Source: Dyella sp. BiH032
GTDB taxonomy: Bacteria; Pseudomonadota; Gammaproteobacteria; Xanthomonadales; Rhodanobacteraceae
Assembly: GCF_031954525.1 (NCBI RefSeq)
Contig: NZ_CP134867.1
Location: 1,240,001 to 1,304,000 of the forward strand
DNA length: 64,000 bases
Direction: 5' to 3'
Shown piece by piece: positions 1-64,000 of this stretch. A program made the translations under genes and the position numbers. The notes beneath the pieces were generated by a model. It made no database searches, was not told where the DNA came from, and saw only the letters and a program-made list of their open reading frames with translations. Positions within the stretch are counted from its first letter, which is position 1, and every line of letters begins with the position of its first letter.

Positions 1-1
1 G

Positions 2-88
2 GCGCACTTCGTGGCCAAGATTCCCGGCCAGTGGCTGCGTCTGCTGCGCCGTGGCCGGCCTGCGCTCGCGGCGACGGACGGCGAATGA
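2..88 (+). CDS. C-terminal end of an unidentified protein (truncated by window start)
   Basis: An open frame runs from the window edge to a TGA at 86-88 and encodes about 28 residues ending in LAATDGE. Its stop overlaps the ATG of the following transporter gene (ATGA), the usual sign of a translationally coupled operon. The visible tail is basic (LRLLRRGRPA) and too short to assign to a family. The only support is the frame and the coupling. Confidence 0.5.
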   Translation, partial: AHFVAKIPGQWLRLLRRGRPALAATDGE

Positions 89-987
89 GCCCTCCGCAGG
101 CGCGCGCCGCCACGCTGGCGACGCTGGGGTTGGTCGCGGTCACCACCATCTGGGGTTCCACCTTTTTCCTGATCAAGGACTTGGTGGGGCGCATGCCGGT
201 GGCGGATTTCCTGTCGGTGCGCTTCCTGATCGCCGCGGCGTCGATGCTGGTGCTGTTCCATCGCGCATTGCGGCAGTTGTCCCGTCGCGAATGGACGCAA
301 GGCATCGCGCTTGGCCTGGTCTACGGCGTGGCCCAACTGCTGCAGACGAGCGGGCTGGAACATACCTCCGCCAGCATCAGCGGCTTCGCCACCGGCATGT
401 ACGTGGTGTTCACGCCGCTGCTGGGCACGGTGCTGCTGCGGCAGCGCCTGCCGTCGGCGACGTGGATCGCGGTGCTGCTGGCGGTAGGTGGCTTGGCGCT
501 GCTGGCGCTGCGCGGTTTCAGTCTCGGCTATGGTGTGTGGATCACGCTGGCATCTGCGCTGCTCTATGCGCTGCACATCGTCGGCCTCGGTGCGTGGTCG
601 CGGCCAGGACATGCCTTCGCTTTGTCGACCGTGCAGATGCTGATGATCGCCGTCGTGTGCCTGCTGGCGACGCTGCCGCACGGCCCCGCGCTGCCGCCGG
701 ATGCCAAGGCGTGGGCCGCGATGGTGTATATGGCGCTGGCCGCGGGTGCCGGCGCGATGCTGGTGCAGACCTGGGCGCAGGCGCATATCAGCGCGGCGCG
801 CGCAGCGATCGTGATGACGACGGAACCGGTGTTCGCGGCGGGGTTTGCGGTGGCGCTCGGTGGTGAGGCGCTGACGTGGCGGATGGTGGCGGGTGGGGTG
901 TTGGTGTTGGCGGCGATGTATGTGGTGGAGTTGGCGCCGAGGCGGGGTGGCGGGATGCCAGCGGAGGCTGTGCATCACGAGGTGTAG
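85..987 (+). CDS. EamA/DMT-family transporter
   Basis: Predicted inner-membrane drug/metabolite transporter of about 300 residues. Ten hydrophobic segments form two EamA repeats; the N-terminal one carries the common TTIWGSTFF signature near residue 20. I chose the ATG at 85 because it overlaps the preceding stop (ATGA) and removes a non-hydrophobic extension. The substrate cannot be read from the sequence; relatives export amino acids or other metabolites. The last 35 or so codons are strikingly G/T-rich and C-poor compared with the rest of the gene, just before repeat copy A. Confidence 0.85.
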   Translation: MSPPQARAATLATLGLVAVTTIWGSTFFLIKDLVGRMPVADFLSVRFLIAAASMLVLFHRALRQLSRREWTQGIALGLVYGVAQLLQTSGLEHTSASISGFATGMYVVFTPLLGTVLLRQRLPSATWIAVLLAVGGLALLALRGFSLGYGVWITLASALLYALHIVGLGAWSRPGHAFALSTVQMLMIAVVCLLATLPHGPALPPDAKAWAAMVYMALAAGAGAMLVQTWAQAHISAARAAIVMTTEPVFAAGFAVALGGEALTWRMVAGGVLVLAAMYVVELAPRRGGGMPAEAVHHEV

Positions 988-1052
988 GTTTTTTTGCTTG
1001 GGGAGTTTGTGCGTTTGGTTGCGCACGACGGGTGCCGTACGCGATGGGTACC

Positions 1053-1489
1053 GTAGGTTGGGGTGAGCTTGCGAGCCCCAACGGGCGCGAAGGGTCGCCT
1101 CGCATTTACCTACTCGTCATTCCGGCGCAGGCCGGGAAACGGTGCGAGGTGGTCGCCAGCCTTGTCTCGCCCGGAGGGCGAGGGTTTCGCTCTCCTGCCG
1201 GAGAGCGAGTTACTTCTTCTTGCTTGCCCAAGAAGAAGTAACCAAGAAGAAGGGCCCCCTGCGCGGCGCCCTCCGGTGGCCTTCGCCACCTCCGGGTACG
1301 TTGCGGGGACGTCCTGTCCCCGCCCGCCTGCGGCGGCCTGATCGTCCAGCCCTCACCGCCGCGAAGGGAACCCGGGAGATCAAGAGCCTTACGGAGCGTC
1401 GCTTCGCTCGCTCTTGTTTTTGTTTTGCTTGCCTGGGTATTCACTTCTCCTTCTCCCCTCCGGGGAGAAGGCGGGATGAGGGGCGGGGG
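1053..1489 (+). repeat. Long modular hairpin repeat, copy A
   Basis: First of six related intergenic elements. It begins with GTAGGTTGGGGT...ACCCCAAC (hairpin module M1). Then come CGCTCTCC-tgcc-GGAGAGCG (1188-1207), a 13-bp stem GTTACTTCTTCTT/AAGAAGAAGTAAC (1209-1242), a GGGGAC/GTCCCC hairpin, a conserved stretch around 1340-1385, and CTTCTCCCC/GGGGAGAAG (1450-1470) followed by GGATGAGGGGCGGG. Unlike the other copies it lacks the CTTTTCGA...TCGAAAAG module. It lies between the convergent EamA and DUF2127 genes. Frames inside it recur in other copies and are not believable genes. Confidence 0.85.
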
Positions 1490-1504
1490 CTGGCGACGCC
1501 GCTG

Positions 1505-2053
1505 CTATTCCGCCTGCTTCTTCGGCCGCGGCTGCAGCGCGATGCGCACCAGGTAAACCACGATCGCGATGTTCCCCAGCAGCACCACCAGCTTCAGCCA
1601 GGTGAAGTGGGCGATCGTTTCGTACAGCTCGACCGGGATCAGCGAACCCGTGGCGATGACGGTGAACCATTCCGCCCAGTGCTTGCGCAGCCACAAGCCG
1701 ATGCCCTCGGTAGCGAAGATTGCCGCGTAGCCGAGCGCCACGATGCCCACCGCGACGAACTTGCTCGGGCCTTGTTCCATCAGCAGGTTCACCAGCTGCC
1801 AGCGCAGGTGGTTGCTGTCGGTGAGGGACAGGTGTTCCAGCCAGTGCACGAAGTGCTCGAAGTTGGTCTGCTGGTTGAGCCGGAACGCTGCGATGGCGAT
1901 CAGGATCAGGCCCACCGTCTTGACCGCCTTGTAGATGGCGATCACGCGCAGGCCGACGCTGTGTTGCGCCTCGACCGCGGAGCTGGGCTCGGTCAGGTGG
2001 TGGTCTCGGTGGCTCATGGTGGGCAGGGATGGGGAGCGGTCATTCTCGCTCAT
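1505..2053 (-). CDS. DUF2127 family membrane protein
   Basis: About 182 residues with four hydrophobic helices, the spacing and the GIGLWLRKHWAEWFTVIATGSLIPVELYE-type region (roughly residues 110-140) seen in the DUF2127 family. The function is unknown. The start is uncertain: ATG at 2053 or 2017 both fit and neither has a strong ribosome binding site. The stop codon lies about 16 bases beyond the right end of repeat copy A. Confidence 0.75.
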   Translation of the reverse strand: MSENDRSPSLPTMSHRDHHLTEPSSAVEAQHSVGLRVIAIYKAVKTVGLILIAIAAFRLNQQTNFEHFVHWLEHLSLTDSNHLRWQLVNLLMEQGPSKFVAVGIVALGYAAIFATEGIGLWLRKHWAEWFTVIATGSLIPVELYETIAHFTWLKLVVLLGNIAIVVYLVRIALQPRPKKQAE

Positions 2054-2105
2054 GGCGGACCGGCCTGACATAGGGCCGGCTGCCGCGGGGGGCAATGCCG
2101 GCGCA

Positions 2106-2134
2106 TAAAAAAGGCCACGCGGGGGCGTGGCCTT
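2106..2134 (-). terminator. Rho-independent terminator of cstA-ybdD
   Basis: A perfect 10-bp stem AAGGCCACGC/GCGTGGCCTT with a 4-base loop is followed, on the minus strand, by six T residues (aaaaaa at 2107-2112 on the plus strand). It sits 19 bases past the end of the ybdD-like gene. Confidence 0.85.
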
Positions 2135-2152
2135 GGGGGGATGCGGGCGGTC

Positions 2153-2347
2153 TCAGCAGCAGCGGCCGCCCGTGCCCTTGTAGCGCGCCACCTGCCGCTC
2201 GCGGAAGAACTCGGCATAGGTGGGTACCTGGCGATCGGGATGGTGCTCGCGCAGGTGCTTCACATAGACGTCGTAGTCGGGGACGCCGCAGCAGAGGCGG
2301 GCGGTTTGCACCGCCCATTTCCGGAATGCCTGCAGGCTCGGTTTCAT
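2153..2347 (-). CDS. YbdD/YjiX family small protein
   Basis: A 64-residue protein with the family hallmarks: RLCCGVPDYDVYVKHL near residue 18, then HHPDR, Y-EFFRERQ-RY and a C-terminal GGRCC cysteine pair. In E. coli, ybdD follows cstA and yjiX follows btsT, and the small partner is linked to transporter function. Here it starts 10 bases after the cstA stop, so the two are surely cotranscribed, ending at the terminator at 2106-2134. Confidence 0.9.
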   Translation of the reverse strand: MKPSLQAFRKWAVQTARLCCGVPDYDVYVKHLREHHPDRQVPTYAEFFRERQVARYKGTGGRCC

Positions 2348-2357
2348 GGCATGGCCC

Positions 2358-4433
2358 TCAATGCGTGGGTACGCTGTCCAGCGCCACGTAGGGTTCCTCC
2401 TGCGCGGTCGGGCGGTTGGCGCGCCAGGCCTTCATGATGGCGTTGATGGCGAAGCCGGCCATGGTCACCACCAGCAGCATGAAGATCGCGGTCAGCGCGG
2501 CGTCGACGTAGTTGTTGGTGACGATGCGCTGCATCTCCGCCGCAGTCTTGGCCGGCGCCAGCAGCTTGCCATCCGCCGCGGCCTGCGCGTACTTCTGCGC
2601 CGCGGCGGTAAAGCTGATCGGACCGACCAGCTTGTAGAAGCCCGCCGTGAGCGTGCACACCACCAGCCAGATCGCCGGGATGCCGGGTACCCACACGTAA
2701 CGTTCGCGCTTGAGCTTGACGGTGACCACCGTCGCCAGCATCAGCGCCACTGCGGCCAGCATCTGGTTGGCGATGCCGAACAGCGGCCACAGGGTGTTGA
2801 TGCCGCCCAGCGGATCGACCGCACCCTGGTAGAGGAAATAACCCCACAGGCCCACGCAGATCGCGGTGGCGATCAGGTTGCCCGCCCACGATTCGGTGTG
2901 CTTCAGCGGTTCGTGGATGAGGCCGGCGATCTCCTGGATCATGAAGCGGCCCACGCGCGTACCCGCGTCCACCGTGGTGAGGATGAACAGCGCTTCGAAC
3001 AGAATGGCGTAGTGGTACCAGAACGCCATCATGCCCTCGCCGGGAATGATTCCGTGCAGCAGCTGGGCCATGCCCACCGCCAGCGTCGGCGCGCCGCCCG
3101 CGCGGCTGAGGATGCTGCCTTCGCCGATGTTCTTGGCGGTGTTGAGCAGCTCATCCGGCGTGACCACGAAGCCCCACTGGCTGATCGCGGTGGCCGCGCT
3201 TTCCGCGGTGGTGCCGATCAGTGCGCCGGGCGAGTTCATCGCGAAGTACACGCCCGGATGCAGCGATGCCGCGGCGATCAGCGCCATGATCGCGACGAAG
3301 GCCTCCATCAGCATGCCGCCGTAGCCGACCATGCGTGCCTCGCCCTCGTTGCTGAGCAGCTTGGGCGTGGTGCCGGAGGCGATGATCGAATGCCAGCCCG
3401 ATACCGCACCGCAGGCGATCGTGATGAACAGGAAGGGGAACAGGTTGCCCTGGAACACCGGGCCGGTGCCGTCGACGAACTTGGTCAGCGCGGGCATCTG
3501 CAGCACCGGCGCGGCGAGGAAGATCGCCAGTGCGAGCAGCGCGATGGTGCCGATCTTCAGGAAGGTGCTGAGGTAGTCGCGCGGGGCCAGCAGCAGCCAC
3601 ACCGGCAGCACCGAGGCGCAGAAGCCGTAGGCGATCAGCAGCCAGGCCAGCGCCTTGGCATCGAAGTCGAACGCGGCCGACCAGGTCGGCGAAGCGGCGA
3701 CGTGGGCGCCGAACCAGATCGACGCGAGCAGCAGGATCAGCCCGATGATCGACACCTCCAGGATCTTGCCCGGACGGATCCAGCGCAGGTACACGCCCAT
3801 CAGCAGCGCGATCGGAATGGTGCAGGCCACGGTGAACGTGCCCCACGGGCTATGCGTCAGCGCCTTGACCACCACCAGCGCCAGCACCGCCAGCACGATC
3901 ATCATCAGCACCAGCACGCCGAACATCGCGACCACGCCGGCCACCGGCCCCAGCTCGTCGCGCAGCATGTTGCCGAGCGAGCGGCCGTCGCGGCGCACCG
4001 AAAGGCCCAGGATCATGAAGTCCTGCACCGCGCCGGCGAATACCACGCCGAACAGGATCCACAGCGTGCCTGGCAGGTAGCCCATCTGTGCGGCCAGCAC
4101 GGGGCCGACCAGCGGGCCGGCGCCGGCGATGGCGGCGAAGTGGTGCCCGAACACCACCCACTTGTCGGTGGGCACGTAGTCGAGGCCGTCATTGCGCAGC
4201 ACGGCGGGCGTGGCGCGGCTGGGGTCCATCCGCAGCACGCTGTTGGCGATGAACTTGCTGTAGAAGCGATAGCCGATCACGAACACGGCGATCGCCGCGG
4301 CGACCAGCCAGATGGCGTTGATCGGTTCGCCGCGGCGCAGGGCCACGACGCCAAGACACCATGCGCCCACGATGGCGATGGCCGTCCAGAGGATTTTTCC
4401 CGCTGGGCTAGGTTTGGTGACGGCGGTATGCAT
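2358..4433 (-). CDS. cstA: CstA/BtsT family transporter (pyruvate/peptide)
   Basis: A 691-residue polytopic inner-membrane protein of the carbon-starvation CstA family, with the GYRFYSKFIANSVL and GPLVGPVLAAQMGYLPGTLWILFG-type core regions and about 16-18 hydrophobic segments. E. coli homologues CstA and BtsT import pyruvate, and CstA was first linked to peptide use in carbon starvation. ATG at 4433 is preferred because GGGAG stands 8 bases upstream; an alternative start 30 bases upstream lacks this. The hybrid kinase upstream on the same strand may control it, which is inference from position and from the BtsSR precedent. Confidence 0.93.
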   Translation of the reverse strand: MHTAVTKPSPAGKILWTAIAIVGAWCLGVVALRRGEPINAIWLVAAAIAVFVIGYRFYSKFIANSVLRMDPSRATPAVLRNDGLDYVPTDKWVVFGHHFAAIAGAGPLVGPVLAAQMGYLPGTLWILFGVVFAGAVQDFMILGLSVRRDGRSLGNMLRDELGPVAGVVAMFGVLVLMMIVLAVLALVVVKALTHSPWGTFTVACTIPIALLMGVYLRWIRPGKILEVSIIGLILLLASIWFGAHVAASPTWSAAFDFDAKALAWLLIAYGFCASVLPVWLLLAPRDYLSTFLKIGTIALLALAIFLAAPVLQMPALTKFVDGTGPVFQGNLFPFLFITIACGAVSGWHSIIASGTTPKLLSNEGEARMVGYGGMLMEAFVAIMALIAAASLHPGVYFAMNSPGALIGTTAESAATAISQWGFVVTPDELLNTAKNIGEGSILSRAGGAPTLAVGMAQLLHGIIPGEGMMAFWYHYAILFEALFILTTVDAGTRVGRFMIQEIAGLIHEPLKHTESWAGNLIATAICVGLWGYFLYQGAVDPLGGINTLWPLFGIANQMLAAVALMLATVVTVKLKRERYVWVPGIPAIWLVVCTLTAGFYKLVGPISFTAAAQKYAQAAADGKLLAPAKTAAEMQRIVTNNYVDAALTAIFMLLVVTMAGFAINAIMKAWRANRPTAQEEPYVALDSVPTH

Positions 4434-4568
4434 GAAGGGACTCCCACTGGCGCTTGTCCGCAAGGGTCGTCCCCGCGGTTGCGGGGGTCAATGGCGCGGG
4501 GCATCCCCGGGCATTAGCCATTGGTCGAATAGCTGAGGCGAATGGATAGCGAACGGTTAGCGCGGGCA

Positions 4569-4609
4569 GGCGAGCGGAGCATGCGGCACTGCCGCATGCT
4601 CCGCTCGCC
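4569..4609. other. Perfect 18-bp hairpin between kinase gene and cstA
   Basis: GGCGAGCGGAGCATGCGG and its exact complement are separated by CACTG. The stem abuts the kinase stop codon (TAG at 4611-4613). No T-run follows on either strand, so it is not a classic intrinsic terminator. It could attenuate read-through into cstA, protect the mRNA 3' end or be a REP-like element. Confidence 0.7.
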
Positions 4610-4610
4610 G

Positions 4611-7600
4611 CTAGGTCACCGGCTCGGCCGGAGCGCCGGCCAGGACGGCGGCCAGGGCCTGGGCCAGCTGCTCGCCGTGCAGCGGCTTGCGCAGGAAGCC
4701 GTCCATACCGGCGGCACGGGCACGGCTTTCCTCATCGCCGCCGGAGCGCGCGGTGATCGCGATCATCGGCAGGCGGCTACTGTGCTCCCGCGAGCGGACC
4801 AGTCCGGCCCACTGGAAGCCGTCCAGGCCCGGCAGATCGAGGTCGACCAGGGCGGCATCGAAGCGGTCGCGCGCCAGCGCTTCCATGGCGTGCAGCGCAT
4901 GGGGCACGTGCTCGACCGTGTGGCCCTGGACCTCGAGCAGGCCGGCGATCACCGCGGCCACGGTCGGGTCGTCTTCCAGCAACAGCAGATGCCAGCGCGG
5001 GCCGGTGGCAGGTGCGGACGCGGCATGTTCGACAAAGGGCACGGCGACCTCGGGTAACGGCAGGTGGACGCGGAACGTGCTGCCCTCGCCGGATGCCGAT
5101 TCGAGCTCGATGCGACCGCCCATCAGCGTGGCCAGCTCGCGGCAGATGGCCAGGCCCAGGCCGCTGCCGGAACCGCGCTGCGGACTGTCGAGCTGCTGGT
5201 AGTGCTGGAACAGCTTGGCTTGGTCGGCGGGGGCGATGCCGGGACCGGTATCGCTGACCGTCAGACTCAGGCCGTCTCCCTCGCGTTCCAACGCCAGTCG
5301 TACCTCGCCGCGCTCGGTGAACTTCAGCGCGTTGTTGCTCAGGTTCATCAGGATTTGGCGCACGCGCACCGCGTCGCCCATGACCTGCGCAGGCGTGGCC
5401 GGGTCGACCGATACGCGCAGGGCGAGATGCTTGGCGGCGGCCTTCGCGTGCTGCAGTTCGGCGACGTCGCGCAGCAGCGCGCGCGGGTCGAACGGCGCGG
5501 GTGTCAGCTGCAGGCGCCCGGCTTCGATGCGGGCCAGGTCCAGCGCATCGTTCACCAGCGTGAGCAGCACTTCGCCGGAATTGCGGATGGTCTGCGCATA
5601 GCGTCGCTCCGTCGCACCCAGCGAACGGCTCAGCAGCAGCTCGGCCATGCCCAGCACGCCGGTCATGGGCGTGCGGATCTCGTGGCCGAGTTCGGCGAGG
5701 AACTGGGTCTTGGCGCGGTTCGCGGCCTGCGCGAGCTGGTGCTCCTGCGTGATCAGCTCCAGCCGGTGGCGTTGCGCCTGCCGGCGACGCATGGCGGCGA
5801 GCAGCGCCGCGAACAGCAAGGCCAGCAGGGCGACATAGGCCAGCCAGGCCCACCAGCGCAGCCACGGCGGACTGTCGGCGTGGAGGCGCAGCGGCGCCGG
5901 CAGTTCGCCCCATACGCCATCGGCGCCCGCGGCCTGCACGTGCAGTGCGTAGTCGCCGCCGGGCAGTTGGGTGAAGGTGCGGTCGCCGCGCGTACCGGTA
6001 TCGACCCAGTCGTTGTCCAGCCCTTCCAGGCGGAAGCGGTAGCGCGTGCGTTCCGGCGCCAGGAAAGTCAGCGCGCGGGCGGTGACCGTGAGATCGCGGT
6101 CATTCCAGTTGAGCTGCCATGGCTGTGCCTCCGCGGCGAGGCGCAGAGGCTTGCCGTGGCGAAGCACGCTGCCGTCCTCGAGGCGCACGCGCGGCTCGCG
6201 GGAGAGCTCGGGAACGGCCTCGGGCACGAACATCACGATGCCGCCGCTGGTGGCCGCTGCCACGCGGCCACCGGGCATCAACGCGTGATTGACGTTGGTG
6301 AACTGGCTTTCCGGCAATCCCTGATCGACACCGAATTCCCGCACGTTGCCACTGCGGCGGTCGTAGCGCCACAAGCCGCTGCGCGCGAAGAACCAGGCGC
6401 GTCCCAAGCCGTCTACGTGCATGCCCAGCAGGTCGCTGAACGGATGTTGCCGGTAGATCGAATAGGTGCCCTCCGGTATGGCGCGCTGTCCCTCGAAGCG
6501 GAAGACGAGGAGGTTCTCGTCGTCGACCAGCCACAGCCGGTTGTCGCGCAGCTCGAGAAAGCGGTAGACAGCCGTCGGCACGCCCTCGATGAAGCTGGCT
6601 TGCGAATCGCCGGGCGCCCAGCGCATCACGCCCCTGCTGGTGGCGAACCAGAGCGCGCCATCGTGCAGGCGCATGTCATTGAGCGTGATGTCCTTGGCCT
6701 TGGCGCCGAAGGCAAGTGGGCGCGCCTTGAACGTGTCCGGGTCATAGGCGAATACGCCATCGTCGACCTGGAAATAGGCCGTGCCGTCGTCGCCGAACTC
6801 GATGCGTTCGGCCATCGGTGCCTGCAGCTCGGTGACCTTGTCGCCATCGAGCACAAAATTGCCGCTCGCCGAGGTGATCCACAGGCGGCCGCGCGCATCC
6901 TCGGCGATGCAGTTGGCGTTGCGTCCCTGCGGAATCTGGAAGGGCAAGTGGCGCACCTTGCCGGTGCCCACGTTCAGGCGATCGATAGCGCCGTTGCTAC
7001 CGGCGATCCACAGGTGATCGTCGCCCCCCGTGGCGACCATGCTGTAACTGCCGGGAGCAATGCTGTCGGGTTTTTCCGGGATATGCGTGAGGTACTGGAA
7101 GTCGGTCCATCGCGGCGAAAGATAGGCCAGGCCGTTGTACGTGCCGATCCACATGCCGCCCTCATGGTCGCGCAGCATGTAGGTGATGAATCCGCTGGGC
7201 AGGCCGTGGCGCAGCAGGGAACGAGGCGCGATGCTGCGGTAGACGCCGTCCGTGTCACGCATATACAAGCCATCGTTGGTGCCGACCCATAGCCGCTCCT
7301 GCTGGTCGGCGGCCACCGCGTAGATGAGCTTGTGCGGAAGTATGTCCGGCGCGACTGGCGTGGCGGTGGGCGCGCCGGACTTCAGTTCGTACAGCCCGAA
7401 GTTGCTGCCGATATAGAGCACCCCGCCGATCCGCACGAGCCGATAGATGCGCAGTGGCTTGGCGCGGAACGCATCGTCGGGGCGTTCGAACGCGATATGC
7501 ACAAGGTGTCCATCGGGCGCGCGCCGATCGAGACCCTTGCCGGTGCCGATCCAGAGCGTTCCGTCCGGGTCCGCCAGCAGGGAGTACACCGTGTTCGAAG

Positions 7601-8150
7601 CCAGGCTGCCGGGATCGGCCGGGTCATGCCGGACGTGGTCGAGGCCCCGCCCATCCGGGCGCATGCGATCGAGGCCGACATCGAAATAGCCGACCCACAG
7701 CGCGCCGTTCGCGTCGCGTGCCAGCGCCGTGACGTCGTCGCTGCCGGGGGACGCGGGGTCTTTGGGATCGTGGCGCCAGTGGGTGAAGTCCTCGGACGTC
7801 GGGTCGTATCGCACCAGGCCATCCTGGCTGCCGCCCCACAGCTGTCCCTCCGCGTCCACCATCAAGGTGGCCAGCGGCATGGCCGACAGGGAGCGGGGAT
7901 CGCGCGGGTCGTGCCGCCAGACGCGGAAGCGGTTGCCGTCGTAGCGCACCAGCCCCGATTCGGTGGCGATCCACATGTAGCCCTGGCCGTCCTGCGCCAG
8001 CGCATCGATATTGCTGCTGGGCAGACCTTCGGCCATGCCGTAGTTGCGGAAGGTCGGCTCGATCCATGGCGCCGGCGCACTTTCCTGGTGAAGTGCCGGG
8101 GCAGCGGTCGCGGCGGCCAGCAACGCTTGCAGCATCAGGGCGGAAAGCAA
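4611..8150 (-). CDS. Hybrid sensor histidine kinase with beta-propeller sensor
   Basis: About 1179 residues. A signal peptide is followed by two-component-regulator propeller repeats (many W-G-NDGLYR-type motifs, residues about 30-640) and a Y_Y_Y domain (about 655-740). Next are a membrane helix near 763-790, HisKA with GHEIRTP (His about 821), HATPase_c (NALKF, DTGPGIAP, GSGLGLAIC) and a receiver domain with VDLDLPGLDG (Asp about 1100). The start is a TTG at 8150 behind AGGAG with 8-base spacing; it gives MLSALMLQALLAA, a good signal sequence. There is no C-terminal DNA-binding domain, so a separate regulator must carry the output. It lies directly upstream of cstA. Confidence 0.88.
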   Translation of the reverse strand: MLSALMLQALLAAATAAPALHQESAPAPWIEPTFRNYGMAEGLPSSNIDALAQDGQGYMWIATESGLVRYDGNRFRVWRHDPRDPRSLSAMPLATLMVDAEGQLWGGSQDGLVRYDPTSEDFTHWRHDPKDPASPGSDDVTALARDANGALWVGYFDVGLDRMRPDGRGLDHVRHDPADPGSLASNTVYSLLADPDGTLWIGTGKGLDRRAPDGHLVHIAFERPDDAFRAKPLRIYRLVRIGGVLYIGSNFGLYELKSGAPTATPVAPDILPHKLIYAVAADQQERLWVGTNDGLYMRDTDGVYRSIAPRSLLRHGLPSGFITYMLRDHEGGMWIGTYNGLAYLSPRWTDFQYLTHIPEKPDSIAPGSYSMVATGGDDHLWIAGSNGAIDRLNVGTGKVRHLPFQIPQGRNANCIAEDARGRLWITSASGNFVLDGDKVTELQAPMAERIEFGDDGTAYFQVDDGVFAYDPDTFKARPLAFGAKAKDITLNDMRLHDGALWFATSRGVMRWAPGDSQASFIEGVPTAVYRFLELRDNRLWLVDDENLLVFRFEGQRAIPEGTYSIYRQHPFSDLLGMHVDGLGRAWFFARSGLWRYDRRSGNVREFGVDQGLPESQFTNVNHALMPGGRVAAATSGGIVMFVPEAVPELSREPRVRLEDGSVLRHGKPLRLAAEAQPWQLNWNDRDLTVTARALTFLAPERTRYRFRLEGLDNDWVDTGTRGDRTFTQLPGGDYALHVQAAGADGVWGELPAPLRLHADSPPWLRWWAWLAYVALLALLFAALLAAMRRRQAQRHRLELITQEHQLAQAANRAKTQFLAELGHEIRTPMTGVLGMAELLLSRSLGATERRYAQTIRNSGEVLLTLVNDALDLARIEAGRLQLTPAPFDPRALLRDVAELQHAKAAAKHLALRVSVDPATPAQVMGDAVRVRQILMNLSNNALKFTERGEVRLALEREGDGLSLTVSDTGPGIAPADQAKLFQHYQQLDSPQRGSGSGLGLAICRELATLMGGRIELESASGEGSTFRVHLPLPEVAVPFVEHAASAPATGPRWHLLLLEDDPTVAAVIAGLLEVQGHTVEHVPHALHAMEALARDRFDAALVDLDLPGLDGFQWAGLVRSREHSSRLPMIAITARSGGDEESRARAAGMDGFLRKPLHGEQLAQALAAVLAGAPAEPVT

Positions 8151-8428
8151 CGGACGTTCTCCTGGTCGGTGCCGGCCTCTGCGACGCGCGGGGCTCGTGC
8201 GGGCGGCGCGGGCGTGGGCTCGGGTCCGGGGCGGTAGGGCATGCGGGTGGGCGGATCGCCGGGCCGCGCGACCGGCGCGCCCGTGCAGGGCGCGATGATG
8301 CCGCATCGCGCGGCCCGCTGCCGATTCGTATCTCTCGTATCGGCTCGTACTTGTTTAGGGGACCCGCCGCCGGGCTAAGCTGACCGCCCGTGGCGGGAGG
8401 GGGCCCGCCGTTCATCGATGGAGACCTC

Positions 8429-9214
8429 ATGCGCATCTTTTTCCAGCGCGGCCTGTGCGGCCTCGCGCTCGCGGCCGCGGCTGTGCTGCCCGCCGCCGGC
8501 CAGGCGGGGCAGCTCAAGGACCTGCTCAAGCAGGCCCGCCAGCAGGCCGCCGGACCAGCCTCGGCCGCGCCGGGCGCCGGCCTGCCCGGCAGCGACATCG
8601 CGGCGGGCCTGAAGGAGGCCCTGGCCAAGGGCACCACCAACGCGATCAACAGCCTGGGCCGCAGCGACGGTTTCTGGAAGAACGCCAAGGTGCGCATCCC
8701 CCTGCCGGGCAAGCTGGAGCAGGCCGGCAAGCTGGCGCGCCAGCTGGGGCAGGGCGCGAAGGTCGATGCCTTCGAACTCAGCCTCAATCGCGCGGCGGAG
8801 AAGGCCGTGCCGCAGGTCGCGGACCTGTTCGGCGACGCCATCCGCAAGATGACCCTGGACGACGCGCGCGGCATCCTCGCCGGCGGCGACCATGCCGCCA
8901 CCGACTATTTCCGCCGTGTCGCGGGCGACGCGCTGGCCGAACGCATCCGGCCGATCGTGGCGCAGGCCACCGACAGCGTGGGCGTCACGCAGAAGTACAA
9001 GGCCTTCGCCGCCGGCAACGGCGGTGGCGCCCTGGGCGGCGCGTTGGGCGCGTTGGCCGGGGGCAAGGGCGGGAGCGCACTGGACCTGGACGGCTACGTC
9101 ACCGGCAAGACCGTCGACGGACTGTTCACTACGATCGCCGATCAGGAAAAATCCATCCGCGAGAACCCGGCCGCACGCACGACGGATCTCCTGAGAAAGG
9201 TGTTCGGCCGCTAG
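8429..9214 (+). CDS. DUF4197 family exported protein
   Basis: A 261-residue protein with a Sec signal peptide ([16 protein letters not shown]) and the DUF4197 pattern: L-DLLKQA-Q near the mature N terminus, GLKEAL--GT-NAI, KIPLP-like VRIPLPGKL, and a long helical remainder with [16 protein letters not shown] near residue 150. It is probably periplasmic; the function of the family is unknown. ATG at 8429 follows GGAG at good spacing. The next gene, def, is 65 bases downstream. Confidence 0.85.
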
Positions 9215-9279
9215 CGCGGCCTTGCAAAGCCGGGGCGCGGCCCTCAGTCAGAAACCAACGCACACGCCACGAGGCAAGC

Positions 9280-9819
9280 ATGATCCGCGACATCCTGAAA
9301 ATGGGCGACCCGCGCCTGCTGCGCGTGGCGCCGCCGGTGCCCGACGCGATGATCGGCAGCGCCGAGCTGGACGCACTGATCCAGGACATGTTCGACACCA
9401 TGCACCACGCCGGTGGCGTCGGCCTGGCCGCGCCGCAAATCGGCGTGGACCTGCAGCTGGTGATCTTCGGTTTCGACAGTTCGGACCGCTATCCGGATGC
9501 GCCGCCGGTGCCGCGCACCATTCTGCTCAACCCGCTGATCATGCCGCTGTCGCAGGACATGGAAGAGGGCTGGGAAGGCTGTCTCTCGGTGCCGGGGCTG
9601 CGCGGTGCGGTGAACCGCTACACGCTCATCCGCTACCAGGGCGTCGATCCGAAGGGCGAGCCGATCGACCGCACCGCGGAGGGCTTCCACGCGCGCGTGG
9701 TGCAGCATGAATGCGACCACCTGATCGGCCGTCTTTACCCGTCGCGCATTACCGACTTCGGCAAGTTCGGTTTTACCGAGGTGCTGTTCCCGGGACTCGA
9801 TCCCGGCGCGGACGACTAA
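9280..9819 (+). CDS. def: Peptide deformylase
   Basis: Removes the N-formyl group from nascent proteins in the cytoplasm. The 179-residue product shows all three deformylase motifs: GLAAPQIG (motif 1), EGCLSVPG (motif 2, metal-binding Cys) and HECDHLIG (motif 3, HExxH zinc/iron site). The length is typical. It stands without fmt or rsmB neighbours, so it is probably one of two def genes in the genome, which is inference. The stop lies 6 bases from the convergent sensor-kinase stop. Confidence 0.95.
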
Positions 9820-9825
9820 GCGCCG

Positions 9826-11226
9826 TCACCCGGCGCGCCGCCACGTGGTCCACGGGCGATGGCGGCCTTGCGGAGCGTGGCGCTCGGCGATGGGCGGTTC
9901 CGGCAGGTCGAACCAGAACGTGCTGCCCCGTCCGGGTGCCGAGCGCAGGCCGATGTGCGTGCCGAGCAGGCGCGCCAGGCGGTCGCCGATGGTGAGGCCC
10001 AGGCCGTAGCCGTCGCGGCGGGGATTTTCGCTGGCCGGCAGCTGCACGAATTCCTCGAAGATGTGTTCCTGGCGGTCCTCCGGGATGCCCGGGCCGTTGT
10101 CGCGCACTTCGATGCGGATGGCATGGCCGCGCCGGCGCGCGGCAATCAGCACGCGCCCCATCGGCGCGTTCGCGATGGCGTTGCTGGCCAGCTGCAGGAG
10201 CAGGCCGGCCGCCAGTTCCGCGTCGCCGTGCAGGCGGTGATGGCTGCCGTGCCAGGCCAGCGTCACGCCGCGCCGCGAGGCTTCGTCCATCAGCCAGGGA
10301 CGGTCGTGCAGGAACAGTTCCGCCGCGCTGAATTCCGTCGGCCTGACCGCGACCACGCCGGCGTCGAGTCGCGAGATCTCCAGTAGCGCTTCGAGCAGGC
10401 GCGTCATCGACGAGACGCTCGCGCGCATGTGCGCGAGCAGTGCCTGCTGGTCCGGGTCGGGCCCGGGATTGAAGTTTGCCGCGAACAGTTGCAAGGCCTG
10501 CAGGGGCTGGCGCAGGTGATGGTTGACCAGGGCGATGAAGCGCGATTTGCCGCGGGCGGCCGCATGGCGCTGGCGCATGACGTCCTGGCGCGCGGTGCGC
10601 CAGGTGCGCGGCCAGCCCTCGGCCAGGCAATGTTCCAGCGCGCGTTCCAGTTCGGCGAACTCGCGCGTGGAGGCGGTCAGGCCAAGCGGGAGCAGGCGCC
10701 CTTGGTCGAGCGCGCGCCGCATGTCGCCGAGCGGGCGCAGCACGTGCCGGCGCAGCGACCATCGCGCGAGCCAGCCCAGCAACAGCACGCCGCTCGCGCA
10801 CAACACGCCGAGCAACCAGGTGACGCTCTGCGCGCGGCGTACCGGTCCGAGATCGGCCTGCGCGATCACCCACGGGTGATTGCCTACGATGCCGGGGAGT
10901 TCCCGCCGATAATTGCCAGTGTCCTGCTCGCTGTGCGCATTGCCGCTGCTCCACTCGGGCCCGGACGGATAGCGCAGGGCGACATAGCGCAGCAGGCCGT
11001 CGCGGCGCGACTCGTCCAGGAAACCCTGGATGGCGCCCTGCGACGGGGATGCCGCCAGCGCGCCGGCCAGCTGCTCGATGCGCAGCGCGGCACGGGCGTC
11101 GGTGCGCTCCGCCTGCATGCCGGCCACCTGGACGGTAAGCGCGGTCACGAGCAGCAGCGCCGCCAGCGTGGAGGGCAGCACGGCATCCAGGAGCAGGCGG
11201 CGGAGGAGGGGTTCGCTCTGGGCCAT
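9826..11226 (-). CDS. Sensor histidine kinase
   Basis: A 466-residue membrane kinase with transmembrane helices near residues 10-32 and 135-158 bracketing a periplasmic sensor of about 100 residues. HisKA has the variant H-box NHHLRQPLQAL (His about 237), as in kinases that use HDLRQP. HATPase_c has NAIANAP, RDNGPGIPE and DGYGLGLTI. No receiver domain and no adjacent regulator gene are present, so it is an orphan here. ATG at 11226 was chosen over an upstream extension lacking membrane character. Confidence 0.85.
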   Translation of the reverse strand: MAQSEPLLRRLLLDAVLPSTLAALLLVTALTVQVAGMQAERTDARAALRIEQLAGALAASPSQGAIQGFLDESRRDGLLRYVALRYPSGPEWSSGNAHSEQDTGNYRRELPGIVGNHPWVIAQADLGPVRRAQSVTWLLGVLCASGVLLLGWLARWSLRRHVLRPLGDMRRALDQGRLLPLGLTASTREFAELERALEHCLAEGWPRTWRTARQDVMRQRHAAARGKSRFIALVNHHLRQPLQALQLFAANFNPGPDPDQQALLAHMRASVSSMTRLLEALLEISRLDAGVVAVRPTEFSAAELFLHDRPWLMDEASRRGVTLAWHGSHHRLHGDAELAAGLLLQLASNAIANAPMGRVLIAARRRGHAIRIEVRDNGPGIPEDRQEHIFEEFVQLPASENPRRDGYGLGLTIGDRLARLLGTHIGLRSAPGRGSTFWFDLPEPPIAERHAPQGRHRPWTTWRRAG

Positions 11227-11581
11227 GCGCTCAGCCTTCGGCCGGACGGCGGGGACCGCGCCGCCCGCTGGGCCGGGCTGGAACAAGGCACTGCGGCAGG
11301 TGCACGGCTGGAGTCGTGGGCATGAACGGGTCATGGCAGCGGTTGAGGATCCGGCGCCGCGGCGGCGCCGTCGGCCGATCCGTGGCTTGCAGCCACTGTA
11401 GGGGAGCGCGGCGGGCCATTCGATACGCTGTTCGACCTAGCTTTCTCGGCGTATGGCGGCGGCGCCGCCGCCGGAGCCCTCGCCGTGCGCATGACGCGGC
11501 CGCGTTTTGAGGCTAACGTGCGCGGCCAGCGGCCCGTTCAGGCCGTGCCGTTCTTATCGCCAAGGCTCAGGGAGATTCGCC
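11227..11581. other. Divergent intergenic region with GC palindromes
   Basis: 355 bases between the sensor kinase (minus) and the DUF3617 gene (plus). It holds a perfect 18-bp palindrome GGCGGCGGCGCCGCCGCC at 11455-11472 and a GGCGCCG/CGGCGCC hairpin near 11352-11370. No RNA gene or credible ORF is seen. Promoters for both genes should lie here but none is convincing by eye. Confidence 0.5.
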
Positions 11582-12106
11582 ATGTCCGTACGTATCCGTC
11601 CGCTGTTCGCGCTGTCGCTGCTCTGCTTCGCCGCTTCCGCCGCGGCGGTGGATCTTCCCGCCAACCTGCCCAAGCGCAAGGCCGGCCTGTGGGAAATGCA
11701 GATGGGCATGGCTGGCGGCCAGTCCCAGACCATGAAGGTGTGCCTGGACGAGGCCACCGACAAGGCGATGTACCAGATGGGCGCGCAGATGAGCGGCTCG
11801 ATGTGCAGCAAGTTCGCGCTCGACGTCAAAGGCGGCGCCGTGATCGCCGACGGCGTCTGCTCGCTCCCTGGCCCGCAGGGCAACGTCACCATGACCAGCC
11901 ACAGCGAAACCCGCTTCCAGGGCGACAGCTCCTACCAGACCACCGGCCACGTGAAATACGACCCCGCCGTGATGGGCCGCAGCGAAGCCGACGTCAACAG
12001 CAGCGGCCGCTGGGTCGGCCCTTGCGCCAAAGGCCAGAAACCCGGCGACATGCTCCTGCCCGGCGGGCAGACGGTGAATATCAATGACATGGGTGGCGGC
12101 AAATAA
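11582..12106 (+). CDS. DUF3617 family exported protein
   Basis: A 174-residue secreted protein with signal peptide ALSLLCFAASAAAVD and the DUF3617 pattern: RKAGLWEMQ near the mature N terminus, a KVCLDE-T cysteine motif, later C-K and C-LPGPQG cysteines, and a SET-F-GDSSY-TTGHVKYDP beta segment. Members are small periplasmic proteins of unknown role. GGGAG precedes the ATG at 11582, and a terminator follows at 12127. Confidence 0.85.
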   Translation: MSVRIRPLFALSLLCFAASAAAVDLPANLPKRKAGLWEMQMGMAGGQSQTMKVCLDEATDKAMYQMGAQMSGSMCSKFALDVKGGAVIADGVCSLPGPQGNVTMTSHSETRFQGDSSYQTTGHVKYDPAVMGRSEADVNSSGRWVGPCAKGQKPGDMLLPGGQTVNINDMGGGK

Positions 12107-12126
12107 GGCAGGGCTTTGGCCGCGTC

Positions 12127-12157
12127 GAAGGCCGGCGTTGCCGGCCTTCTTTGTTTT
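12127..12157 (+). terminator. Rho-independent terminator after DUF3617 gene
   Basis: A stem GAAGGCCGGC/GCCGGCCTTC with a 3-base loop is followed by TTTGTTTT. It lies 20 bases past the stop and before repeat copy B. Confidence 0.85.
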
Positions 12158-12177
12158 AGCGGCGTTGTCGCAAGCAC

Positions 12178-12697
12178 CGGCCCCTCATCCCGCCTTCTCC
12201 CCGGCGGGGAGAAGGAGAAGTGCGGTACCGCGGCAAGCAAAAACAAGAGCGAGCGAAGCAACGCTCCGTGCCGCTCTTGATCTCCCGGGTTCCCTTCGCG
12301 GCGGTGAGGGCTGGACGATCAGGCCCGCGAAGCGGGGCGGGGGCAGGACGTCCCCGCCTTTTCGATCAGGGCATGGATGCCCTGTCGAAAAGCCCGGCCA
12401 GCCCTCAACGCACCCGCAGCAGCGAACGCTGCGGAGGGCGCCGCGCAGGGGGCCCTTTCTTCTTGGTTGCTTCTTCTCGAGGTCCCCCTTGAGGGGATTG
12501 GGCAAGCAAAGAAGAAGTAACTCGCTCTCCGGCAGGAGAGCGAAACCCTCGCCCCGCGAGGGGCTAGACCCGACTGGCGATGAGGCGACAACCGAGCGAC
12601 ATCGCCACTGAGTTACGACCTACGCGGGAATGACGAGGATGGGAGCGCGAGGCGACCCTTAGCGTCCGTTGGGGTTCGCAAACCCACCCCAACCTAC
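12178..12697 (-). repeat. Long modular hairpin repeat, copy B (inverted)
   Basis: The same family as copy A, in opposite orientation. Modules M1, the CGCTCTCC/GGAGAGCG hairpin, the GTTACTTCTTC stem, CTTTTCGA/TCGAAAAG, the GGGGAC block and the terminal CTTCTCCCC hairpin are present. The loop of the GTTACTTCTTC stem carries an extra nested hairpin (CCCCTCAAGGGG type), also present in copy C. It lacks the module ending in CATCCAGTGG found in C, D and F. Its M1 end overlaps the stop codon of the neighbouring binding-protein gene. Confidence 0.85.
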
Positions 12698-13746
12698 GGC
12701 GGAGAAGAAATCAGGTGCTTCAGCAAGGCATCGTGATCGCCATCCAACTTCTTCAGGCGCGCCTGCAGCGCCGCATCATTCACCCACTGCGCGCTCAACG
12801 CGCGCCGACGCTCCAGCGTGTAGGCCATATCCGCAAACGGCACCAGCGTCTCGTTGCCCGCCGGCGCGAAACCACTGATGTCATGGATCAGCTTGAGCTT
12901 GGCCAGCTCCGCCGCGGCATTCTTGCCCTTCGCATAACCGGTGAAGAACGTCGCGATACGTTCGCGCAGTTCCTGCGGCAGATCGGTGCGTACGATCACC
13001 ACGGCGTGCGGAATCAGGCTCGACTTCCACACGACGCGAAGACGTGCGTACTGCTCCGGGAAACGCGTGGCGAAGCGTTCCAGGTCCGCCGTGTTGTTGG
13101 TGGCCACGTCCGCTTCGCGATTGGCCGCGGCCAGGGCATTGTTCTGGTGGTTGTCGACGATGACGCTGGCGAAGAACGTGTCCGAATCGAGCTTGCGCGC
13201 CGCAAACAGCTGTGCCTCGGGTACCACATAGCCGGACATGGAGAGTGCTTCGCCGCGCGCATAGCGCCAATGGCCCGGTTGGCGGAACACGTCGTCCACG
13301 CTGCGGATGGGCGAGTTCTTTTCCACCAGCAGCACTGAGTAGTAACCATGCGAGCCGTCGCCGCGGGTCAGCTGCGCGACCACCCGCATGCGGTCGCGCG
13401 ATACCGCGTCCAGGGCGAGCCGGCCGGAGACGAAGGCCAGGTCGATGCGGTCTTCCGCCAAAGCTTGCGCGAGGCCTTCGTAGGTGCTGACCGAGAGTGG
13501 ACGCACGTCGCGGTGGAGCGTGTGTTCCAGGTCGTCCAGCAGAGGCCGCCAGGCCTCCAGCGATTCCGACGGACCGCCGATCGGCAGGATGCCGAAGATG
13601 AGCGGACGCTCCGCCGCGGCTGGCGCAGCCCATGCGTGCGCGCCGATCAGCAGGCCCGCGAACAGCAGCGCCAGGCGCGCGAAAAAGGCCGCCGTGGCCG
13701 GTTTGGGCCGGCCATGCCGTAAGCCCGCGATCCTTCCCTTGCGCAA
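12694..13746 (-). CDS. PhnD-type phosphate/phosphonate substrate-binding protein
   Basis: A 350-residue periplasmic protein with a signal peptide (LALLFAGLLIGAHAWAA) and PhnD/SsuA-like features: ILPIGGPSESLEAWRPL--LE at the start, DRIDLAFVSGRLALDA, G-YYSVLLV--NSPI, and NNALAAAN-EADVATNN. The start is a TTG at 13746 with GGGGGAG 7 bases upstream; no in-frame ATG precedes the signal peptide. No permease or ATPase gene is nearby. With a kinase and regulator upstream on the same strand, it may be a ligand-binding partner of the kinase rather than a transporter part. The TAG stop lies inside repeat copy B. Confidence 0.8.
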   Translation of the reverse strand: MRKGRIAGLRHGRPKPATAAFFARLALLFAGLLIGAHAWAAPAAAERPLIFGILPIGGPSESLEAWRPLLDDLEHTLHRDVRPLSVSTYEGLAQALAEDRIDLAFVSGRLALDAVSRDRMRVVAQLTRGDGSHGYYSVLLVEKNSPIRSVDDVFRQPGHWRYARGEALSMSGYVVPEAQLFAARKLDSDTFFASVIVDNHQNNALAAANREADVATNNTADLERFATRFPEQYARLRVVWKSSLIPHAVVIVRTDLPQELRERIATFFTGYAKGKNAAAELAKLKLIHDISGFAPAGNETLVPFADMAYTLERRRALSAQWVNDAALQARLKKLDGDHDALLKHLISSPP

Positions 13747-13873
13747 CGCTTCTCTCCCCCGGCAGTCGGTGAGCGGTCACCGCGTCGGGATGCGTCCTCC
13801 ATCCCGGATGGGGGCAAGCATACGCCAAGGCCGGCGCGCCGAAAGCGGCGCACGGCACGTCGCAAAAGTCTGC

Positions 13874-14542
13874 TCAGAGGCCGCTGATGCGCCGCGAAGC
13901 GACCACCGCCTCGACGCGGTTGCGCACGTTCAGCGCGCGGAAAATGGCAGCCAGATGGATCTTCACCGTGCCCTCGCTGATGCCCAGGTCGCGCGCGATC
14001 AGCTTGTTCGGCTTGCCTTGCGACAACAGGCGCAGCACGTCTATCTGGCGTTCCGTCAGCAGGGCACGCAGCCGTTCTTCCAGCGCCCGCACGCTCTCGC
14101 TGCCGTTGGCGCCCGGCGGGAGCGGCACGGCCACGTGATGTTCGTCGAGCATCATGGGCGGCACGTAGGTGCCACCGGACAGCACGAGGCGCACGGCCGA
14201 CAGCATCACTTCGGGCGAATAGGCCTTGGGGATGAAGCCGCGGGCGCCTTTGGCGAGCAGCTCCTTCATGGTGGCCGGGTCCTCGGAGCCGGACAGCACG
14301 ATCACCGGCAGCGCCGGCAGCGCGCCGATGACTTCGGTCAGGTGGGCGATGCCGTCCGCGCCGGGCATCGCCAGGTCGATCATGGCCAGGTCCAGGTCGC
14401 GGGCCTGATCGCCATGAATGACGCGGCGCAGGTGGTCCACGTCCGAGGCTTCCACAAAGGCCGTGTCCGGCCCTAGCTCGGCGAGCTTGAGCTTGACTCC
14501 CTCGACGATCAACCGATGGTCGTCCGCGATCAGTATCCGCAT
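13874..14542 (-). CDS. NarL/LuxR-family response regulator
   Basis: A 222-residue DNA-binding regulator. The receiver domain (1-120) has the DD pair at 7-8, phospho-acceptor Asp56 (MIDLAMPGADG), the LSGSED switch and K at FIPKAYSP. The LuxR-type helix-turn-helix (about 155-205) has LTERQIDVLRLLSQGK-NKLIARDLGISEGTVKIH. It is probably the output partner of the hybrid kinase 136 bases upstream, transcribed in the same direction. Confidence 0.92.
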   Translation of the reverse strand: MRILIADDHRLIVEGVKLKLAELGPDTAFVEASDVDHLRRVIHGDQARDLDLAMIDLAMPGADGIAHLTEVIGALPALPVIVLSGSEDPATMKELLAKGARGFIPKAYSPEVMLSAVRLVLSGGTYVPPMMLDEHHVAVPLPPGANGSESVRALEERLRALLTERQIDVLRLLSQGKPNKLIARDLGISEGTVKIHLAAIFRALNVRNRVEAVVASRRISGL

Positions 14543-14678
14543 ATCGCTCCCCTGGCGCCGACGGCGTCCTCCGCGGCGTCAGCCGCACCTTAGTGCCAGG
14601 CCGGAGCGGCGGCAACCGCTGGCTGGCTTCCCCATATGGCCTAGGCGCTAGGTGATAGCGGCGTGAAGCATGCCGGCG

Positions 14679-16577
14679 CTAGGCAGCGTTCCTGGCCATG
14701 GCGCGCAGATTCACCATGGCCTCCCTGAGCTGTTCCGGCGACACGGGTTTGTAGAGCACCGGAATCCGCGCTGCCATGATCGCGCGCAGGCGATCGCTGC
14801 GCGTCTCGCCGGTGATCAGCAGGCGGGGAAACGGCTCGAAACCCATGTCGGTATAACGGCCGTCCAGTTCGGCCAGCACGTCCAGCCCGCTTTCGTTGTC
14901 GCGCAGACGCAGGTCCGAGATCACCAGGTCCGGCGGCGTGGGCCAGGTCTCCATCGCTTCCAGTGCCTGGGTGCGGTCCTCCGCTATGGCCACGTCGCAA
15001 CCCCAGCTGCGCAACAGATAGCGGATGCCGGAGAGAATCGCCGGCTCATCGTCGATCACCAGCACGCGCATGCCCGACACGTCGAGCTTCGTTTCGTCCA
15101 CTTCGCGATGCGCCGCGTTCTGCGGCGGCACTTCGGGCAGGTGGAAGCTGAATACGCTGCCGCGTCCGGGCGTGGACTTCAGCAGCACGCGCGTATCGAG
15201 CAGTTCCGCCAGGCGCTGCACGGTGGCCAGACCCAAGCCGAGCCCTCGCCGCGGGCCGGCATCATGCTCGCCGGTGCCGTGGTGGTCGATGCGGTAGAAC
15301 TCGTCGAAGACGCGCGCCTGGTGTTCCGGCTCGATGCCGCTGCCGGTGTCCCATACGTCCACTCGTACCGTGCCGTCGTGGCGATGGCGCGCCACCACCA
15401 GCACGCCGCCTTCGCGCGTGTAGCGCAGCGCGTTGCTTACGAGGTTGTTGAGGATGCGCGCCAGCATCGTGCGATCGCTGCGCACCCACAGGCGCGTGGC
15501 GCGCATGACCAGGCGCAGGCCGTGCTGCTCGGCGATCATGCGGAAGTTGCGGCTGACTTCCTCGAATACGTGGTCGAGCGGGAACTCGCTGATCTCGATC
15601 TGCATCGCGCCGGTTTCCAGGCGCGAGAGATCCAGCAGCTCGCTGAAAAGGTGGTCCAGGGCCTCTACGCATTCCTGGATGTGGGCGATGCGGTCGAGCC
15701 GGACCGGATCGCGCTCGTCCACCGCCAGCGAGGAGGAGAACAGCGTCAGCGCATACAGCGGCTGGCGCAGGTCGTGCGACGCGGCGGCCAGAAAGCGTGC
15801 CTTGGCTACGCTGGCGGCCTCGAGCGCGGCGTTCTTGCGCGCCAGTTCCACCGTGGCGTGCTCGATCTCCTGCTCCATGCCGCGCTGCACGTCGAACAGC
15901 GCCGCCGCGGCGCTGTTGAAGCCGCGTTGCAGTTCGCCGATCTCGTTTTCGTCAGTGACCTCCACCTCCACGCGCCGGCCGCCCCGGCCGAGCTGATGGA
16001 CCGCGCGGGCAAGCCGCCGCAGCGGCGCGCTGATCCAGCGCGCCGCCTGCCAGCCCACGACGCCCGCGATGAACAGGGCCAGCGCGAGCGCGATCAGCGC
16101 ATTGCGCAGGCTGGCGCGCTGCGCGGCGATGGCCTCGCCCAGGCTCACGTCGATCAGCACGGAGCCGAGCGCGGGTTGTAGCGGGCGTTCGTCGTTCTTC
16201 ACGTCGTGCACGACGGTGAGCACGTCGCCCGGCTTGCGCTCATTGCTGCCGCGGCTGTCGGCGAGGATCTCGCCGTCGACGGCGCGGATCTGGACGTGCG
16301 CGACGTGCGGCAAGTCGGCGATGGATTCGGCGATACGCTTGAGGTCCCGCCGCTGCATGTTGCGGATGGCGTCGGCCGAGATCGACGCGGCCTGCGTGGC
16401 AATCGCATCGGCGGTGCTCTGCGCCATGCCGCGCAAGGTGTTGAGCTGGTAGCGGGTGAGCATCACCACCAGCAGCGTGGCGGTGACCAGGGTCGGCGCG
16501 AGGGCGATGAAGGCCAGCCGCTGCATGAGCGACGTGCGCCTCCACAAGCGTACCGCCCAGTTCGCCCCTGCACCCAT
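14679..16577 (-). CDS. Hybrid sensor histidine kinase (HAMP-HisKA-HATPase-REC)
   Basis: A 632-residue membrane kinase. A helix near 20-42, a periplasmic sensor, a second helix near 160-180 and a HAMP region lead to HisKA with AASHDLRQPLYAL (His about 268), HATPase_c with NLVSNALRYT, DTGSGIEP and RGLGLGLATV, and a C-terminal receiver with SDLRLRDNE (Asp about 555) and KPVSPEQ. HDLRQP kinases with a terminal receiver are commonly paired with LuxR-type regulators like the next gene. Its 5' leader on the minus strand would be very C/A-rich (see 16621-16800). Confidence 0.88.
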   Translation of the reverse strand: MGAGANWAVRLWRRTSLMQRLAFIALAPTLVTATLLVVMLTRYQLNTLRGMAQSTADAIATQAASISADAIRNMQRRDLKRIAESIADLPHVAHVQIRAVDGEILADSRGSNERKPGDVLTVVHDVKNDERPLQPALGSVLIDVSLGEAIAAQRASLRNALIALALALFIAGVVGWQAARWISAPLRRLARAVHQLGRGGRRVEVEVTDENEIGELQRGFNSAAAALFDVQRGMEQEIEHATVELARKNAALEAASVAKARFLAAASHDLRQPLYALTLFSSSLAVDERDPVRLDRIAHIQECVEALDHLFSELLDLSRLETGAMQIEISEFPLDHVFEEVSRNFRMIAEQHGLRLVMRATRLWVRSDRTMLARILNNLVSNALRYTREGGVLVVARHRHDGTVRVDVWDTGSGIEPEHQARVFDEFYRIDHHGTGEHDAGPRRGLGLGLATVQRLAELLDTRVLLKSTPGRGSVFSFHLPEVPPQNAAHREVDETKLDVSGMRVLVIDDEPAILSGIRYLLRSWGCDVAIAEDRTQALEAMETWPTPPDLVISDLRLRDNESGLDVLAELDGRYTDMGFEPFPRLLITGETRSDRLRAIMAARIPVLYKPVSPEQLREAMVNLRAMARNAA

Positions 16578-16620
16578 CGGCGGGTCCCCATGCGGCGCGG
16601 TCTGGCGCCGGCGTGGGTGA

Positions 16621-16800
16621 GCCTAGCGCGAAATGGGGGGAGGGGAGGTAGTCGGCTTGAGGGGATAGGGGTTGGGGGTTTTTGGCGTGGGCGGTTTTTT
16701 GTGGTTTGGAGCTTGCGGGAGGGTTTCTGGGCGTGGCGTGGTGGTTGGGGTTGTTTGGTGAGGTTGTTGTGTGCGGGTGTGGGTTGGGGATCACTCGCGA
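16621..16800. other. G/T-rich, C-poor strand-asymmetric tract
   Basis: Between the kinase start and repeat copy C the plus strand becomes almost purely G and T. Of 110 bases at 16681-16790 I count 8 C and 4 A. Multiple GGGG runs could form G-quadruplexes. Read from the minus strand it would make an unstructured C/A-rich leader for the kinase mRNA. No ORF with coding character is present. Confidence 0.7.
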
Positions 16801-16837
16801 TTCTGGACTGGGCTTGTCTTGGTGTCGCCCTCCCACG

Positions 16838-17355
16838 TTTGTCATGCCGGCGCAGGCCGGCCGGAGCGCGTAGCGCGGAGAACGCCCGGAGGGCGGTCCC
16901 GAAGGGGCGAGGGCAGCGAGTCATCCAGTGGCGACACCGCTCGGTGGTGGCCTCATGGCCAGCCTTGTCTCGCCCTCGAGGGCGAGGGATTTCGCTCTCC
17001 TGCCGGAGAGCGAGTTACTTCTTCTTTGTTTGCCCAATCCCCTCAAGGGGGACCTTGAGAAGAAGTAACCAAGAGAAAGGGCACCCTGCGCGGCGCCCTC
17101 CGCAGCCTTCGCTGCTGCGGGTGCGTTGAGGGCTGGCCGGGCTTTTCGACAGGGCATCCATGCCCTGATCGAAAAGGCGGGGACGTCCTGTCCCCGCCCG
17201 CCTGCGGCGGCCTGATCGTCCAGCCCTCACCGCCGCGAAGGGAACCCGGGAGATCAAGAGGATTCGGAGCGTCGCTTCGCTCGCTCTTGTTTTTGCTTGC
17301 CGCGGTACCGCACTTCTCCTTCTCCCCTCCGGGGAGAAGGCGGGATGAGGGGCGG
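16838..17355 (+). repeat. Long modular hairpin repeat, copy C
   Basis: It shares the core of copy A and adds the module ending GAGTCATCCAGTGG and the CTTTTCGA/TCGAAAAG module. The GTTACTTCTTC stem encloses the extra CCCCTCAAGGGG hairpin. The M1 GTAGGTTGGGG end is missing. The right end (CTTCTCCCC hairpin, GGATGAGGGGCGGG) faces the 3' end of the TVP38 gene; the 130 bases between hold nothing recognisable. Confidence 0.85.
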
Positions 17356-17484
17356 GTGCTTGCGATAGCGTCTATGCAGGCGAGCTCGTGCAGCGACGCG
17401 TGTGAAGACAGCTACCGCGACAGGCTTCGCTGAAGGTAGCCACGGGCCCCTGCGTTCAACCGGCCGCAGCCGGTAGCAAACCGC

Positions 17485-18201
17485 CTATTCCACCCCGCGC
17501 CGCTGCCGCAATCCGCGCCAGACCCGCTCGATCACCAGCGGCAGCAACGCCAGCAATGCGATACAGCCGAGCGAGAGGAGGATCTGGGGTTGCAGCAGGA
17601 TCGATGTGTCGAAGCGTCCATGCGTGCGCGCTAGCGCCTCGCCCAGGCCGGCGCCGATGGAGGTTTCGAAGATCAGGGACACGGTGCCGCCGAGCCAGCT
17701 CGCGCCGAGGAACAGCCATAGCGGGCAGCGCAGCCAGGCCAGGCAGACGGTGATCAGGCCGAAGGGGGCGACGGGAACGAAGCGGAGGAACAGCGTGTAG
17801 GCGACGGGGTGGCGTTCGAAACCGTGGTGGATGCGGTCGACGAAAGCCGGTGGATGGCGGCTGCCGGTGCCGAAAGCGTAGCGGCTGGCAAGGAACAGGA
17901 TCAGCGTGCCCAGGGTGAGGCCGACCGAAGCGTAGGCGGTACCTTCCAGTGTGCCGAACACGAAGCCGCCCGCCATGATGATCAGCACCGTGCCGGGGAC
18001 GCCGGTGGACATCGCCAGGGTCAGCAGGCCGATGAAGGCGAGGCGGCTGAGCCAGGGACTGTCCGCGACCTGGGCGCGCAGCTGGTCCTGGTGTTGCACC
18101 AGCTGCTCGGGATGCAGCTGGTCGAGCGCGCCGGAAGCGAACAGGGCAACGCCGGCGATCACCAGCAGCACCAGCGGAAGCGCGGCGCGCAGGCGGCTCA
18201 A
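17485..18201 (-). CDS. TVP38/TMEM64 (SNARE-associated/DedA-like) membrane protein
   Basis: A 238-residue polytopic inner-membrane protein with the VTT-domain signature: MSTGVPGTVLIIMAGG-VFG, A--G--LGTLILFLASRYAFG, and HPVAYTLFLRFVPVAPFGLITVCLAW. Relatives are proposed lipid scramblases. The TTG at 18201 overlaps the upstream deaminase stop (TTGA) and gives a start directly before the first helix, so I prefer it over any longer version. It is cotranscribed with the deaminase and glnS. Confidence 0.85.
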   Translation of the reverse strand: MSRLRAALPLVLLVIAGVALFASGALDQLHPEQLVQHQDQLRAQVADSPWLSRLAFIGLLTLAMSTGVPGTVLIIMAGGFVFGTLEGTAYASVGLTLGTLILFLASRYAFGTGSRHPPAFVDRIHHGFERHPVAYTLFLRFVPVAPFGLITVCLAWLRCPLWLFLGASWLGGTVSLIFETSIGAGLGEALARTHGRFDTSILLQPQILLSLGCIALLALLPLVIERVWRGLRQRRGVE

Positions 18202-18755
18202 TAGCTTTGTCCGCGCGCGCCGTAAGCGGCCAGCACGGCGCGTGCCTCGTCGCGCAGGATGTCGCGGCGCACGGCGATGCCGCGGCGCTCGAGTTCGCCG
18301 ATCCAATCCGCCGGCAGCGGGCCTTCGTCGAACGCGGTCAACGTCTCGACGTCCTCCGCGCGCGCGCCGATCAGCAGCTCGTCCACACCGGCCCATACCG
18401 TGGCGCCGTAGCACTGGCAGCATGGCTGCGCGCTGGTGGCGAGCGTGTAGCGGCCGCCGTCGGCGTTGAGGCGGAAGCTCGCCATGCGCTGCTGCGCGGC
18501 CATGTAGGCCATCATCTCGGCGTGCGCCACCGAGCAGGTCTGCGGCACGACGCGGTTGACGCCGACCGAGATGACGCGTCCGTGCGCGTCGAACACGGCG
18601 GCACCGAAGGGGCCGCCCAGGCCGTGTTCGATGTTGTGGCTGGACAGCTGGATCGCCAGGTCCACGCGTTCCTCGTCGGTGAGGTAGCGCTTGCTGGTGT
18701 CGACCAGTTCGCCCAGCCATGGCGGCAGGGTCAGGTGAATCTGCAACGGCAGCAT
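18198..18755 (-). CDS. Nucleoside/guanine deaminase-like protein (CDA superfamily)
   Basis: A 185-residue zinc hydrolase. HAEM (zinc His plus catalytic Glu) lies near residue 80, followed by SAQPCCQC (PCxxC zinc cysteines) about 28 residues later. The layout resembles guanine deaminase and related nucleoside deaminases; the actual substrate is unknown. ATG at 18755 has GGGAG at 7 bases and begins 2 bases after the glnS stop. A GTG at 18761 is a weaker alternative. Confidence 0.85.
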   Translation of the reverse strand: MLPLQIHLTLPPWLGELVDTSKRYLTDEERVDLAIQLSSHNIEHGLGGPFGAAVFDAHGRVISVGVNRVVPQTCSVAHAEMMAYMAAQQRMASFRLNADGGRYTLATSAQPCCQCYGATVWAGVDELLIGARAEDVETLTAFDEGPLPADWIGELERRGIAVRRDILRDEARAVLAAYGARGQSY

Positions 18756-18757
18756 GC

Positions 18758-20524
<1,767 letters not shown>

Positions 20525-20599
20525 CGGGGGACTCGCGGGTCATTGGCTGAAACGGCCAAGTTTACCCTGTCCCCCGGGATGCCGCTGCCCTCTCCGCAG

Positions 20600-21682
<1,083 letters not shown>

Positions 21683-21810
21683 TCCGCCTCTTCCCCTGCG
21701 AGAGCCGTCTTTGCGAGACCTTAGTGCAGCGCCACGGTGGTTGCCACTAGGCCGCACGGCCGGTCGGCAGCAGGCTTGCGGCCTCCGCGGGCGGGGGGTA
21801 GCGTGCCGCC

Positions 21811-22086
21811 ATGCGCATCGCTTACCGAGCCGAAACTCTGATCGACGCCCATCTCGTGAAGGATGCGCTGGAACGTGCCGACATCCCGGCCTTTGTGGCC
21901 GGCGAATACCTGACTGGTGCGGTGGGCAATCTCCCTGCGCTCGACTACGTGGCCGTGCTGGTGCCGGAGGCGAGTCTGCCCGCCGCCGAGGCGGTGGTGC
22001 GCGAGGTGGAACTCCAGCTGGCCGACGCGCGGCAGGCGCTGGACGGCTGGGCGGACGACGGCCTTCCCTCCTGCATGCCTGCTTGA
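21811..22086 (+). CDS. DUF2007 family protein
   Basis: A 91-residue soluble protein with the DUF2007 fold pattern: V-RA-TLIDAHLVKD-LE--DIPAFV-GEYL-GA-GNLPA at the N terminus and V-V-E---A-A-VV-E near the middle. The function is unknown; the family is sometimes called putative signal transducing. No ribosome binding site precedes the ATG, while TAGCGT lies 6 bases upstream, so a leaderless mRNA is possible. apt follows 60 bases downstream. Confidence 0.8.
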   Translation: MRIAYRAETLIDAHLVKDALERADIPAFVAGEYLTGAVGNLPALDYVAVLVPEASLPAAEAVVREVELQLADARQALDGWADDGLPSCMPA

Positions 22087-22146
22087 GGCTGCCTGGAACG
22101 GGCGCGCTATGCTTGCCCGTTCCCTACGCATGGCCTGAAGCCTTTC

Positions 22147-22677
22147 ATGACATCGAGCATCCGACAGATCGAGGCGCTGATCCGCGCCGTTCCGGATTTT
22201 CCGCAGCCGGGCGTGGTGTTCCGCGACATCACGCCGTTGCTGGCCGACGCCGGCGGCTTCGCCCGCTGCATCGATGCGCTTGCCGAACCATGGCAAGGCA
22301 GCGGCGTGCAGGCGGTGTGCGGCATCGAATCACGCGGGTTCATCTTCGGCGCGGCGCTGGCGCAGAAGCTGCACGCGGGCTTCGTGCCCCTGCGCAAGCC
22401 CAACAAGCTGCCGCCGCCGGTGGTATCGGTGGACTACGCGCTCGAATACGGCAAGGACCGACTGGAGGCGCGTAACGATGCGCTGCGTTCCGGCGAAAAG
22501 GTCCTGATCGTGGACGACGTGCTCGCCACCGGCGGCACCCTGGATGCCGCCTGCCGTTTGGTGGAAACGCTCGGGGCGGTACGCGTGGGCGCCAGCGTGG
22601 TGATCGAGCTGGAGGCGCTGCAAGGCCGCCATCGCCTGCCCGGAAACACGCCGCTGCATGCGCTGCTGCGCTACTGA
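22147..22677 (+). CDS. apt: Adenine phosphoribosyltransferase
   Basis: Purine salvage: adenine plus PRPP gives AMP. The 176-residue protein has the type I phosphoribosyltransferase motif [13 protein letters not shown] (about 118-130), [13 protein letters not shown] and the [13 protein letters not shown]-terminal signature of APRT. A candidate -10 TATGCT lies at 22109-22114. The length is normal. Confidence 0.96.
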
Positions 22678-22738
22678 GCACATTGAGAAGCGCGCTGTCC
22701 GCCGCCACCTAACTCACTCTCATCTGAGGAGATCAGCC

Positions 22739-23395
22739 ATGCTCGGTATCGGTGCCTGGAAACAACGCCTGCCCCATCGCGAGGACGCGCTGCCCGGACG
22801 CGCGCAGGCCATCGCGCCGCCGTCCGCGCATCATGTGCACGGACGCCCGCTCATGCCGGAAGCCTTCCCCGGCAGCGAAGTGCTGCAGGTCGGCATGGGC
22901 TGCTTCTGGGGCGCGGAGCGCAAGTTCTGGTCGATGCCCGGGGTGCTGACCACCGCGGTCGGCTACGCGGGCGGCTACACGCCCAACCCGACGTATCGCG
23001 AGGTGTGTTCCGGCGAAACCGGCCATGCCGAGGTTGTGCAGATCGTCTACGACCCTGCGCAGGTCGATGTCGACACGCTTTTGCGCACGTTCTGGGAGAA
23101 CCACGACCCGACGCAAGGGATGCGCCAGGGCAATGACGTGGGCACGCAGTACCGTTCGGCCGTCTATACGTCGACACCGGCGCAGCGTGCGGCAGTGGAG
23201 GCTTCGCTGCGCCGCTACCAGGCGGAACTGGAGCGGGCCGGGCACGGGCGCATCACGACGGAAGTGGCGGATGCGGGACCGTTCTATTACGCGGAGCCGG
23301 AGCACCAGCAGTATTTGTCGAAGCATCCGGATGGGTATTGCGGGTTGGGTGGGACGGGGGTGAGTTGTCCGATCGGGCTCGGGCGGGTGGAATGA
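22739..23395 (+). CDS. msrA: Peptide-methionine (S)-S-oxide reductase MsrA
   Basis: Repairs methionine-S-sulfoxide in proteins. The 218-residue product has the catalytic GMGCFWGAE motif, [37 protein letters not shown] and, near the C terminus, [12 protein letters not shown] with resolving cysteines. ATG at 22739 is set by GAGGAG at 7 bases. The last 20 codons turn strongly G/T-rich just ahead of repeat copy D. Confidence 0.96.
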
Positions 23396-23446
23396 GGTGA
23401 GCGCTTTGCGCGGGAGGGTGTGGCGTGTGGGCTTTGCAGCCCACAC

Positions 23447-24016
23447 GTAGGTCGGAGTGAGCTTGCGAACCCGACGGGCGCGAAGGGACGCCTCGTACTC
23501 ACCACTCGTCATTCCGGCGCAGGCCGGACGGAGCGCGTAGCGCGGAGAACGCTCGGAGGGTGGCCCCGAAGGGGCGAGCGTAGCGAGTCATCCAGTGGCG
23601 TCACGGCTCGATTGTCGCGACGTGGTCGCCAGCTTTGTCTCGCCCAAAGGGCGAGGGGTTTCGCTCTCCTGCCGGAGAGCGAGTTACTTCTTCTTTGCTT
23701 GCCCAAAGAAGAAGTAACCAAGAAGAAAGGGCCCCCTGCGCGGCGCCCTCCGCAGCCTTCGCTGCTGTGGGTGCGTTGAGGGCTGGCCGGGCTTTTCGGC
23801 AGGGCATCCTGCCCTGATCGAAAAGGCGGGGACATCCCTGTCCCCGCCCGCCTGCGGCGGCCTGATCGTCCAGCCCTCACCGCCGCGAAGGGAACCCGGG
23901 AGATCAAGAGCGTCACGGAGCGTCGCTTCGCTCGCTCTTGTTTGGTCATTGCTGCTCGCGGCGGTACCGCACTTCTCCTTCTCCCCTCCGGGGAGAAGGC
24001 GGGATGAGGGGCGGGG
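23447..24016 (+). repeat. Long modular hairpin repeat, copy D
   Basis: The most complete copy, about 570 bases. It has M1 (GTAGGTCGGAGTGAGC...), the module ending GAGTCATCCAGTGG, the CGCTCTCC/GGAGAGCG hairpin, the 13-bp GTTACTTCTTCTT stem, CTTTTCGG..TCGAAAAG, GGGGAC blocks and the terminal CTTCTCCCC hairpin. It lies between convergent msrA and the formyltransferase gene, whose stop is about 36 bases from the right end. Confidence 0.85.
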
Positions 24017-24051
24017 CTTGCGAGAACACTTCATCGCACGTCCACCGCAAC

Positions 24052-24822
24052 TCACTTCACCCCACGCTTAAACCTCACCTTCCAGTAACCCCACAGCGTA
24101 GGGTGATACCACTGCCTCGACGGTCCGATGCCCGCCTGAGGAGCCAATCGCCGCTCCGCGGCATCGAGCAGTGCTGCTTTCATCAACGGCAGCGCCTTCG
24201 CCAACTGCAGCACCGGATAGGTGGCGAAGTTGTCTTCGGGTTCCACGTCGATGCGGTCCTGGTAAAGGATGCCGCCGGTGTCCACGCCTTCGTCCACGAG
24301 ATGGACCGTCACGCCGCAATGGGCGCGGTCGTCGTTGGCCAGGGCCCAGTAGCCGCCGTGTACGCCGCGGTAGGCGGGGGTGATGCCCATGTGGGTGTTG
24401 ATGAAAGGCGCGTCCACTTCGTCCAGCAGCTTCCGTGACAGGATGCGCGTGCCATTGACTACCACGGCTTGCGGGGCGAGTTTCTTGAGTAGTCGTACGG
24501 TCTGCTTGCCGTTGGCGCTGGCGACGCGGGTGACGGTGTCGTCGGGAATCGGCGCGTCGGATAGACCGTGCTGCCGCATGAGGCTTTCGACGCGTGCGTG
24601 CGCGGCGTGGCTGAGCAGGCGGCTATACACGATGAAGGCGAACTGCCCCAGGGTTTCCCATGCGCCCAGCTTGCGCGCGCGGTAGCGCAGCATCTTCAGC
24701 GCCGAAGGTTTGCGTTCGATGATCACCGCGACGATGTCGAACTCGTTGCGCAGGGCGTGGTACATCGCGTGGGTGGTCCATCCTTCGCCGGCGAGCAGCG
24801 CGATCCTTGGCCTAGGCGGCAT
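24052..24822 (-). CDS. Formyltransferase-family protein
   Basis: 256 residues with the formyl-transferase fold of methionyl-tRNA and sugar formyltransferases: VVVNGTRILS, NTHMGITPAYRGVHGGYWAL (the N-H---P-YRG region, about residues 140-160) and VDEGVDTGGIL (the D-G-DTG motif). It probably transfers a formyl group from 10-formyl-tetrahydrofolate to an amino sugar or amine; the substrate is unknown. It overlaps the upstream deacetylase gene by 11 bases, so the two likely act together on a surface glycan. Confidence 0.75.
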   Translation of the reverse strand: MPPRPRIALLAGEGWTTHAMYHALRNEFDIVAVIIERKPSALKMLRYRARKLGAWETLGQFAFIVYSRLLSHAAHARVESLMRQHGLSDAPIPDDTVTRVASANGKQTVRLLKKLAPQAVVVNGTRILSRKLLDEVDAPFINTHMGITPAYRGVHGGYWALANDDRAHCGVTVHLVDEGVDTGGILYQDRIDVEPEDNFATYPVLQLAKALPLMKAALLDAAERRLAPQAGIGPSRQWYHPTLWGYWKVRFKRGVK

Positions 24823-25792
24823 GCATGGTCTCCAGCACGCTTGCGATCTCGCCCATGTTCAGCGACTGCATGCCGTGGACGCGCCGCAGGTGACCGTAAT
24901 AGCCGAGCACCTCGCGCAGACAGGCCAGGTTGCGCTCGATGTCCGCGCCGAAGTTATGGGGATGCCACCACAGATGGAACAGCCGGTTCTCCGCGGCGGC
25001 CTGCTCCATCGCCCGCTTGATGCGACGCATGCGCAACCCTTCGAATGGTGCCAGGCGGTGCGAGTAGGGGCGGAGGAAGCGGCTCGACGGAATGTTGAAC
25101 GGGCGAGTCCGCGCGCATTCCTCCAGCGTGTACGTGTTGGGGCCGGAGAGATTGACGTAGGCGTCGATGAGGCGCGTCGCGCGCACCAGCAGATTCTGTT
25201 CGCGCTGGTTCTTCGGCGTGTAGAACGGCGCGCTTTCATTGCCGCGGTAGCAGGCGATGCCGAGTTCTTCGAGCACAGGCAGGTAATCGGGATTGCCCTG
25301 GTTGCGCGGGAAGACCAGGCTGGCGACCGGAATGCCCTGCGCACGCGCAGCGTCTACCGCGGCCCGCAGATCGGCGCGGAACGATTCGATCGTCTGGCCA
25401 TCTTCCAGGCAGTAGTAGTGCGAAAACGTATGCGTGCCGATTTCCTGTCCTTCGTACTGGCGGATCAGCTCGATCATTTCCGGCGCGAAGTGGTAGTGAT
25501 CGTCCGAACCCCAGGCGTGGTCCTCGATGTAGCGATAGGACGACAGCGGGCCATGGCGATAGTCGGGCAGCACGTCGGGAAGATGCTGGCGCAACTCTTC
25601 GACGTTCTTGAAAAACAGGAAGCCGAGCGTCGCCCAGGTGGCATGGATGCCATGTTCCTCGAACAGGCCCAGCATGCCGCGGATCGCCTCCCGCTCGCCC
25701 CGCAGATTGCGCTCGTAGTCCTGGAGGCTGCGCGCGTCGCGCACGCCCCAATAGAGCTCGAGATCCAGCGAGACGGTGAAGATGCCCGGCAT
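24812..25792 (-). CDS. Polysaccharide deacetylase family protein
   Basis: A 326-residue NodB-like carbohydrate esterase. SLDLELYWG provides the first metal/catalytic Asp near residue 8, and GTHTFSHYYC (about 135-144) gives the HxxxH metal pair. WWHPHNFG near 285 resembles the last motif. No signal peptide is seen with ATG 25792, so it is probably cytoplasmic and acts on a nucleotide-linked or lipid-linked sugar, as ArnD-type enzymes do. Coupled to the formyltransferase, it could exchange acetyl or formyl groups on an amino sugar; this is inference. Confidence 0.8.
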   Translation of the reverse strand: MPGIFTVSLDLELYWGVRDARSLQDYERNLRGEREAIRGMLGLFEEHGIHATWATLGFLFFKNVEELRQHLPDVLPDYRHGPLSSYRYIEDHAWGSDDHYHFAPEMIELIRQYEGQEIGTHTFSHYYCLEDGQTIESFRADLRAAVDAARAQGIPVASLVFPRNQGNPDYLPVLEELGIACYRGNESAPFYTPKNQREQNLLVRATRLIDAYVNLSGPNTYTLEECARTRPFNIPSSRFLRPYSHRLAPFEGLRMRRIKRAMEQAAAENRLFHLWWHPHNFGADIERNLACLREVLGYYGHLRRVHGMQSLNMGEIASVLETMHAA

Positions 25793-25934
25793 GTGTCTGC
25801 ACTCAACCTCGTGGTCTGGTCCGCTGCCCATGACTGCCGCACGTCACCGACCGCGCCGCTTCCACGCGGCGTAGCGATGCCGGCAGTCCTTCTGCCCCCC
25901 TTTGCTTTGTTCAGGCTCGACGCGCACGCCGAAC

Positions 25935-25955
25935 GAACAATCTCGCGGATTGTTC
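25935..25955. promoter_or_regulatory. Inverted repeat GAACAATC-N5-GATTGTTC
   Basis: A perfect 8-bp inverted repeat with 5-base centre, 143 bases upstream of the deacetylase start. It could be an operator for the deacetylase-formyltransferase operon or an RNA hairpin. It is AT-rich relative to its surroundings. Confidence 0.45.
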
Positions 25956-26010
25956 TGGCGGCAATCTGAAGGGTGGATGAGGGACCGGAAGCGGGCAGGT
26001 GCTGCCGTTT

Positions 26011-26026
26011 ATGTGCACGTGCACAT
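26011..26026. promoter_or_regulatory. Perfect 16-bp palindrome ATGTGCACGTGCACAT
   Basis: A fully symmetric 16-mer 8 bases beyond the oxyR stop, in the upstream region of the deacetylase operon. Its symmetry and intergenic position suggest a protein-binding site, but I cannot name the regulator. Confidence 0.45.
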
Positions 26027-26033
26027 TGCGGCA

Positions 26034-26984
26034 TCAGGCCGGCGTACGGGAGCGACTGCTGACTTTGGGCTGGCTTAGTTCCGGGCGCAGCAGGCCGTCC
26101 GGAAGTCCGCGCATGACATCCGCGAAACGCTGCAGGAATGCGCCCATGGAAGAACTCTTGCGCCAGACCAGCGCGATGCGTCGGCTGGGCGCATGTCCCG
26201 CGAATTCAATCAGGTGCACGTTGTCGGTGCGTGCCACCGGCGGCTTGATGGCGAGAGTGGGGAGCAGGGTGATGCCGACGTTGGCAGCGACCATCTGGCG
26301 CAGCGTTTCCAGGCTGGTGGCGCGGAAACCGGACCGCTCGCCCGCACCGGCCAGGTGACAGACCTCCAGCGCCTGGTCGCGCATGCAGTGGCCGTCTTCG
26401 AGCAGCAACAAGCTTTCGTCTTCCAGATCACCCAGCTTGAGACGCTGTTTCTTGTGCGCCAGCGGGTGGCCGTCGGGTACGGCCAGGACGAAGGGTTCCT
26501 CGAACAGAAATTCCGCGTGCAGGCTGTCCTCGTGCAGCGGCAGCGCGAGCACGCCAACGTCCAGCGAACCTTCGCGCAGCATACGGATGACCTGCTCGGT
26601 CTTTTCCTCCACCAGCAGCAGTTCCAGGCGCGGGAAGCGTTCGCGCACCAATGGGACCAGATGCGGCAGCAGATACGGCCCGAGCGTAGGGAAGATGCCC
26701 AGGCGCAGCGTGCCGGATTCCGGATCGCGCGTGCGCTGCGCGATGGCCTTGATCTCATCGATCTCCGCGAGCACGCCGCGCGCGCGGCGCGCGATCTCGC
26801 GGCCGGTCTCGGTCAGCAGCACCTTGCGCGGCGTGCGTTCCACCAGCGGCACGCCCAGTTCGTCTTCCAGCTTCTTGATCTGCGTCGACAGAGTGGGCTG
26901 GCTGACGAAGCTGGCCTCGGCCGCGCGGCCGAAATGCCGGTGTTCGGCGAGGGCGACGAGGTACTGGAGATCGCGCAGATTCAT
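26034..26984 (-). CDS. oxyR: LysR-family hydrogen peroxide regulator OxyR
   Basis: A 316-residue transcription factor. The N-terminal LysR helix-turn-helix (MNLRDLQYLVALAEHRHFGRAA, SQPTLSTQIKKLE) is followed by a substrate-binding fold. The redox site EDGHCMRDQALEVCHLAG keeps both cysteines in the OxyR spacing (Cys-N8-Cys). H2O2 oxidation to a disulfide would activate it. ATG 26984 gives the canonical OxyR N terminus. A good OxyR-type site lies 25 bases upstream, suggesting autoregulation. Confidence 0.95.
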   Translation of the reverse strand: MNLRDLQYLVALAEHRHFGRAAEASFVSQPTLSTQIKKLEDELGVPLVERTPRKVLLTETGREIARRARGVLAEIDEIKAIAQRTRDPESGTLRLGIFPTLGPYLLPHLVPLVRERFPRLELLLVEEKTEQVIRMLREGSLDVGVLALPLHEDSLHAEFLFEEPFVLAVPDGHPLAHKKQRLKLGDLEDESLLLLEDGHCMRDQALEVCHLAGAGERSGFRATSLETLRQMVAANVGITLLPTLAIKPPVARTDNVHLIEFAGHAPSRRIALVWRKSSSMGAFLQRFADVMRGLPDGLLRPELSQPKVSSRSRTPA

Positions 26985-27294
26985 GGGGAAAAACGGCCGA
27001 TACGTTGGATAGTCGAAATCTATCACGATCATGAGAACAATCAATTGGAGCAATTCCTCAGGTTCACCTAGGCTTTGTCGCACGAGTTGCTCCACCCGCG
27101 CGCCACTCCTGCCCCTCCCCCCGCAGGCGCGCGGTTCCCCCCACCGGCGGCGAGCCCCCTTCGCCGCCGGTTTTTTCTTGCCTGTCGGAAACATGCTGCG
27201 CAGCAGCGGCGCGGCCATGTCTTCTGGCACTGTGTCCGAAGTCACGCCTCCGCCTAGCGTGAAAGGCTCTTTTGTGTCCCCTGGGGAAATTCTC
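26985..27294. other. oxyR-aminopeptidase divergent intergenic region
   Basis: 310 bases. Apart from the OxyR-like site there is a C-rich then G-rich stretch (27100-27180) with CGGCGG/CCGCCG symmetry, which may form a hairpin in the aminopeptidase leader. No additional gene is supported. Confidence 0.5.
27009..27045. promoter_or_regulatory. Candidate OxyR binding site
   Basis: ATAG-N7-CTAT (27009-27023) is a full first half of the OxyR consensus. After 7 bases comes ATGA-N7-CAAT (27031-27045), a degenerate second half. The layout matches the four-element OxyR consensus (ATAG-N7-CTAT-N7-ATAG-N7-CTAT). It lies between oxyR and the divergent aminopeptidase gene. Confidence 0.7.
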
Positions 27295-29979
27295 ATGCGT
27301 CGTCTCGTCCGCCCGCTCATGCTGAGCGTTCTCGCCGCGTCCTGCGGCGCCGCCCTGGCTGCTCCCGCCGCTTCCGACCAGCCGCAAGGCAAGCTACCGC
27401 GCTGGGCGATGCCGGAGTCCTACCAGCTGGCTTTCAAGGTGGATCCGAAGCAGCAGGATTTCTCGGGCACCACCACCATCAAGCTCAAGCTGACCCAGGC
27501 GTCGGACCATATCTGGATGCACGGCCGCGAGCTGAAGGTGAGCAAGGTCACCGTCACTGATGCCAAGGGCAAGGTGCACGCCGGCAAGTACGAGGACGTC
27601 GCGCCGAAGGAAGGCGTGGTGCGCATCGACCTCGGCGGCACGCTGCAGCCGCAGGAGCTGAGCGTGGCGATCGAGTACACCGCGCCGCTCAACCAGCAGT
27701 TGCAGGGCCTGTACAAGGTGAGCCACGAAGGCCAGCCCTATGCGATGACGCAGATGGAGCCGATCAGCGCGCGCTTCGCTTTCCCGGGTTTCGACGAACC
27801 GTCGTTCAAGACGCCGTTCGATCTCAAGCTCACCATCCCCAGCGATGAAGTGGGTATCGCCAACACCAAGCAGGTGAAGGAAGAGAAGGCTGCCGCCGGC
27901 TGGAAGACCCTGACCTTCGCGACCACCCAGCCGCTGCCGACCTACCTGGTCGCGTTCGGCGTGGGCCCGTGGGACGTGGTGAACGGTCCGACCATTCCCG
28001 CTTCCGAATACCGCAAGCAGGCCACCGACCTGCGCGGCATCGCCGCCAAGGGCGAAGGCCACCGCATGCAGCACGTGCTGGGCGAGACGCCGAGCATCAT
28101 CAAGACGCTGGAGGACTACTACGGCTTCGGCTATCCGTTCGACAAGCTCGACCTGCTCGCCGCGCCGGACTTCTCCGCGGGCGCGATGGAGAACCCGGGC
28201 CTGGTCACCTTCCGCGACTGGCTGCTGCTGCTGGACAAGGATTCCGCCGCCCAGTACGTGCGAGGTTCCTTCAACGTCACCGCGCACGAGCTGGCCCACC
28301 AGTGGACCGGCGATACCGTGACTATGGGCTGGTGGGACGACCTGTGGCTCAACGAAGCCTTCGCCACCTGGATGCAGCAGAAGGTCACCCAGAAGGTGCA
28401 TCCGGAATACCGCGCCGATCTCGACCGCGTGCGCGGCGCGCAGGGCGCGATGAACGGCGACAGCCTCGTCACCACCCGCAAGATCCGCCAGCCGATCACC
28501 GGCAACGGCGACATCGAGACCGCGTTCGACGGCATCACCTACCAGAAGGGCGCCGCTGTGCTCGGCATGTTCGAAGGCTATGTCAGCGAGCCGGTGTTCC
28601 AGAAGGGCATGCGCGCCTACATCCAGGATCACAAGTTCGGTAACGCCACCGCCGAGGACCTGATCGACTCGATCGCCAAGGCGGCCGACAAGGGCGAGGA
28701 CTTCAAGAATGCCTTCAAGAGCTTCCTCAACCAGCCTGGCGTGCCGTACGTGCAGACCAAGCTCGCGCAGGAAGGCGGCAAGACCGTGCTGCACCTGAGC
28801 CAGAGCCGCTATCTGCCGCTCGGCAGCAAGGGTGACGCCAACCATCTGTGGGGCGTGCCGGTCTGCGTGCGCTACGCCGTGGGCGGCGACAGCAAGGTCG
28901 CCTGCGAACTGCTGGACAAGGCCCAGGGCACGATGGAACTGCCGGGCGCCACCGCACAGAGCTGGGTGATGCCCAACGCCAACGGCAGCGGCTACTACCG
29001 CTTCAGCATGGAAAAGAGCGACCTGGCCAAGCTCGGCAAGCAGGTCGACAAGCTGGCCGACGCCGAACAGCTGGCCTACGGCGATGCGGTGAACGCGGCC
29101 TTCCGCCGCGGCGACATCGATGCCGGCGCCGCGCTGGCGGCGCTCAAGCCGCTCACCGGCTCGAAGGTGCGCGAGGTGTCCACCGCGCCGCTGAATACCT
29201 TCAACTGGATCTACAACCAGCTCGCCAGCACCGACGCGCAGCGCGCCAAGCTGGTGGCGTGGGCGAAGTCCGCCTATCTGCCGGAAATGCAGCGCCTGGG
29301 CTACAAGCGCAAGGACGGGGAGCCGGACGGCGATTCGCTGCAGCGCGCCACGCTGGCCGGTTTTCTGGGCCTGGACGTGAAGCTGCCGGAAGTCCGTGCC
29401 GAGTTGCTCAAGCAGGGCGACGCCGTGCTCAAGCCGAAGGCTGACGGCAATCTGGACTTCGCCGCCGCCGACTCCAACCTGCTCGGTGCCGCGCTGGGCG
29501 TGGCGGTGCAGGAGCACGGCAAGAGCGCGGTCGACGCGTTGGTCGCGCAGCTGCCCAAGACCAGCGATCCGGCCCAGCGCAACGCCATCCTGCAAGGCCT
29601 GGCGCAGGCCGAGGATCCGGCGCTGGCCGAGCGCGTGCGCGACCTGTCGCTGGACAAGTCGGTCAAGGTCGGCGAGATGAACGCGCTGCTGATGGGCAAC
29701 CGCGACACCCAGGCCGGCCGCGACGCCATCTGGAAGTGGTCGGTGGCGAACTACGACAAGATCGTGGCTCGCACTGGCAGCTTCGCCGGCGGTCGCCTGC
29801 CGGGGCTGATGGGCGGCGGCGGTTGCTCGCAGGGCGAAGCCGATCGCCTGCAGGCGTTCTTCAAGGACCGCGCCAAGGACGTCTCCGGCGCCGAGCGCGG
29901 CCTGGCCCAGAACGTCGAAGGCACGCTGCTGTGTTCCGCACTGAAAGCCAAGCAGGACCCGGCAGCGATCCTGCGCTGA
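27295..29979 (+). CDS. Exported M1-family metallo-aminopeptidase
   Basis: An 894-residue zinc aminopeptidase with an N-terminal signal peptide (MLSVLAASCGAALAAP), so probably periplasmic, unlike cytoplasmic PepN. GAMENPG (substrate N-terminus recognition) and HELAHQW-N14-LNEAFATW (zinc HExxH plus Glu) are intact near residues 297-355. The C-terminal ERAP1-like helical domain covers about 530-890. ATG 27295 follows GGGGA with good spacing. It likely trims peptides imported across the outer membrane. Confidence 0.92.
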   Translation: MRRLVRPLMLSVLAASCGAALAAPAASDQPQGKLPRWAMPESYQLAFKVDPKQQDFSGTTTIKLKLTQASDHIWMHGRELKVSKVTVTDAKGKVHAGKYEDVAPKEGVVRIDLGGTLQPQELSVAIEYTAPLNQQLQGLYKVSHEGQPYAMTQMEPISARFAFPGFDEPSFKTPFDLKLTIPSDEVGIANTKQVKEEKAAAGWKTLTFATTQPLPTYLVAFGVGPWDVVNGPTIPASEYRKQATDLRGIAAKGEGHRMQHVLGETPSIIKTLEDYYGFGYPFDKLDLLAAPDFSAGAMENPGLVTFRDWLLLLDKDSAAQYVRGSFNVTAHELAHQWTGDTVTMGWWDDLWLNEAFATWMQQKVTQKVHPEYRADLDRVRGAQGAMNGDSLVTTRKIRQPITGNGDIETAFDGITYQKGAAVLGMFEGYVSEPVFQKGMRAYIQDHKFGNATAEDLIDSIAKAADKGEDFKNAFKSFLNQPGVPYVQTKLAQEGGKTVLHLSQSRYLPLGSKGDANHLWGVPVCVRYAVGGDSKVACELLDKAQGTMELPGATAQSWVMPNANGSGYYRFSMEKSDLAKLGKQVDKLADAEQLAYGDAVNAAFRRGDIDAGAALAALKPLTGSKVREVSTAPLNTFNWIYNQLASTDAQRAKLVAWAKSAYLPEMQRLGYKRKDGEPDGDSLQRATLAGFLGLDVKLPEVRAELLKQGDAVLKPKADGNLDFAAADSNLLGAALGVAVQEHGKSAVDALVAQLPKTSDPAQRNAILQGLAQAEDPALAERVRDLSLDKSVKVGEMNALLMGNRDTQAGRDAIWKWSVANYDKIVARTGSFAGGRLPGLMGGGGCSQGEADRLQAFFKDRAKDVSGAERGLAQNVEGTLLCSALKAKQDPAAILR

Positions 29980-30002
29980 TCGGCCAGCAGTGACGCCATG
30001 AA

Positions 30003-30031
30003 CCGGGCGGCGCAAGCCGCCCGGTTTTTTT
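30003..30031 (+). terminator. Rho-independent terminator after aminopeptidase gene
   Basis: A stem CCGGGCGGC/GCCGCCCGG with a GCAA tetraloop is followed by seven T. It lies 24 bases past the stop. Confidence 0.92.
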
Positions 30032-30149
30032 GTGCCTCGCCAACCCCGGCCGGGCCGCCGCCGCGTTGCATCCTTCACGGCGTTGTCATGAACGGCGCCG
30101 TTCCACCTACACTGCGTCGCGGCCACTGAGGGCCAGAGGGGAGACAGGT

Positions 30150-33100
30150 ATGCGTCGAAGGGGATGGCTGTTGGGTCTGTGGGCGCTCGCCGCGCCGCTG
30201 CTGGCGCAGGACGTGCCGCCGCCGCTGCGCGACTGGCAGGGCTGGGTGTTGCACGACGTGCCGCAGCATGCCTGTCCCTTCGTCGCCACCCAGGGGCCGG
30301 GCAACGTGCAATGCGCGTGGCCGGGGCGCCTGGGCGTGGAAGCCGGCAAAGATGGCGGGCGCTTCTCGCTCGACCTGCACGTCGATGCACCCAGCTGGGT
30401 CGGGCTGCCGGGCGATGCGCGCAACTGGCCGCAACAGGTGACCGCGGGCGCGAAGGCGCTGGCGGTGCTCGACCGCAGCGGCGAGCCGTCCGTATGGCTG
30501 GAGCCGGGCGACTACAGCCTGCGCGGCGAACTACCCTGGTCGGCACGGCCGGCGCGGCTGCGCGTTCCCGCTTCGATCGGCCTGGTGGCGCTGAGTGTGG
30601 ATGGCACGACCGTCTCCCGCGTCGAGCGCAACGGCGACCAGCTCACGCTGGGCGAGGCCGCGGAGGCGCAGCGAGCGGCGGATGCGCTTTCGCTGCGTGT
30701 CTACCGGCGCCTGGAAGACGGCTTGCCGGCCACGCTGGAGACGCATCTGCAACTCAACGTCACCGGCAGCGCGCGTGAGCAGCTGCTGGGCCCGGCCCTG
30801 CCGCAGGGCTTCGTCGCCACCGCGCTGTCGGGAGATCTTCCCGCGCGACTGGAAAGCGATGGCCGCCTGCGGATCCAGCTGCGTCCGGGCCAATGGACGC
30901 TCGACCTCGTCGCTCGCGGCACCGAGCCGCTCAAGCAGGTGGCCTTGAAGCTGCCGGCCGAGCCCTGGCCCCGGCAGGAAATCTGGAGTTACCAGGACGA
31001 TACGAGCCTGCGCAGCACCCGCGTGGAAGGACAGGCCACCGACGCCGCGCAAGCCGGCGTGCCGGACGACTGGCGCGAGCTGCCGGCCTTTGCGCTCGAC
31101 GACAACCAGGGCCTCGCCATCGAACAAGGCACCCGCGGCAACGAAGGCGGGCAGGGCGACCAGGTAAAGGTCGCGCGCCAGATCTGGCTCGATTTCGACG
31201 GCCGCGGCTTCAACGTCAGCGACCATCTCACCGGCACGCTGCGCAAGAGCCAGCGTCTCGACGTCGCAGCGCCCTGGCAGTTGCAGCGGGCGGCGCAGGG
31301 CGAGTCTCCGCTGCTGGTGACCGGCGGCGAAGGCGGCCGCAGCGGCGTCGAGCTGCGTGAGGCCAGGCTCGACTTGCACGCCGGCCTGCGCCTGCCGCGC
31401 GGCGGCAACCTGCCCAGCGGAGGCTGGCAGATGCCGTTGGAGAACATCGAGGCGACGCTGCATCTGCCCTACGGCTATCGCCTGATCGGAGCGAGTGGCG
31501 CGGACCGGTCGCCGGATTCGTGGATCGCGCAATGGAGTCTTCTGGACCTGTTCGTCGTCGCGCTCATCGCTTTGCTGGCCGGTCGTCTGCTGGGCTGGCC
31601 GTGGGCACTGCTCGCGGTCGCCTTCCTGGCGTTGTCGCAGCACGAATATGGCGCGCCGCGCTGGACCCTGGGCATCGCGCTGGCGCTCGCCCTGCTCGCG
31701 CGCGCCCTGCCGGAAGGCAAGTTGCGCCTTGGCTCGCGCATCGGCGCGGGCGCGGTACTTGCGCTGGCGGTGCTGTGGTCGCTGCCGTTCGCCGCGCAAC
31801 AAATGGATTACGTACTGCATCCGCAACTCGATGGCGTGGGCTTCGTGGCCCGCTCTCAGATGGCATCGGCAGAAGCGGAGATGGCGCCGGCCGCCGATGA
31901 GGTGGCTGCGCGCCAGGAAGTCATCGCGCAGGCGCCGGTGGCCGCGCCACCGCCGCCGCCCGCACCGGTGGCGGAGGACGCAAGCGTGGCGTCGAGCGCC
32001 GGCGAGCCCAAGACGCTATACAACATGGCGGCGAAGAGTGCGCCCGCACTGGGCGGCAGCCGCTACCGCGACCAGCGGGATACGCACAGTGTCATCCAGG
32101 CCGGTCATGGCGAACCTTCGTGGGATGTCGGCAATAACTACAGTCTGGGATGGTCCGGCCCTGTCACCGCGGAGCAGAACACGCGCCTGGTGATCGCGCC
32201 GGCGTGGCTGGTGCGGCTGCTGCGCTTCGCCATGCTGGTGCTGCTGGCGGCGCTGCTGGCGCGCGTCGTGCTGCGCGTGTTCCATCCTGCGGAGGGTGGC
32301 GGCATGCCGCGCTGGCCGCTCGGCCGCGCGAGCGCGGCGCTGCTGTTGCTCGCCCTGGTGCCGCAACTGACCCGCGCGCAGGACGCCTTGCCCAATGACG
32401 CGCTGCTGCAGCAGTTGCGCCAGCGTCTTACCGAGGCGCCGAAGTGCGTACCGAACTGCGCAGCGATCGCGCTTGCGCAAGTGCGGGCGGATGGCGATCA
32501 GGTCGATCTCGACCTGGAAGTGCACGCCGGCGCCCCCGTCGCCATTCCGTTGCCGCAGGCCGATGCCTCCTTGCAGTTGACCGGCGCAAGCGTCGACGGC
32601 CGTGCCGATGCGCCTCTGGTGCGGCGCGGCGATCAGGCGCTCGTGCGGATGGATCGCGGGGTGCATCGCGTGTCGTTGCGCTATCGCGCGAGCGGCGATG
32701 ACACGGTCAGCCTGCGCTTCGCCTTGCATCCGCAACGCGTCGGTTTCGCCGGGCAGGGTTGGGCGATCGACGGCCTGGACGGCGGCCGTGCCCTGGGCGA
32801 CAGCCTCGCGCTGCGCCGCGTGCGCGCCGGCGCCGACGGCAAGGAAGTCGCCGCGGGCAGCCAGGCGTTTCCGCCTTACGTGAGCGTGCGGCGCGTCCTG
32901 ATGCTCGATGTCGACTGGACCGTGGAAACGACGGTGACCCGCATCGCGCCGAGCGAAGGCGGCTTTAGCTTCGACCTGCCGCTGCTGCCGGGCGAGCATC
33001 CGCTGGGCGACGATGCGCGCGTGCACGATGGCCGCCTCGGCGTGACGTTCAACGGCAACCAGAGCGAGGTGCGCTGGACCAGCCGCCTCGACCGCACCGA

Positions 33101-34268
33101 CAAGCTGGAACTGAAGGCACCCGCGCTCGGGGAGCGCGCGGAAGGCTGGGAAGTCCAGGCCGCGCCGATGTGGCACGTCGACAGCGATGGCGTACCGGCC
33201 GGCCACGAGGATGGCTCGTTGTTCTTCCTGCCGCTGCCGGGCGAAACCCTGCGCCTGACGATGACCCAGCCCAAGGCGGTGACGGGCGACAGCCTCGCCT
33301 TCGACGAGGTCCGCGTGGCAAGCGCGGTGGGCGATCGCGCGACCGAGACCACGGTGCACCTGCTCGCACGCAGCACGCGTGGCGGTGAGCACGCCATCGC
33401 GCTGCCCGCGAGCGCGGAACTGCTGGAAGCGAAGCGGGACGCGCAGCCGCTGAGCCTTGCCGTGCGCGACGGCAAGCTGAGCCTGCCGCTGCTGCCGGGT
33501 TCGCATGGTTTCGAGCTGCGCGTGCGCGAGCCGCGCGGTATCGGCGCCGTCACGCGCAGTGCCCAGTTCGCGCTGGATGCGCCTGCCGCCAACCTGCATC
33601 TGGAACTCAATCTCCCGGAAGACCGCTGGGTGCTGTGGACCTGGGGGCCGACGGCCGGGCCGGCAGTGCTGTACTGGTCGCAGCTGGTCGTGCTGCTGCT
33701 GGCGGCATGGTTGCTCGCGCGCTATGCCCCCACGCCGCTGCGCTTCCAGCACTGGCTGTTGCTGGGGCTGGGCTTCTCCGCGTTTGCGTGGAGCGCCTAC
33801 GCGCTGGTGGTGGCATGGCTGATCGCGCTGGGCGTCCGGGCACGCCGCGCGCCGCCGGAGCGGATCGGCGCGGTGGGCTTCAACCTGCTGCAGATCGCGC
33901 TGGCCTTCTTCACTGTGGTGGCCCTGGCCGTGCTGATCTCGGCGGTGCCGAAAGGCTTGCTTGGCGTGCCGGACATGCACGTGGCCGGCAACGAGTCCAC
34001 GGCATGGCACCTGCACTGGTTCGCCGACCAGACGACGGACGCGCTGCCGCGTGGCGGCGTGTTCAGCGTGTCGCTCTGGGTCTACAAGATCGCCATGCTG
34101 CTGTGGGCGCTATGGTTGGCCAACGCGCTGATCGGCTGGCTGCGCTGGGGCTTCGAGGCCTGGACGCGCGAGGGCTACTGGCGCAAGCGCGAACCGAAGG
34201 TCGCCGTGCCGCCGGAACTGCCGCCGCAGCCGTCCGCGTCGCATGAGGAGCAGCGCCACGATGGCTGA
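30150..34268 (+). CDS. Large multi-domain membrane protein of unknown function
   Basis: 1372 residues. A signal peptide (1-20) is followed by a beta-rich region to about 455 and four hydrophobic helices at about 462-550. A low-complexity Ala/Pro linker (570-650) contains a PPPPPAP run. Further helices lie near 685-712 and 728-742, the latter ending [10 protein letters not shown] like a second internal signal/cleavage sequence. A second beta-rich region with two cysteines (PKCVPNC, about 760) spans to 1150, and four more helices occupy about 1173-1330. No catalytic motif is evident. The architecture reads as two fused exported beta-domain/membrane modules. It overlaps prmC by 8 bases and follows GAGGGGAGA at its ATG. 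Confidence 0.75.
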
Positions 34269-35082
34269 CGTGCGCGGCACGCTGGCGGCGGCGACGCAGC
34301 GTCTCGGCGATCGGGTCGATGCCGAGGCGCTGCTGCTGCACGTCCTGGGCAAGCCGCGCAGCTGGCTGATCGCGCACGACACCGACGTGCTGGACGACGA
34401 TGTCCGCGCGGCCTTCGACACGATGGTCGCGCGGCGAGCGGCGGGCGAGCCGGTGGCCTACATCACCGGCCGCCGCGGCTTCTGGTCGCTGGAACTGGAG
34501 GTGACGCCCGCCACGCTGATTCCCCGGCCGGAAACGGAGTTGCTGGTGGAACTGGCGTTGGAACGCTTGCCGGCCGACCGGGCGTGCCGCGTCGTCGACC
34601 TCGGCACCGGGAGCGGCGCGATCGCGCTGGCGATCGCGCGCGAGCGGCCGCGCGCCGAGGTCACGGCGGTCGACGTGAGCAGCGACGCCCTCGCGGTGGC
34701 GCACGGCAATGCGCAGCGGCTGGGACTGGCGCGGGTGCGGTTCCTTCAGGGGACATGGATGACACCGTTGTCCGACGAGCGCTTCGACCTTGTCGTGTCC
34801 AATCCGCCCTACATCGAAGCCGCCGACCCGCACCTGGCGCAGGGCGATCTGCGTTTCGAGCCGGCGGCCGCACTGGCCTCGGGCGAGGACGGGCTCAATG
34901 CCATCCGCGAGATCGTCGCGAGCGCACCCGACCACCTGAAGCCGGGTGGCTGGCTGCTGATGGAGCACGGCTGGAGCCAGGGCCCGGCTGTGCGTGGCCT
35001 GCTCGAGCGGGCGGGCTACGCCGAGGTGTTTACCGCGCCCGACCTCGAGGGCCGGGATCGCGTGAGCGGCGGCCGCCGCTAG
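34261..35082 (+). CDS. prmC: Release-factor glutamine methyltransferase PrmC (HemK)
   Basis: Methylates the GGQ glutamine of release factors RF1/RF2. The 273-residue protein has the HemK N-terminal helical domain, [25 protein letters not shown], the SAM motif [16 protein letters not shown] (about 115-130) and catalytic NPPY (about 182). It usually follows prfA, but here it is coupled to the giant membrane protein gene by an 8-base overlap. Confidence 0.93.
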
Positions 35083-35106
35083 CGTCCGCTTGACTGCTTT
35101 TTTCAT

Positions 35107-35132
35107 CGCGCCGCCACGGATGTGGCGGCGCG
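35107..35132. other. Stable hairpin after prmC
   Basis: An 11-bp perfect stem CGCGCCGCCAC/GTGGCGGCGCG with GGAT loop lies 25 bases past the prmC stop. No T-tract follows it, so if it terminates transcription it is not a standard intrinsic terminator. Confidence 0.55.
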
Positions 35133-35188
35133 CTCATGTGCGTCCGCCGCAAAAACGTGCACCTGAGCGCATCCCGGACGGGGCATGG

Positions 35189-35204
35189 TTGACAACGTTG
35201 TCAA
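35189..35204. promoter_or_regulatory. 16-bp palindrome TTGACAACGTTGTCAA upstream of chitinase
   Basis: A perfect palindrome centred on CG, 216 bases before the chitinase ATG, with the shape of LacI/GalR-family operators. It contains a consensus -35 (TTGACA) in its left half, so a bound repressor would block the promoter. LacI-type regulators of chitin/N-acetylglucosamine genes are known in Shewanella and Xanthomonas; assignment here is inference. The rest of the 337-base gap shows no gene. Confidence 0.6.
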
Positions 35205-35419
35205 TCAGGAGTCCAGTGGCGCGGCTGGCGCCTGTGCGCCAGTGCTGATGGGGAGCCGGGGAGGGCGCCACATCGTCGGGAGGGCGGCGGATCACGGTGG
35301 GGGCCGGCGGTCCGTCCTTCGGCAGGCGTGCGCGGTGTTGGCCGCTCGCGCCGGCGCATCCGGCGTTCCAGCGTCGTCACGTCCGGCGTTCGATATCCTT
35401 TCGATCACGGAGTCGTGTC

Positions 35420-37477
<2,058 letters not shown>

Positions 37478-37495
37478 GCGCGACCTGTGGGAATG

Positions 37496-37528
37496 AAAAA
37501 GGCCGCCCGGTCGGGCGGCCTTTTTCTT
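37496..37528. terminator. Bidirectional terminator between chitinase gene and dxs
   Basis: A stem GGCCGCCCG/CGGGCGGCC with a 2-base loop is flanked by AAAAA on the left and TTTTTCTTT on the right. It can therefore terminate both convergent genes. Confidence 0.92.
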
Positions 37529-37550
37529 TGTCATCTTTCCGCAGGTTGGA

Positions 37551-39434
37551 TCAGGCCGAAGCTGCGGCGGCGAACTGCGGAAACCGCGCGCGGATCGCAT
37601 GCCGGATGCCCGGCAGATCCAGTCCCGCCATGGTCAGCACTTCCTCGCGGCTGCCGTGCTCGAGGTACGCGTCCGGCAGGCCCAGGTGCAGGATCGGCAG
37701 CGTCACGCCGTGCGCGGCCAGGCACTCGGCCACGCCGGAGCCGGCGCCGCCCGCCACGGCATTGTCTTCCAGCGTGACGAAGGCTTCGTGGGTCCTGGCC
37801 AGCTCGAGGATCATCGCCTCGTCCAGCGGCTTGACGAAGCGCATGTTCACCAGCGTGGCGTCCAGCTCCGCGGCGATCACCGCGGCGGGCGCCAGCATCG
37901 CGCCGAAGCTCAGCAGCGCCAGGCGGCGGCCGCGGCGGCGCAGGTCGGCCTTGCCCAGCGGCAGCGTGTCCAGTTCCTTGCGCAGCGGCACGCCGGGACC
38001 GGTGCCGCGCGGATAGCGCACGGCGGCCGGGCCGTCATAAGCGAAGCCGGTGCTCAGCATCATGCGGCATTCGTTCTCGTCCGCCGGCGCCATGATCACC
38101 ATGTTCGGCAGGCAGCGCAGGAAGGACAGGTCGAAGCTGCCGGCATGGGTCGCGCCGTCCGGGCCGACCACGCCGGCGCGGTCGATCGCGAAGGTCACGT
38201 CCAGGTTCTGCAGCGCCACGTCATGGATCGCCTGGTCGTAGGCGCGCTGCAGGAAGGTGGAGTAGATCGCCACGACCGGCTTGGCCCCTTCGCAGGCCAT
38301 GCCGGCGGCGAGCGTGACGGCGTGCTGCTCGGCGATCGCCACGTCGAAGTAGCGTTGCGGGTATTCCTTGGAGAAGCGCACCAGGCCCGAGCCTTCGCGC
38401 ATCGCCGGGGTGATGCCCAGCAGGCGCTCGTCGGCGGCGGCCTGGTCGCACAGCCAGTCGCTGAAGACGTCGGTATAGGTGGGCTTGGCCGGGCCGGCCT
38501 TCTTCACCAGGCCGGCCTGCGGGTCGAACGGACCGACCGCGTGGTATTCGATCTGCGCCTGCTCGGCCGGGGCGTAACCCTTGCCCTTGGTGGTGACCAC
38601 GTGCAGCAGCTGCGGGCCGGGCAGGTCCTTCACCATGCGCAGCGCGTGCAGCAGCTGCGGGATGTTGTGGCCGTCGATCGGGCCGGTGTAGTGGAAGCCC
38701 AGCTCCTCGAACAGCGTGCTGGGCACGAACATGCCCTTGGCGTGTTCTTCCCAGCGCTTGAAGAAACGGCCGAACAGCGACTGCTTCGGAATCGCCTTCT
38801 TGGCGCGCTCGCGCCAGGCATTGAGCGTATGGCTGGCCATGGCGCGGGCCATCATCTTGGTCAGCGCGCCGACGTTCTCGCTGATCGACATGCCGTTGTC
38901 GTTGAACACGACCAGCATGTTCGGTTCCACGTCGCCGCCGTGATTGAGCGCCTCGAAGGCCATGCCGGCGGTCATCGCGCCGTCGCCGATGACGGCGACC
39001 ACCTTGCGGTTGTCACCCTTGCGTTGCGCGGCGATCGCCATGCCCAGTGCCGCGGAGATCGACGTGGAGGAATGGCCGACGCCGAAGGTGTCGTACTCGC
39101 TTTCTTCCCGGCGCGGGAAAGGCGCCAGGCCGTCCTTCTTTTTGATCGTGGTGATGCGATCGCGGCGGCCGGTGAGGATCTTGTGCGGATAGCACTGGTG
39201 GCCCACATCCCACACCAGGCGGTCGCGCGGCGTGTCGAAGACGTGGTGCAGGGCCACGGTCAGCTCGACTACGCCCAGGCCGGCCCCGAAATGGCCCCCG
39301 GAACTGGCTACGGACTCGATCAGGTACTGGCGCAGCTCGTCCGCGACGGCGGGCAGCTCTTCGTCCGGTACGCGACGCAGGTCGGCCGGCGTCTCGATGG
39401 GCGCCAGGTGGGGAAAGCGGGAGAGGTCGTTCAT
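37551..39434 (-). CDS. dxs: 1-deoxy-D-xylulose-5-phosphate synthase
   Basis: First enzyme of the MEP isoprenoid pathway: pyruvate plus glyceraldehyde 3-phosphate gives DXP, using thiamine diphosphate. The 627-residue protein shows [23 protein letters not shown] at the N terminus, [15 protein letters not shown] (ThDP motif), [31 protein letters not shown] with the catalytic Glu and the C-terminal transketolase domain. The length is normal. No ispA or xseB neighbour is present. Confidence 0.97.
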
Positions 39435-39590
39435 CCGCGTATTGTTGGCCCAGCGGGAGGGCGGAGCAAGGGCGGGACCATGAAGGAACGCTGTCCGGCG
39501 GGCTGGCATGGGGCCCGATCTCACGTCGCGCCGACATGGCGCCTACATCACGCCCGCCAGGGTGCTTCCATCGAACCCGAGGAGCGTGTC

Positions 39591-40001
39591 ATGACCTGGC
39601 AGTCTGCATTCAGGCGTTTCGCCGAAGGCACCGCGCGCTACGCCGGCAAGCCGGCGGCGTTTCTGGGGGCCGTCCTGCTGATCGTGGTGTGGGCGGCGAC
39701 GGGGCCGCTGTTCCACTTCGGCGATACCTGGCAGCTGGTCATCAATACCAGCACCACGATCATCACATTCCTGATGGTGTTCCTGATCCAGAGCACGCAG
39801 AACCGGGATACCGCCGCGCTGCACCTCAAGCTGGACGAGCTCATCTGCAGCAGCAAGGCGCACAACGCCCTGCTGGGGCTGGAGGAGCTGGACGACCAGG
39901 CGATCGAGCGGATCCGCCAGCACTACGCCAGCCTGGCCGAAGACGCGCGAGGCGACCTCGAGCGTCTGCAGGAAGGCGGGAAAAAGAAGGGCCGCGAGTG
40001 A
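39591..40001 (+). CDS. Low-affinity iron permease family protein
   Basis: A 136-residue inner-membrane protein with two helices (about 22-40 and 50-68). The family signature is [51 protein letters not shown], followed by LDEL and a short charged tail. Despite the fungal Fet4-derived name, the bacterial role is unproven. GAGGAG precedes ATG 39591. Confidence 0.85.
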   Translation: [136 protein letters not shown]

Positions 40002-40016
40002 ACGCCGGGCCGGCGT

Positions 40017-40640
40017 TCACGCCATCAGATGGCGCCGGTCGCGGGGCAGGTGGCTGACCAGGAACTCCATCTGGTCGGCCAGGATGTTGCGGTTGGACAG
40101 GATCAGGTGCTCCACCCAGCTCGGCCGGTAAGGCACGGCCAGCAGCGGCATGTTGGCCTGCTGCGGGGTGCGGTTGCTCTTCTTGAGATTGCAGGCCAGG
40201 CAGGCGCTGACCACGTTCTCCCATTCGTCCCGGCCCTTCTTGGAGATCGGCACGACATGGTCGCGGGTCAGTTCGCCGCGGCTGTAGCGGTTGCCGCAGT
40301 ACAGGCAGATGTAGCGGTCGCGGGCGAACAGGGCGGTATTGGTCAGGGTCGGCGCGGGGTCCACCGCGTGGTCCTGGCAATGTCCGGTGCTGGCGACGAT
40401 CGGGTGCAGCTGCACCGAACTGCGCCGGCCCAGGTCGCGGTTGTGCCCACCGTAGACTGTCAGGCATGGATCGCCCAGGGTCCACGCCACGGCGTCGCGG
40501 ACGTAGAGGCAGACGGCGTCCTGCCAGCTGATCCAGTCGAGAATGCGGCCCGCCGCGTCCAGCGAGAGGATGCGGGTCGAATGCAGATCGGCGACCTTTC
40601 CGGGCCCGTCGATCAGCCGCATGGGTACTTCCATCGGCAT
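40017..40640 (-). CDS. HNH endonuclease family protein
   Basis: 207 residues with an HNH nuclease core at about 110-165: CLYCG, RDHVVPISKKG (HNH His), WENVV-ACLACN-KK. The N-terminal half is a conserved domain of unknown role typical of a widely distributed chromosomal HNH protein, not of a restriction system. There is no neighbouring methylase. ATG 40640 has AGGA 8 bases upstream. Confidence 0.85.
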   Translation of the reverse strand: MPMEVPMRLIDGPGKVADLHSTRILSLDAAGRILDWISWQDAVCLYVRDAVAWTLGDPCLTVYGGHNRDLGRRSSVQLHPIVASTGHCQDHAVDPAPTLTNTALFARDRYICLYCGNRYSRGELTRDHVVPISKKGRDEWENVVSACLACNLKKSNRTPQQANMPLLAVPYRPSWVEHLILSNRNILADQMEFLVSHLPRDRRHLMA

Positions 40641-40705
40641 GTGGTTCGTCCTTCAGGCGACACAAAAAGCGTCCAGACGATGCAACGGCGCTGGTTCGGC
40701 CGAGC

Positions 40706-40893
40706 ATAAACCATGTTTCGTTGCAAAATGCATGCAAATGCTTGTCACGCCTGAAAGATGGTGCCCTTCCGGCGGCATTTCCGCTTCCCCGCGGGCCTGC
40801 GATATAGTGGCCGTTCATCTGTAGACCCGACGCCGGGTTTGGGAGGGGAAGCCTGGGTGGCGACCCCGGCACGGCGGGGCAGAGGTAAACGAC
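40706..40893 (+). promoter_or_regulatory. sapC promoter and structured leader
   Basis: An AT-rich patch with interleaved TGCAAA/TGCATGCA repeats (40721-40740) precedes a good -10, TATAGT, at 40803-40808; no clear -35 is seen. The roughly 80-base transcribed leader contains CCGACGCCGGG and CCCCGGCACGGCGGGG foldable segments before the AGAGG ribosome binding site. Confidence 0.5.
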
Positions 40894-41652
40894 GTGGCTG
40901 AAGTTCTTTTCTACGAGCGCCCGGTGCCGCTCAACCGTACCCAACACAAGGATCTGCGCCTGAAGGGCATCCCCAGCCTGCGTTTCGCGGCGGGTGTGCA
41001 TTCGGTGCCGCTGACTGGCGTGGAATTCCCCGCCGCCGCGCGCGACCTGCCGATCCTGTTCGCCGGCAACAGCATGGAAGAAGCCGGCCCGATGGCCCTG
41101 CTGGGCCTGCGCCAGAACGAGAACCTGTTCGTCGACGCCGACGGCCAGTGGGCGGCCAACACCTACGTGCCGGCCTTCGTCCGCCGCTATCCGTTCGTGC
41201 TGGCTGAAAAGCCGGCGGGCGAGGAAGGCGACGACTTCACCGTGTTCCTGGACGAAGCCTACGAAGGCTTCGGCAGCGACGAGGGCGAGCGCCTGTTCAA
41301 GGAAGACGGCACCGACAGCGACATGCTGAAGAACGCCGTGAACTTCCTCGGCGAATTCCAGCAGCACGTGGGCCGCACCCAGTGGTTCATGGAGCAGCTG
41401 CGCAAGCACGACCTGCTCGAGCCGCGCAACATCCGCCTGGAGAAGGACGGCAAGGCCATCAACCTCAATGGCCTGTACGTGGTCAGCGAGGAGAAGCTGC
41501 GCAAGCTCGACGCGAAGACCGCGCACGAGTTCCTGACCGAGGGCGTGTTCGGCTGGATCTACGCGCACCTGCTCTCGCTGGCGAACATCGACCGCGTGGC
41601 CCAGCGCCTGGATCTGCGCGAGCAGACCGAAGCCACGGTCACCAAGAACTGA
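40894..41652 (+). CDS. SapC family protein
   Basis: 252 residues matching the SapC family: FYE-PVPLNRT-HKDLRLK near the start, then AAARDLPILFAG, PMALLGLR-NENLFVDADG-W-A-TYVPAFVRRYPF, and a C-terminal EEKLRKLD-K---EF---G--GWIYAHLLSLANI-R. Named after a Campylobacter surface-layer locus, the family is cytoplasmic-looking in proteobacteria and of unknown function. The start is GTG 40894 with AGAGG upstream. Confidence 0.88.
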   Translation: MAEVLFYERPVPLNRTQHKDLRLKGIPSLRFAAGVHSVPLTGVEFPAAARDLPILFAGNSMEEAGPMALLGLRQNENLFVDADGQWAANTYVPAFVRRYPFVLAEKPAGEEGDDFTVFLDEAYEGFGSDEGERLFKEDGTDSDMLKNAVNFLGEFQQHVGRTQWFMEQLRKHDLLEPRNIRLEKDGKAINLNGLYVVSEEKLRKLDAKTAHEFLTEGVFGWIYAHLLSLANIDRVAQRLDLREQTEATVTKN

Positions 41653-41672
41653 GCCCCGGCTCTGGTTCGAGG

Positions 41673-41700
41673 AAAGCGGCCCCGCACGGGGCCGCTTTTC
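41673..41700 (+). terminator. Terminator after sapC
   Basis: A stem AAAGCGGCCCC/GGGGCCGCTTT with GCAC loop and a TTTT tail. It lies 20 bases past the SapC stop and may also serve the convergent RidA gene. Confidence 0.85.
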
Positions 41701-41729
41701 GTTTGTGCGTCAGCGCGGCGCGAACCGGC

Positions 41730-42227
41730 TCAGGGCCGTACGGCGATGACTTCGATCTCCACCCGATAGCCGGGATTGCCCAGCGCCGCGATCTGGAACG
41801 CTGAGCGCGCGGGCAGCTTGGGCTGCTCCTTGGTGCCGAAGAACTGGCGGTAGCCGGCCATGAAGCCCGCGAAGTCCATGCGGCCGCCGTGGGCTTCGTC
41901 GCCCACCAGGAACACCTGCATCTTCACCACGTCGCCCATGCCCAGCCCCATGCCCTTGAGCTGCTTCTCGATGGCGGTGAGGACACCGACCGTCTGCGTC
42001 TTCGTGTCGCCGTAGGCGGCCGCGGAATCCTTCGGCGCCTTGGTATCGATCACCGGCGGCACGTTCCCGCTCACATAGACGGTGGCCTTGCCCGCGGGCA
42101 CTTCGACCGCGGCGGAAATGGGAAAGTCGCTGTCCGGAATCTTGTAGCGCTTCACCTCCTGCGCCTGCGCGCTTGAGGCGGCGGCGAGGAGAAGCACGGC
42201 GAAGGCATGGCGGTACGCATGGCGCAT
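41730..42227 (-). CDS. Exported RidA-family protein
   Basis: 165 residues. A clear Sec signal peptide (AFAVLLLAAASSAQAQE) precedes a RidA/YjgF fold: VYVSGNVPPV near 55, QT--VLTAIEKQLK, VVKMQVFL and PARSAFQIAALGNPGYRVEIEVIAV, which keeps the active-site Arg (PAR) and Glu. RidA proteins hydrolyse reactive enamines/imines to ketones, normally in the cytosol; here the enzyme is predicted periplasmic. It is last in an operon with a cytochrome c and a flavin amine oxidase, the likely source of its imine substrate. AGGAG sets ATG 42227. Confidence 0.85.
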   Translation of the reverse strand: MRHAYRHAFAVLLLAAASSAQAQEVKRYKIPDSDFPISAAVEVPAGKATVYVSGNVPPVIDTKAPKDSAAAYGDTKTQTVGVLTAIEKQLKGMGLGMGDVVKMQVFLVGDEAHGGRMDFAGFMAGYRQFFGTKEQPKLPARSAFQIAALGNPGYRVEIEVIAVRP

Positions 42228-42250
42228 GGGGGAGCTCCTGTGAGGAAGGG

Positions 42251-42700
42251 TCAACGGTGCATCGCGGCGACTTCGTCGGCTGAGATGCTATCCGTGTATT
42301 GGTTGCCGAAGTGAGTGCGGACGTAATTGATGACGCCGGCGATCTGCGCGTCGGTGAGTTTCGCGTCGCGAAGGAAGCGGTCCTCGTTCTCCGGCGCGGG
42401 CTTGAACGCGGGCATGTCGCGCCGGCCGTGCAGGATCACCGCGGCCATGTACTGCGGCGATGCCAACCGCGGGTTGCCGGTGAGCGCCGGATAGGCGCCG
42501 GCACCCTGCGCGCCCCTGGCATCGGGCATGTGGCAACCCTGGCAGATGTTGCGGAACACCGCCTCGCCATCGGCGGCGGCGAGCCTGCCTGCGTTATGTC
42601 CGGCGTTGTCGGACGACTGCGCGCCGGCGGCGCCGGCGACGAACATCCACGCGACCAGGGACAATCCGAGGCGGCAGGTGGCTGCTTGCGATTTCATCAT
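42251..42700 (-). CDS. Small c-type cytochrome
   Basis: 149 residues: signal peptide (LVAWMFVAGAAGAQS) and one haem-binding site CQGCH near residue 56, with a likely axial Met in RRDMPAFKP. The start codon ATG 42700 overlaps the amine oxidase stop (ATGA); a second ATG 3 bases on has better Shine-Dalgarno spacing. It is probably the periplasmic electron acceptor of the flavoenzyme, as CycN is for nicotine oxidoreductase NicA2. Confidence 0.88.
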   Translation of the reverse strand: MMKSQAATCRLGLSLVAWMFVAGAAGAQSSDNAGHNAGRLAAADGEAVFRNICQGCHMPDARGAQGAGAYPALTGNPRLASPQYMAAVILHGRRDMPAFKPAPENEDRFLRDAKLTDAQIAGVINYVRTHFGNQYTDSISADEVAAMHR

Positions 42701-44313
42701 GCACCTCCCGTGGCACGTCGATGGATGCGCTCGATGGCGTCCAGCGCGGACGTCACCGCGCCTTCCTGCCACGCCGGCAGATAGGAGGCATGTTCGCCCG
42801 CCAGCACGATGCGGCCGTCCACCTGGCACAGGTTGTCGTAATGGCGCTCGCGCGCCTCGTCGGACCACACGCCGAAGCAGCCGAGGGTGAATGGCGAACG
42901 GTGCCAGCCCACCGCGATGCCGTGTTCGAATTCCTCGCGGTACTGCGAATGGATCTGGCTGCCGTATTCCACGGCCTTGCGGACGCGCTCCTCGGGCGAC
43001 ATCGCGGTGAACTCGTAGGCGCTCAGCCCCCAGATGTACCCGCCGAGCAGCACGCCCTTGCCATCGCTATGGAAGCCCGTGCTGGGATAGCTAATGTTGG
43101 CGATCGGCAGATCCGTATAGGTGATGCCGCCATAGATGTGGTCGTCCTGCTCCCAGAAGCGCCGCTTGAACTGCAGGCCTACTTTGACGGAAGCGGCATA
43201 GGGCACAGCGGCGATCGCCTCGGCCATGGCCGGCGACACGTTCATCGGCAGCTGGCCGAGGATCGACAACGGAATAGTGCACACGCACCAGTCGGCGCTT
43301 GCGGTATGGGTCGTGCCCGGCGCGGTCGTGTCCTCGTAGGCGACGGTGACGCCGTGGGCATCCTGCTGGATGGCCGTGACTTTCGCGTCGTAGCGGATGA
43401 GGCCTTTCAGCTCGCGGCCGAACGCTTCGCCGATCCGCCCCATGCCGCCGACGGGCTGGAACAGGGTGGTCTGGAATTCATAGATCTCGCCCGCCACCAG
43501 GTGATTCCACAGGCGCGAGCTCAGCACGTCCTTCAGCCCCAGCGGCGTCGAAGGCGTCGGTCGTGCGGACAAGCCGCCGCCCGCATCGCGCTCGTAGCCG
43601 CGGCGATTGCTGCTGCCGTTGCCGCGCGCGTAGGCGAACTGCTTGTCCAGCGCGCCCCACTCGCGCAGCGATTCCAGCAGCAGTTCCTGGTCTTCCTTCG
43701 TCACGGCCTGGTCCAGCTGTCCCTGCCGGGTGCTCTTGGCGAGCAGCTCCGCCACATGGCCGCGGTAATCGGCATTGATTTCGCGATACCGCCGCGGCCG
43801 CCCGCCGAACGCATTCGCGCTGTGCAGGTAGGCGTTGTGGTTGACCTGGACGAACGGTTCCAGCGGCACCCCGAGCTTCTTGCAGTAGGCCAGGATGCCA
43901 TGGTGGTGGTACGGCAGGCGCCACGGTCCGGGATTGAGATACAGCCCGTCGTCGAACTGGCAATGCTGGGTGAATCCGCCCAGCTCGGTGAAGCGGTCGC
44001 CGCCGCGCAGCGACCAGTTGCGGCCGCCCGGCCGCCGGTTGTACTCCAGCACCTGCACCTGATATCCGGCCTGGCGCAGTTCGTAGGCCGCCACCATGCC
44101 GGCGATGCCGGCGCCCAGCACCAGCACGGACGCGCCGCGCGGCGCGCCGTGGAGCCGCGGCACGCCACGGAAGGACGATTCGGACGCCAGGCCCAGGCTG
44201 CTCATCGCCTGGTACATCGCCGCGCCGCCCGCGGCCGTGCCGATCATGCGCAGCAGATCGCGCCGTTTCATCGAGCGCGGAAACTCGCCCGCGCCAGTCA
44301 CTTCGTCTTGCAT
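42697..44313 (-). CDS. Tat-exported flavin amine oxidase/dehydrogenase
   Basis: A 538-residue FAD enzyme of the monoamine/L-amino-acid oxidase family. MKRRDLLRMIGTAAGG (residues 15-30) is a twin-arginine signal. VLVLGAGIAGMVAAYELRQAG is the dinucleotide-binding motif, and RRPGGRNWS and C-terminal GEHASYLPAWQEGAVTSALDAI are family signatures. Coupling to a cytochrome c suggests it works as a dehydrogenase rather than an H2O2-producing oxidase; RidA would hydrolyse the imine product. The substrate is unknown. GAGG lies 6 bases before ATG 44313. Confidence 0.9.
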   Translation of the reverse strand: MQDEVTGAGEFPRSMKRRDLLRMIGTAAGGAAMYQAMSSLGLASESSFRGVPRLHGAPRGASVLVLGAGIAGMVAAYELRQAGYQVQVLEYNRRPGGRNWSLRGGDRFTELGGFTQHCQFDDGLYLNPGPWRLPYHHHGILAYCKKLGVPLEPFVQVNHNAYLHSANAFGGRPRRYREINADYRGHVAELLAKSTRQGQLDQAVTKEDQELLLESLREWGALDKQFAYARGNGSSNRRGYERDAGGGLSARPTPSTPLGLKDVLSSRLWNHLVAGEIYEFQTTLFQPVGGMGRIGEAFGRELKGLIRYDAKVTAIQQDAHGVTVAYEDTTAPGTTHTASADWCVCTIPLSILGQLPMNVSPAMAEAIAAVPYAASVKVGLQFKRRFWEQDDHIYGGITYTDLPIANISYPSTGFHSDGKGVLLGGYIWGLSAYEFTAMSPEERVRKAVEYGSQIHSQYREEFEHGIAVGWHRSPFTLGCFGVWSDEARERHYDNLCQVDGRIVLAGEHASYLPAWQEGAVTSALDAIERIHRRATGGA

Positions 44314-44361
44314 CGATCACCTCTGACGTTGAAAGGACACGCCGCGGATGCGGTCGTCTTG

Positions 44362-44389
44362 CCCCTCCGCGCCACCGGACGCGGAGGGG
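44362..44389. other. Hairpin between TonB receptor and amine oxidase genes
   Basis: A perfect 10-bp stem CCCCTCCGCG/CGCGGAGGGG with an 8-base loop lies 7 bases after the receptor stop. No T-run follows, so it may only reduce read-through between receptor and enzyme genes. Confidence 0.6.
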
Positions 44390-44395
44390 ATGCCG

Positions 44396-46825
44396 TCAGA
44401 AGCGATAGGTCACCTTGCCGTACCAATAGCGGCCGTTGAAGCCGAACGGGGACAGTGACGAGTACTGCAGGCCGTCGGCCCGGTCTTCGTACACGTTCGC
44501 CAGCGAAGCCTTGGTCGGATACTGGTTGGTGAGGTTGTCCACACCCGCGGTGAAGGTCCATTCGCGCCAGGCGTAGCTGGCGGCCAGGTCCAGCAGCCAG
44601 CGTGCGGCGAACTTCTGGTCCTGGCTGCCGTCGTCTGCGTCGCCGCGGCGGATCACCGAGCCGTAGCGCGTGAGGTTGGCATGCAGCCCGAAACCCTGCA
44701 GCTGCCAGTCGCCGGAGAACACGTACTTCGTGCGCGGCGTGGACGACGTCAGCAAGCCCTCGCTGGCGCGCCCGAAGGCCGGCGTGGAAATGCTCAGCAC
44801 TTTCGTCTTGTTGTAGTTGCCGCTGGCCGTGAGGTTCAGCTTGCCCCAGCCGTCCAGATCCATCCGGTAGTTGGCGATCAGGTCCGCGCCGCGCGTGCGC
44901 GTGGTGGCGCCGTTGACGAAGAACTGCGCGCCGGTGACCTGGCTGTTCGGGATGCTCACCGCGATCTGGTCGGAATAGAGAATCGCGTTGCCCACGCGGA
45001 TCTGGTACAGGTCCAGCGTCGCACTGAAGGCATCCCACGGCTGCCATACCGCGCCCAGGCCGTAGTTGGTCGATTTTTCAGGCTTCAGCGGCTTCGCGCC
45101 GAGCGCGATCGCCACCGGATCGGAAGTGCGGTAGGTGCCGATCTGCGCGAGCTGCCCGTTCTGGATCAGCGTCACTACCGATTCGTAGTTCTGCTGCGCC
45201 AGCGACGGCGCGCGGAAGCCATTGGAAACCGTGCCGCGCAGCGCGAACGTGTCAGTGAACTGATAGCGCGCGGACAGCTTGCCGGAGCGGGTGGAGCCCG
45301 CATCGCTGTAGTGCTCGTAGCGGCCGGCCAGGCCAGCGGAAAGCTTGTTGGTCACGTCCGTTTCCAGGTCCACGTACGCCGCTTCGCTATGCCTTCCGAA
45401 ACTGCCGGCGACCTGTGGCGTGAGTCCCGGAAACACCTGCGAGCCGCCCGCATAAGGCGTGGTGGTGCCGGGGATGAGCGTGGTCGGATCGAAGAAGTAG
45501 GAATCCGGATCGCCCGCATCGATCACATAGGTTTCCTTGCGGTACTCGGCGCCGAACGCCACCGTCACCGCATTGGGCAGGAAGCCGACGTGCACGTCCT
45601 TGCTCAGGTCCAGGTTCGCCACGCTCTGCTTGTTGCGGAACGTGCCGGCGTTGAAGTACGTCGGCGAGTACCCGTTCGTGTGGTACAGGTTGGTGTTGAC
45701 GCTGTTGGCGATGTCGAACGCGAGGTTGTTCTCGCCGTGGTCGGCCGAGAAGTCCCAGTGCCAACCACCCTCCGTAGTGCCCCGCACGCCCAGCACCGCA
45801 GCGATGTCGTTGCTGTGGTTGACGATCTGCGGCAGGAAGCCGTTGGGATAGATCTGCGGTACGTTGCGCGCGGAGTTGTAGGCACGGTAGTAGCCGTTGG
45901 AGGTGACATCGCGCTTGCTGCCGTTGAGGTAGCCGTACAGTTCCACGCCCGGCGTGATGTTGTAGCCGAAGTTCAGCAGCACTTGGTACGTCTTCACCGC
46001 CGGGTCGCCGTAGCGTTCGTAGGGAATGCCGCTGGGATTGGGCGCGCCTGCGATCGTGGTGGCCTTGTCGCGATTCTCGGCGCGGTTGGTGTTCATGACG
46101 TTCTGGTAGTTCCACGCCACCCGCATCCACCCCGGCGCGCTGCCGTTCGGGCCACCGAGCGCCACGCCCATGGTGCCTTGCACGCCGTTCTGCGCGCCGT
46201 CGCCCTTGTCCATGATGCCGCCGTTGGCCGTGATGCTGTTGCCGCCTTCGACACTGCCGCGCTTGAGCACCACGTTGATGACGCCGGCGATCGCGTCGGA
46301 GCCATACTGCGCCGCGGCGCCATCGCGCAACACTTCGATGTGGTCGATCGCCGCGATCGGGATGGAGTTGAGATCCACCGGTGCCGAGCCGCGCCCGATC
46401 GCCGAGTTGTAGTTGACCAGACTGGTGGTGTGGTAACGCTTGCCATCCACCAGGACGAGCACCTGATCCGGCGACATGCCGCGCAGGCTTGCGGGCCGGA
46501 TCGCGTCGTTGCCGTCGTTGATGGCGGGGCGGGGGAAGTCCAGCGAAGGGAGCAGGGTGCTCAGGGCGCTGGCCAGATCGGTACTGCCGGTGGCGTTGAG
46601 ATCCGCGGGCGTGAGTACGTCGATCGGTGCGAGGGATTCGGAAGCGGTACGATCGGTGCTGCGCGTACCGGTGACCACGACTTGCTGGAGCTGCTTGGCT
46701 TTCTCGGGTGATGCCGGATCGGCGGGTTTGTCATCGGCCCAGGCCGTGGTGGCGGCGAGGGCATGCATACAGCAAAGGGGTAGCAGGGCAGCTGCCGGCA
46801 GGCGCCGCTTAAGTCGTTTGGTCAT
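44396..46825 (-). CDS. TonB-dependent receptor
   Basis: An 809-residue outer-membrane transporter. A signal peptide is followed by a TonB box-like VVVTGTRS (about 48-55), the plug domain (PIDVLTPADL, RGMSPDQVLVLVDGKRYH, IDHIEVLRDGAAAQYGSDAIAGVINVVLK) and a 22-strand barrel ending YWYGKVTYRF. The substrate is unknown; its place ahead of the periplasmic amine oxidase suggests uptake of an amine, amino acid or peptide. Its own promoter with an embedded inverted repeat lies upstream (46914-46942). Confidence 0.93.
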   Translation of the reverse strand: MTKRLKRRLPAAALLPLCCMHALAATTAWADDKPADPASPEKAKQLQQVVVTGTRSTDRTASESLAPIDVLTPADLNATGSTDLASALSTLLPSLDFPRPAINDGNDAIRPASLRGMSPDQVLVLVDGKRYHTTSLVNYNSAIGRGSAPVDLNSIPIAAIDHIEVLRDGAAAQYGSDAIAGVINVVLKRGSVEGGNSITANGGIMDKGDGAQNGVQGTMGVALGGPNGSAPGWMRVAWNYQNVMNTNRAENRDKATTIAGAPNPSGIPYERYGDPAVKTYQVLLNFGYNITPGVELYGYLNGSKRDVTSNGYYRAYNSARNVPQIYPNGFLPQIVNHSNDIAAVLGVRGTTEGGWHWDFSADHGENNLAFDIANSVNTNLYHTNGYSPTYFNAGTFRNKQSVANLDLSKDVHVGFLPNAVTVAFGAEYRKETYVIDAGDPDSYFFDPTTLIPGTTTPYAGGSQVFPGLTPQVAGSFGRHSEAAYVDLETDVTNKLSAGLAGRYEHYSDAGSTRSGKLSARYQFTDTFALRGTVSNGFRAPSLAQQNYESVVTLIQNGQLAQIGTYRTSDPVAIALGAKPLKPEKSTNYGLGAVWQPWDAFSATLDLYQIRVGNAILYSDQIAVSIPNSQVTGAQFFVNGATTRTRGADLIANYRMDLDGWGKLNLTASGNYNKTKVLSISTPAFGRASEGLLTSSTPRTKYVFSGDWQLQGFGLHANLTRYGSVIRRGDADDGSQDQKFAARWLLDLAASYAWREWTFTAGVDNLTNQYPTKASLANVYEDRADGLQYSSLSPFGFNGRYWYGKVTYRF

Positions 46826-46913
46826 GGATTGTGTCCCCGGTCAGGCAGTAGTTGACGGGCTCCTTGCCTGGTCTTGCGTCGCAGCAAATCCTCCCCAGGG
46901 CTGCGACAGTCCG

Positions 46914-46942
46914 AGGCTATGTGCGATGTTGCATCGCGTCAA
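46914..46942 (-). promoter_or_regulatory. TonB-receptor promoter with inverted repeat in the spacer
   Basis: On the minus strand, TTGACG (46942-46937) and TAGCCT (46919-46914) are spaced 17 bases. The spacer is almost filled by GCGATG-ttg-CATCGC read on the plus strand (46923-46937), a classic place for a repressor operator. The start codon is 88 bases downstream. Confidence 0.55.
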
Positions 46943-47085
46943 TATCTGGTCATTTGGGCGTCATTGCGGTGTAATCACCGGCTCGGTGCGATGTGCGGGT
47001 GCCGCAGGATTTCGCGGTGGAGAGAGTTTCCGCTTGCTTGTCATGTCGCCGCACGCCGCGGAGGGGTATGAAGCCGGCGGCGGTC

Positions 47086-47600
47086 GTAGGTTGGGGTGAG
47101 CTTGCGAACCCCAACGGAGGCTAAGGGGCGCCTCGCACTCACCTACTTGTCATTCCGGCGCAGGCCGAAGCCCAGGGGCGACAGCGCTCGGTTGTCGCCT
47201 TATGGCCAGTCTTGTCTCGCCCTCGCGGGGCGAGGGTTTCGCTCTCCTGCCGGAGAGCGAGTTACTTCTTCTTGCTTGCCCAAGAAGAAGTAACCAAGAA
47301 GAAGGGCCCCCTGCGCGGCGCCCTCCGCAGCCTTCGCTGCTCCGGGTGCGTTGAGGGCTGGCCGGGCTTTTCGACAGGGCATCCATGCCCTGATCGAAAA
47401 GGCGGGGACATTCATGTCCCCGCCCGCCTGCGGCGGCCTGATCGTCCAGCCCTCACCGCCGCGAAGGGAACCCGGCAGAGCAAAAGCGAAGAGCAAACGC
47501 TCGCACTAGCTGTGCTTGCCTCGGTACCGCACTTCGCCTTCTCCCCTCCGGGCGACCCGAAGGTAGTCCCCGTGGGAGAGAAAGCGGGATGAGGGGTGGG
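47086..47600 (+). repeat. Long modular hairpin repeat, copy E
   Basis: It has M1 (GTAGGTTGGGGT...), the CGCTCTCC/GGAGAGCG hairpin, the 13-bp GTTACTTCTTCTT stem, CTTTTCGA/TCGAAAAG and the GGGGAC block. The terminal CTTCTCCCC hairpin is broken by an insertion (CTTCTCCCCTCCGGGCGACC...), unlike other copies, and the module ending CATCCAGTGG is absent. The right end is 36 bases from the acetyltransferase stop. Confidence 0.85.
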
Positions 47601-47635
47601 TGCTCGCGGGAACGCTTCTAAAGCCCCACTGGCCG

Positions 47636-48109
47636 TCAGCGCACCGGCTTGGCTAGTCTCAACAAATCCGCGCCGAATCCGGCCTCTTCGTAAATCTTCC
47701 GCGCCCGCTCATTACCGGGAAACACCGCCAGCGTGATCAAGTGGCAGCGGTGTTCGCGTGCCCAGGTTTCGGCGTGGTCCAGCAGTGCGCGGCCGACGCC
47801 CTTGCCTTCGTGCGATTGCGCGACGGCGACGTCGGAGATGTGGCAGTTGATGCGGCCGGTGAAGTAGTCCTGCGTCTTCTGCAGGTGGATGAAGCCCACC
47901 GGTTCGCCGTCGTCGTCCTCCGCGACGAACAGAAAGCTGTTCGCGGGCTGCTCGTCCAAGTGGCGGGAGAGGTCCTTGCGGATGCCGTCGATGCACTCGT
48001 GGCGCTTGCGCCAGGCAGGCAAGTGGAAGTCGACGAAGCGGGGAACCAGGCCGAGGATGAAATCGTCGTCGTCCTCGGCGAGGCGGATCAGGAACGTCGG
48101 GTCGCTCAT
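47636..48109 (-). CDS. GNAT-family N-acetyltransferase
   Basis: 157 residues with the GNAT fold: FLFVAEDDDGEPVGFIHL, ISDVAVAQSHEGKGVGRALLDHAE (acetyl-CoA-binding Q/R-x-x-G-x-G/A region, about 92-115) and VFPGNERARKIYEEAGFG. The acceptor is unknown. It stands alone, with a stable hairpin upstream (48200-48234) separating it from the acyl-CoA dehydrogenase. Confidence 0.9.
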   Translation of the reverse strand: MSDPTFLIRLAEDDDDFILGLVPRFVDFHLPAWRKRHECIDGIRKDLSRHLDEQPANSFLFVAEDDDGEPVGFIHLQKTQDYFTGRINCHISDVAVAQSHEGKGVGRALLDHAETWAREHRCHLITLAVFPGNERARKIYEEAGFGADLLRLAKPVR

Positions 48110-48199
48110 GCGCTTTGGGGGCGGGCTTGGGAACCGGTTCCGGTTCTACACCCGGGACGCGGGGCAGGGAAGTCCCGTACGGCGTTTTTCCCGCCCGGA

Positions 48200-48234
48200 A
48201 CGACAAGGCCCGGCAGAAAGCCGGGCCTTGTCGT
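48200..48234. other. Perfect 15-bp hairpin after acyl-CoA dehydrogenase gene
   Basis: ACGACAAGGCCCGGC and its exact complement flank an AGAAA loop, 70 bases past the dehydrogenase stop. No T-run follows on the minus strand, so termination is possible but not of the standard type. Confidence 0.6.
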
Positions 48235-48304
48235 GTCCTGCGCTCGGCAGCGCCCGGATCGGGGTTCGCCTTTGGCTCGCCCAGACCTGCGCGGCGGGTG
48301 GAGA

Positions 48305-50080
48305 TCAGGCGATCGCCGGCAGCGTTCCCACGCCCGCTTCGATCGCCGCCTTGTGCGTCAGACAGCGCGGCAGCATGCGGGCGAAGTAGAACGCGGCGGT
48401 GTCGCGCTTGGCCTGCTTGAATGCTTCGGACTGGCTGCTGGCGTTGGCCGCGGCCACGCTGCGCGCCCACAGGTAGGCCAGGGTGGCGTAGCCGGAGTAG
48501 TACAGATAGTCGTTGGCGGCGCCGCCCAGCTCCTCCGGGTTGCCCTGCACGCGCTGGGCCAGGGCCAGGGTCATGTCGGCCCACTCCTTGGTGACCTTGG
48601 CCAGCGGGGCGATCAGCGAGGCCAGCGCGGCATCCTGCGCGTGCTTCTGGCAGAAGGCCTGGATCTCCTGCAGGAACAGCTTGAAGCCCGCGCCCTGCAG
48701 CTGGAGGATCTTGCGGCCCAGCAGGTCCGCCGCCTGGATGCCGGTGGTGCCTTCATACAGGGTGATGATGCGGGCGTCGCGCACGAACTGCTCCACGCCG
48801 CTCTCCACGATGTAGCCGTGGCCGCCGTACACCTGCAGGGCCTCCTTGGTGGCTTCCTGCGCCAGTTCGGTGACCAGGCCCTTGGCGATGGGAATCAGGA
48901 AGGCGACCAGGTCGCTGGCGTTCTTGCGGGAGGCTTCGTCGGCGCCGCGCGCTTCCACGTCGGTCTGCAGCGAGGTGTACAGCAGCAGCGCGCGCGAGCC
49001 TTCCACGATGGCGCGCTGGGTCAGCAGCATGCGGCGCACGTCCGGCTGCACTAGCAGGTTGTCGGCGGGCTTGTCAGGGAACTTCGGACCCGACAGTGCG
49101 CGGCCCTGCAGCCGCTCGCGGGCGTAGTTGGCACTGTTCTGCAGCGCGCGCTCGGAGAGCGCCAGACCCTGCACGCCCACGCCCAGGCGCGCGGCATTCA
49201 TCATGGTGAACATCGCGGCCAGGCCCTTGTGCGGCTGGCCGATGAGATAACCCTCGGCGCCGTCGAAGTTCATCACGCAGGTGGCCGAGCCGCGCAGGCC
49301 CATCTTGTGCTCGATGTTGCTGGCCGCGACGGTGTTGCGCGCGCTCAGCGAGCCGTCGGCGTTCACCTTGAACTTGGGCACGATGAACATCGAGATGCCG
49401 CGGCTGCCGGCCGGCGCGTCGGGCAAGCGGGCCAGCACGAGGTGGATGATGTTCTCCGCCAGGTCGTGCTCGCCGGCGCTGATGAAAATCTTGGTGCCGG
49501 TGATCTTGTAACTGCCGTGGTCACCCGGTTCGGCGCGGGTCTTCAGCAGGCCCAGGTCCGAGCCGGCCTGCGGCTCGGTCAGGCACATGGTGCCGGTCCA
49601 GCGGCCTTCCACGATCGGCTTGAGGTAGGTGTCCTGCTGTTCTTTGGTGCCGTGCAGCTCCATCGCGTGGCAGGCGCCCTCGGATAGCAGCGGGTACAGG
49701 CTCCACGACAGGTTGCCGGCCTGGAAGATCTCGGTGGTGGCGGTGCCGAGCAGGTTAGGCAGGCCGAGGCCGCCGAAATGCTCTGCCTGGGTCAGGCCGG
49801 TCCAGCCGCCTTCGGCGAAGGCTTTGAAGGCCTCCTTGAAGCCCTTCGGCGTGGTCACGGTCTGGGTCGCCTTGTCGTAGCGGCAGCCTTCCTCGTCCCC
49901 GCTGGCATTGAACGGGGCGAGCAGCGCTTCGCTGAGGCGGCCGGCTTCATCCAGCATGGCGTCCAGCACGTCGCGCGTATGGCCCTCGCCACCCTGCAGC
50001 GAGGTGAGGACCTTTTCCGCGTCCAGCACGTCGTAGAGGGCGAAGCGCAGATCGTCGAGGGGAGCCTTGTAGATGGTCAT
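48305..50080 (-). CDS. Acyl-CoA dehydrogenase (with C-terminal extension)
   Basis: A 591-residue FAD enzyme of fatty-acid beta-oxidation. MCLTEPQAGSDLG (about 160), IFISAGEHDLAENIIHLVLAR, the catalytic-Glu region ITLYEGTTGIQAADLLGRK (about 430) and a C-terminal acyl-CoA dehydrogenase extra domain (about 470-590) place it with the large FadE-like enzymes. ATG 50080 follows AGGA. It is cotranscribed with the lipoprotein gene 43 bases upstream, behind a PsrA-type box. Confidence 0.92.
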   Translation of the reverse strand: MTIYKAPLDDLRFALYDVLDAEKVLTSLQGGEGHTRDVLDAMLDEAGRLSEALLAPFNASGDEEGCRYDKATQTVTTPKGFKEAFKAFAEGGWTGLTQAEHFGGLGLPNLLGTATTEIFQAGNLSWSLYPLLSEGACHAMELHGTKEQQDTYLKPIVEGRWTGTMCLTEPQAGSDLGLLKTRAEPGDHGSYKITGTKIFISAGEHDLAENIIHLVLARLPDAPAGSRGISMFIVPKFKVNADGSLSARNTVAASNIEHKMGLRGSATCVMNFDGAEGYLIGQPHKGLAAMFTMMNAARLGVGVQGLALSERALQNSANYARERLQGRALSGPKFPDKPADNLLVQPDVRRMLLTQRAIVEGSRALLLYTSLQTDVEARGADEASRKNASDLVAFLIPIAKGLVTELAQEATKEALQVYGGHGYIVESGVEQFVRDARIITLYEGTTGIQAADLLGRKILQLQGAGFKLFLQEIQAFCQKHAQDAALASLIAPLAKVTKEWADMTLALAQRVQGNPEELGGAANDYLYYSGYATLAYLWARSVAAANASSQSEAFKQAKRDTAAFYFARMLPRCLTHKAAIEAGVGTLPAIA

Positions 50081-50123
50081 GTGCGAAGTTCCTGCTGGGA
50101 ATGCGAAAAGAAGGTGGCGCGGA

Positions 50124-50606
50124 TCAGCGCCAGGTATGGGGGATGCCCGGCACCGGCGACAGCCAGTCGTTGCCGTGGAATTCGAAGTCGCGCGCGTCCT
50201 TGTCCTGCTCCGGCTTGGCATTGGCGCGGCCGGCGACGCTGTACGGCACCGAGCCGCCGCTGCCCTTCGCGGCGGCCGCGGCGAGCGCCTGGCTCATCTC
50301 CGGCGTGGGCAGCAGGTTGACTTGCGTGATGTCGCCGGCGAAGGCGGGGATATCCAGGTCGAAGGTGGCATGCAGCCGCACCGGCACCAGCTCCGCCACC
50401 CTCAGCTCGCCGTCGATCGAGCGGAAGTTCATGCCGGCGTAGCTGTTGTTCTGGATGCGCACGGTCAGCTGCCACTGGCCATCGGGCCGCACGGTCATCT
50501 CCTGGATGCTGACCGAGGGCGGAAACACGCTTTTGCGCGGCGGGCCACAGGCGATCAGGCCGAGCGCGAGCACGACGGGGATCAGGCGGTATAGCCGGCG
50601 GAACAT
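50124..50606 (-). CDS. Small lipoprotein, possibly LEA-type-2 like
   Basis: 160 residues with a lipoprotein signal (LGLIAC lipobox, Cys about 20). The mature part has a VSIQEMTV--DG-WQLTVRIQNNSYAGMNFRSIDGEL pattern followed by ATFDLDIPAFAGDI, resembling water-stress/LEA14 beta-sandwich domains. The assignment is tentative. GGAGAGG precedes ATG 50606. It sits first in the operon with the acyl-CoA dehydrogenase. Confidence 0.7.
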   Translation of the reverse strand: MFRRLYRLIPVVLALGLIACGPPRKSVFPPSVSIQEMTVRPDGQWQLTVRIQNNSYAGMNFRSIDGELRVAELVPVRLHATFDLDIPAFAGDITQVNLLPTPEMSQALAAAAAKGSGGSVPYSVAGRANAKPEQDKDARDFEFHGNDWLSPVPGIPHTWR

Positions 50607-50614
50607 GGCCTCTC

Positions 50615-50628
50615 CAAACGATCGTTTG
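50615..50628. promoter_or_regulatory. PsrA-type operator CAAAC-GATC-GTTTG
   Basis: A perfect match to the Pseudomonas PsrA box (G/C)AAAC-N4-GTTT(G/C), 9 bases before the lipoprotein start codon and heading the acyl-CoA dehydrogenase operon. PsrA is a TetR-family repressor of beta-oxidation genes relieved by long-chain fatty acids. Confidence 0.65.
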
Positions 50629-50777
50629 AATGACGATTCTAACCATGAGTGGGGGGAGCGGGGCTAGTGGTCCGGCCGGGAACGGTCCCGGAGCGGCCGC
50701 CGTGCGGCGGCCCTCCGCGATTCCACCGTCACGCGGAAACGGGCATCATCGACGTTTTCCCCATCCAGGCCCCCCGC

Positions 50778-51251
50778 ATGTCACGTCGTTTCGTCGCCCG
50801 CCGCTCCCCCATCCACGGCAACGGTGTCTTCGCTACCGCGCCGATCAAGAAGGGCGAGGAGATCATCGAGTACAAGGGCACGCTGATGACCCACGGCGAG
50901 GCGGACGTGCTGTACGGCGATGGCGGCGAGACCGGGCACACCTTCCTGTTCACGCTCAACGACGATTACCTGATCGACGCCAACCGCAAGGGCAATACCG
51001 CGCGCTGGATCAACCACAGCTGCGATCCCAACTGCCAGGCCCTGGTGCTGGAAGACGAAGACGGCGACCCGCGCAAGGACAGGGTGATCATCGAGGCCAT
51101 CCGCAACATCAAGCCCGGCGAAGAACTCACCTACGACTACGGCATCACCCTCGACGTCCCGCACACCGCCCGCCTGAAGAAAGTGTGGAAGTGCCTCTGC
51201 GGCTCGCCGAAGTGCATCGGCACGCTGCTGAAGCCGAAGCGGGGGCGTTGA
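50778..51251 (+). CDS. SET-domain protein-lysine methyltransferase-like protein
   Basis: 157 residues spanning almost exactly one SET domain plus post-SET. HGNGVFA (SAM loop) lies near 18, then ARWINHSCDPNC (about 78), EELTYDYG (about 118), and a post-SET zinc cluster CLCGSPKCIG (about 142) that pairs with an upstream Cys. It should transfer methyl groups from SAM to a lysine; the target is unknown. Eukaryote-like SET genes occur sporadically in proteobacteria. ATG 50778 is the last in-frame start before the domain. Confidence 0.9.
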   Translation: MSRRFVARRSPIHGNGVFATAPIKKGEEIIEYKGTLMTHGEADVLYGDGGETGHTFLFTLNDDYLIDANRKGNTARWINHSCDPNCQALVLEDEDGDPRKDRVIIEAIRNIKPGEELTYDYGITLDVPHTARLKKVWKCLCGSPKCIGTLLKPKRGR

Positions 51252-51292
51252 AGCAGTTAGCGACCGGTGGCTCGCCGGAATTTTTGGAACAG

Positions 51293-51322
51293 AAAAAGCC
51301 GCGTCACTCACGCGGCTTTTTT
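51293..51322 (+). terminator. Rho-independent terminator after SET gene
   Basis: A stem AAAAAGCCGCGT/ACGCGGCTTTTTT with CACTC loop, 42 bases past the stop and ahead of repeat copy F. Confidence 0.9.
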
Positions 51323-51365
51323 CTTGGCGCCGAAGGAATCGCAGCCTTCCACGCATCGCAAGCCC

Positions 51366-51870
51366 CGGCCCCTCATCCCGCCTTCTCCCCGGAGGGGAGA
51401 AGGAGAAGTGATGGACTGAGGCGAAAACTAAACAAGAGCGAGCGAAGCGACGCTCCGTGACGCTCTTGATTTTCCGGGTTCCCTTCGCGGCGGTGAGGGC
51501 TGGACGATCAGGCCGCCGAAGGCGGGCGGGGACAGGACGTCCCCGCCTTTTCGATTCGGGCATGGATGCCCGATCGAAAAGCCCGGCGAGCCCTCAACGC
51601 ACCCGGAGCAGCGTAGGCTGCGGAGGGCGCCGCGCAGGGTGCCTTTTCTTCTTGGTTACTTCTTCTTTGGGCAAGCAAAGAAGAAGTAACTCGCTCTCCG
51701 GCAGGAGAGCGAAACCCTCGCCCCGCACGGGGCGAGACCAGACTGGCGACCACCTCGCGACCACCGAGCCATGACGCCACTGGATGACTCGCCGCGCTCG
51801 CCCCTTCGGGGCCGCCCTCCGGGCGTTCTCCGCACTTCGCGCCCTCTCCGGCCCACGCCGGAACGACCAG
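51366..51870 (-). repeat. Long modular hairpin repeat, copy F (inverted)
   Basis: Inverted like copy B. It has the terminal CTTCTCCCC hairpin, the conserved block, GGGGAC, CTTTTCGA-type, GTTACTTCTTC and CGCTCTCC hairpins and the module containing CCACTGGATGACTC. M1 is absent, as in copy C. Between it and the RDD operon lies a C/A-rich tract (51931-51990: 34 C, 15 A of 60), the complement of the G/T-rich tract seen left of copy C. Confidence 0.85.
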
Positions 51871-51990
51871 CAGCCCGACGATGAGCCCAGCATCGTGCAC
51901 CTCTCTCGCACGAGAGCGAGAAAACGAAGCCCAGCCACCGGCACCAGGCACCCCCACCGCAACCGCCATGCAGCCATCCCCAAACCCCCA

Positions 51991-51996
51991 TATACT
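51991..51996 (+). promoter_or_regulatory. Candidate -10 element of the RDD-MoxR operon
   Basis: TATACT matches the -10 consensus at 5 of 6 positions, 52 bases before the first gene. No convincing -35 is visible in the C/A-rich DNA upstream. Confidence 0.4.
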
Positions 51997-52048
51997 CGCC
52001 ACTCAGTGCCTGTCATGGGGGCTGGCACGCATCCACAAGGACGGAAGC

Positions 52049-52552
52049 ATGGAAAAGGAACAGAACTGGTACGCCGCACCGCAGGCCGCGGTCGCCGACG
52101 TAGGGGGCCTCTCGGCGTCGGATCTCGAAGCGCGCAAAGCCAGTCGCGGACAGCGGCTCGCCGCCGCCATTCTCGACGGCGTCATCGTAGGTGTCGGCAC
52201 GATCCTGGCCGTCATTGGCGGCTCCGCCGCCAGCCGTGGCGACGGCGGCGTCGTCGCCATCGCGGTGGGCGCCCTGCTCATCCTCGGTGTATTCGTCGTC
52301 AACTGCGTACTGCTGCACCAGAACGGCCAGACCATCGGCAAGCGCGTGCTCGGCTTGAAGATCGTGCGCACCAATGGCGACCGCATCGGCCTGGGCCGCA
52401 TCATCGGCATGCGCATCATCCCGATCAGCCTGCTCGGCGCGATCCCGTACCTGGGCGGCCTGATCTCGCTGACGGACTCGCTGATGATCTTCGGCAACGA
52501 GCGCCGCTGCCTGCACGATCTGATCGCGGACACCATCGTCATCACCGAGTGA
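52049..52552 (+). CDS. RDD-family membrane protein (first)
   Basis: 167 residues. A short polar N terminus is followed by the RDD domain: SRGQRLAAAILDGVIVG (conserved Arg and Asp), a second hydrophobic helix, then GQTIGKRVLGLKIVR and DLIADTIVI. The function is unknown; some RDD proteins are linked to Na+/H+ transport. GGA precedes ATG 52049. First gene of a seven-gene coupled operon; it overlaps the next gene by one base (TGATG). Confidence 0.85.
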   Translation: MEKEQNWYAAPQAAVADVGGLSASDLEARKASRGQRLAAAILDGVIVGVGTILAVIGGSAASRGDGGVVAIAVGALLILGVFVVNCVLLHQNGQTIGKRVLGLKIVRTNGDRIGLGRIIGMRIIPISLLGAIPYLGGLISLTDSLMIFGNERRCLHDLIADTIVITE

Positions 52553-53232
52553 TGCTGGATACGCTCCGGCAGATCGAAACGCCGGAAGGCGTGTTCCTTC
52601 GCCTGCGCGCGGCGGGCGCCCTGCCGCGCGCGCAGGCGTGGACGATCGATTTCGTGCTGCGCATGATGGTGTTCTGGATCGCGATGATTCCGTTGTCGCT
52701 GCTCGGGACAGCGGGCATGGGCGTGGGCACGCTGCTACTGTTCGCGCTGATGTGGATCTACGCGGTGGTGTGCGAGGTGTGGTTCGGCGGCCAGACCCTG
52801 GGCAAGCGCGCCCTTGGCCTGCGCGTGGTCAGCGCCGACGGCGCGCCGGTCACGCTGGTGCCGTCGGTGGTGCGCAACCTGCTGCGCGTGGTGGACATCC
52901 TGCCGGGCGTCTATGCGGTGGGCCTGGCCAGCACATTGATCGACCCGTATGGGCGGCGCCTGGGCGACGTGATCGCCGGCACCATGGTGATCCACGGCGG
53001 CGAACTGCCCGCAGGCAGCCAGGTGCCGGCGGTGCCCGCGATCGCGCCTCCTCCCGGCCTCGCCGCGGAAGAACAAGCCGTGATCGTGGAATTCGCCGAA
53101 CGCTGCGCGCAGCTGACGCCGCAGCGCCAACAGGAACTGGCCGACCTGCTGCAGCCGGTCACCGGATGCACCGGCGACGCCGGCGTGCAGCGACTTCTCG
53201 GCTACGCCAACTGGCTGCTGGGACGCACATGA
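52552..53232 (+). CDS. RDD-family membrane protein (second)
   Basis: 226 residues. The RDD domain shows RAQAWTIDFVLRMMVF, a hydrophobic hairpin, then GGQTLGKRALGLRVVSADG and DPYGRRLGDVIAGTMVIHG. A hydrophilic C-terminal tail (about 155-226) is mostly helical (LTPQRQQELADLLQP). This longer form is typical of RDD proteins next to SpoIIM and MoxR genes. Its stop overlaps the next ATG (ATGA). Confidence 0.88.
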   Translation: MLDTLRQIETPEGVFLRLRAAGALPRAQAWTIDFVLRMMVFWIAMIPLSLLGTAGMGVGTLLLFALMWIYAVVCEVWFGGQTLGKRALGLRVVSADGAPVTLVPSVVRNLLRVVDILPGVYAVGLASTLIDPYGRRLGDVIAGTMVIHGGELPAGSQVPAVPAIAPPPGLAAEEQAVIVEFAERCAQLTPQRQQELADLLQPVTGCTGDAGVQRLLGYANWLLGRT

Positions 53233-54212
53233 AACAGGAACGCTTCGCCGCGCTGCACAGCGACGGATGGGACGAACTGCAGCGCTGGCTCGACCTGGTC
53301 GACGCGAAGCAGCGGCAGACCCTGCGTGATCCGCGCGCCAACGGTTTTCCGGCGGAATACCGCCGGCTCTGTCATCACCTTGCGTTGGCGCGTGCGCGTG
53401 GTTACAGCCGCGAGGTGACCGACCGCCTGCAGCGCATGGTGCAGCAGGGGCACCGGCTGCTGTACCGGCCGCCTGCGCCGCGCTGGCATCGCGCGCTGAT
53501 GTTCCTGGTCGCCGGTTTTCCGCGCCTGGTGCGCGCCGAATGGCGTTGCATGGCCGCGGCGGCGGCGCTGTTCCTGGTGCCCGCGCTCGGCTGCCTGATC
53601 GCCTTGCAGTTCCACCCCGAATGGGCGCACTCGCTCTTTGGCAGCGCGCAGCTGGCCGAATTCGAGAAGATGTACGACCCATCGAACGCGAAGATCGGCC
53701 GCAGCAGCGGCACCGACCTGGCGATGTTCGGTGTCTACGTGATGAACAACGTCAGCATCGCGTTCCGCACGTTTGCTTCAGGCCTGGTGTTCGGCGTCGG
53801 CGCGGTCTATGTGCTCGGCGCCAACGGCGTGATCATCGGCGGCGTGGCCGGTCATCTCACGCAGATGGGCTATGGCGGCCCGTTCTGGCGCTTCGTCGTG
53901 GCGCACGCTGCCTTCGAGCTGACCGCGCTGGTCATCGCCGGCGGCGCGGGACTCAAGCTGGGCCTCACCCTGTTGGCACCGGGCCGCCGCCGGCGCGGCC
54001 CGGCGATGGTCGCTGCCGGCTGGGTCGGCGCGCAGCTGGCGCTGGGCGCCTTCGCCATGCTGGTGATCGCGGCCGCGATCGAAGCATTCTGGTCGTCGGT
54101 CGCGGGATTTCCGGACTCGTTGAAGTTCGGCAGCGCCGCGCTGCTCTGGCTGCTGGTGCTGTGGTGGCTGGCACGCGGTGGCATGGGCATGGAGGCCGCG
54201 GATGGAGCTTGA
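53229..54212 (+). CDS. SpoIIM-family (stage II sporulation protein M-like) membrane protein
   Basis: 327 residues. A helical cytoplasmic N-terminal part (about 1-95, W-EL---LD-V with YRRLCHHLALARARGYS) precedes five to six membrane helices with the SpoIIM/DUF95 pattern MYVMNN-SIAF-TFASGLVFGVG--YVL--NGVIIG near 175-205 and AHAAFELTALVIAGGAGL. In this non-sporulating organism it belongs to the MoxR operon; the role is unknown. It overlaps the next gene by 11 bases. Confidence 0.88.
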   Translation: MKQERFAALHSDGWDELQRWLDLVDAKQRQTLRDPRANGFPAEYRRLCHHLALARARGYSREVTDRLQRMVQQGHRLLYRPPAPRWHRALMFLVAGFPRLVRAEWRCMAAAAALFLVPALGCLIALQFHPEWAHSLFGSAQLAEFEKMYDPSNAKIGRSSGTDLAMFGVYVMNNVSIAFRTFASGLVFGVGAVYVLGANGVIIGGVAGHLTQMGYGGPFWRFVVAHAAFELTALVIAGGAGLKLGLTLLAPGRRRRGPAMVAAGWVGAQLALGAFAMLVIAAAIEAFWSSVAGFPDSLKFGSAALLWLLVLWWLARGGMGMEAADGA

Positions 54213-55713
54213 GCGCATCACCGTCGCACTGCGCCCTCGTACCGCGCGCGAGGCGGTCGACCTGGGCGCGGCGATGCTGCGCGCGCATGCCAGGGCGGTG
54301 TGGTCGGCCTGGTTCGCCTGCAGCCTGCCGGTGGTGGCGGTGTGCATCGCAGCGGGCTGGTTGCTGCAATGGCCGTGGCTCGCCACCTTGCTGATCTGGT
54401 GGCTGCTGCCGCTGTTCGACCGCGTGCCGCTGTACGTGCTGTCGCGCGCGGTGTTCGAGCGCGCGCCACGCTGGCGCGAGACGCTGCGCGGCCAGCGCCA
54501 GTGGCCTTGGGGCGGCACCATCGCCGCGGTGACCTGGCGGCGCATCGACAGCCATCGCACGTTGCGTTTCCCGATGGAGCTGCTGGAGGGCCTGCCGTCC
54601 AGGCAGCGTCGTGAACGCTGGCGCGTGCTGCGGCGGCCGATCGGCACCGACGCATCGGCCCTGGCCTTCGGCTGCCTGGAGCTGTCGGTGGTGCTGTTCG
54701 TGGGCATGTTCCTGTGCGTGGCGCTGTTCATTCCGCCGGAGCTGATGCCCGACTGGCTGCGCGGCTCGATCGGCGGCGTCGCCCGGCGCACGCCGGAGGT
54801 GACGGGCGCCTTGATCGCCGCGACGGCCTACGTGGCCTGGAGCGCCATCGAGCCGCTGCATGTGGCCGCCGGTTTCGCGCTCTATCTCAACCGCCGCACG
54901 CAATTGGAAGCCTGGGACGTCGATCTGGCCTTCCGCCGCCTGCGCGATCACTGGCTCGCTGCCGGCCGCGGCGCCGCGCTGCTGCTCGCGCTCGCCTGCT
55001 TGTGGCCGCACGGCGCCTGGGCGCAGAAGGCGGAGGAACCGCCCGTGCAGATCGAGCACGTATTCGACCAGCCGGTCAGCGCACAGGATCAGCGTTTCGC
55101 CGAGGCGTCGGCCGAGGCTTTTCGCGATCCGCGTTTCGGCGGCGAACGCAAGGAACACCGGTGGGTGCCGCGCGAATGGTCTGTCAAGCCGAAGCCGGTG
55201 AAGATCGAGCGCATGCCGTTCGAAGGATTCGGCAATGCGGTCGCCATCGGCGTGAAGGGGCTCGTCGCGCTCGTGCTCATCGCCCTGGTGGTGGCCGTCG
55301 CGATCTTCCTGTTGCGTCGCGCAAGGCTGCCCGCTGTCGGCGTGCGCTCGCGTCACGAAGCGACGCTGGAAACGCATCTGGAAACGATCGAAGCGGAGGC
55401 ACACCTGCCCGACGACCTTGCCGCCGCCACGCGCCGCCTGTGGCAGGGCGGGCGTCGCCGCGAGGCGCTCGCGCTGTTGTACCGCGGTTGTGCCGAGGCC
55501 GTGGCCGAAGCCTTGCAGACCTCGGTCCCCGCCGACGCCACGGAGGCCGACTGCCTGCGCAGCGCGCGCCGGCTCGAAGAATCCCGCCGGCGGCGCGCGG
55601 AAACCATCGTGCGCGCTTGGCAGTACGCCGCGTACGCGGATCGTTATCCGCGCGACGAGGACTTCGAGCAACTCCTCGCCGGCTGGCCAGCCGCGGCAAG
55701 AGGTGCCGCATGA
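54202..55713 (+). CDS. DUF4129-containing membrane protein
   Basis: 503 residues. Several N-terminal membrane helices (to about 275) are followed by a periplasmic segment, another helix near 355-375 and a C-terminal cytoplasmic DUF4129 domain (LWQGGRRREALALLYRGCAEAV near 420, then RAWQYAAYADRYPRDEDFEQLL). DUF4129 proteins regularly accompany MoxR and DUF58 genes. GGAGG precedes ATG 54202; ATGA overlap with the next gene. Confidence 0.85.
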   Translation: MELERITVALRPRTAREAVDLGAAMLRAHARAVWSAWFACSLPVVAVCIAAGWLLQWPWLATLLIWWLLPLFDRVPLYVLSRAVFERAPRWRETLRGQRQWPWGGTIAAVTWRRIDSHRTLRFPMELLEGLPSRQRRERWRVLRRPIGTDASALAFGCLELSVVLFVGMFLCVALFIPPELMPDWLRGSIGGVARRTPEVTGALIAATAYVAWSAIEPLHVAAGFALYLNRRTQLEAWDVDLAFRRLRDHWLAAGRGAALLLALACLWPHGAWAQKAEEPPVQIEHVFDQPVSAQDQRFAEASAEAFRDPRFGGERKEHRWVPREWSVKPKPVKIERMPFEGFGNAVAIGVKGLVALVLIALVVAVAIFLLRRARLPAVGVRSRHEATLETHLETIEAEAHLPDDLAAATRRLWQGGRRREALALLYRGCAEAVAEALQTSVPADATEADCLRSARRLEESRRRRAETIVRAWQYAAYADRYPRDEDFEQLLAGWPAAARGAA

Positions 55714-56834
55714 ACCGCATTCCGCCGCTGGCGATCGTGCTGGCCGCACTGGCCTTGCTCGGCGTCATCGCGTTCTTCACCTTGTTCGAGCGCAAGGAAA
55801 TCACAGTGACCACGCCATCGCGCGGCGAGGCGGCCTACAACCGCTTCTTCGCGCTGGAGCGGGCGCTGGCGAAACTCGACGTGCCGGTCAGCTCGATCGC
55901 CACGTTGTCGCCGCGACGCGTGCCGCTCGCCGCGGAAGACACGCTGGTGCTCGGCGCGGGCCTGGAGCGCATCGAGGTAAACGACGCCGAGCGCATCGCC
56001 GAATGGGTGCGCGGCGGCGGCCATCTCGTGCTCTCGCCGGGGCCGGCGGACGAAGCCTCCCACACGCCGCTGTTCGAGGCGCTGGACATGCTCGCGCCTG
56101 AGCGCGCGGGCGATGGCTGCACGCGTCTCGTCGCTGAGGCGGCCGCTTCCGCGAAGGAAGGCGGCAATTTCGAGCTGTGCGGTCCGCGATTCCGGCTCAA
56201 TGATGAAGCTGCCGAGAACCTGGATGCCTGGGTGGGCGACGATCGGCAGGGCTATGCGTTCGCGCGAATCACCGTCGGCGACGGGCAGGTGAGCCTGCTT
56301 TCCAACCTCGCCCCCCTGTCGAACCGCTCGCTGAGCCATCTCGCGCAACAGCGTTTCGCGTGGCGTTTGCTTATGCCGTTCGAGCGCGACGGACACGTCT
56401 GGCTGCTCTACGCCTTGGATGGCCCGTCGTTCTGGCTGGCGCTGTTCACGCGCGGCTGGCCTGGCCTGGTCGCGCTCACGCTGCTGCTGCTGGCCTGGAT
56501 GGCCGCGCGCGGCGAGCGGCTCGGACCGCTCATGCCCGCGCCGCCGCTGCAACGGCGCGCGCTGCTGGAGCACGTGCAGGCCGCCGGGGAATTCCTCTAC
56601 CGCCGCGACGCCGGCCTCGGCCTGCATGGCCTGGCCTGCCGCGCCGCGCTGGCGCGCGTGCGCCGGCTGGATCCCGCCAGCGCCGGGCTGGACGGCCAGG
56701 CGCTCTACGAACGCCTGGCCGAACGCCACGGCATCGACCCCGCGCAACTGGCGCGGGCTTTCCAGATTCCCGCGAACGCCGCCGCGTTCCGCGACAGCAT
56801 CGCCACCCTGGCGCGACTCAGGAGCCGCCCATGA
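55710..56834 (+). CDS. DUF4350-containing membrane protein
   Basis: 374 residues. One N-terminal helix (about 6-25) leads to an extracytoplasmic DUF4350 domain with EAAYNRFFALERALAKLDVPV near 40 and LVLGAGLERIEVNDAERIAEWVRGGGHLVL near 80 (a GATase-like region). A second helix lies near 242-262, with a cytoplasmic helical tail. A standard member of MoxR operons in Xanthomonadales; the molecular role is unknown. ATGA overlaps on both sides. Confidence 0.83.
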   Translation: MNRIPPLAIVLAALALLGVIAFFTLFERKEITVTTPSRGEAAYNRFFALERALAKLDVPVSSIATLSPRRVPLAAEDTLVLGAGLERIEVNDAERIAEWVRGGGHLVLSPGPADEASHTPLFEALDMLAPERAGDGCTRLVAEAAASAKEGGNFELCGPRFRLNDEAAENLDAWVGDDRQGYAFARITVGDGQVSLLSNLAPLSNRSLSHLAQQRFAWRLLMPFERDGHVWLLYALDGPSFWLALFTRGWPGLVALTLLLLAWMAARGERLGPLMPAPPLQRRALLEHVQAAGEFLYRRDAGLGLHGLACRAALARVRRLDPASAGLDGQALYERLAERHGIDPAQLARAFQIPANAAAFRDSIATLARLRSRP

Positions 56835-57844
56835 CGACCGATTCCACTTCTCCCGCGTTCGCGCCGGAACCCATCGCGCCGGTACCGCCGTTCGACGTAC
56901 TGGTGGCACGCATCGCCTCGCTGCGCGAGCAGGTCTCGCGCGCCTTCATCGGGCAGGAGCGCGTGTTCGACGAAGTGTTGCTGGCCCTGCTGGCCGGCGG
57001 CCACGTGCTGATCGAAGGCGTGCCGGGCCTGGGCAAGACCCTGCTGGTGCGCGCGCTGGCCGCGGCGGTGAGCTGCAGCTTCGGCCGCGTGCAGTTCACG
57101 CCCGACCTGATGCCCACCGACGTCACCGGCCATGCGATCTACGACCCGAAGGCGGAGCGCTTCCAGATCCGTCGCGGACCGGTCTTTGCCAACTTGCTGT
57201 TGGCGGATGAGATCAACCGCGCGCCGGCCAAGACGCAGGCCGCGCTGCTCGAATCCATGCAGGAAGGGCAGGTGACCATCGAGGGCCGGCGCTTCCCGCT
57301 GCCGGCGCCGTTCATGGTGGTGGCCACGCAGAACCCGATCGAGCAGGAAGGCACGTATCCGCTGCCGGAGGCGCAGCTGGACCGCTTCCTCATCAAGGTG
57401 CTGATCGACTATCCGTCGCTGGAGGACGAGAAGCGCATGGTCGACGAGGTGCTCAGCGGCCGCGTCGCGGCGGACCTGGACGTCTCCCGCGTGAACCCGG
57501 TGCTGAGCCAGCCGGAGCTGCTCGCGTTGCAGCAGGGCGTGGCCGCGCTGCGCGTCGACGCGGCGGTGATCGACTATGCCGTGCGCATCGCCCGCGGCAC
57601 GCGCGAATGGCCGGGCGTGCTCGGCGGCGCAGGTCCGCGCGGCGCGCTGGCGCTGGTGCGCCTGGCGCGTGCGCAGGCGGTGCTGGACGGCCGCGACTTC
57701 GTCACGCCGGACGACGTACGCGCAGTCGCGCTGCCCGCGCTGCGCCATCGCCTGCTGTTGGCGCCGGAGGCGCTGATCGAACGCCAGCGGCCGGACGACG
57801 TGCTGAAGGCGCTGTTGCACAAGGTCGCCGCGCCCCGCCAATGA
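56831..57844 (+). CDS. MoxR-family AAA+ ATPase
   Basis: A 337-residue AAA+ chaperone-like ATPase. Walker A GVPGLGKT lies near 62-69, Walker B LLLADEINRAP near 122-132, sensor 1 ATQNPIEQEGTYPLPEAQLDRF near 165-185 and a C-terminal lid. MoxR proteins act with VWA- or DUF58-containing partners in maturation of other protein complexes; the target here is unknown. The stop overlaps the DUF58 start by ATGA. Confidence 0.95.
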   Translation: MTTDSTSPAFAPEPIAPVPPFDVLVARIASLREQVSRAFIGQERVFDEVLLALLAGGHVLIEGVPGLGKTLLVRALAAAVSCSFGRVQFTPDLMPTDVTGHAIYDPKAERFQIRRGPVFANLLLADEINRAPAKTQAALLESMQEGQVTIEGRRFPLPAPFMVVATQNPIEQEGTYPLPEAQLDRFLIKVLIDYPSLEDEKRMVDEVLSGRVAADLDVSRVNPVLSQPELLALQQGVAALRVDAAVIDYAVRIARGTREWPGVLGGAGPRGALALVRLARAQAVLDGRDFVTPDDVRAVALPALRHRLLLAPEALIERQRPDDVLKALLHKVAAPRQ

Positions 57845-59151
57845 TGCGACCGGCTTCCGCGCTGCTGTGGCTGCTGCTCGGCTGGACCGGGCTGGGGGTG
57901 CTGGCCGCGATCGGCTGGCTGCCGCTCATCGCGTGGTTCGCCGCGGCCGCGCTGATCGGCGTGTTGGCCGCCGTCGACGCCTGGCGCCTGCGCGCCGAAC
58001 CCAGTCCGCTGGTCCAGCGCGAACTGCCGCCCGTGGTGCCGCTCGGCCCCGAGCTGGTGGTGTGGCTGCGGTTGCGTCCGCGCGGCAAGCGCCCGGTCGC
58101 GTTCGAACTGCACGATCTGCATCCGGGCGACTGGCCCGTGCGCGGCATGCCGCGCCGGCTGGTGCTGCCGCCGGGGCGCGAGCTGGCGCTCGACTATGCG
58201 CTCACGCCCAACGGCCGCGGCCGTTTCGACTTCACCGGCTGCCACTTGCGCTTGCGCTCGCCCTGGCGGCTGTGGACGCAGCGGCGTACCGCCGGCGATC
58301 CGGCGAGCCTGCGTGTCTATCCGAACTTCGCGCCACTGGCGCGCATGGCCGGCCTGAGCGTGGAAGTCGCGTCGCGCAGCGTGGGCGCCCGCCTGCAGCG
58401 GCGCCGCGGCGAAGGCACCGAGTTCCATGAATTGCGCGATTACCGGATCGGCGACAGCCTGCGCAAGATCGATTGGAAAGCCACCGCGCGCGCGTCCCGG
58501 CTGGTCTCGCGCGAATACCGGGACGAGCGCAACCAGCAGGTGGTGCTGCTATTGGATTGCGGCCGTCGCATGCTCGCGCAGGACGACCGTCTCGCGCATT
58601 TCGACCACGTGCTCAACGCCTCGCTGGCGCTCGCCTACATTGCCCTGCGCCAGGGCGACTCGGTGGGCATGCTCGCTTGCGCGGGCGAAGACCTGCGCTG
58701 GCTGCCGCCGCAGCAGGGTAGCGGCGGCATGGACATGCTGCTGGGTGCCGGCTACGACCTGCAGCCCCGGCCGGTGGCCACCGACTACCTCGCCGCCGCC
58801 AGCGCGCTGCAGTCGCGCCAGCAGCGTCGCGCCTTCGTGGTGCTGGTGACGAATGTGCGGGACGAGGACGACCAGGAATTGCGCATGGCCGTGCGGCTGC
58901 TGTCGCGCCGCCATCTGGTGCTGGTGGTGAGCCTGCGCGAACTGGCGCTGGACCAGGCCGCCGCGCACGTAGGCGAAGAGGTGGACACGGCGATCCGCGC
59001 CGCCGCGGCCATGGACTATCTCGCGCAGCGCGACGCGATGCACGATGCGCTGCGCCGCGAGGGCGTGGCGATGCTGGACGTGCGCTGCCACGAACTCTCA
59101 GGCGTCCTGGTGGAACGCTATCTGGCGGTGAAGCGCGCCGGTCGCCTGTAA
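57841..59151 (+). CDS. DUF58 family protein (VWA-like MoxR partner)
   Basis: 436 residues. Two N-terminal membrane helices (about 6-45) and a beta-rich middle lead to the DUF58 signature GEGTEFHELRDYRIGDSLRKIDWKATAR near 198-225. A von Willebrand A-like fold begins VVLLLDCGRRM near 240, where the MIDAS-type DxSxS reads DCGRR and is degenerate. It is the last gene of the operon. Three bases after its stop stands a solitary copy of the repeat module M1. Confidence 0.9.
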   Translation: MMRPASALLWLLLGWTGLGVLAAIGWLPLIAWFAAAALIGVLAAVDAWRLRAEPSPLVQRELPPVVPLGPELVVWLRLRPRGKRPVAFELHDLHPGDWPVRGMPRRLVLPPGRELALDYALTPNGRGRFDFTGCHLRLRSPWRLWTQRRTAGDPASLRVYPNFAPLARMAGLSVEVASRSVGARLQRRRGEGTEFHELRDYRIGDSLRKIDWKATARASRLVSREYRDERNQQVVLLLDCGRRMLAQDDRLAHFDHVLNASLALAYIALRQGDSVGMLACAGEDLRWLPPQQGSGGMDMLLGAGYDLQPRPVATDYLAAASALQSRQQRRAFVVLVTNVRDEDDQELRMAVRLLSRRHLVLVVSLRELALDQAAAHVGEEVDTAIRAAAAMDYLAQRDAMHDALRREGVAMLDVRCHELSGVLVERYLAVKRAGRL

Positions 59152-59153
59152 AC

Positions 59154-59186
59154 GTAGGTTGGGGTGAGCCAACAGCGAACCCAACG
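59154..59186 (+). repeat. Solitary M1 repeat module
   Basis: GTAGGTTGGGGTGAGCCAAC...GAACCCAACGG is the left-end module of the long repeat family without any of the other modules. It lies between the convergent DUF58 and GreA/GreB-like genes, beginning 3 bases after the DUF58 stop. Confidence 0.7.
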
Positions 59187-59237
59187 GCGCCGCATCGATG
59201 GAGGCCCGCTGGGATTCATTCCAACCACTAGTGATGT

Positions 59238-59744
59238 TCACGTGTCGTTGCCGTAATCGATCGCGACGATCTCCACCTTCAGATCGCCTGCGGGCCGCTG
59301 CCAGGTCACTTCGTCGCCCACCCGCGCGCCGATCAGCGCCCGTGCCAGCGGCGAGACATAGCTGACCAGCCCGTGTTCGGCATCCGCCTCGTCCTCGCCG
59401 ACGATGCGGTAGCTGTGTTCGCCTTCTTCATCCGAATCCACGGTCACGCCGGCGCCGAACGCCACGCGATCGCGCGGCTGCTGAGTCAGGTCGATCTCGA
59501 TCGCGCTGGCGACGCGCGTCTTCAGCCAGCGCAGCTCGCGCTCCAGCGCGGCCAGCTCGCCCTGCTGGGCCAGTTCCGGCTCGTCTGCCTTGAGTTCGTC
59601 GCGCCGCGCCTGCACGGTATCAAGCCGTTCGCGCAGGCGGGCCAGACCGCTCGGCGTGACGTAGTTCGGGTGCTCGCTCACCGCGATGTCCGGCAGGGCG
59701 TCGCCCGCGTTGTCGTCGGCGTCTTTCACGAAGGCACGGCTCAT
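59238..59744 (-). CDS. GreA/GreB-family elongation factor-like protein
   Basis: 168 residues. An N-terminal coiled coil (about 30-85, YVTPSGLARLRERLD) and a C-terminal FKBP-like domain (VAFGAGVTVDSDEEGE-SYRIVGEDEAD, VSPLARALIGARVGDEVTW) match GreA/GreB. The coiled-coil tip lacks the usual GD-(K/S)ENA(D/E)Y acidic motif needed for transcript cleavage, having DEPELAQQGEL instead. It may therefore bind the RNA polymerase secondary channel without cleavage activity. GGGAG 8 bases before ATG 59744 fixes the start. Confidence 0.87.
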   Translation of the reverse strand: MSRAFVKDADDNAGDALPDIAVSEHPNYVTPSGLARLRERLDTVQARRDELKADEPELAQQGELAALERELRWLKTRVASAIEIDLTQQPRDRVAFGAGVTVDSDEEGEHSYRIVGEDEADAEHGLVSYVSPLARALIGARVGDEVTWQRPAGDLKVEIVAIDYGNDT

Positions 59745-59868
59745 GGCGTTCTCCCGCGCCCCGTCTGACGGGGCGCAATACTTCATCCCTACATAGGCAT
59801 ACACATGGCGGCGCGGTGGCGCGGCTCAAGCACCGGCACTGCGCCCATCTTGGGCGGTGAAGAAGGCG

Positions 59869-61908
59869 TCAGTCTTCCTCGACCTTCGGCTTCCATGCCT
59901 CGCTGAGCTGTTTCTGCACCGGAGAAGGCACCGGCTCGTAGTGGCTCAGGTCGAGGCTGTAGCGACCGCGGCCGCCGGTCACCGCCTTCAGCTCGGAGGG
60001 GTAGTCGATCAGTTCCGCCAGCGGCGCCTGCGCCTTGATCACCAGCTCGCCGCCGCGCTGCGTGTCGGTGCCGAGGATGCGCGCGCGCTTGCCGGCGAGC
60101 CCGCCGGTGACATCGCCCACATTGGCTTCCGGAATCGCCACTTCCACGTCGACGATCGGCTCCAGCACCACCGGGCGCGCCTTGCCTACGGCGTCCAGGA
60201 AGGCCTTCTTGCCGGCGGAGACGAAGGCCACTTCCTTGGAGTCGACCGGATGGTACTTGCCGTCGTACACGGTCACGCGCAGGTCCTGCATCGGATAGCC
60301 GGCCACGGCGCCGTTTTCCATCGCCTGGCGCACGCCTTTCTCGATCGCCGGCAGGAACTGGTTGGGGATCACGCCGCCTTTCACTTCGTCGACGAATTCG
60401 AAACCCGCGCCGCGGTCCAGCGGCTCGACGCGCAGGAACACCTCGCCGAACTGCCCGGCGCCCCCGGTCTGCTTCTTGTGGCGATGGTGGCCGTCGGCGC
60501 GCGAAGCGATGGTTTCGCGATACGCCACGCGCGGAGGGTGGGTGATCACCTCCACGCCATAGCGTTCCTTCATGCGTTCGAGCATCACCTTCAGGTGCAG
60601 GTCGGACAGGCCGCGCACCACGGTCTCGTTGAGTTCCTTATGATGCTCGACGCGGAAGCAAGGGTCTTCCTCGGCCAGCCGCGACAGCGCCTGCGACAGT
60701 TTCTGCTCCTGGCCCTTGTGCTTGGGCTCCAGTGCCAGGCCGAACATCGGTTGCGGAAAGCGCAGTGGCGCGAGATGGATGCGGTCCTCGTCGTGCGAAT
60801 CGTGCAGTACCGCATCGAAATGGATGTCCTCCACCTTCGCCACCGCGGCGATGTCGCCGGGGATGGCCTGCTCGATCTCCACGTGCTGCTTGCCGTTGAG
60901 GCGGAACAGATGCCCCACCTTGAACGGCTTGCGCCCGTCGTCGATGAACAGCTGCGTGTCGCGGCGGATCGTGCCCTGCCAGACGCGGAACACGCCGAGC
61001 TTGCCGACGAAGGGGTCGTTGACGATCTTGAATACGTCCGCGATGACGTGCTTCGTCGGGTCGGCCGTGACGTCGATGGGCTCGTCCTTCGCGTTGAGGA
61101 ACGGCGGCGGATTGCCTTCGGCCGGATTCGGCAGCAGCTGCTCCGCCAGTTCCAGGAACTCCGCCACGCCCGCGCCGGTGCGCGCGCTGACGAAGCAGAT
61201 CGGCACGAGATGGCCTTCGCGCAGGCACTGCTCGAACGCGTCGTGCAGCTGCTCGGGCGTGAGCGCTTCTTCGCCCGCGTCCAGGTACGAACCCATCACC
61301 GTTTCGTTGATCTCCACCACCTGGTCGAGGATGCGCTGGTGCGCTTCGGTCAGCGAGGAGAAATCGGTGGCGCCGTCGCGGTGGAAGAAGCAGTCCAGCA
61401 CCTTCGTGCCGCCCTCGGCGGGCAGGTTCACCGGCAGGCATTCGTTGCCGAACTCTTCGCGCAAGGCGTCCACCAGGTCGCCCAGGCGCGCGACGTCGGC
61501 GTCGATCTTGTTGACCACCAGCACGCGCGCGAGGCCGCGCTCGCGGGCGCGCTCCATCATGCGGCGCGTGCCGTACTCGATGCCGTTGGCGGCATTCACC
61601 ACGATGGCGACGGTCTCGACCGCCGCGAATGCCGACAGCGCGCCGCCGCGGAAATCCGCGTAGCCGGCGGTGTCGATCAATTGGAGATGGCAGTGGGGAA
61701 GGTCGATGCCGGCGACGCAGCTATCGATGGAATGGCCGCGCGCCTTTTCCTGGCTGTCGGTATCCGATTGCGTGGAGCCGCGCTCCACCGATCCCTGCGT
61801 CTGAATGACGCCTCCGGCATGCAGCAAGGCCTCGAACAGCGTGGTCTTGCCCGCGCCGGCATGGCCGGCGAGCGCGATGTTGCGGATGTTTTCCGTGTTG
61901 TACGACAC
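59869..61908 (-). CDS. EF-G-like translational GTPase
   Basis: 679 residues with the five-domain EF-G layout. G1 is GHAGAGKTT (about 15-23), G3 is LIDTAGYADF where canonical EF-G has DTPGH, and G4 is NKID. The second half has the EF-G domain III-V features (THPPRVAYRETI, GGAGQFGEVFLRVEP). It is shorter than FusA (about 700), and the catalytic His of G3 is replaced by Tyr. It belongs to the EF-G-like side branch of unclear role, not the housekeeping fusA. The start is GTG 61908 with AGGAGG 8 bases upstream. Confidence 0.9.
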   Translation of the reverse strand: MSYNTENIRNIALAGHAGAGKTTLFEALLHAGGVIQTQGSVERGSTQSDTDSQEKARGHSIDSCVAGIDLPHCHLQLIDTAGYADFRGGALSAFAAVETVAIVVNAANGIEYGTRRMMERARERGLARVLVVNKIDADVARLGDLVDALREEFGNECLPVNLPAEGGTKVLDCFFHRDGATDFSSLTEAHQRILDQVVEINETVMGSYLDAGEEALTPEQLHDAFEQCLREGHLVPICFVSARTGAGVAEFLELAEQLLPNPAEGNPPPFLNAKDEPIDVTADPTKHVIADVFKIVNDPFVGKLGVFRVWQGTIRRDTQLFIDDGRKPFKVGHLFRLNGKQHVEIEQAIPGDIAAVAKVEDIHFDAVLHDSHDEDRIHLAPLRFPQPMFGLALEPKHKGQEQKLSQALSRLAEEDPCFRVEHHKELNETVVRGLSDLHLKVMLERMKERYGVEVITHPPRVAYRETIASRADGHHRHKKQTGGAGQFGEVFLRVEPLDRGAGFEFVDEVKGGVIPNQFLPAIEKGVRQAMENGAVAGYPMQDLRVTVYDGKYHPVDSKEVAFVSAGKKAFLDAVGKARPVVLEPIVDVEVAIPEANVGDVTGGLAGKRARILGTDTQRGGELVIKAQAPLAELIDYPSELKAVTGGRGRYSLDLSHYEPVPSPVQKQLSEAWKPKVEED

Positions 61909-62151
61909 GATGCGACCCTCCTCTAGCAGAGTGCGGTCGTCGACCTGCGGCGCCGCACGACGCCGCGCGAAGCGGCTGGCGATGGCGGGCCGTCATGGCG
62001 GGTCCGGGCGTCCGGGACGCGGGGGCGGTCATGGCGGGAGTACGGCGCGGAGGCGCCGTCCGCATAGCCTTGTGCCGGCGGGCGGCAGGGTCAAGCTGCA
62101 CCGCACGGGAACTGGCGCGGGAACCGGTGCGGGAACCCCGGCGGGTCGGAC

Positions 62152-63210
62152 TTGTCTTGGTTGTTCCCGTGCGGTCCTCCACGCGGGCTTCACTTTCGCG
62201 CCAAGGTCACCGTCATCGAACACGCACCGCAGGTCGAACATCACCGCTGGAACGCTCCGGAAGGGCGCGACCGCGGCCTGGCGCCGCTGGACGGTCCGAC
62301 CCGCGCGCTGCTGCACCAGCTGCGCTGGCGCCGGCCGCCGCGCGATCGGCGGCGATTCTGGGTGGGCGTGTCCGCGGCGCTGGCGCTGCATCTGGTCTTC
62401 GTCGCCCTGACCTGGTGGGAAATGCGTCCGCGCCCTGGCGAGCCGCTGCCGCCGCCGCGCAGCGGCGATGCGCTGCAGGTGCGCTTCATCCCGCGCGGTG
62501 CGGTGCGCCCCTCGGCGCCGCCTCCCGTCGAGACATCGCCACCCCCGCTGCCGCCCGCACCCCGAGTGGCGCCCGTGCGCGAGCCGCCGGCAAAGAACGC
62601 GATGACCGCCAGCCTGCCTACGCCGGCACCGGCCTCGAGCGCGCCTGCGGCGGTTGCACCGGCACCACGCCTCTACGGTGCGGACGGCCGTCCGCTGCTG
62701 CCCGCCACCGGGCCCGCGCCGGCGTCCACCGCCGGCTACGTGGAACGCGGCGTGGTGGGCGACGGCCAGGTCATGCGGCACGACACGCCGGTGAAGTACC
62801 AGGCCACGCGCTTCGACAAGGACTGGGACAAGGGCAACGCCTTCGACAGCGCGCTCAAGCGCCTGGTGGACAAGACCACGGTCAAGAAGACCGTCACCCT
62901 CGCGCCTGGCCTGCGCATCCATTGCGCGGTGGCGCTCGCGGCGCTGGCCGGCGGATGCGGCGGCGATCCGCCCTCGCCGCCGTCGGCCAAGGACGGCGAC
63001 GAGCGCCTCAGCATGGCGCCGGCCCGTTCGCTCGCGCCGCCTCCCGGTCCGCCGGAGCCGCCGCCGAGCGAAGAGGCGTGCATCGCGATCTACCGCGACG
63101 GCAAGCCGCTGCCGCACGGCTGTCCGGTGGACACGCCCACCCGCGCCGTGGACGCGGAACTGCGCGAGCGCGCCGCGAAGGAAGCGAAGGCGAAAGCGAA
63201 CGGCGGCTGA
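62152..63210 (+). CDS. Proline-rich single-span membrane protein of unknown function
   Basis: About 352 residues if the TTG at 62152 is used; the start is uncertain because no ATG or clear ribosome binding site precedes the membrane helix (FWVGVSAALALHLVFVALTWW, about 69-89). After the helix come Pro/Ala-rich stretches, a conserved-looking segment (TRFDKDWDKGNAFDSALKRLVDKTTVKKTVTLAPGLRIHC) and a second Pro-rich region. The layout recalls TonB or TolA, but no TonB C-terminal domain is seen. A similar protein follows in tandem. Confidence 0.65.
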   Translation: MSWLFPCGPPRGLHFRAKVTVIEHAPQVEHHRWNAPEGRDRGLAPLDGPTRALLHQLRWRRPPRDRRRFWVGVSAALALHLVFVALTWWEMRPRPGEPLPPPRSGDALQVRFIPRGAVRPSAPPPVETSPPPLPPAPRVAPVREPPAKNAMTASLPTPAPASSAPAAVAPAPRLYGADGRPLLPATGPAPASTAGYVERGVVGDGQVMRHDTPVKYQATRFDKDWDKGNAFDSALKRLVDKTTVKKTVTLAPGLRIHCAVALAALAGGCGGDPPSPPSAKDGDERLSMAPARSLAPPPGPPEPPPSEEACIAIYRDGKPLPHGCPVDTPTRAVDAELRERAAKEAKAKANGG

Positions 63211-63282
63211 GCCTCGCGAGGCGACCCCGGCCGTCCGGCGCGACGCAGCGGAACGCCGGTTCCGCCCGCTACACTGCGCCGC

Positions 63283-64000
63283 ATGTCTTCGCCTCCCCAG
63301 GAACCGTCCAGCGCGGCCCCCGTCATCGTGTCGCTGCCTTCGCCGCGCGAAGCGGCCACGCGCGCGGCGGTCTACCGCAATCGCCGCAAGGAGCGCCCGC
63401 GCGATCGCCTGCTGCGACTGCTGGGCCTGCTGGGCGCGCTGCTGGTCCATCTGGCGGTGCTGTTCGGCGCGATCCTGGGGCCTGCCTACGACCTGGTCGA
63501 GCCGCCGTCGGAGCACACTCCCGCGCTGCAGGTACGCCTGATCGAGAAGAAGAAGGACGAGCCGCCGCCCCCGCCGCCGGTGCGCGGCACGCCGCCGAAG
63601 GAAGTGGGCCCCGTGCGCAAGGCCGGCGGTGCACCCACCGTCGTGCGCACGCAGCGCGCCAGCACCAACTCCACCCGCACCGACGCGGACATCGCGCCGG
63701 TGCCGGTCCCCGCCCTGGAGACGCCCGTGGTCGTGGTGAAGGCGCATCCCAGTGCGCCGAAGCCGGAGCCGGTCGCCGCGCCGCGGCCGGCCGTCACCTT
63801 GCCCAAGCCGTCGCCCGCGCCCGAATTGCAGCCGGTGCCGACCAGCGCCGAGCCGCCGCAAGTCACGCTGGAGACCCCGCCGGCACCGCAGCCTGTGCCG
63901 CCGAAATTTCAGCCCGAGCCCGTGCGCAAGGCGCAGGCCGAAGGCACGCAGCCGATGCCGCCGCCAGCGTCGCTCGCACTGCCGGACGTGCCGGCGCCAT
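63283..64000 (+). CDS. Proline-rich single-span membrane protein, truncated by window end
   Basis: An open frame from ATG 63283 runs without a stop to the window edge (239 codons). A basic N terminus (YRNRRKERPRDRLLRLL), one helix (LLGALLVHLAVLFGAILG, about 50-68) and then a long Pro/Ala/Val-rich periplasmic-type tail with PPPPPPV and repeated PxP motifs are visible. LHLVFV/LVHLAVLF helices and an LQVR(F/L)I segment are shared with the preceding gene, suggesting distant paralogues. TACACT 7 bases before the ATG and no ribosome binding site suggest a leaderless mRNA. Annotations such as transmembrane repetitive protein exist for this type. Confidence 0.75.
   Translation, partial: MSSPPQEPSSAAPVIVSLPSPREAATRAAVYRNRRKERPRDRLLRLLGLLGALLVHLAVLFGAILGPAYDLVEPPSEHTPALQVRLIEKKKDEPPPPPPVRGTPPKEVGPVRKAGGAPTVVRTQRASTNSTRTDADIAPVPVPALETPVVVVKAHPSAPKPEPVAAPRPAVTLPKPSPAPELQPVPTSAEPPQVTLETPPAPQPVPPKFQPEPVRKAQAEGTQPMPPPASLALPDVPAP

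What the first reader, a model, noticed from the sequence alone, without database searches (positions are those of the whole stretch)
41730..46825. Periplasmic amine oxidation module: TonB receptor, Tat flavoenzyme, cytochrome c and an exported RidA
The flavin amine oxidase has a twin-arginine signal. It is coupled (ATGA) to a one-haem cytochrome c, then comes a RidA-family protein with a Sec signal peptide and intact PAR/EIE active-site residues. A TonB receptor lies just upstream. Pseudomonas NicA2 is a flavin amine oxidase homologue whose real electron acceptor is a cytochrome c (CycN), so this set likely oxidises an imported amine or amino acid in the periplasm and passes electrons to the respiratory chain. 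RidA, normally cytosolic, would hydrolyse the imine outside the cytoplasm. I know of no characterised system with a secreted RidA in this role.
Basis: partly seen in the sequence, partly recalled or inferred. Interest (0 to 1): 0.75.

Follow-up and report, generated by a model that had tools for sequence, protein, structure and literature searches.

The report
Exported L-amino-acid dehydrogenase operon with RidA
A bacterium related to Luteibacter and Dyella carries a small operon that probably oxidises L-amino acids outside its cytoplasm, hands the electrons to a cytochrome, and clears the reactive imine with an exported RidA enzyme; the same three-gene cluster was already described in a sugarcane bacterium, so this is a new member of a known system.

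Summary
In detail: on the minus strand a TonB receptor, a Tat-signal flavoenzyme, a one-haem cytochrome c overlapping it by ATGA, and a RidA-type protein with a Sec signal peptide. The interpretation changes in three ways. (1) The flavoenzyme belongs with L-amino acid oxidases: nearest solved structure Rhodococcus opacus LAAO, substrate-carboxylate arginine in 112 of 112 aligned relatives, so the substrate is probably an L-amino acid. (2) The three-gene set is orthologous to the published lao-cccA-ridA operon of Gluconacetobacter diazotrophicus (56/38/50% identity), and Chlamydomonas has a periplasmic LAAO/RidA pair in print; the claim that no such system was known fails. (3) The TonB receptor is not part of the conserved unit (15 of 58 loci). 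Cytochrome c adjacency is near universal (58 of 58, 52 of 54); RidA follows in 41 of 58 and 25 of 54, mostly with a signal peptide (66 of 69). Tat signal plus adjacent cytochrome c is a published predictor of cytochrome-using dehydrogenases; for this LAAO branch I found no test in print.

The parts
42697..44313 (-). lao-type flavoenzyme (Tat-exported L-amino acid oxidase family; predicted L-amino acid:cytochrome c dehydrogenase)
42251..42700 (-). one-haem cytochrome c with signal-like N-terminus (cccA-like), ATGA-overlapped with the flavoenzyme
   Evidence: PF13442/PF00034; single CQGCH at 42530-42544; adjacent in 58/58 and 52/54 loci
41730..42227 (-). exported RidA, Rid3 subfamily; predicted imine hydrolase
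   Evidence: PF01042; closest solved PSPTO3006 9bka and PFL1385 9bkc, 49% and 42% identical over the printed segments; Arg141 and Glu159 72/72
42162..42227 (-). Sec signal peptide of the RidA (MRHAYRHAFAVLLLAAASSAQA; cleavage site judged by eye)
   Evidence: hydrophobic core 2.8; 66/69 relatives at 2.0 or more
44260..44265 (-). twin arginines of the Tat signal (KRRDLLRMIG)
   Evidence: RR in 109/112 aligned relatives, KR in three Novosphingobium
44362..44389 (-). 10-bp hairpin directly after the TonB receptor stop; likely 3' end or attenuator between receptor and lao (no clear T run)
   Evidence: the 60 bases after the receptor stop fold better than shuffles in 15/15 receptor-linked family loci, z -1.9 to -5.9
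44396..46825 (-). TonB-dependent receptor; neighbour, not a conserved member of the unit
   Evidence: PF00593 1.2e-43; linked in 15/58 loci; 12/33 close homologues beside a flavoenzyme

Best explanation
The lao-cccA-ridA genes encode a periplasmic L-amino acid oxidation unit. The flavoenzyme is folded with FAD in the cytoplasm and exported by Tat; it removes a hydride from an L-amino acid in the periplasm, giving the 2-imino acid. The reduced flavin is reoxidised mainly by the adjacent Sec-exported one-haem cytochrome c, which feeds the respiratory chain, so little H2O2 is made. The Sec-exported Rid3 protein hydrolyses the released imino acid to 2-oxo acid and ammonium before it can react with envelope components. 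Shown here by sequence: gene order, export-signal and catalytic motifs, LAAO-family membership, orthology to the Gluconacetobacter operon, conservation. Inferred: substrate class, cytochrome as acceptor, location and role of RidA. The TonB receptor is a clade-specific neighbour.
Against: I found no biochemistry on this protein or its close clade. Nearest solved relatives are named oxidases, and acceptor use cannot be read reliably from sequence (authors' own caution). RidA is not beside the flavoenzyme in 17 of 58 and 29 of 54 loci (in 3 of the 29 it is elsewhere in the locus), and 3 of 197 genomes have RidA without the flavoenzyme, so it is not obligatory. Two loci (L141, L156) have flavoenzyme and RidA but no cytochrome found. 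Three Novosphingobium relatives have KR instead of RR.
Confidence: 0.75

Rival explanations
1. The flavoenzyme is a true periplasmic L-amino acid oxidase that makes H2O2; the cytochrome c serves a side role such as peroxide handling.
For: Closest solved relatives are oxidases by name; the flavin-N5 lysine that helps O2 reaction is kept 112/112, but it is also kept in dehydrogenases.
Against: Adjacency of a one-haem cytochrome (58/58, 52/54), while the 7 distant LAAO-like loci show none; [quoted passage not shown]
Confidence: 0.17
2. The operon's selected role here is auxin production: tryptophan to indole-3-pyruvate to IAA.
For: Orthologous operon is needed for IAA in G. diazotrophicus (orthology); Chlamydomonas LAO1 likewise; a Luteibacter raises IAA output of its host fungus with tryptophan.
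Against: No indolepyruvate decarboxylase over cut-off in this genome (best 101.7 bits against 946). That test is weak: none of the 14 control genomes passed the cut-off either. That Luteibacter made no IAA alone in tryptophan medium (data not shown in the paper); whether that strain has lao was not tested.
Confidence: 0.15
3. An amine rather than an amino acid is the substrate, as in NicA2/Pnao.
For: Same arrangement as NicA2-CycN: Tat enzyme plus Sec cytochrome; automatic names say monoamine oxidase.
Against: The LAAO GxxRxP arginine is invariant in 112; LAAOs head both sequence and fold lists.
Confidence: 0.07
4. The TonB receptor and the enzyme set form one import-and-oxidise module, for instance taking up peptides or iron chelated by the 2-oxo acids formed.
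For: Receptor directly upstream, same strand, in 15/58 loci, including three with a clearly different receptor (L034, L056, L085; 33-45%), and in Collimonas L131.
Against: Stable fold after the receptor stop in 15/15 family loci; 21 of 33 close receptor homologues lie away from any flavoenzyme (one search scored only 5 candidates a genome); amino acids pass porins without a receptor (general knowledge).
Confidence: 0.1

Closest known systems
lao-cccA-ridA operon of Gluconacetobacter diazotrophicus PAL5 (GDI2456-GDI2454; PMC5053998)
   Same: Same three genes, order and strand; flavoenzyme 56%, cytochrome c 38%, RidA 50% identical; Tat motif; RidA with a signal-like N-terminus by eye.
   Different: In PAL5 it serves IAA formation; the passages I saw place the LAAO in the periplasm but do not speak of RidA export. 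Here a TonB receptor lies upstream and no IpdC passed the cut-off.
Chlamydomonas LAO1 with LAO2/RidA (PMC10805672; Vallon 1993 as cited in PMC5053998)
   Same: Extracytoplasmic LAAO acting with a RidA protein on L-amino acids.
   Different: Eukaryotic, makes H2O2, no cytochrome partner described in the passages seen.
NicA2-CycN, Pnao and the cytochrome c-using flavoprotein amine dehydrogenases (PMC9396064, listing only; PMC12224317)
   Same: Tat flavoenzyme plus Sec cytochrome c in one operon.
   Different: NicA2 and Pnao act on nicotine and pseudooxynicotine; set found from NicA2-like sequences; no RidA in that paper's text (0 occurrences).
Rhodococcus opacus L-amino acid oxidase (2jae)
   Same: Fold, about 35% identity, GxxRxP arginine and other active-site residues.
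   Different: O2-using oxidase (recalled); its gene neighbourhood was not examined.
Rid3 proteins PFL_1385 (9bkc) and PSPTO_3006 (9bka) (PMC5619798)
   Same: 42% and 49% identical to the RidA, same Arg/Glu; the PFL_1385 chain has a signal-like start by eye.
   Different: Cellular location not discussed in that paper (0 hits for signal, periplasm, secret).

Membership tests
lao-cccA-ridA operon (Gluconacetobacter type) | LAAO-family gene followed by a cytochrome c gene and a ridA gene, same strand | tested here: met
lao-cccA-ridA operon (Gluconacetobacter type) | sequence relationship of the three proteins to GDI2456-2454 | tested here: met
   L185, identified by exact match of six published primers; 56/38/50% identity
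lao-cccA-ridA operon (Gluconacetobacter type) | needed for tryptophan conversion / IAA | not testable with these tools
   no experiment; no IpdC over cut-off here
Cytochrome c-using flavoprotein amine dehydrogenases | Tat signal on the flavoenzyme | tested here: met
   by eye; RR in 109/112 relatives; no SignalP available
Cytochrome c-using flavoprotein amine dehydrogenases | adjacent gene for a Sec-exported cytochrome c | tested here: met
   signal judged by eye
Cytochrome c-using flavoprotein amine dehydrogenases | slow with O2, fast with the cytochrome | not testable with these tools
   needs stopped-flow
Cytochrome c-using flavoprotein amine dehydrogenases | placement in published clades 1-3 | not tested
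   no tree with their sequences was made; clade 1 goes with two-haem c4 cytochromes, unlike this one-haem protein
NicA2 subgroup | closest relationship to NicA2 | tested here: inconclusive
   NicA2 is not among the 60 shown of 119 PDB sequence matches, LAAOs lead; a missing row is not proof
L-amino acid oxidase family | carboxylate-binding arginine (GxxRxP) and LAAO fold | tested here: met
   112/112
L-amino acid oxidase family | activity on L-amino acids | not testable with these tools
   needs purified enzyme
Rid3 subfamily | Arg and Glu of the active site, Ile in place of the RidA Tyr (definition from PMC4433059) | tested here: met
   R141 72/72, E159 72/72, I37 71/72; that I37 is the Tyr position was judged by eye
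Rid3 subfamily | imine hydrolysis | not testable with these tools
   shown for two Rid3 relatives in print
Four-gene receptor-plus-enzyme module | conserved linkage of the TonB receptor | tested here: not met
   15/58 and 2/54 loci; 12/33 close receptor homologues linked

The most novel reading that the evidence does not exclude
A whole widespread branch now labelled L-amino acid or monoamine oxidase is in fact a periplasmic L-amino acid:cytochrome c dehydrogenase, a further origin of cytochrome use in the amine oxidoreductase superfamily, and it has recruited a Rid3 imine hydrolase that is exported (in Pseudorhodoferax perhaps as a lipoprotein) as an envelope damage-control enzyme. This would be amino acid respiration outside the cytoplasm, and would explain why cytochrome c maturation mutants of G. 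diazotrophicus lose auxin.
Probability: 0.55. Interest if true: 0.55.

Novelty: new member of a known kind. Interest (0 to 1): 0.38.

Why it matters
It ties three published threads together: the auxin operon of G. diazotrophicus, the cytochrome c-using amine dehydrogenases, and the imine hydrolases of the Rid family. If right, many proteins named amine oxidase in proteobacteria are respiratory L-amino acid dehydrogenases, and exported Rid proteins may be a general envelope safeguard. Both can be tested with ordinary enzymology.

Tried and rejected
NicA2 as closest relative: LAAOs lead by sequence and fold, and NicA2 is not in the 60 PDB matches shown of 119, so the likeness is one of arrangement.

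Four-gene module: rejected on linkage and folds after the receptor stop. Upstream neighbours elsewhere, ten chosen out of 66 same-strand upstream ORFs: MFS transporter (L091), SPFH protein (L109), ValRS (L121), fumarase (L127), OPT transporter (L155), a two-stretch cytochrome c protein (L151), one TonB receptor (L131), two without a family (L115, L048), and L116, an out-of-frame ORF that overlaps the flavoenzyme.

IAA completion by IpdC: no hit over cut-off, but no control genome passed it either, so this has no positive control.

Literature: nothing found for an L-amino acid:cytochrome c dehydrogenase of this branch or for an exported bacterial RidA shown by experiment (paper searches; open-licence library only). 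Psychrobacter phenylpyruvicus, whose name suggests phenylalanine deamination (recalled), has the flavoenzyme (L160), but no paper was found. The chitin pathway RidA OngD is described as part of a likely cytoplasmic pathway.

Rows dropped before counts: of 63 family loci, 5 with 32-36% flavoenzyme identity (L059-L062, L093); of 70 named loci, 14 that are contigs of family genomes already counted (L095-L107, L157) and 2 distant ones (L162, L164). The named set still holds one duplicate (L114, same contig as L090). The flavoenzyme alignment has 112 rows: 113 loci (58 + 54 + L185) plus the window copy, minus L092 and L149, which gave short products; the window protein is in it twice. The 72-row RidA alignment is 69 loci, the window copy and two PDB segments; L047 gave no start. 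In the RidA signal count the misses were L141, L153 and L154; for L154 the script took a start inside the gene, and the DNA printed shows an upstream ATG with a signal-like peptide. Signal peptides were judged by a hydropathy script and by eye. Automatic starts were partly wrong (one search also ended in an error) and are used only for single examples.
Full report
WHAT IS THERE. The window lies in a 5.25-Mb genome whose closest named relatives by this gene are Luteibacter and Dyella. On the minus strand, in order: a TonB-dependent receptor (44396-46825), a PF01593 flavoenzyme (42697-44313), a cytochrome c (42251-42700) and a PF01042 protein (41730-42227); a SapC gene converges from the other side (40894-41652). 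The flavoenzyme begins with a Tat-like signal (KRRDLLRMIGTAAGGAA). Its stop overlaps the cytochrome start in ATGATGA. The cytochrome has a signal-like start and one CQGCH. The RidA has a hydrophobic N-terminus with an AxA-type cleavage site and keeps PARS and VEIE.

CONSERVATION. In 197 genomes of the family, 57 hold a relative at E <= 1e-60. Of the 63 loci fetched, 58 have at least 55% identity; cytochrome c follows in 58 of 58, RidA within 1 kb on the same strand in 41 of 58, and a TonB receptor similar to this one lies directly upstream in 15 of 58. Among 54 named loci left after dropping 14 already counted and 2 distant ones from 70 (one remaining locus, L114, duplicates L090), the figures are 52, 25 (28 anywhere in the locus) and 2 of 54. 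By record titles these are mostly alpha-, beta- and gammaproteobacteria; one is titled Mycobacterium sp. Five family loci with 32-36% identity and two named ones at 28-35% show no haem ORF within 2 kb, although five of the seven carry a Tat-like motif (L093 is cut upstream); in print, Tat flavoenzymes without a cytochrome neighbour mostly reacted fast with O2. In the two close relatives without a cytochrome, L141 and L156, RidA is still present.

THE RIDA. It is closest to Rid3 proteins PSPTO_3006 and PFL_1385 (49% and 42% identity). Arg141 and Glu159 are kept in 72 of 72 aligned sequences and the Rid3-typical Ile37 in 71. A hydrophobic signal core is found in 66 of 69 relatives; of the three misses one (L154) is a start-site error of the script. 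The four other PF01042 proteins of this genome that could be read peak at 0.5-1.7 on the same scale, against 2.8 here. In L147 (Pseudorhodoferax) the N-terminus contains LLSAC, a possible lipobox (by eye). RidA and flavoenzyme co-occur: 45 genomes have both, 8 the flavoenzyme only, 3 RidA only, 141 neither (Fisher p 2e-32, not corrected for kinship). In five genomes of the Dyella group the exported RidA lies on another contig or far from the flavoenzyme (L165-L169), and in genome G040, same genus as the window, RidA stays beside SapC while no flavoenzyme passes the threshold and no cytochrome match lies near. It is a separable partner.

THE TONB RECEPTOR. In all 15 family loci with the receptor upstream, the 60 bases after its stop fold better than dinucleotide shuffles (z -1.9 to -5.9), with differing sequences; in the window this is CCCCTCCGCG-8-CGCGGAGGGG at 44362-44389, without a clear T run. 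Of 33 receptor homologues with at least 66% identity, 12 lie beside a flavoenzyme, 16 in genomes where the flavoenzyme lies elsewhere and 5 in genomes without it (one search scored only 5 candidates a genome). It is best seen as a neighbour with its own 3' end, joined in one clade. That unlike receptors sit in the same place in L034, L056, L085 and L131 keeps a functional link possible.

PRIOR ART. Rodrigues et al. 2016 (PMC5053998; abstract and passages seen) describe lao-cccA-ridA in G. diazotrophicus: Tn5 in lao stops IAA formation from tryptophan, transcripts of the three genes fall together, the layout recurs in Caulobacter and Xanthomonas, the LAAO has a Tat signal, and cytochrome c maturation mutants (cited there) make 5% of the IAA. 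I found this operon by a published primer, and all six primers match locus L185, on a 3,944,163-base contig; its proteins are 56, 38 and 50% identical to those here and its RidA has a signal-like start. PMC10805672 (passages) places Chlamydomonas LAO1 and LAO2/RidA in the periplasm. PMC12224317 (abstract, passages and three sections) shows that Tat plus adjacent cytochrome c predicts cytochrome-using dehydrogenases, from NicA2-like sequences; the terms L-amino acid and RidA occur 0 times in its text. PMC4433059 (passages) notes that RidA and sometimes Rid3 genes cluster with FAD amine oxidases. PMC5619798 (passages) shows Rid3 imine hydrolysis.

MECHANISM AND VERDICT. Most likely: periplasmic L-amino acid to imino acid by the flavoenzyme, electrons to the cytochrome, imino acid to 2-oxo acid and ammonium by the exported RidA. 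The electron route, the substrate and the place of RidA are inferred. An auxin role is possible but not supported here: no indolepyruvate decarboxylase over cut-off (without a positive control), and a fungal-symbiont Luteibacter made no IAA alone (PMC3782478, passages), though it raised its host's IAA. The system is a new member of a known kind; what remains open and worth testing is cytochrome c use by this LAAO branch and the exported Rid3, neither of which I found tested in print (paper searches).

Noticed in passing
window 47220-47488 and 51461-51731: Sequences on either side of a 4-kb block are inverted copies of each other: arms of 108, 77 and 54 nt, 92-96% complementary. By eye the block holds acetyltransferase-, acyl-CoA dehydrogenase- and SET-like genes.
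   Followed up: partly
L170 (genome G040, same genus): Exported RidA kept next to SapC while no flavoenzyme or cytochrome c match is there; looks like loss of the operon's front.
   Followed up: partly
L165-L169: In five genomes of the Dyella group the exported RidA sits away from the flavoenzyme; in L165-L168 a CysG-like gene lies near it (by eye).
   Followed up: no
L147: Pseudorhodoferax soli RidA N-terminus contains LLSAC, a possible lipoprotein signal.
   Followed up: no
L151, L152, L160: Psychrobacter relatives have a 488-aa ORF directly upstream of the flavoenzyme; the one scanned (L151) has two cytochrome c domain stretches.
   Followed up: partly
L059-L062: More distant Tat-motif LAAO-like proteins (34-36% identity) with no haem ORF found within 2 kb: a natural contrast group.
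   Followed up: partly
L154: Novosphingobium sp. AAP83 has the order receptor, exported RidA, flavoenzyme, cytochrome c, so the same set in a different order.
   Followed up: no
L112: A record titled Mycobacterium sp. KBS0706 carries the flavoenzyme (69%), cytochrome c and exported RidA, unusual among proteobacterial records; mislabelling or transfer not examined.
   Followed up: no
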